Shown here: positions 1 to 21,000 of the stretch, in pieces | Layout: every line of letters starts with the position of its first letter | Numbering within the stretch: position 1 is the first letter of the stretch | Source of the DNA: an uncultured Eubacteriales bacterium | GTDB lineage: Bacteria; Bacillota; Clostridia; Christensenellales; QALW01 | Assembly (NCBI GenBank): GCA_900552055.1 | Contig: URYI01000022.1 | Span: forward strand, 1-21,000 | Length of the DNA: 21,000 nucleotides | Direction of reading: 5' to 3' | Program-made: the position numbers and the translations under genes | Notes under the pieces: generated by a model | What the model was told of the DNA's origin: nothing | The model's input: the letters and a program-made list of their open reading frames with translations, nothing else | Databases searched by the model: none

Positions 1-21
1 GGCAGGCGCAAAGCGCCTGCC
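1..21. repeat. Perfect GC-rich hairpin at window edge
   Basis: A perfect 9-bp stem with a three-base AAA loop (GGCAGGCGC / GCGCCTGCC) starts at the first base. The following 30 bases are also very GC-rich, then the sequence becomes A/T-rich. The arms share GGCAGGC and GCCTGCCCA with the first hairpin of the cloverleaf element at 4810-4887, so this may be the cut-off end of a related element. It could equally be part of a terminator for a gene outside the window. Confidence 0.5.
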
Positions 22-130
22 CAAGAGCCGCCCCCCGCGGCCGTATTTGCCTTTTGCCCAAAACAGGCGCGTTCCTCTGAGCAAAAACGCATCATATCCA
101 GATTGTACTGTCTAAATAATGCAGGCAAAC

Positions 131-155
131 AAAAAAGAGCGCCCTAAAAGCGCTC
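131..155 (-). terminator. Intrinsic terminator of the 179-718 gene
   Basis: Read on the minus strand, a 6-bp stem GAGCGC / GCGCTC with a seven-base loop is followed directly by TTTTTTGTTT. It lies 24 bases past the stop codon of the 179-718 gene. Confidence 0.75.
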
Positions 156-178
156 CTATAAAAAACATTAAAACAAAA

Positions 179-718
179 TCAAAGCTCAACCTTTTTCCCG
201 TTCTTAATTTTAAAGGCTACCGGCCCGCCGTGAGCCTTTTCCATTATAAATACGTCCCCGTCTACGCTGTAGCTGGAAATTAAGCCGGGAGAATTCCTCC
301 ATATTTCAGTGCATTCCTCATCCTTGACTATAACGCCCTTTTTATGGACTATAAGCACAGCATGCTTTTCCTCTATATATATAAAGTCCACAAAATCGCT
401 GGGAAGAGGCATAAGCGTGCGCACCTGCTTCTGATATATATCAAAAGCTATTGCAAAGCTGTCCCCGCCTAAAAAAAGCGTGCCGTTGTCCAGTATGAGC
501 GCGTGGGGTTCGGCCGGAGACGAGGTAAGCAAACCAATGCCGAAATACTCGCCGGTATCGTTATCGGTCACCGCAATCATATTCCATGCGTTTTCCGTCC
601 CTTTTTTCTGCCCTGCGAATATGCTGCCATTCTCGCATCGGGCAAGAGCCTCCTCCAGCTCCTCATAGCTGTTGAATTCAGCCATCTTTATATCGACCGT
701 TCCAAAGGATACAATCAT
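179..718 (-). CDS. Hypothetical soluble protein, 179 aa
   Basis: I do not recognise this protein. It has no signal peptide or membrane segment. An acidic N-terminal helix (SYEELEEALARCENG, from about residue 17) precedes a run of short beta-type segments with regular glycine/aspartate turns (TDNDTGEYFG, LDNGTLFLGGDS, KKGVIVKDEE, SVDGDVFI, KIKNGKKVEL). This looks like repeated beta-hairpins, perhaps a small beta-rich or partial-propeller fold; that is inference. The ATG at 718 has AAGGATG about eight bases upstream. The gene has its own promoter and terminator, so it is monocistronic. Confidence 0.75.
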   Translation of the reverse strand: MIVSFGTVDIKMAEFNSYEELEEALARCENGSIFAGQKKGTENAWNMIAVTDNDTGEYFGIGLLTSSPAEPHALILDNGTLFLGGDSFAIAFDIYQKQVRTLMPLPSDFVDFIYIEEKHAVLIVHKKGVIVKDEECTEIWRNSPGLISSYSVDGDVFIMEKAHGGPVAFKIKNGKKVEL

Positions 719-775
719 TTTTACACATCCTTCTTTGCGTGTACGCCATAGGCCTACCGCATAGATTCTTTGTAT

Positions 776-804
776 ATGATATCAGAAACCCAGCTTAAAG
801 TCAA
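776..804 (-). promoter_or_regulatory. Sigma-A promoter for the 179-718 gene
   Basis: On the minus strand, TTGACT (804-799) and TATCAT (781-776) are separated by exactly 17 bases. This predicts a start near 769 and a leader of about 50 bases before the ATG at 718. Confidence 0.7.
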
Positions 805-850
805 CACGCTTTAGTTAATCTTGTGGATAATTCATATTTATGTAATAGAA

Positions 851-885
851 TAAAAACAGCCTGGGCGAACAAATCAGCCCAGGCT
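851..885 (-). terminator. Terminator of the minus-strand ABC exporter operon
   Basis: A perfect 9-bp stem (AGCCTGGGC / GCCCAGGCT) with a 10-base loop is followed on the minus strand by GTTTTTATT. It lies about 30 bases past the stop of the second exporter subunit. Confidence 0.8.
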
Positions 886-913
886 AAATAAACATATCAA
901 CTAAAACCTTATT

Positions 914-2692
914 TTATACTGCCTTGCGCTGGGCCAGATTAAGCTCGTAATAAATGCCTTTGCGCGCCATAAGCTCATCATGGCTGCCCTGCTCGGCTAT
1001 CCCCTGATTAGCTATGCACATAATATTATCCGCACTGCGTATAGTAGAAAGCCTGTGCGCAATAACAAAGGATGTGCGCCCCTTGAGCAGTTCGGCCAGC
1101 GCCTTTTGTATAAGTACTTCGGTGCGGGTATCAATAGCGCTGGTTGCCTCGTCCAGAATTATAATCTTGGGATCAGCAAGGATTATGCGGGCAAAGGAAA
1201 GCAGCTGGCGTTCCCCCGCCGAAAGGCCCGCTCCCTGCTCCTCAACGCGGGTATAATATCCGTTAGGCAGGCGTTCAATAAAGATATTGGCATAAACGCT
1301 GCGCGCCGCCGCTATGCATTCCTCGTCTGTTGCGTCCGGCCGCCCATATCGGATATTGTCCATAATATTCCCCGAAAACACAAAGCTTTCCTGCATCATA
1401 GCCATAACCTGGGCCCTTAAAGATTTAACTGTAACGTCCCTGATATCATAGCCGTCTATAGTCACCCTTCCCTCGGTCGGGTCATAAAAGCGTGAAAGCA
1501 GATTTACTATCGTAGTCTTACCGGCGCCCGTCGGCCCCACCAGAGCTATAGTCTGGCCCGGCTCGGCAGTAAATGAAACGTCTTTCAGGATAAGGCGGTC
1601 ATCGTCATATCCAAAGGATACATGCTCAAACGCAACCCTGCCCTGCACAGCAGGTAATTCTATGGCTCCAGGCGCGTCCTCTATATCCGGCTCAGAATCC
1701 AAAGTCTCAAATATCTTTTCCACGTTGCTCATATTGGCCACAACCTGGCTGTATATAAAGGATATTGAATTTATCGGCTGCCAGAACCGCGCTATATAGG
1801 AGGTAAATGCCGCCAAATCACCCGGAGTGAGCATATCCCCCGTTACCATCTGATATCCTATAAGATAGAGCAGTATGGTGCTCACTACATAAGTAAAATC
1901 TACCGCCGGGCCCAGTGTGGCCGAAGTGCGGATCATCTTTACATCCGCCTCTGTAAGCTCTTTATTAAGCCGTTCCAATTCATCAACATTGTGCTTTTCC
2001 CTGTTAAACGCCTGTGTGGTCTTAATACCCAGTATATTTTCAAAGGTATATGCGTTGCGGTTGGAAACCTTATTTCTGACATTTACCCGCAGCTTTTCCA
2101 GCCTGCGCCTGAAAAAGACTATAAATATCATAAGGGGTATGACTGTCGCAACACTTACCAGCGTCAGCTTAACATTAAGGCAGAACAGCACCACCAATAT
2201 GCCCACGAGAGTTATAACATCGCACAGTGCCTGAACTATGCCGCTGCTCAAGAGCCAGGCCAGGCCGTCTATATAACTGGTAACGCGCACCAATATCTTT
2301 CCTGCCGGCCTGTCATCGTAGAATTTAAAGGTAAGGCGCTGAAGATGGGTAAAAAGTGAGCGCCGTATATCAAAAATAATCTTTTGCCCCAGCCAGGAAA
2401 CCGCAACATCTCTGAATGCATTGATTATAGGCTGAAGGATGAATACCGATGCCATAGCGCATATGAGTATGACGCCGAGAGGCCAGTTAGTCGCCGGCAT
2501 AAGCACGTCGTTGAGCAGATATTTATTAATCAACGGACCGCCCAGGGATACAGCAACGCTGCACAGCATTATGCCGAAGCACGCTATAAAGCGCTTTTTA
2601 TAGGGCTTGCAGAATTGCAGCAGGCGCTTAAGCAGCTGGGAATCAATTCCCTCGCGCGAGCTTTCGTCTTCAAAATACCGGTTGCGCGCCAT
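914..2692 (-). CDS. ABC exporter, subunit with the catalytic Walker B Glu
   Basis: A 592-aa half-transporter: an N-terminal six-helix type IV exporter domain (about residues 30-320) and a C-terminal ATPase domain. Walker A is GPTGAGKT (about 389), Walker B is IIILDEATSAID with the catalytic Glu (about 512), and the switch His is in VIAHRLST. The signature is LSAGE instead of LSGGQ (about 491). In heterodimeric exporters such as BmrCD, LmrCD and TM287/288, a subunit like this supplies the active Walker B while its altered signature faces the partner's weak site. The ATG follows the partner's TAA with no gap, and AAAGGAGG lies inside the end of the partner gene. Substrate unknown; multidrug, peptide or lipid export is possible. 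Confidence 0.92.
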   Translation of the reverse strand: MARNRYFEDESSREGIDSQLLKRLLQFCKPYKKRFIACFGIMLCSVAVSLGGPLINKYLLNDVLMPATNWPLGVILICAMASVFILQPIINAFRDVAVSWLGQKIIFDIRRSLFTHLQRLTFKFYDDRPAGKILVRVTSYIDGLAWLLSSGIVQALCDVITLVGILVVLFCLNVKLTLVSVATVIPLMIFIVFFRRRLEKLRVNVRNKVSNRNAYTFENILGIKTTQAFNREKHNVDELERLNKELTEADVKMIRTSATLGPAVDFTYVVSTILLYLIGYQMVTGDMLTPGDLAAFTSYIARFWQPINSISFIYSQVVANMSNVEKIFETLDSEPDIEDAPGAIELPAVQGRVAFEHVSFGYDDDRLILKDVSFTAEPGQTIALVGPTGAGKTTIVNLLSRFYDPTEGRVTIDGYDIRDVTVKSLRAQVMAMMQESFVFSGNIMDNIRYGRPDATDEECIAAARSVYANIFIERLPNGYYTRVEEQGAGLSAGERQLLSFARIILADPKIIILDEATSAIDTRTEVLIQKALAELLKGRTSFVIAHRLSTIRSADNIMCIANQGIAEQGSHDELMARKGIYYELNLAQRKAV

Positions 2693-4456
2693 TTATACCG
2701 CCTCCTTTATTTCACCGAACTGGGTCTTATAAACCTCATAATAGCGGCCGCCCAGAGCTAAAAGCTCGTCATGCGTACCCCGTTCAACTATCCTGCCGTT
2801 TTCAAGATAGATTATCTCATCGCATTCTTTAACCGAGGCTATACGGTGAGCCACAGTTATAACCGTCTTATCCTTATGCTCGGCATTAAGCGCGGCAATA
2901 AGGCGCTGCTCGGTTTCCATATCCAGAGCGCTGGAAGCGTCGTCCAGCACAAGCACGGGCGCATCCTTAAGCAGCGCGCGCGCAATGGACAGTCTCTGCT
3001 TCTGACCTCCCGAAAGGCCCATGCCCCTCTCGCCTATTACCGTTTCAAAGCCGTCGGGCAGTTCCTTAATAAATTCATACGCCTGCGCCACCTCAGCGGC
3101 GTGCACAATCTCCTCCATACTGGCGTCCGGCTTATAAAACGCAATATTTCTGGCTATGGTCTCACTGAACAGGAACACATCCTGCATAACCGGCGAAAAG
3201 CATTTGCGCACCTCGGCCAGATCCAGCAGGCGCATATCAGTATCATTTAAAGTGACGTTGCCGTGAACGGGATCGTAATACCTCATTATCAGATTGCACA
3301 GCATGGTTTTTCCGCTTCCTGTGCGTCCCATTATGCCCAGCCGTTTGCCCGCAGGCAGCGAAATATTTATATCTTCCAATATGGATGCGTTATCCACGCT
3401 TATGCTCGCATGGGTGAGGGTAATATCTTTTAAGGGCAGCTCCAGCGGCACAGGCTCAGGAATGGATTTTATCCTTACGCCCTGCTCTAAAAAGGTAAAC
3501 ACCTTTTCGCCCGAAGTCATGGCCTGCTGATATTGGGTAATCCAGCCTGAAATAAGGTTGAAGAAATTAGTGACATATGCTAAATATCCACCGGTAGCCA
3601 CGAAGTCACCTACAGACATTTCGCCCGTCATAACCAGGACAAAGCCCATAACATTAAGCAGCACATATGGCATGGCGCCCGATATTCCCAAAGGCATAAA
3701 GCGCCTTTTCCAGGTCTCTAAATATTCCTTCTGTGCGTCCAGCGCGTCATCGCACACCGCGTCAAACTTCTGGATTTCCTCCTTCTCCCTTGAAAGGGCA
3801 CGGACAAGACGGATACCCACAATATTCTCCTGCGCACATTTGGAAATATTGGCCGAGCAATCCCTTATGCGCAGAATGGGCGAACGTATATCTTTTCCTG
3901 CGCGCCGGGAAAGCATAATAATAAACGGAGCCATTATATATCCCGCCAGCAGTGACCACGGACTGATCAAAGCCATCATCACACTGCCGAAAATCATAGC
4001 CGTTGTATTTTCAAAGGCCTGAGGGATAGTGCTCACAAAGAAGTTTTTTACCAGTTCGGGGTCGCCGTTGATGATGGTCATTATATTGCCCGAATTCTGG
4101 CTGCGCACAAAGGAGTCTGACTGAGAGAGCAATTTATCCATAAGCTCTTCTCTCATCTTGGCCACGCTCTGCATGCTTACCCGCTCCATCATTATTGAAC
4201 GGATATAATTGACTCCCTGCCTTATAATGCATTGGGCAAGCAAAGCCACGGCAATAAAGAGCATAAGGCTCCCGTCTGCCAGCGTAAACGGCCCCAATTC
4301 CAGCGGGACGCTTACCAGCAGATTATCGAATATGTACTTTTGCAGATAGGGTGAGATCATGGCTACGGCTGTCACCGCAAGCCCCAGAACAATGTAAAGT
4401 ATAATTTTGCCCCGATACGGTTTAAAATACCGGTATAGCTGTTTAAGGGTTTTCAT
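2693..4456 (-). CDS. ABC exporter, subunit with degenerate catalytic site
   Basis: A 587-aa half-transporter with six membrane helices (about residues 15-310) and an ATPase domain. Walker A is GRTGSGKT (about 380) and the signature is a canonical LSGGQ (about 482). Walker B reads LVLDDASSALD, with Asp in place of the catalytic Glu (about 502), the mark of the weak-site subunit of a heterodimer. The switch His is kept (VAHRIAS). I chose the ATG at 4456 (MKTLKQLYRYFKPY) because AGAGGGG sits just upstream; an in-frame start at 4534 would add 26 basic residues and has no comparable site. First gene of the minus-strand operon, abutting its partner. Confidence 0.9.
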   Translation of the reverse strand: MKTLKQLYRYFKPYRGKIILYIVLGLAVTAVAMISPYLQKYIFDNLLVSVPLELGPFTLADGSLMLFIAVALLAQCIIRQGVNYIRSIMMERVSMQSVAKMREELMDKLLSQSDSFVRSQNSGNIMTIINGDPELVKNFFVSTIPQAFENTTAMIFGSVMMALISPWSLLAGYIMAPFIIMLSRRAGKDIRSPILRIRDCSANISKCAQENIVGIRLVRALSREKEEIQKFDAVCDDALDAQKEYLETWKRRFMPLGISGAMPYVLLNVMGFVLVMTGEMSVGDFVATGGYLAYVTNFFNLISGWITQYQQAMTSGEKVFTFLEQGVRIKSIPEPVPLELPLKDITLTHASISVDNASILEDINISLPAGKRLGIMGRTGSGKTMLCNLIMRYYDPVHGNVTLNDTDMRLLDLAEVRKCFSPVMQDVFLFSETIARNIAFYKPDASMEEIVHAAEVAQAYEFIKELPDGFETVIGERGMGLSGGQKQRLSIARALLKDAPVLVLDDASSALDMETEQRLIAALNAEHKDKTVITVAHRIASVKECDEIIYLENGRIVERGTHDELLALGGRYYEVYKTQFGEIKEAV

Positions 4457-4586
4457 ACGGATACCCCTCTTTCCCCGTTTTCGGCAAACAGAGTTTTTTT
4501 CGCGCCGTCTGACATCAAAATCAGCTTGGTTCACAGTCTTTTAGGACAGTCTATTCCCTGTGCGGCCGCGTTTTTTTAGATACTGC

Positions 4587-4592
4587 ATTATA
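4587..4592 (-). promoter_or_regulatory. Possible -10 box for the ABC exporter operon
   Basis: On the minus strand a perfect TATAAT lies about 130 bases upstream of the ATG at 4456. The -35 region at 17-base spacing (TTTCTT) is a poor match. The leader would be long, about 120 bases, and carries two GACTGT copies; no attenuator was recognised. Confidence 0.4.
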
Positions 4593-4809
4593 TCAAATAT
4601 TTTTACTAAAAGAAATAGAAAGAGCATACCGAATTTAACCGGATATCACCCTAAATCCAAATTTTAAGCCTTAACAAATAATTGGCTTGAAATCTTTAAA
4701 GATTGGTATGTTTTTTGCGGAATTCCTGCCCAACTTGCCTTCGGGATAAAAATACCAGATAAATTGCAGTGAGTATAAAAGCACAAATGGGCGCAATGCC
4801 AAAGGCGGG

Positions 4810-4887
4810 GCGGCGTTTAGGCAGGCTTTGGCCTGCCCAGGCCGGGCCAACGGCCCGGCCGGCGGCCCTTCGGGCCGCAAACGCCGC
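4810..4887. repeat. Perfect cloverleaf-forming GC-rich element, 78 bases
   Basis: A 9-bp outer stem (GCGGCGTTT at 4810-4818, AAACGCCGC at 4879-4887) encloses three perfect hairpins: 4820-4837 (7-bp stem, loop TTTG), 4840-4860 (9-bp stem, loop AAC) and 4862-4878 (7-bp stem, loop TTC). Only 14 of the 78 bases are unpaired, and there is no mismatch. It is far richer in GC than its surroundings. It is not a tRNA: no anticodon loop, no TTCGA arm, three- to four-base loops. It may be an intergenic mobile repeat, a structured RNA, or a folding or protein-binding site; the function is unknown to me. Confidence 0.85.
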
Positions 4888-4964
4888 GGCAGTTTCTTGC
4901 GGGCTGTGTTTTCAAACCCTTTCAGCGTTCAAATATCGTTCTATTCAGGCACTGAACAAAATAT

Positions 4965-4993
4965 TTGCGCAATACCGAAAAATAGCATATAAT
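4965..4993 (+). promoter_or_regulatory. Sigma-A promoter for the 5034-6263 pair
   Basis: TTGCGC (4965-4970) and a perfect TATAAT (4988-4993) are spaced by 17 bases. Transcription would start near 5000, about 34 bases before the ATG at 5034. Confidence 0.7.
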
Positions 4994-5033
4994 AACTGAA
5001 AAATGCTTTATAAAAATGAGTTAGGATATAATT

Positions 5034-5402
5034 ATGAGTATAACTTTGCAGATATTGCTTCTGGCGGTTGGTTTTATACTTATTGCCGCGGTTATTTATA
5101 CGCTGTATTCATTTATAATAGGAATGGGGCCTGTTTCTTTTGCAAAAAAATTCTGGCATGTAACCCTGCTGCCTGAGGGCATTCTGGCGCTGCTGTTTTT
5201 TCTTTTGAATTTAAGAGGCATAACTGCGACCGGGCATTTTGCCTGGTGGGGGATAAGAATAGTTCTGGTGGTGATACAGCTTTTTCTGCTGCCTAAGCTT
5301 ATGGCGCCTGAGGGAAAGAAGAAAATATTGGGGGTGCTGTGCGGCCTGCTGCCTCTGCTTTTTCAGATTTTAGATAATTTAGCTGTCCAGCTGATTCTAT
5401 AG
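5034..5402 (+). CDS. Small integral membrane protein, 122 aa
   Basis: Not recognised as a named family. Four hydrophobic segments are visible: about residues 5-30, 44-60, 70-90 and 99-119. Short basic loops (AKKFWH, PEGKKK) lie between them, so this is a four-helix membrane protein. The start has a modest AGGA about ten bases upstream. The stop TAG overlaps the ribosome binding site of the next gene (TAGGAG), so the two are probably co-transcribed and translationally coupled. I infer an accessory role to the transporter that follows. Confidence 0.75.
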   Translation: MSITLQILLLAVGFILIAAVIYTLYSFIIGMGPVSFAKKFWHVTLLPEGILALLFFLLNLRGITATGHFAWWGIRIVLVVIQLFLLPKLMAPEGKKKILGVLCGLLPLLFQILDNLAVQLIL

Positions 5403-5414
5403 GAGTATATATTT

Positions 5415-6263
5415 ATGTGGGAAACCGTATGGGAAATTTTGGAACACGCTTTGCTTGACTCGCTTCAAACTCTGCCTTTTTTGTTTTTAGCCTATCTGCT
5501 TATAGAGTTTTTAGAGCACCATGCTTCGGGAAAAATGGAAAAAGCATTGGCCGGTTCGGGCAAATTAGGAGTCGTGATAGGGGCGCTGCTGGGCTGCGTG
5601 CCTCAATGCGGTTTTTCAGCCATTGCCGCTAATCTTTATGCGGGACGGATAATAACGCTGGGCACTCTTATGGCTGTATTTTTATCCACCTCGGACGAGA
5701 TGATAATAATCATGCTGTCTGAACCGGGGCATGTCGGGGAAATGCTGCTGCTTATCGGCATAAAGGTTGTTATAGCGGTTTTAGCGGGGCTGGTTATAGA
5801 TTTTATTGTTAAAAGAAACAATGGTTCGGGAGAAGAAAATATTAAAAAGCTGTGCTCAGGCTGCGGCTGTGAGCATGGGATTTTCCTTTCCGCACTCAAG
5901 CATACCATTAGTATTTTTGCTATAGTGCTTGCTGCAAATATTGTGCTGGGCGGGCTTATTCATTTAGTAGGAGAAGAAAACCTGGGCAAGTTTATGCTTT
6001 CGGGCAGCTTTTTTCAGCCTATTCTGGCAGCGGTTATAGGGCTTATACCTAATTGCGCCGCCTCAGTGCTTATAACTGAACTTTATATAAGCGGAGCCCT
6101 TACTCTCAGCTCGGCGGTGGCCGGCCTGTGCGCGGGCGCCGGTGTAGGACTTATAGTGCTTTTCAGAGCCAACAGGAATTTAAAGGATTGCGTAAGGATT
6201 ATCCTCCTGCTGTTCGGAATTTCGGCTGCGGCAGGTTTGCTGCTCAGTCTTTTCGGGCTTTAG
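5415..6263 (+). CDS. ArsP_2-type 10-TM metal/metalloid exporter
   Basis: A 282-aa polytopic membrane protein resembling the ArsP_2 family (putative heavy-metal exporter, often annotated as arsenic efflux or putative manganese transporter). Two internally related halves carry matching motifs: GCVPQCGFSA near residue 60 and GLIPNCAASV near residue 208, the paired cysteine/proline helices of this family. The central hydrophilic loop has a Cys/His cluster (C147, C150, C152, H154) that could bind metal. AGGAG lies ten bases before the ATG. The substrate cannot be told from sequence; arsenical or manganese efflux are the family suggestions. Confidence 0.8.
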   Translation: MWETVWEILEHALLDSLQTLPFLFLAYLLIEFLEHHASGKMEKALAGSGKLGVVIGALLGCVPQCGFSAIAANLYAGRIITLGTLMAVFLSTSDEMIIIMLSEPGHVGEMLLLIGIKVVIAVLAGLVIDFIVKRNNGSGEENIKKLCSGCGCEHGIFLSALKHTISIFAIVLAANIVLGGLIHLVGEENLGKFMLSGSFFQPILAAVIGLIPNCAASVLITELYISGALTLSSAVAGLCAGAGVGLIVLFRANRNLKDCVRIILLLFGISAAAGLLLSLFGL

Positions 6264-6299
6264 GAAAAGTATGGTTGAATAAGCGGAATACGGGTGCCT

Positions 6300-6371
6300 T
6301 TGCTATATCAGCTTAATTTAATATACAAATATATAATGTATGCCGTGGACCACGAATACGGGGACGGCATA
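6300..6371 (+). promoter_or_regulatory. Possible promoter and leader hairpin before murG
   Basis: TTGCTA (6300-6305) and TATACA (6322-6327) are spaced 16 bases apart; an alternative TATAAT lies at 6332-6337 without a good -35. Directly downstream is an 8-bp stem, TATGCCGT (6339-6346) with ACGGCATA (6364-6371), with an inner palindrome CGTGGACCACG (6344-6354). The hairpin would sit at the very 5' end of the transcript or act as an operator. Weak evidence for function. Confidence 0.35.
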
Positions 6372-6415
6372 TAGTAAATATAGATGGAATTTTTATGCCT
6401 GAAGGAGAATATTTT

Positions 6416-7489
6416 ATGCCCAAAATTGTTTTGACCGGAGGGGGGACTGCCGGTCATGTTACTCCCAATATTGCGCTTTTGCCTTATCTGCGCAAAAGGG
6501 GCTATGAAATACATTATATCGGTACGCGCGAGGGGCTTGAATATGAGCTGATTACCGCTCAGCCGGATATAACCTATCATGTAATAAGCGCCGGCAAGCT
6601 GCGCCGGTATCTGGATATAAAGAACCTTACTGACCCGTTTAAGGTAATAAAGGGATACAGGCAGTCTGTTAATATATTAAGGGAAATAGCTCCCGACGTA
6701 TTGTTTTCCAAAGGCGGCTTTGTGTCCGTGCCTGTAGTTAAGGCTGCGGGAAAACTAAAAATCCCGGCCGTCATACATGAATCAGATATTTCTCCCGGAC
6801 TTGCTACCCGGCTCTGTGCGCCCAGCGCTGAAAAAATATGCGTTACCTTTAAAGAGGCGGGGACAAAATTCGACGGGAAAAAGGTGGTCGTTACCGGTTC
6901 GCCGATAAGAAAAGAATTGTTTTCAGGAGACGGGGAAGCCGCGCGCAGGGCGCTTAATTTTCCCCGCCGGCCCACTTTGCTGGTCATGGGAGGTTCCAGC
7001 GGTTCTGTCAAAGTCAATCAGGCGTTAAGGGAAGTGCTGGAAAAACTGCTTGAGGAATTTAACGTAATACATCTTTGCGGCAAGGGCAAGGCTGAGCATA
7101 GTTATGACGGCCTTAGGGGATATGTGCAAAAGGAGTATATGGATAAGCAGCTGCCTGATGTGTTTGCGCTTGCCGATATGGTTATATCCCGTGCCGGTTC
7201 AAACAGCATTAACGAATTTCTTGCGCTTAAAAAGCCTATGCTGCTTATACCTCTTGACGCTGGCTCCCGCGGGGACCAGGTGCAGAACGCGCAGGCCTTT
7301 GAAAGGGACGGGTATGCGCTGGTACTGCCTGAAGCGCAGCTCACGGGAGCGGCTCTGGAGCGCGCCATAAGCAAATTGTATGCCGAGAAGGATAGATATA
7401 TTGAAAATATGAAAAACGCGCCCGCGGCCAGAGGAGCGGAAAATGTAATGCGCGTTATTGAAGATGCCGTTTTAAGGAAAAACAGCTGA
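6416..7489 (+). CDS. murG: MurG-type glycosyltransferase (lipid II synthesis)
   Basis: A 357-aa GT28/GT-B enzyme. MurG transfers GlcNAc from UDP-GlcNAc to undecaprenyl-PP-MurNAc-pentapeptide (lipid I) on the inner face of the membrane, giving lipid II for peptidoglycan. The N-terminal loop GGGTAGH (residues 8-14), FSKGGFVSVP, HESDISPGLA, the GGSSGS loop starting the C-terminal half, and SRAGSNSINEFLALKKP plus GDQVQNA of the sugar-nucleotide site are all present. I chose the ATG at 6416 because GAAGGAGA lies just before it; an in-frame ATG at 6395 has no such site. It stands alone, away from any division/cell-wall cluster, so it may be a second copy. Confidence 0.9.
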   Translation: MPKIVLTGGGTAGHVTPNIALLPYLRKRGYEIHYIGTREGLEYELITAQPDITYHVISAGKLRRYLDIKNLTDPFKVIKGYRQSVNILREIAPDVLFSKGGFVSVPVVKAAGKLKIPAVIHESDISPGLATRLCAPSAEKICVTFKEAGTKFDGKKVVVTGSPIRKELFSGDGEAARRALNFPRRPTLLVMGGSSGSVKVNQALREVLEKLLEEFNVIHLCGKGKAEHSYDGLRGYVQKEYMDKQLPDVFALADMVISRAGSNSINEFLALKKPMLLIPLDAGSRGDQVQNAQAFERDGYALVLPEAQLTGAALERAISKLYAEKDRYIENMKNAPAARGAENVMRVIEDAVLRKNS

Positions 7490-7589
7490 TTTTATCTGCT
7501 GATAAAAAAGAGATTCTTAAAATTAATACATACCTTTCAAAACTAAGGAAAGAATATATAAAAAATACGCTGGATTGAAGGGTTTATTA

Positions 7590-8591
7590 ATGAGAATCGC
7601 TTTTTTTGACGCGAAAGAATATGATGTTGACTTTTTTACCAACGCCAATAAGGGGTTTGATTTTGAACTGAGATTTTTTGCCGACAGACTGGACTGCTCT
7701 AACGCCGATATGGCTTCGGGCTTTGACGCAGTTTGCTGCTTTGTCAACGACAGGGTTTCGGCTGATGCGCTTGAATGCATAAAAGAGAACGGTATACGTT
7801 TGCTCCTGCTCAGATGCGCCGGAGTTAATAACGTGGATTTAGCTACGGCCGAAAGATTGGGCGTATGCGTTATGAACGTGCCTGAATATTCTTCGCAGGG
7901 CGTAGCGGAGCATACTTTGGCTCTTATTCTGGCGCTTAACCGCAAGATACATAAAGCGTATCTGCGTACTAAAGAATACAATTTCAGCCTCAAGGGGCTG
8001 CTTGGGTTTAATATGGCGGGGAAAACCGCGGGCATAATCGGGCTGGGGCGTATTGGCCGGGCTGTGGCCGATTTGCTAAAGGCTTTTTCCTGCCGGGTCA
8101 TAGCTCATGATATATATGCCGATAAGAAATATGCTCAGGAAAACGGAATAGAATTAGTTAGTTTGGACGAATTGTATGCCCAAAGCGATATTATAACCCT
8201 GCATTGCCCGCTTACTGAAGAAAACCGGCATTTAATCAATAGCGAGAGTATTTCCAAAATGAAGAAAGGAGTAATGTTTATAAATATTTCCCGCGGCGGT
8301 CTTGTGGACACGCAGGCGCTTATAGACGGGCTGAAAAGCAAAATTATTTCCTCAGTGGGGCTGGACGTATATGAGGAAGAGGAAAATTATTTTTATGAGG
8401 ATTTTACAGACAGTATATTAGGGGATGATACCTTGCTGGAGCTGCTGGCGCTGCCCAATGTGCTTGTTACCTCGCACCAGGCTTATTTTACCGTGGAAGC
8501 GCTTGAAGCGATAGCCAATACCACGCTTCAAAACGCATCTGATTTTGCGCTGGGTAAAGAATTGAAAAATAAGGTAATAAAAAAACGCTGA
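7590..8591 (+). CDS. ldhA: D-lactate dehydrogenase, fermentative type
   Basis: A 333-aa D-isomer-specific 2-hydroxyacid dehydrogenase, which reduces pyruvate to D-lactate with NADH in the cytoplasm. The Rossmann motif GLGRIG spans residues 151-156. The catalytic Arg235 (NISRGG), Glu264 (after LDVYEE) and His296 (TSHQA) all fall where the E. coli LdhA family has them, and the C-terminal stretch (FYEDFTD, HQAYFTVEALEAIANTTLQN) is typical of the LdhA branch. The start is ATG 7590 with GAAGGG seven bases upstream; a TTG at 7575 is less likely. A related 2-hydroxyacid cannot be excluded as substrate, but the LdhA-like C-terminus favours lactate. Confidence 0.87.
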   Translation: MRIAFFDAKEYDVDFFTNANKGFDFELRFFADRLDCSNADMASGFDAVCCFVNDRVSADALECIKENGIRLLLLRCAGVNNVDLATAERLGVCVMNVPEYSSQGVAEHTLALILALNRKIHKAYLRTKEYNFSLKGLLGFNMAGKTAGIIGLGRIGRAVADLLKAFSCRVIAHDIYADKKYAQENGIELVSLDELYAQSDIITLHCPLTEENRHLINSESISKMKKGVMFINISRGGLVDTQALIDGLKSKIISSVGLDVYEEEENYFYEDFTDSILGDDTLLELLALPNVLVTSHQAYFTVEALEAIANTTLQNASDFALGKELKNKVIKKR

Positions 8592-8626
8592 TTTTGAAAA
8601 ATTTTTTATTTAATCTCTAAAAACGC

Positions 8627-8655
8627 TTTACAAAAAGAGGGGAATATGATAATAT
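8627..8655 (+). promoter_or_regulatory. Promoter of the tRNA unit
   Basis: TTTACA (8627-8632) and TAATAT (8650-8655) with a 17-base spacer. Transcription would start near 8662, about 30 bases before tRNA-Gly. The pre-tRNA leader contains a 9-bp hairpin (GCTGACAAT / ATTGTTAGC, one G-U pair). Confidence 0.7.
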
Positions 8656-8693
8656 ACCATCTGCTGACAATGAAATAATTGTTAGCAAAAAAT

Positions 8694-8768
8694 GCGGGAG
8701 TGGCTCAGTGGTAGAGCGTCGCCTTGCCAAGGCGAATGTCGCGAGTTCGAATCTCGTCTTCCGCTCCA
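8694..8768 (+). tRNA. tRNA-Gly(GCC)
   Basis: A complete cloverleaf of 75 bases including the encoded CCA. The acceptor is GCGGGAG / CTTCCGC with one G-U pair, the anticodon stem is TCGCC / GGCGA around loop TTGCCAA (anticodon GCC at 8726-8728), and the T arm is GCGAG-TTCGAAT-CTCGT. It is followed three bases later by tRNA-Lys. Confidence 0.97.
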
Positions 8769-8771
8769 AAC

Positions 8772-8847
8772 GGACGATTAGCTCAGTTGGTAGAGCACCT
8801 GACTCTTAATCAGGGTGTCCAGGGTTCGAGCCCCTGATCGTCCACCA
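8772..8847 (+). tRNA. tRNA-Lys(CTT)
   Basis: A complete 76-base cloverleaf with encoded CCA. The acceptor is GGACGAT / ATCGTCC, the anticodon stem is CCTGA / TCAGG around CTCTTAA (anticodon CTT at 8805-8807, reading AAG), and the T arm is CAGGG-TTCGAGC-CCCTG. Co-transcribed with tRNA-Gly. Confidence 0.97.
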
Positions 8848-8850
8848 AAG

Positions 8851-8899
8851 AAGCACTGCAATTTTGATACAATGGGTATCAGGGTTGCGGTGCTTTTTC
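8851..8899 (+). terminator. Terminator of the tRNA unit
   Basis: An 11-bp stem (AAGCACTGCAA at 8851-8861, TTGCGGTGCTT at 8885-8895, one T-G pair) with an inner TGATAC/GTATCA hairpin, then TTTTCTT. It starts three bases after the tRNA-Lys CCA. Confidence 0.8.
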
Positions 8900-8928
8900 T
8901 TGCTCTTTTCAGAATAATCTGATAGTAT
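8900..8928 (+). promoter_or_regulatory. Promoter of the CPBP protease gene
   Basis: TTGCTC (8900-8905) and TAGTAT (8923-8928) with a 17-base spacer. The -35 box overlaps the end of the tRNA terminator's T tract. Transcription would start near 8935, just upstream of the ribosome binding site. Confidence 0.55.
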
Positions 8929-8957
8929 AAAGTAAATCTGGTATTCAGGAGACGGAT

Positions 8958-9725
8958 ATGAAAAATCAACGCATTTTATTGCCCTATTTATACGCCCTTA
9001 TCACCATTGTCTGTACCTTCCTGGTAGGTCAGCTTATCCTGTGGTTTGTACCGGACAACACGAATATCTGGGCTTCCGTGCTGTTCATTTTCATGAATCT
9101 GCTGCCGATGCTGGTTGCCTTTGGTTTCGTGCAGATGTCCGGTGAAATGTCTGGAATAGGGCAAATTCTTAAAGCGGCGTTTTCACCGCACGAACGCCGG
9201 TATGCCTATGTCACCGCTCTGGCGGTGCCGCTTATCTATTACGGAATATCAGTTTTACTGGGAAATGTGACTTTTACCGGTTCCCCATTTTCGGCCATGA
9301 TTGCCTATTTCCCCTGGACGCTTTTGCAGGGCGGACTGGAAGAGGTGGGGTGGCGATGGTATCTGCAAACCCATATATCCATAAAGAAAAGTTTTGTGCT
9401 GAAAATGCTCGTTATATCCGTCATCTGGTTTATATGGCATTTCCCCATCTATCGTCTGCCGTGGATCACGGCTGGTTCCTCCAATTACCTCATCTTTTTC
9501 CTGATGATACTTGGGAACACATTTACCCTGGGTGCAGTAAAAGAATTGTCGCGCGGCTCCATTCCTTGCATTCTCGCCCACATGCTTATAGACACAGCGG
9601 CGGTCACCATGCTTGTTGGGAGCAATTTAACAAAAGTAGCTTTGCTTGTCGGCGTGGAAATTATCCTCTCTGTGATTCTGGTAGGCATATTGGGCCGCAG
9701 GCAAAAGCAGCAAAGCCAGGTCTGA
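8958..9725 (+). CDS. CPBP-family intramembrane metalloprotease
   Basis: A 255-aa membrane protein with about seven to eight hydrophobic segments and the three CPBP (CaaX protease/bacteriocin-processing, Abi) motifs: EExxxR at E128-E129-R133 (GLEEVGWRW), FxxxH at H161 (WFIWHF), and H208 (HMLID). Known relatives cleave within or next to the membrane and act in prenyl-protein maturation, bacteriocin immunity or processing, and stress responses. The start is ATG 8958 with GGAGACGG upstream. It has its own promoter, lies between a tRNA pair and a transposon-end-like repeat that begins exactly at its stop codon, and so may have arrived by transfer. The substrate is unknown. Confidence 0.87.
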   Translation: MKNQRILLPYLYALITIVCTFLVGQLILWFVPDNTNIWASVLFIFMNLLPMLVAFGFVQMSGEMSGIGQILKAAFSPHERRYAYVTALAVPLIYYGISVLLGNVTFTGSPFSAMIAYFPWTLLQGGLEEVGWRWYLQTHISIKKSFVLKMLVISVIWFIWHFPIYRLPWITAGSSNYLIFFLMILGNTFTLGAVKELSRGSIPCILAHMLIDTAAVTMLVGSNLTKVALLVGVEIILSVILVGILGRRQKQQSQV

Positions 9726-9770
9726 ACCCCCTTAGCGCAAAGTGAACCCCCTAACGCCAAAGGGGGTTCA
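9723..9770. repeat. Tandem and inverted TGAACCCCC motifs, possible IS end
   Basis: TGAACCCCCTTAGCGCAAAG (9723-9742) is followed by a close copy (9743-9761) with a period of 20 bases. AGGGGGTTCA (9761-9770) then forms a 10-bp hairpin with 9743-9752. Repeated terminal motifs of this kind are known at the ends of some IS families, IS21 among them, but no transposase is present. It may also serve as a terminator for the preceding gene, although no T tract follows. Confidence 0.5.
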
Positions 9771-9802
9771 TTTGTATCACAATTAGGGTCATTTTCCAAA
9801 TA

Positions 9803-9851
9803 AAAGCTCTAATTTTGGTACTGCATATATCAAAATTAGAGCTTTGTTTTT
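9803..9851 (+). terminator. Strong intrinsic terminator
   Basis: A perfect 15-bp stem (9803-9817 with 9831-9845, arms AAAGCTCTAATTTTG / CAAAATTAGAGCTTT), a 13-base loop, then GTTTTTTG. It lies about 80 bases after the CPBP gene. Confidence 0.8.
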
Positions 9852-10208
9852 TGTCCAATATTAGCATGCGGCGGATGATGAAGTTTTTAAGTGCTGAATT
9901 TGCGTATGGGGCCGCTTTTGCTCCATAATACGCCCGGCGCATGGCATCTAATATCTTGTGGGGAGGCAAAATCACGTTTTTGACTTTGAGATCTCAGAAC
10001 CGCTTAAACTTGACTATTTTTAAGGCGGGCGGGGGACGCGGGAACTGAAACGTCTTAAGGAAATATAAAAAACAGGCAGATTTACATGACTTAGGCGTGT
10101 TTTGCCGTGTACGCTAACGCTGAAAATTTTTTTACATAAAAACATGATTTTTTTGCAATACAATTTATTTTTTCTTCACTATATAGATGAAGGGTGGTGA
10201 GAGTGACG
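9852..10208. other. Gene-free region before the sigma factor gene
   Basis: No supportable gene on either strand. A minus-strand open frame (9975-9751) runs through the terminator and repeat and has no ribosome binding site. The stretch may hold decayed transposon sequence. No convincing promoter was found for the sigma gene: TACAAT at 10159-10164 lacks a well-spaced -35, and TTGCAA at 10153-10158 lacks a well-spaced -10. Confidence 0.5.
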
Positions 10209-11813
10209 GTGAAAGCTGGCGAAAAAGATAGCCTGATATATGCTGTTATACAGGATTATTCGGAAAAGATTTTTTACTTTTGCTTAAAAAAGTCGGGAAA
10301 TGTTTATGAAGCGGAGGATTTGGCTTCGGATATTACGCTTAATATTATCGCTTCGCTTGATAAAGGCATAATTCCCGAAAAGCTTTCTGCCTGGATATGG
10401 CGAATCGCGCGCAATCGCTATAGCGTATGGGCTGATAAAAAGCATAAGCAGGCTGTTGCGGAGGAGAGGAAGGATATAAGCGATTTTGAGATTAAAGACA
10501 ATGCTTATAATCCTGAAGAAGAGCTTGTAAATAGTGAAAACCTGTCTCTGCTTCGCAGGGAACTGGCGATGGCCTCATCGGATTACCGAAATATTCTTGT
10601 AGCGTATTATTTTCAAGGTGAAAAAATCAGCGATATAGCCCGCTCTCTCAATATCCCAGCAGGTACGGTTATGTCAAAATTGTACCGTGCGCGAAAAATA
10701 TTGAAAGAAGGTATGGAAATGGCAAGAGAATTTGGAACAAGAAGCTATAAGCCTGAGAGCATATCTTTTTGCGTTTCAGGCAATCAGCCGTCAGGGCTTC
10801 CGTGGTCGGCCATCAAACGCAAAATTCCTGTAAATATTCTGTGTCAGGCGCATAATAATCCAAGCACCCTGCAGGACCTATCTCTAGAACTGGGCATTGC
10901 CGCTCCTTATATGGAGGAAGAAGCGGAGCTGCTCGTTAAAGCTGAGCTTCTTAAGAAAGTTGAAAATAATAAATATTTAACTAATTTTTTTATCGTACCT
11001 GTGGAATGCCAGAACAGGCTTAATGAAGTTATTTGTACTTTTGCCGAGCAGCATGCCGCCGCAATCTGGCAGCTTGCCGAGCCGGCCTTGAAGAAAGCGG
11101 ACGAGCTGGGAGCAACATTTGGCAATTACAGTGTAAATGATGTGCAGATTTATTTCGCCCTATACCTGGAGCAGCTAATGGAAGCATCTTCTTTTGCGAG
11201 CAATATTTTTTTTCATTTCAAGCGGAGCAGTGGAGGAGACTGGGGCATAATCGGATTTGAAGAAGGGGCTGTATGCCGTTTGCCCTCCTCGTTTTTCAAT
11301 AATAACGGAAACGGATGGATAGGTACAAGCTGGAAAGGATATCAGGCGCAAACACAGGATGCGGTATTTTCAAAAAGAAGATATAAAAAGGATGTCCCCG
11401 ATTATTATCTGAACGCAACTCTTAATGCAATCGTAAAGGATGTGCCGCTGACACAATTTTCTGAAGCAGAAAAAGAAAATCTGCAAAAACTGACGAATGA
11501 AGGTTTCTGCGCTGTGCAATGCAGCGGCAGGCCGTATGTAAATGCGATTGTATTTAAAGACAAAATGGAAGTTCAGCTTAAGGAATATTTGTGCTCCCTG
11601 GCTGGATATAAGTCTTTATCCAAGGATATGCGAAATTGTATTGATACAACAAAAGAGATTGTAGCGGAGTATTCCAATAAATATCTTAAAGAGGATTTTG
11701 AATTTTATGCCGCAATGTCGATCGTAGAGCTAAGATCTGTTTTTGCGCGGCTGTGGAAGGACAGCGGGATGTATAGCGGGGACAGCGCCCAATTCTGCGC
11801 GTTTTTCTGTTAA
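10209..11813 (+). CDS. ECF-type sigma factor with long C-terminal extension
   Basis: About 534 aa, roughly three times a normal ECF sigma factor. Sigma region 2 spans about residues 15-85 (AEDLASDITLNIIASL, WIWRIARNRYSVWADKK) and region 4 about 118-167 (SDYRNILVAYYF, ISDIARSLNIPAGTVMSKLYRARKIL), a standard promoter-recognition helix-turn-helix. After it, about residues 204-264 look like a winged helix (STLQDLSLELGI, ELLVKAELLKKVENNKYL), followed by some 270 residues I cannot assign, soluble and without membrane helices. No anti-sigma gene is adjacent. Start: AGGGTGGTGA (10191-10200) serves best as ribosome binding site for GTG 10209; GTG 10203 or 10194 are alternatives. It likely redirects RNA polymerase under control of the fused domain (inference). 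Confidence 0.85.
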   Translation: MKAGEKDSLIYAVIQDYSEKIFYFCLKKSGNVYEAEDLASDITLNIIASLDKGIIPEKLSAWIWRIARNRYSVWADKKHKQAVAEERKDISDFEIKDNAYNPEEELVNSENLSLLRRELAMASSDYRNILVAYYFQGEKISDIARSLNIPAGTVMSKLYRARKILKEGMEMAREFGTRSYKPESISFCVSGNQPSGLPWSAIKRKIPVNILCQAHNNPSTLQDLSLELGIAAPYMEEEAELLVKAELLKKVENNKYLTNFFIVPVECQNRLNEVICTFAEQHAAAIWQLAEPALKKADELGATFGNYSVNDVQIYFALYLEQLMEASSFASNIFFHFKRSSGGDWGIIGFEEGAVCRLPSSFFNNNGNGWIGTSWKGYQAQTQDAVFSKRRYKKDVPDYYLNATLNAIVKDVPLTQFSEAEKENLQKLTNEGFCAVQCSGRPYVNAIVFKDKMEVQLKEYLCSLAGYKSLSKDMRNCIDTTKEIVAEYSNKYLKEDFEFYAAMSIVELRSVFARLWKDSGMYSGDSAQFCAFFC

Positions 11814-11863
11814 ATCATAATTTATTGGCTTTTGGCAGGCAGCCGAATCAAGACATAAACAGT

Positions 11864-11911
11864 CGCCCCTGCTGTTCCAGTAATATCTACAGCAGGGGCG
11901 GTTAATTTTTT
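11864..11911 (+). terminator. Terminator of the sigma factor gene
   Basis: An 11-bp perfect stem (CGCCCCTGCTG at 11864-11874, CAGCAGGGGCG at 11890-11900), a 15-base loop, and GTTAATTTTTT after it, about 50 bases past the stop codon. Confidence 0.8.
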
Positions 11912-11924
11912 AAGGCTTGCATGT

Positions 11925-12028
11925 ATAAATGAAGTAATACGGCCGGATCTGTGTTTAACAGTCAAACCTATAGCTTGGGATACTGGGATTTTTAATGTAA
12001 TACTATATTTATAGACTGCTTCATTTAT
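11925..12028. repeat. Spaced inverted repeat
   Basis: ATAAATGAAG (11925-11934) and CTTCATTTAT (12019-12028) are exact reverse complements 84 bases apart in a gene-free stretch. They could be ends of a small decayed element or chance. Nothing else was recognised between 11912 and 12049. Confidence 0.25.
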
Positions 12029-12049
12029 TATTTAAGCCATTTTATAAAA

Positions 12050-12080
12050 GGGGCAGTAATTTGCTTGTAACTGATTCCCC
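12050..12080 (-). terminator. Possible terminator of the lipoprotein gene
   Basis: On the minus strand GGGG-AAT-CAGT pairs with ACTG-CCCC (8 bp with a three-base bulge), followed by TTTTAT. It lies about 18 bases past the stop codon of the 12098-12568 gene. Confidence 0.45.
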
Positions 12081-12097
12081 GGTAAATCCTTGCTAAA

Positions 12098-12568
12098 TTA
12101 TGCTTTAAGTTTTTGCTGCCATATGCTGTTTTGAACAGAACTCCCTCGCCCGGTTATTGAGGCGTCATAGAGCCTCATATTATTTTCTGTCACCTCTAAA
12201 TGGCCGACAACTTCGACATAGTCTCCCTTTTCAATATTTTCTATTGAATCCAAGCGGACTTCTATTCTTTTGCTGTATTGAGTCAGATAAACAATGGTAT
12301 AATTTCCGCGCTGCCGCACCAGTTCTACCTCGCCCTGTACTCTGAATACGGTTCTCTGCATGCAATAGGTAAGCGTTTCTAAATCAAGTATGCTTGCATC
12401 GACTATCTCTCCGTCCTCAAAGCCGCAAAACATAAAAATCATTAAATTGATATCTCTTTCTTCGGCTAATATATCTAAAAAGTCGGGCTGAGTATTCTCC
12501 ACTGTAGCGGTCTGGCTGGGTTGAGCGGCGTTTTCGCAGGCCGATAAAGATATCGTCAATAAAACCAT
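12098..12568 (-). CDS. Predicted OB-fold lipoprotein, start region frameshifted
   Basis: The 156-aa open frame begins at ATG 12568 with VLLTISLSAC, a lipobox whose Cys would be lipidated. Its second half (FRVQGEVELVRQRGNYTIVY, GDYVEVVGHLE, NNMRLYDASITGRG) resembles the tRNA_anti-like OB-fold seen in many small lipoproteins, so a surface-anchored ligand-binding role is likely. The open frame lacks the basic n-region of a signal peptide. That part is present just upstream in another frame: ATG at 12594, with AGGGGG correctly spaced, would read MKKFLVTIVM and continue in frame if its A5 tract had one more A. As written it stops after MKNFL. This may be a real frameshift, a slippage site or a sequence error. 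Confidence 0.7.
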   Translation of the reverse strand: MVLLTISLSACENAAQPSQTATVENTQPDFLDILAEERDINLMIFMFCGFEDGEIVDASILDLETLTYCMQRTVFRVQGEVELVRQRGNYTIVYLTQYSKRIEVRLDSIENIEKGDYVEVVGHLEVTENNMRLYDASITGRGSSVQNSIWQQKLKA

Positions 12569-12698
12569 GACAATAGTTACAAGAAATTTTTCATTTACAA
12601 TACCCCCTGATTATTTCATAAATTTATATTAAACTGCAAAATATATGTTAGTTATAAATATAATCAAAAAAACAAGATAATATTACATTTATGACGCA

Positions 12699-12727
12699 AA
12701 TATATCATGTCAGTTGTGAAATGTCAA
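12699..12727 (-). promoter_or_regulatory. Sigma-A promoter for the lipoprotein gene
   Basis: On the minus strand a perfect TTGACA (12727-12722) and TATATT (12704-12699) are spaced by 17 bases, giving a leader of roughly 100 A/T-rich bases before ATG 12594. The good promoter argues that the gene is, or recently was, expressed. Confidence 0.7.
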
Positions 12728-12884
12728 CAGCTTTTCAGCATTCATTGATGGCCGCGGCGCCTTCTTTTTGTTTCTTTTGGGACTTGTTGTAATCTGGTGC
12801 TATGCTATTCACCATATTATCTGTGCGCCAGCTTTCTTTTTTAATAGGTTTTTGAGTATGCTAAAATATATCTCATTATTATAC
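12728..12884. other. Gene-free divergent spacer
   Basis: This stretch lies between the two divergent promoters. No gene, repeat or clear operator was seen. Confidence 0.5.
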
Positions 12885-12913
12885 TTGACAAAAGCAGACA
12901 TTGGCTTTAGAAT
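12885..12913 (+). promoter_or_regulatory. Near-consensus promoter of the leader RNA and TetR gene
   Basis: A perfect TTGACA (12885-12890), a 17-base spacer and TAGAAT (12908-12913). The predicted start is near 12920, about 250 bases before the TetR start codon. Confidence 0.8.
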
Positions 12914-12919
12914 GAATTA

Positions 12920-13118
12920 AAATAATAGGAAATCAGGTAAGTAAAACGGAGAGCATTAATACAAAACATCAGGTGTGACCCCGGTAATGTCGGGACTTAT
13001 AATGGGCAGTGCGATCAGCCTTGCTTTGTAATCAGAGTGTCTGGGAATACAGTTCCTATTCGTTTGCCGGGTCAACCGAACCTTTGCGCCTTATGACGGT
13101 AGGTTCGGCTTTTTTATT
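12920..13118 (+). ncRNA. Structured leader RNA ending in a terminator
   Basis: Between a strong promoter and an intrinsic terminator lies about 195 bases without a good open frame. A long-range stem pairs 12972-12984 (GGTGTGACCCCGG) with 13067-13077 (CCGGGTCAACC): 11 pairs with two single-base bulges. Inside it is a 6-bp hairpin (TGGGAA-TACAG-TTCCTA, 13042-13058). The last two bases of the long-range stem are also the first two of the terminator stem, so the two structures partly exclude each other, as in riboswitches and attenuators. I cannot name the family; it may also be a free-standing small RNA. Confidence 0.55.
13076..13118 (+). terminator. Leader terminator upstream of the TetR gene
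   Basis: An 8-bp stem (CCGAACCT at 13076-13083, AGGTTCGG at 13101-13108), a 17-base loop and CTTTTTTATT. It lies before the TetR coding region with no visible promoter after it, so TetR expression would need read-through. Confidence 0.8.
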
Positions 13119-13171
13119 AAGAAGGGGCGACAGCAGCCCTGCTGTTCAATCTTGGCTGGAGGTGGAGCTTA

Positions 13172-13705
13172 ATGGCAATAGATATGAAGGAAGAGATAGT
13201 TGAGGCTGCCAGAAGGCTTCTGATGGATAAAAAGGTTAAAAAGCTTACGGTAAAAGACATTGTGGAGGAATGCCATATAACCCGCCAGGCTTTTTATTAT
13301 CATTTTGAAGATATACCCGACATGCTTAAATGGATGCTGGAAAGAGGCGCGCAGGCAATGCGGGAAGCGGGCTTTGGCAAAGACGGCGAGGAAAGGATTC
13401 GCTATTTCGTGCTTATGGCTCTGAATGCGGCTCCTCATGTAAAAAAGAGCATGCAGACTAATTACGGTGACGAGATTGCACGCATTTTAACCGAGCATGT
13501 TTATAATATATTTGAGCAGACGGTTGAAGAAAAGAATTTATATCAAAAATGCAGCCGTTCCGAATTAAAATTTATTTTGCGTTATCACAGCGAGGCTATA
13601 ATGGGCGTCCTGCGTGGCTGGACAGAGGAGGATACGAAAAATCTGGATAGAATTGTACATCAAATATATGTTTTATTAGTAGAAGGGGTTTCGCCTTATT
13701 CTTAA
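13172..13705 (+). CDS. TetR-family transcriptional regulator
   Basis: A 177-aa protein with an N-terminal TetR DNA-binding domain. The helix-turn-helix is at about residues 26-47 (LTVKDIVEECHITRQAFYYHF), with the family's YYHF signature. The C-terminal helical domain (about 60-177) would hold the ligand and dimer surfaces; it resembles the short Firmicutes type seen in DhaS-like regulators. The start ATG has GGAGGTGG upstream. The gene is fed through the leader at 12920-13118 and closed by a strong terminator. The same-strand operon that follows, with protease and exporter, is its most likely target by the usual TetR-efflux arrangement. The ligand is unknown. Confidence 0.88.
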   Translation: MAIDMKEEIVEAARRLLMDKKVKKLTVKDIVEECHITRQAFYYHFEDIPDMLKWMLERGAQAMREAGFGKDGEERIRYFVLMALNAAPHVKKSMQTNYGDEIARILTEHVYNIFEQTVEEKNLYQKCSRSELKFILRYHSEAIMGVLRGWTEEDTKNLDRIVHQIYVLLVEGVSPYS

Positions 13706-13716
13706 ATTTGTGTTTT

Positions 13717-13767
13717 ACAAAACGGGCCGAGTGTAAAAAGCTTTTACACTCGGCCCGTTTTGTCTAT
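13717..13767 (+). terminator. 22-bp-stem terminator after the TetR gene
   Basis: A perfect 22-bp inverted repeat (13717-13738 with 13742-13763) with a three-base loop AGC. The GC core CGGGCCGAGTG is flanked by AAAA and TTTT, so it could work in both directions. It separates the TetR unit from the next operon. Confidence 0.85.
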
Positions 13768-13788
13768 ACACTTTAAAATTATTGGCTA

Positions 13789-13831
13789 TTGATGAAATTA
13801 AAAATGGCGGGTACAATAAAACAGTAAACTG
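13789..13831 (+). promoter_or_regulatory. Promoter of the protease/exporter operon
   Basis: TTGATG (13789-13794), a 17-base spacer and TACAAT (13812-13817); the start would be near 13824. A short palindrome CAGTAAACTG (13822-13831) sits on the predicted start point and could be part of a repressor operator, but it is short and I see no second copy. Confidence 0.6.
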
Positions 13832-13852
13832 ATAAAAGAAGGGAGCGGCGTT

Positions 13853-14278
13853 ATGGCGTGTGAGGTACTGTCCGTAAAATTGGACGAACTGGATAATGAA
13901 TTTGAAAAAATGCGCCGTCGGATTAAACTTAGCAGGGAAGCGTGTCACAGCCGGATAAGGGAGGAGCTTGTTAAGGCGCACAGAGAGTATGCGCAGAACG
14001 AACTGGCTTTGCGCAGCAGACTCAGCTCTTCCCGTGCCGAAACGGTTAGCAGAATTTCGCAGGTTTACGGCCGGGTGGAGCAGGTTATACAGGATGCTAA
14101 AGCTGAAGTATGCAGGCGGACGGCGGTGGAAGATTGGATTAAAGCGCTGACGGCCGAGGAAAAAGCGCTTCTGGCTGAATACGCGCTGGATTTTGCAATG
14201 CAGGCGGCCAACCGCGCTCTGCTCATATCTTTAGAGGCTATAGATGCTGAACTTACTCAACAGGAAAAGGAGGAATAA
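13853..14278 (+). CDS. Helical coiled-coil-like protein, 141 aa
   Basis: Not recognised. The protein is almost entirely charged helix: a long segment from about residue 8 to 85 (DELDNEFEKMRRRIKLSREA and onwards) with heptad-like spacing of hydrophobics, then a C-terminal helical part (about 88-135: VEDWIKALTAEEKALLAEYA). There is no signal peptide or membrane helix, so it is cytoplasmic or membrane-peripheral. GAAGGGAG lies before the ATG. It is the first gene of the operon and ends two bases before the FtsH start, with the FtsH ribosome binding site inside its last codons. An adaptor or assembly partner of the protease is a guess from position only. Confidence 0.75.
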   Translation: MACEVLSVKLDELDNEFEKMRRRIKLSREACHSRIREELVKAHREYAQNELALRSRLSSSRAETVSRISQVYGRVEQVIQDAKAEVCRRTAVEDWIKALTAEEKALLAEYALDFAMQAANRALLISLEAIDAELTQQEKEE

Positions 14279-14280
14279 AT

Positions 14281-16110
14281 TTGCAGGAAGTTAAATCTCC
14301 TAAAAAATCGCTTTTATATTATTACGGTATCGCGTTAATAATCCTGCTTCTGTTTAATTTGATAGTTGCGCCTCTGCTTGCGCAGAGACAGGTAACTGAA
14401 GTAGATTACGGCACCTTTATGAGCATGATTGAAGAAAAGAATATAGGCGAGGTGCAGATTGAGGATTATGAAATAGTTTTTACTGATAAGGATAATACGG
14501 CTATATATAAAACGGGCATCATGGAAGATCCGGATTTAACGCAGAGACTGTACGATTCAGGGGCAAAATTTGCCCGTGAGATAACCGAACCCATGTCTCC
14601 CATCCTAAGCCTGCTACTGTCTGTGGGCATACCCCTTCTTATATTTGTAGGCCTAGGGCAATATATGAATAAGAAGCTCATGGAGCAGGCGGGCGGAAAA
14701 AATTCTATGGCCTTCGGCATGGGAAAGAGCAATGCTAAAATTTATGTGCAGTCCACGCAGGGAATACGCTTCAGCGATGTTGCAGGCGAGGATGAGGCAA
14801 AGGAAAGCCTGGCGGAGATAGTGGATTATCTGCATAATCCAAAGAAATACACGGAGGCAGGCGCTTCAATGCCTAAGGGTCTTCTGCTTGTCGGCCCGCC
14901 CGGAACGGGCAAAACCATGCTGGCCAAGGCGGTAGCGGGTGAATCCAATGTTCCGTTCTTTTCCATTTCAGGCTCTGAATTTGTGGAAATGTTCGTGGGT
15001 ATGGGCGCTTCCAAGGTGCGTGATTTGTTCAGACAGGCTAAGGAAAAAGCTCCCTGCATTGTTTTTATAGATGAAATTGACGCAATAGGCAAGAGACGGG
15101 ACGGCCAATTAGGAGGAAACGATGAACGGGAACAGACCCTTAATCAGCTTTTGACAGAAATGGACGGATTTGAGGGCAATACCGGAGTTATAATCCTGGC
15201 CGCTACCAACCGGCCCGAAGCGCTGGATCCGGCACTGACCCGTCCGGGCCGATTTGACCGGCGTATCCCGGTAGAGCTGCCCGACCTCAAAGGCCGGGAG
15301 GAAATCTTAAAAGTCCATGCCAAGAAGATTAAGACGGCGGATGACGTTAATTTTCATACTATTGCGCGTATGGCGGCGGGCGCTTCAGGCGCGGAACTGG
15401 CCAATATCATTAATGAGGCGGCGCTGCGGGCGGTGCGCAATAACCGTGTTATAGTGGAACAGGCTGATTTGGAGGAGAGCATTGAGATAGTTATTGCAGG
15501 CTATCAGAAGAAAAACGCCGTGCTTTCGGATGAAGAAAAGAAGGTTGTGGCCTATCATGAAATAGGGCACGCGCTGGTGGCTGCAATGCAGTCGCATTCC
15601 GCTCCGGTGCAGAAAATAACCATAATTCCGCGCACTTCAGGCGCGCTGGGCTATACTATGCAGGTGGAACAGGGAGATAAGTACCTTCTAACTAAGAAGG
15701 AAATAGAAAACAAGATTGCAACTTATACCGGGGGCCGGGCGGCTGAAGAAATAGCTTTCGGTGAGATAACAACCGGCGCCTCAAACGATATAGAGCAGGC
15801 AACCAAGCTTGCCCGCGCTATGATAACCAGGTACGGCATGAGCAGGGATTTTGATATGACGGCTATGGAGACTGTAAGCAATCAGTATTTAGGCGGCGAC
15901 ACTTCTCTTATATGCTCGACTGAAACTCAGAAGGAGATAGATAAAGAGGTGGTAGAGGTGATTAAAACCCAGCATGCAAAAGCTGCGCAGATTTTAAAGG
16001 AAAATCGCGGGAAGCTGGATGAACTGGCGCAGTTTTTGTATGAAAAAGAAACCATTACCGGTGAAGAATTTATGACTATATTAAAAAGGGAAGGGGGCGC
16101 CCTGCTGTGA
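14281..16110 (+). CDS. ftsH: FtsH-type AAA+ membrane zinc protease
   Basis: A 609-aa ATP-dependent metalloprotease of the inner membrane, which extracts and degrades misfolded membrane and selected cytosolic proteins. TM1 is at about residues 12-33, a small outside domain at 34-105, and TM2 at about 108-128. In the AAA+ domain Walker A GPPGTGKT is residues 205-212, Walker B IVFIDEID is about 260-267, and the second region of homology RPGRFDRR is 321-328 with arginine fingers. The zinc site is HEIGH (H426, E427, H430) with Asp503 (GASND) as third ligand. TTG start with AAAGGAGG upstream. It is not next to tilS/hprT, the usual ftsH setting, so it may be a paralogue. Confidence 0.95.
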
Positions 16111-16649
16111 AAAGGCGTTCAGGTTACGGCTGGCTTGAGCTCATAATGGGCATTCTGCTGATTCTTTTAGGTATCTTTACCTTTATCCGCCCAACGGAAA
16201 CGCTGACGGGAGTGGTAATAATATATGGCATTATTGCTGTACTGACAGGAATTGCAGATATAGTGTTCTATATTAAAATTGACAGGCATATGGGGTTTGT
16301 GCCTACCATATCTTTAATTTCCGGCCTGTTAAGCGTAATGGCGGGAGTTATGCTCCTGGCCTATCCTGCCGCGGGCACATGGGTATTGTCCCTGCTTTTC
16401 CCGATATGGTTTATTGCGCATTGCATTTCCCGGCTGTCCCATTTAAATATTATACGCATGACTGCGGGAAACTTTTATTATGGCTTTACGTTGATAGTAA
16501 ATATAATCGGACTTGTCCTGGGCGTTATAATGATTCTGAATCCGATTATATCTATTATATCCGTGGGTTATATTGTAGGAGCGTATTTGATCCTGCTGGG
16601 GATAGAGAGCGTTGTTGTGGCTTTGAGCAATTTTGGTTCAGGCTGGTAA
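16107..16649 (+). CDS. DUF308/HdeD-like six-helix membrane protein
   Basis: A 180-aa protein with six hydrophobic helices arranged as repeated helical hairpins (LIMGILLILLGIFTF, LISGLLSVMAGVMLLAYP, IIGLVLGVIMILNP), the pattern of the HdeD/DUF308 family. E. coli HdeD is linked to acid resistance, but the biochemical function of the family is unknown. The GTG start overlaps the ftsH stop by four bases (GTGA), so translation is coupled to the protease. AGGGGG lies about ten bases upstream. A partner or substrate-delivery role for FtsH is inference from coupling. Confidence 0.85.
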   Translation: MKRRSGYGWLELIMGILLILLGIFTFIRPTETLTGVVIIYGIIAVLTGIADIVFYIKIDRHMGFVPTISLISGLLSVMAGVMLLAYPAAGTWVLSLLFPIWFIAHCISRLSHLNIIRMTAGNFYYGFTLIVNIIGLVLGVIMILNPIISIISVGYIVGAYLILLGIESVVVALSNFGSGW

Positions 16650-16665
16650 GAAAGGAGAATGTGAA

Positions 16666-18426
16666 TTGATTAAGATTTTAAAGAGGATGCGCGCTAAGGA
16701 ATGGCTTATGGCTGGTCTGTGCGCGGTGATGGTACTGGGCCAGATTTATTTTGATTTGCGCCTGCCGAACTATATGAGCGATTTGACAGTTCTTATTGAA
16801 ACGCCGGGGAGCACTATTTCTGAGATTATAAATACCGGCCTTGAGATGCTGGCGTGTACTGTTGCAAGCGCAGTTTTAAGCATTATATGCGGCTTTTTGT
16901 CAGCACAGGTTGCCGCTGGCTTCAGCTATACTCTGCGCGAGGGGGTTTTTAATAAAGTAGCGGATTTTGGGCATCAGGAAATGCAGGCGTTTTCGGTTCC
17001 CAGTCTGATTACTCGTACGACAAACGATATAACCCAGATTCAGATGCTGGTAGCTATGGGGCTGCAGATACTTATTAAATCCCCGGTTATGGCGGTTTGG
17101 GCTGTTATAAAGATAATAAATAAGAGTTGGACACTTTCGGTCATTACCGCGGGTTTCGTAGCGGCGCTGATTATTATGATGGCCGTTGTAATTGTAGTAA
17201 TTCTGCCCCGTGTAAGACGAGTGCAGAAGCTTACCGATAACATTAACCGGGTTTCAAGAGAAAATCTTACCGGCATCAATGTAGTCCATGCTTTTAACGC
17301 TGAGGAGTATCAGGCGGAGAAATTTGAAAAGGCCAATGATACTTTGATGAGGACGCAGCTTTTTAACCAGCGTGCCTTGGCTTTGCTTATGCCGGCGGTA
17401 TCCCTGGCCATGAACGCTCTGGCTCTGGTCATATACTGGGTGGGCGCGTCCATTGTCAATAATGTTGATGTTGCTGATATGACAGCCAGAATTGCGACCT
17501 TTGGCGATATAGTGGTATTCGGCACTTATGCGACTTATGTTATCATGTCCATAATGATGATGGTTATGGTGATTATGTTCCTGCCTTCTGCTCAAGTATC
17601 GGCAGGCCGTATCAATGAAGTGCTGGAAGCCAAAATAAACCTGCATGAGGGCAGCCAAACGCAGGCGGAAGAAACAGGCACAGTAGAGTTCAGAGACGTA
17701 TCCTTCCATTATCCTTCTTCAGGTAAGGATGTTTTAGAGCATATAAGCTTTAAAGTAAACAAAGGGGAGACTATAGCTTTTATAGGCGCTACAGGCAGCG
17801 GCAAGACCACTTTGGTCAGCCTTGCGGCGCGTTTTTATGACGCAACTTCGGGCCAGGTGCTGATAGATGGCCGGGATATAAGGGAATATACCTTCGACGC
17901 CCTTTATGACCGCATAGGCTATGTTACGCAGAAGGCAATCCTTTTTGCCGGGGATATAAAAGAAAATGTTCTGTTTGGCGAAAGCGCAGCCGAGCAGACG
18001 GATGAAAACGTAAACCGCGCGCTCAGTTTAGCGCAGGCGTCCGAATTTGTCTCCAAGCTTCCGGGAGGAATAAACGCGCCTATTACTGAGGGAGGCACCA
18101 ATGTTTCGGGAGGACAGAAACAGCGTTTGAGCATAGCAAGGGCGCTGGCACGGCAGCCGGAAATTCTGATTTTTGACGATTCGTTCTCAGCTTTGGATTA
18201 CAAAACTGACTCTCTTCTCAGAAAGGGACTGGCAGAAAATCTTGGAGGGACCACCCGTATGATAGTGGCCCAGCGCATCGGCACTATACGGGATGCGGAT
18301 AAAATTGTTGTTTTGGACGAAGGACGGGCCGTGGGCATAGGCAAGCATGAGGAACTGCTTAAAACTTGTCCTGTATACAGGGAAATTGCCATGTCGCAGC
18401 TTTCAGCCGAAGAGCTTGGCGCGTAA
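16666..18426 (+). CDS. ABC exporter, subunit with degenerate catalytic site
   Basis: A 586-aa half-transporter with six membrane helices (about residues 15-310) and an ATPase domain. Walker A is GATGSGKT (about 376) and the signature is VSGGQ (about 481). Walker B reads ILIFDDSFSALD, with Asp instead of the catalytic Glu (about 502), and the switch His is replaced by Gln (VAQRIGT, about 536). Both changes mark the non-catalytic subunit of heterodimeric exporters, the TM287 side of TM287/288. The start is TTG 16666, with AAAGGAG at the right distance; upstream in-frame codons would run back into the preceding gene. It lies 16 bases after the DUF308 gene and 14 before its partner. Confidence 0.9.
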   Translation: MIKILKRMRAKEWLMAGLCAVMVLGQIYFDLRLPNYMSDLTVLIETPGSTISEIINTGLEMLACTVASAVLSIICGFLSAQVAAGFSYTLREGVFNKVADFGHQEMQAFSVPSLITRTTNDITQIQMLVAMGLQILIKSPVMAVWAVIKIINKSWTLSVITAGFVAALIIMMAVVIVVILPRVRRVQKLTDNINRVSRENLTGINVVHAFNAEEYQAEKFEKANDTLMRTQLFNQRALALLMPAVSLAMNALALVIYWVGASIVNNVDVADMTARIATFGDIVVFGTYATYVIMSIMMMVMVIMFLPSAQVSAGRINEVLEAKINLHEGSQTQAEETGTVEFRDVSFHYPSSGKDVLEHISFKVNKGETIAFIGATGSGKTTLVSLAARFYDATSGQVLIDGRDIREYTFDALYDRIGYVTQKAILFAGDIKENVLFGESAAEQTDENVNRALSLAQASEFVSKLPGGINAPITEGGTNVSGGQKQRLSIARALARQPEILIFDDSFSALDYKTDSLLRKGLAENLGGTTRMIVAQRIGTIRDADKIVVLDEGRAVGIGKHEELLKTCPVYREIAMSQLSAEELGA

Positions 18427-18440
18427 AGGAGGGATATAAA

Positions 18441-20243
18441 ATGAGTGCTAATAGAATGAATGGGCATATGAATGTGCCTGAAAAAAGCAAGCGGGGAATT
18501 ATAGGGCTTATCAGAGAGCTGTTTATATATTCCAGCAAATTAAAAGTACCCATGATTATCGCTATGTGTCTTGCTGTCGGCGGGGCTGTACTTACCATTA
18601 TCGGGCCCAATCAGCTCAGCCGCATCACCGATTTGATTTCGGAGGGCTTGTTTTCCAGCATTGATATTGCTGCAATAGGAAAAATCGGATTGCTGCTGTT
18701 GGGAATGTATCTTTTGAGCGCTCTGTTTACCTATATACAGCATTACATTATGGCTACTATAACTTTGAACCTTTCTAAGGAACTGCGCAGGGATTTGTCC
18801 TATAAGATAAATCATGTGCCCATGAAATGCTTTGGAAAGTATTCGCACGGAGATATTCTGAGCCGTGTTACCAATGATGTGAGCACTCTCCAGCAGGCTC
18901 TTTCAAACAGCCTGCCGTCCATTATAAGCTCGGCGGCGCAGTTTATTGGCTGTCTTATAATGATGCTGGTTACAGAATGGCGCATGGCCCTTGCGGCTAT
19001 TGCCGCTACCCTTTTAGGCTTTGGCATTATGGCGGTCATAATGTCCAGGTCTCAGAAATATTTTATATCCCGCCAGCAGAGCCTGGGCCGCTTGAATGGT
19101 TATGTGGAAGAAATGTATTCCGGGCATGATGTGGTTAGGATTTCCAGAGCCAACCGTAAAATCAAGCATGTTTTTGACGGAATGAACCGAGACGTTTATG
19201 ACGCAGAGAGGAAAAGCCAGTTCCTGTCGGGCGTTATGCAGCCCTTAATGAATGTAATCGGGAATTTAGGCTATGTGGCTGTATGCGTATTAGGTGCAGC
19301 GCTGGTGCTGGACGGTCAAATTTCCTTTGGCGTTATAACTGCGTTTATAATGTATGTCCGGCTCTTCACTTCTCCGCTCAGCACTATCGCTCAGGGCATG
19401 ACGCAGATGCAGACGGCGGCGGCCGGCGGCGACCGTGTGTTTGATTTTCTTCAGGAGGAAGAGCTTGAGGACGAGAGCCATAAGACTGCCAAGCTTACAA
19501 ATGTGAGAGGCGAGGTGGAATTTGACCACGTTCGCTTCAGCTATCCGGACAATCCGGATAAAATAATTATCAAGGATTTCTCCGCCCATGTAGAGCCCGG
19601 ACAGAAGGTAGCCATTGTAGGACCTACGGGTGCCGGCAAAACTACTATGGTTAATCTGCTTATGCGCTTCTTTGAAATTAACAGCGGCGATATAAGGATT
19701 GACGGAGTATCCACTTCTCAATTAACGAGGGAAAACGTCCATAATCTGTTCGGGATGGTATTGCAGGATACATGGCTCATAGAGGGGACTGTGCGTGAGA
19801 ACCTTGTTTATAACAATACCGGAATTACTGACGAGCAGCTGGAAAAAGCCTGCCGTGCCTGCGGAATATATCATTTTATCGAGACTCTGCCTGACGGCTT
19901 TGATACGGTCTTAGGGGAAAATATTACAATTTCAGCGGGTCAGAAGCAGTTATTTACCATTGCCCGCGCTATGGTTCAGAACAGCCCCATGCTTATTCTG
20001 GACGAAGCGACCAGCTCGGTAGATACCAGAACCGAGCTTATTACGCAGGAGGCTATGGATAAGCTGACCGAGCATAGAACCAGCTTTGTTATTGCGCACA
20101 GGCTGTCCACCATAAAAAATGCGAACTTGATTCTGGTTATGAAAGACGGAGATATAATAGAGCAGGGCGATCACGAAACCTTGCTGGCTAAAGGCGGCTT
20201 CTATGCGGATTTGTATAACAGCCAGTTTGACAAGGCGTCGTGA
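18441..20243 (+). CDS. ABC exporter, subunit with the catalytic Walker B Glu
   Basis: A 600-aa half-transporter with a 30-residue basic N-terminal lead, six membrane helices (about residues 35-320) and an ATPase domain. Walker A is GPTGAGKT (about 396), Walker B is MLILDEATSSVD with the catalytic Glu (about 518), and the switch His is in VIAHRLST (about 552). The signature is altered to ISAGQ (about 498). It pairs with the preceding gene to give one active and one weak ATP site. ATG 18441 follows AAAGGAGGG; the open frame could extend to 18366 inside the preceding gene, without support. Substrate unknown, probably a drug, lipid or peptide. Confidence 0.92.
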   Translation: MSANRMNGHMNVPEKSKRGIIGLIRELFIYSSKLKVPMIIAMCLAVGGAVLTIIGPNQLSRITDLISEGLFSSIDIAAIGKIGLLLLGMYLLSALFTYIQHYIMATITLNLSKELRRDLSYKINHVPMKCFGKYSHGDILSRVTNDVSTLQQALSNSLPSIISSAAQFIGCLIMMLVTEWRMALAAIAATLLGFGIMAVIMSRSQKYFISRQQSLGRLNGYVEEMYSGHDVVRISRANRKIKHVFDGMNRDVYDAERKSQFLSGVMQPLMNVIGNLGYVAVCVLGAALVLDGQISFGVITAFIMYVRLFTSPLSTIAQGMTQMQTAAAGGDRVFDFLQEEELEDESHKTAKLTNVRGEVEFDHVRFSYPDNPDKIIIKDFSAHVEPGQKVAIVGPTGAGKTTMVNLLMRFFEINSGDIRIDGVSTSQLTRENVHNLFGMVLQDTWLIEGTVRENLVYNNTGITDEQLEKACRACGIYHFIETLPDGFDTVLGENITISAGQKQLFTIARAMVQNSPMLILDEATSSVDTRTELITQEAMDKLTEHRTSFVIAHRLSTIKNANLILVMKDGDIIEQGDHETLLAKGGFYADLYNSQFDKAS

Positions 20244-20272
20244 TTTGGGAGTATACAGGAAGGAGAATATTT

Positions 20273-20866
20273 ATGAGGTCTTTGGCCATTGAAAGAGAAT
20301 TCGGGAGCGGAGGCCGGGAAATAGGCATAATGGTCGCCCAAAAAGCCGGCATTCCGTATTATGACAGCGAGCTGATTAAAAAAGCGGCTGAGGCCCAGGG
20401 AGTATCAGCCGGAATGCTGGAGGAATTTGATGAAAAATACAGCGGGAGCTTCCTGCATGATTTTGCTTCGTATTTAAATTATTCGCAGGGAGCGGCCAAT
20501 ACGGTTTATGATTTGTTTTATGGGCTGCAAAAGACCATTTTAAGGCTGGCGCAGGAGAGCCCGGCAGTCTTTATTGGCCGCTGCTCTACGGAAATTTTGA
20601 AGGACAGGCCGGATGTCCTGCGCGCATATATTTATTCTTCTGATTTGAAGAGGAGGCTTTCGCGTATTGTAAGTACTGAAGGTATTACTCAGGCCGAGGC
20701 TCAGGCTCTTATGGAGAAAAAGGACAGGCAGAGAAAGAACTATTTTAAGTATTGGACCAAAAAGGAATGGGCTGATAGGCGAAATTATGATATTGAGCTG
20801 AATACATCTTCTCTTTCTTCGGAAGAGTGCGCTGGAATCCTTTTGGACATTATAAACCGGGGTTAA
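20273..20866 (+). CDS. Cytidylate-kinase-like P-loop protein
   Basis: A 197-aa protein resembling the cytidylate kinase-like family (Cytidylate_kin2). The N-terminal phosphate-binding loop is GSGGREIG (residues 11-18), where ordinary P-loops have GxxGxGK; here Gly-Arg replaces the usual Gly-Lys. VFIGRC near residue 100 and the YDIELNTSSLS tail match nucleoside monophosphate kinase folds. Family members are common in Firmicutes and their substrates are largely unproven. ATG 20273 with AGGAAGGAG upstream; an in-frame start at 20240 overlapping the exporter is less likely. It is the last gene of the operon. Confidence 0.82.
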   Translation: MRSLAIEREFGSGGREIGIMVAQKAGIPYYDSELIKKAAEAQGVSAGMLEEFDEKYSGSFLHDFASYLNYSQGAANTVYDLFYGLQKTILRLAQESPAVFIGRCSTEILKDRPDVLRAYIYSSDLKRRLSRIVSTEGITQAEAQALMEKKDRQRKNYFKYWTKKEWADRRNYDIELNTSSLSSEECAGILLDIINRG

Positions 20867-20938
20867 AACTGGAAAAAGTAAGAAGGAGCCTAAACTGTAT
20901 TTTTTATAGAGGCTTGATATATGCTGCGGAATGGAAAA

Positions 20939-20996
20939 GGGCGGGGCTCCCGCCCAAGCACAGAACAGCCCGTCATTTTGACGGGCTGTTCTGTGC
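20939..20996. terminator. Two adjacent perfect hairpins, probable operon terminator
   Basis: A 7-bp hairpin (GGGCGGG-GCT-CCCGCCC, 20939-20955) is followed two bases later by a perfect 18-bp hairpin with a TTT loop (20958-20975 with 20979-20996). No T tract follows on the plus strand before the window ends (AATA), so it may be a bidirectional terminator for convergent genes, or a repeat element. About 70 gene-free bases separate it from the last stop codon. Confidence 0.6.
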
Positions 20997-21000
20997 AATA

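Follow-up and report, generated by a model that had tools for sequence, protein, structure and literature searches.

The palindromes dispersed through bacterial genomes have mostly been described as single or paired hairpins of conserved sequence. ERIC, RUP, Correia and Rickettsia palindromic elements are MITE-like, non-autonomous and dispersed, with inverted ends, and RUP, Correia and Rickettsia palindromic elements are conserved in sequence. A REPIN is a pair of inverted REPs, not three hairpins held in a closing stem. A palindrome with internal hairpins is found in the terminal repeats of parvoviruses (AAV), which form the end of a linear viral genome, occur as flip and flop, and involve the Rep nuclease. 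Furthermore, according to the available text of PMC3733652, REPs of the GTAG type often lie near RAYT genes. As for template switching, the available part of PMC8604942 describes how it homogenises arms and inverts spacers in yeast, and that of PMC8794818 proposes that it creates and keeps RNA hairpins. Could a branched palindrome, conserved in shape rather than in letters, have a place beside these systems?

A perfect cloverleaf between divergent genes

In the window, that is, the whole stretch of 21,000 nucleotides analysed, positions 4810-4887 are arranged in the order GCGGCGTTT-A-hairpin 1-CA-hairpin 2-G-hairpin 3-AAACGCCGC (Table 1), with Watson-Crick pairs throughout the stems. An earlier sequence-only reading had described a cloverleaf with a closing stem of 9 bp, hairpins of 7, 9 and 7 bp and 14 unpaired bases, and both the sequence and the computed fold confirm it. 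The minimum free energy is -63.8 kcal/mol on the plus strand (z -6.5) and -65.3 kcal/mol on the minus strand (z -7.3), and 0 of 200 shuffles folded as well on either strand. The same reading had placed the element as a GC-rich block in A/T-rich DNA, between divergent operons, and had called it clearly not a tRNA; all of this holds. Its GC content is 78%, compared with 45.6% for the window and 26-41% for the neighbouring 100-base stretches. The intergenic region is divergent: the minus strand carries the ABC transporter pair, the plus strand the 122-aa ORF and ArsP_2. The element ends 146 nt upstream of the 122-aa ORF. ARAGORN and Rfam RF00005 give only tRNA-Gly (8694) and tRNA-Lys (8772) in the window.

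Judged from the sequences of its relatives, the 78-base element is the core of a longer palindrome. An imperfect outer stem reaches from about 4785 to 4908 around it. The element ends in GCGGCG/CGCCGC, and its flanks are GGCGGG and GGCAGT. Terminal inverted repeats, a trait of MITEs, are present as the 9-bp closing stem in the window and as arms of ~42 bp in the translated sequence of three other records of the locus, P0241-P0243.

Table 1. Coordinates, in the window, of the cloverleaf element, its parts and its neighbours
Feature	Positions	Strand	Details
Probable end of a second, diverged copy	1..60	+	cut by the window edge
ABC transporter pair	914-4534	-	neighbour
ABC transporter subunit	2693..4534	-	intergenic flank on its side, 4674-4809, common to P0241-P0243
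Left outer arm X	4777..4809	.	33 nt; inverted copy across the core in P0241-P0243 (translated sequence)
Perfect cloverleaf core	4810..4887	.	78 nt; cloverleaf fold on either strand
Closing stem, left arm	4810..4818	.	GCGGCGTTT; 9 bp; partner is 4879-4887
Hairpin 1	4820..4837	.	GGCAGGC TTTG GCCTGCC; 7 bp, loop TTTG (4)
Hairpin 2	4840..4860	.	GGCCGGGCC AAC GGCCCGGCC; 9 bp, loop AAC (3)
Hairpin 3	4862..4878	.	GCGGCCC TTC GGGCCGC; 7 bp, loop TTC (3)
Closing stem, right arm	4879..4887	.	AAACGCCGC
Right outer arm	4888..4913	.	perhaps a diverged counterpart of X; GGC, TTGCG and TGTG still pair leftward
122-aa ORF (no Pfam match) and ArsP_2 permease	5034..6263	+	neighbours

Several other features of the window were recorded. 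At 4703-4718 on the plus strand, TTGGTATGTTTTTTGC points toward the element and the ArsP_2 genes and may resemble a sigma-54 -24/-12 promoter. Positions 10194-11813 encode a sigma-70-like protein (regions 2 and 4) whose C-terminal extension, ~370 residues long, matches nothing in Pfam at E 0.001. The stretch 12940-13120, upstream of a TetR gene, looks like a leader, with a terminator-like hairpin at its end; as a leader, it was rejected, as it has no Rfam match and its fold, at a z of only -0.45, does not surpass that of shuffles. At 20938-20996, just after an ORF that we presume to be cytidylate-kinase-like, lies a pair of adjacent GC-rich hairpins, of which the second is perfect over 18 bp, and a 22-bp perfect hairpin lies at 13717-13763; both places score weakly with the cloverleaf models (~16 bits).

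How readily does such exactness arise by chance? We scanned for exact elements, defined as a closing stem enclosing three perfect hairpins. Across the window and 104 loci (1.21 Mb), the scan returned 2 elements, that of the window and one at L012:7160-7252, compared with 0 exact three-hairpin cloverleafs in 1.21 Mb of simulated sequence with the same dinucleotides. Random sequence at 78% GC (2 Mb) held 0 with hairpins of at least 6 bp and a closing stem of at least 7, and 9 at a looser cut-off (hairpins 5, closing stem 6). When elements of at least two hairpins were allowed, the real sequences gave 4 and the three simulated sets none. At the loosest settings, the 80 ArsP_2 loci yielded three elements, two in L012 and one in L029; this last three-hairpin stretch is A/T-rich and unlike the rest, and was set aside.

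The locus in other records and a second copy in the window

Among the genomes searched via ArsP_2, MurG and FtsH, none was found to belong to the species or genus of the window. The locus was, however, recovered from predicted proteins. With the translations of four of the open frames of the element as the query, 455 candidates were drawn from 5.8 billion predicted proteins, and 3 of them matched at E 10 or better: P0241, P0242 and P0243, which represent 1, 9 and 18 member sequences. In translation, all three agree with the window in the flank on the ABC side (up to 4674-4809) and carry an inverted copy of 4777-4809 across the core, so that the core lies between arms of ~42 bp made up of X and the closing stem. 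The window's own right arm, compared by eye, is diverged and unlike that of these records. Past the outer arm, the flank on the side of the 122-aa ORF (window 4888-5033) is unrelated to P0241-P0243, while the other side is nearly identical; this one-sided mismatch looks as if the palindrome were a breakpoint.

The records also differ in the direction of the core. In translation, the flanks of P0242 and P0243 agree on both sides of the core apart from four substitutions, yet the core orientations are opposite: the core of P0242 corresponds to the plus-strand frame of the window element and that of P0243 to the minus-strand frame, with one substitution each. P0241 and P0243 have the core orientation of the window, and the core of P0242 is inverted between the same flanks. 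The core of the locus thus seems to occur in two orientations among strains, as read from predicted proteins. Both orientations between inverted repeats is a trait of invertons, which P0242 and P0243 display in translated sequence only.

A further copy may begin the window itself. Bases 1-60 hold a hairpin, GGCAGGCGC/GCGCCTGCC, followed by AAGAGCCGCCCC, and align to the minus strand of hairpin 1, the closing stem and the X arm. The first 34 bases score 35 against the minus strand of hairpin 1 plus the closing stem, a score reached by 0 of 2000 mononucleotide shuffles (maximum 24), compared with 25 for the next-best place in the window outside the query. Under a lenient scheme, the alignment continues through the outer arm to base 60. 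The letters of its hairpin differ, and the pairing is again perfect. Of the dispersed copies typical of MITEs, the 21 kb of the window hold one probable partial second copy.

The searches run found no sequence-similar copies beyond this locus and window 1-60. At E 1e-4, model R1, made for the window element, found no match in any of 391 genomes; at E 1, it found none in 15. The plasmid search returned 9 records at E 0.3 to 4, all partial and unconvincing; the phage search returned no match, and the viral contigs searched gave nothing convincing. Two viral matches to a pattern with a spacer of 52 were rejected, being by eye not cloverleafs. An exact pattern of the closing stem plus hairpin 1 gave nothing convincing in 84,980 species genomes, and the intergenic region, used as a DNA query against 295 genomes, had short matches in 12; the 5 inspected were A/T-rich and taken as chance.

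Cloverleafs of the same shape in Acutalibacter

The other element of the shape scan, L012:7160-7252, comes from Candidatus Acutalibacter stercorigallinarum and has a closing stem of 14 and hairpins of 8, 9 and 10. Model R2, built on this element, was run over 36 genomes and matched in 2: G974, from which the element comes, with 11 matches, and G990, which contains L016, with 4. An exact scan of 1.29 Mb of G974 (hairpins of at least 5 bp, closing stem of at least 6) returned 35 elements, namely 18 with three hairpins, 15 with two and 2 with four, compared with 0 three-hairpin and 5-6 two-hairpin elements in three simulated sets. Four other genomes, covered over 1.13 Mb (0.36 Mb of G990, 0.40 of G988, 0.17 of G007 and 0.20 of G979; three of the four at 60-64% GC), held no three-hairpin element, and the cloverleaf shape was missing from most of the Clostridia sampled. 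Model R3, made from 31 R2 matches, some of which are opposite strands of a single locus, gave 66 matches at 42 distinct loci in G974, 15 matches in G990 (0.36 Mb), none in the three other genomes (0.77 Mb), and matches in 4 of the 80 ArsP_2 loci (L012, L014, L045 and L047). Exact G974 elements with at least three hairpins lie mostly outside predicted ORFs (16 of 20, against 16% of the sequence), and the 42 R3 loci comprise 20 in co-directional gaps, 7 convergent, 2 divergent, 5 one-sided and 8 inside predicted ORFs. A two-hairpin family of its own, whose conserved ends are CAAGAACC...GGTTCTTG, is also dispersed in G974 (L135:3813-3871, L148:7045-7104, L164:3141-3201 and others).

Is the pairing of these elements kept on DNA or on RNA? 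To follow covariation, we used one row per R3 locus, keeping 42 from the 66 matches. Their 1554 paired cells comprise 1340 Watson-Crick, 48 G-U, 58 A-C and 108 other combinations, the Watson-Crick percentage being inflated because R3 itself rewards pairing. At a median identity of 52%, 40 of 41 pairs show at least two Watson-Crick types, and when partners were slid by 1, 2 and 3 columns, the Watson-Crick cells fell to 510, 456 and 430. An RNA keeps a G-U pair, whereas the complementary A-C is not kept. In the 20 loci in co-directional gaps, oriented by transcription, we counted 27 G-U and 26 A-C, a small sample that describes the Acutalibacter copies rather than the window's and takes its genes from a simple ORF rule. 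The lack of a G-U excess over A-C indicates that both strands keep the pairing to about the same degree, as would be expected of DNA. Consequently, in the Acutalibacter copies, pairing seems to be maintained on DNA, not on RNA.

The elements also come and go at orthologous sites. The 93-nt element of L012 lies in a gap between genes that we take to be spoIIR-like and addB-like, and 5 of 5 relatives with both genes have no multi-hairpin element there. A second site was compared in the L013-L049 group, 11 loci recognised as close relatives by a best block 80-95% identical to L013. At ~9980-10240 of each locus, the site is either empty or filled with different hairpin-bearing inserts, upstream of the start codon of a presumably NUDIX-like gene. 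The distance from a shared motif to this next start codon is 10-12 nt in six loci (L015, L016, L018, L022, L041 and L049) and 84-241 nt in five (L013, L014, L021, L045 and L047). The five long gaps contain perfect hairpins, not the same from species to species: four of the gaps have five to eight, and L021 has one. The larger clusters are less regular than a single cloverleaf. The site offers a natural set for gain, loss and flipping.

Does the window element belong with the Acutalibacter elements? With R2 and R3 run without filters, it ranked first in the window (E 2.7e-5 and 6.5e-5), ahead of the next different place at E 0.16 and 0.73, although models of this type reward any perfect cloverleaf; with default filters, it was not listed at E 0.1. 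Its architecture is that of the class, exact three-hairpin elements of 79-100 nt, with its own 78 nt at the short edge, and its closing stem of 9 and stems of 7, 9 and 7 fall within the G974 ranges (closing 8-17, stems 5-13). On the other hand, R1 run over 32 of 80 G974 stretches gave a best E of 0.019 and nothing convincing, the CCCTC/GAGGG closing stem of many Acutalibacter copies is absent from the window element, and its divergent setting is shared by 2 of the 42 loci, compared with 27 that are co-directional or convergent. The proposed link would therefore rest on shape, without demonstrable sequence homology.

Maintenance of the palindrome and comparison with known systems

We propose, at a probability of roughly 0.6, that the window element is the core of a dispersed, non-coding, non-autonomous miniature palindrome that is kept perfect and flipped by template switching. 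The conserved feature would be the shape, three perfect hairpins in a closing stem, rather than the letters. When a replication fork reaches the hairpins, the polymerase may copy one arm from the other; the arms would thereby become perfect, both would change jointly, and the segment between the outer arms might invert, while copies would come and go at intergenic sites. Template switching would account for the exact stems, the change of letters under preserved pairing, the inverted core of P0242 and the absence of strand bias. We infer the class membership of the window element, the template-switching cause and the mobility of the window copy. Among the roles that the sequence-only reading had offered, a recombination-like DNA structure agrees with the core inversion of P0242, as read in translation. 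The dispersed mobile repeat has gained from the partial copy at 1-60, the dispersal in Acutalibacter and the presence or absence at orthologous sites, evidence that is only indirect for the window copy itself. Its structured RNA is disfavoured by the G-U and A-C counts of the Acutalibacter copies and by the lack of an Rfam family, and its statement that no known family matches stands, as far as sequence goes, for Rfam and the literature searched.

Spread to new sites is left unexplained by template switching and would be explained by a transposase acting on folded DNA. It is conceivable, with a clearly smaller chance than we give to template switching, that a MITE- or REPIN-like element is moved by a dedicated transposase, of the HUH/RAYT type or another, to which the folded single strand is the signal; the perfection would then reflect selection by the enzyme for copies that can fold. 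Dispersal, inverted arms, presence or absence at orthologous sites and a shape kept better than the sequence would all suit such an enzyme; yet the 8 window proteins scanned include neither a transposase nor a RAYT, the window element carries no GTAG or CGTC end tag, no target duplication was seen, and 1.29 Mb of G974 gave 7 HUH-motif candidates and no Y1 transposase in a weak test with a hand-made motif. More speculative, and in our view doubtful, is the idea of shape-only mobile elements in several lineages of Clostridia, in which a DNA cloverleaf would be copied via a folded single-strand or hairpin intermediate, the letters drifting while the pairing stays exact and the core flips and flops as in parvovirus ends.

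A structured RNA, serving as a leader or a transcription insulator whose fold blocks polymerase or RNase, or as a small RNA, is likewise unlikely. The fold is very stable on both strands, many of the Acutalibacter copies are no more than 100 nt from a gene end, and the 122-aa ORF starts 146 nt beyond the window copy, as such a role would have it. However, sense G-U pairs do not exceed A-C in Acutalibacter, core orientation varies in the translated records, and terminator-like sites nearby are near chance (2 against 0.8 +/- 0.9 expected). Rfam 15 gives no match over 4810-4887, also at E up to 1, and on 11 related sources it gives only an S10 leader and a weak tRNA, neither on an element. An intrinsic terminator was rejected, no T-tract following directly behind the hairpins. 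An invertible regulatory switch, whose core a recombinase would flip to alter ABC or ArsP_2 expression, could be read from the two core orientations between the same flanks (translated) and from the location between divergent genes; it is most improbable, as a sigma-70 promoter-like site is absent from 4450-5100 and a recombinase from the 8 window proteins scanned. That the element is an assembly artefact or a product of chance is scarcely credible, as simulated sequence gave 0 as exact and the locus recurs in P0241-P0243 with their 1, 9 and 18 member sequences.

The template switching proposed for the window element is the same process as that of the quasi-palindromes in PMC8604942 and PMC8794818, as far as their available text goes. 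The spacer inversions in PMC8604942 span 2-5 bp in yeast coding DNA, compared with ~60 bases that flip at the window locus, and its available part does not present the process as the means by which a dispersed bacterial element persists. Our literature search, run on an incomplete library, turned up no dispersed DNA repeat of cloverleaf form described from Clostridia. If our reading is true, a branched, shape-conserving element would offer a direct test of template switching against a shape-reading enzyme, and would explain some GC-rich non-coding blocks in Clostridia.

The nearest kinds are REP and REPIN repeats, ERIC-type elements and the families of Cozzuto et al., none of which was found to be both branched and conserved in shape over sequence. 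RUP, Correia and Rickettsia elements, being conserved in sequence, differ from a shape kept at ~52% median identity in the Acutalibacter copies. With the terminal repeats of AAV, the window element has internal hairpins and, as it seems, flip and flop in common, which we regard as an analogy only.

In the available text of PMC3733652, REPs and GTAG/CGTC-tagged repeats are, like the elements here, short dispersed intergenic palindromes with tiny loops and alternative complementary stem residues. They consist of a hairpin of 20-40 bp and a GTAG or CGTC tag, whereas the elements here are branched, 78-100 nt long and untagged, and the frequent G-T pairs described there for GTAG repeats contrast with sense G-U pairs that show no excess over A-C. 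Membership among the GTAG or CGTC REPs was therefore rejected for an element of 78 nt with three hairpins and no end tag. The REPINs of PMC3116915 are, in its available part, miniature mobile palindromes of bacteria, as proposed here. The families of Cozzuto et al. 2008 (PMC2267715) are similarly structured, dispersed and bacterial, with predictions on both strands; no three-hairpin family was found in the available part of that paper, and the word 'cloverleaf' is absent from its main text. Some of these families have two adjacent stem-loops, and ERIC is described there as a single long stem-loop, whereas the window element is branched.
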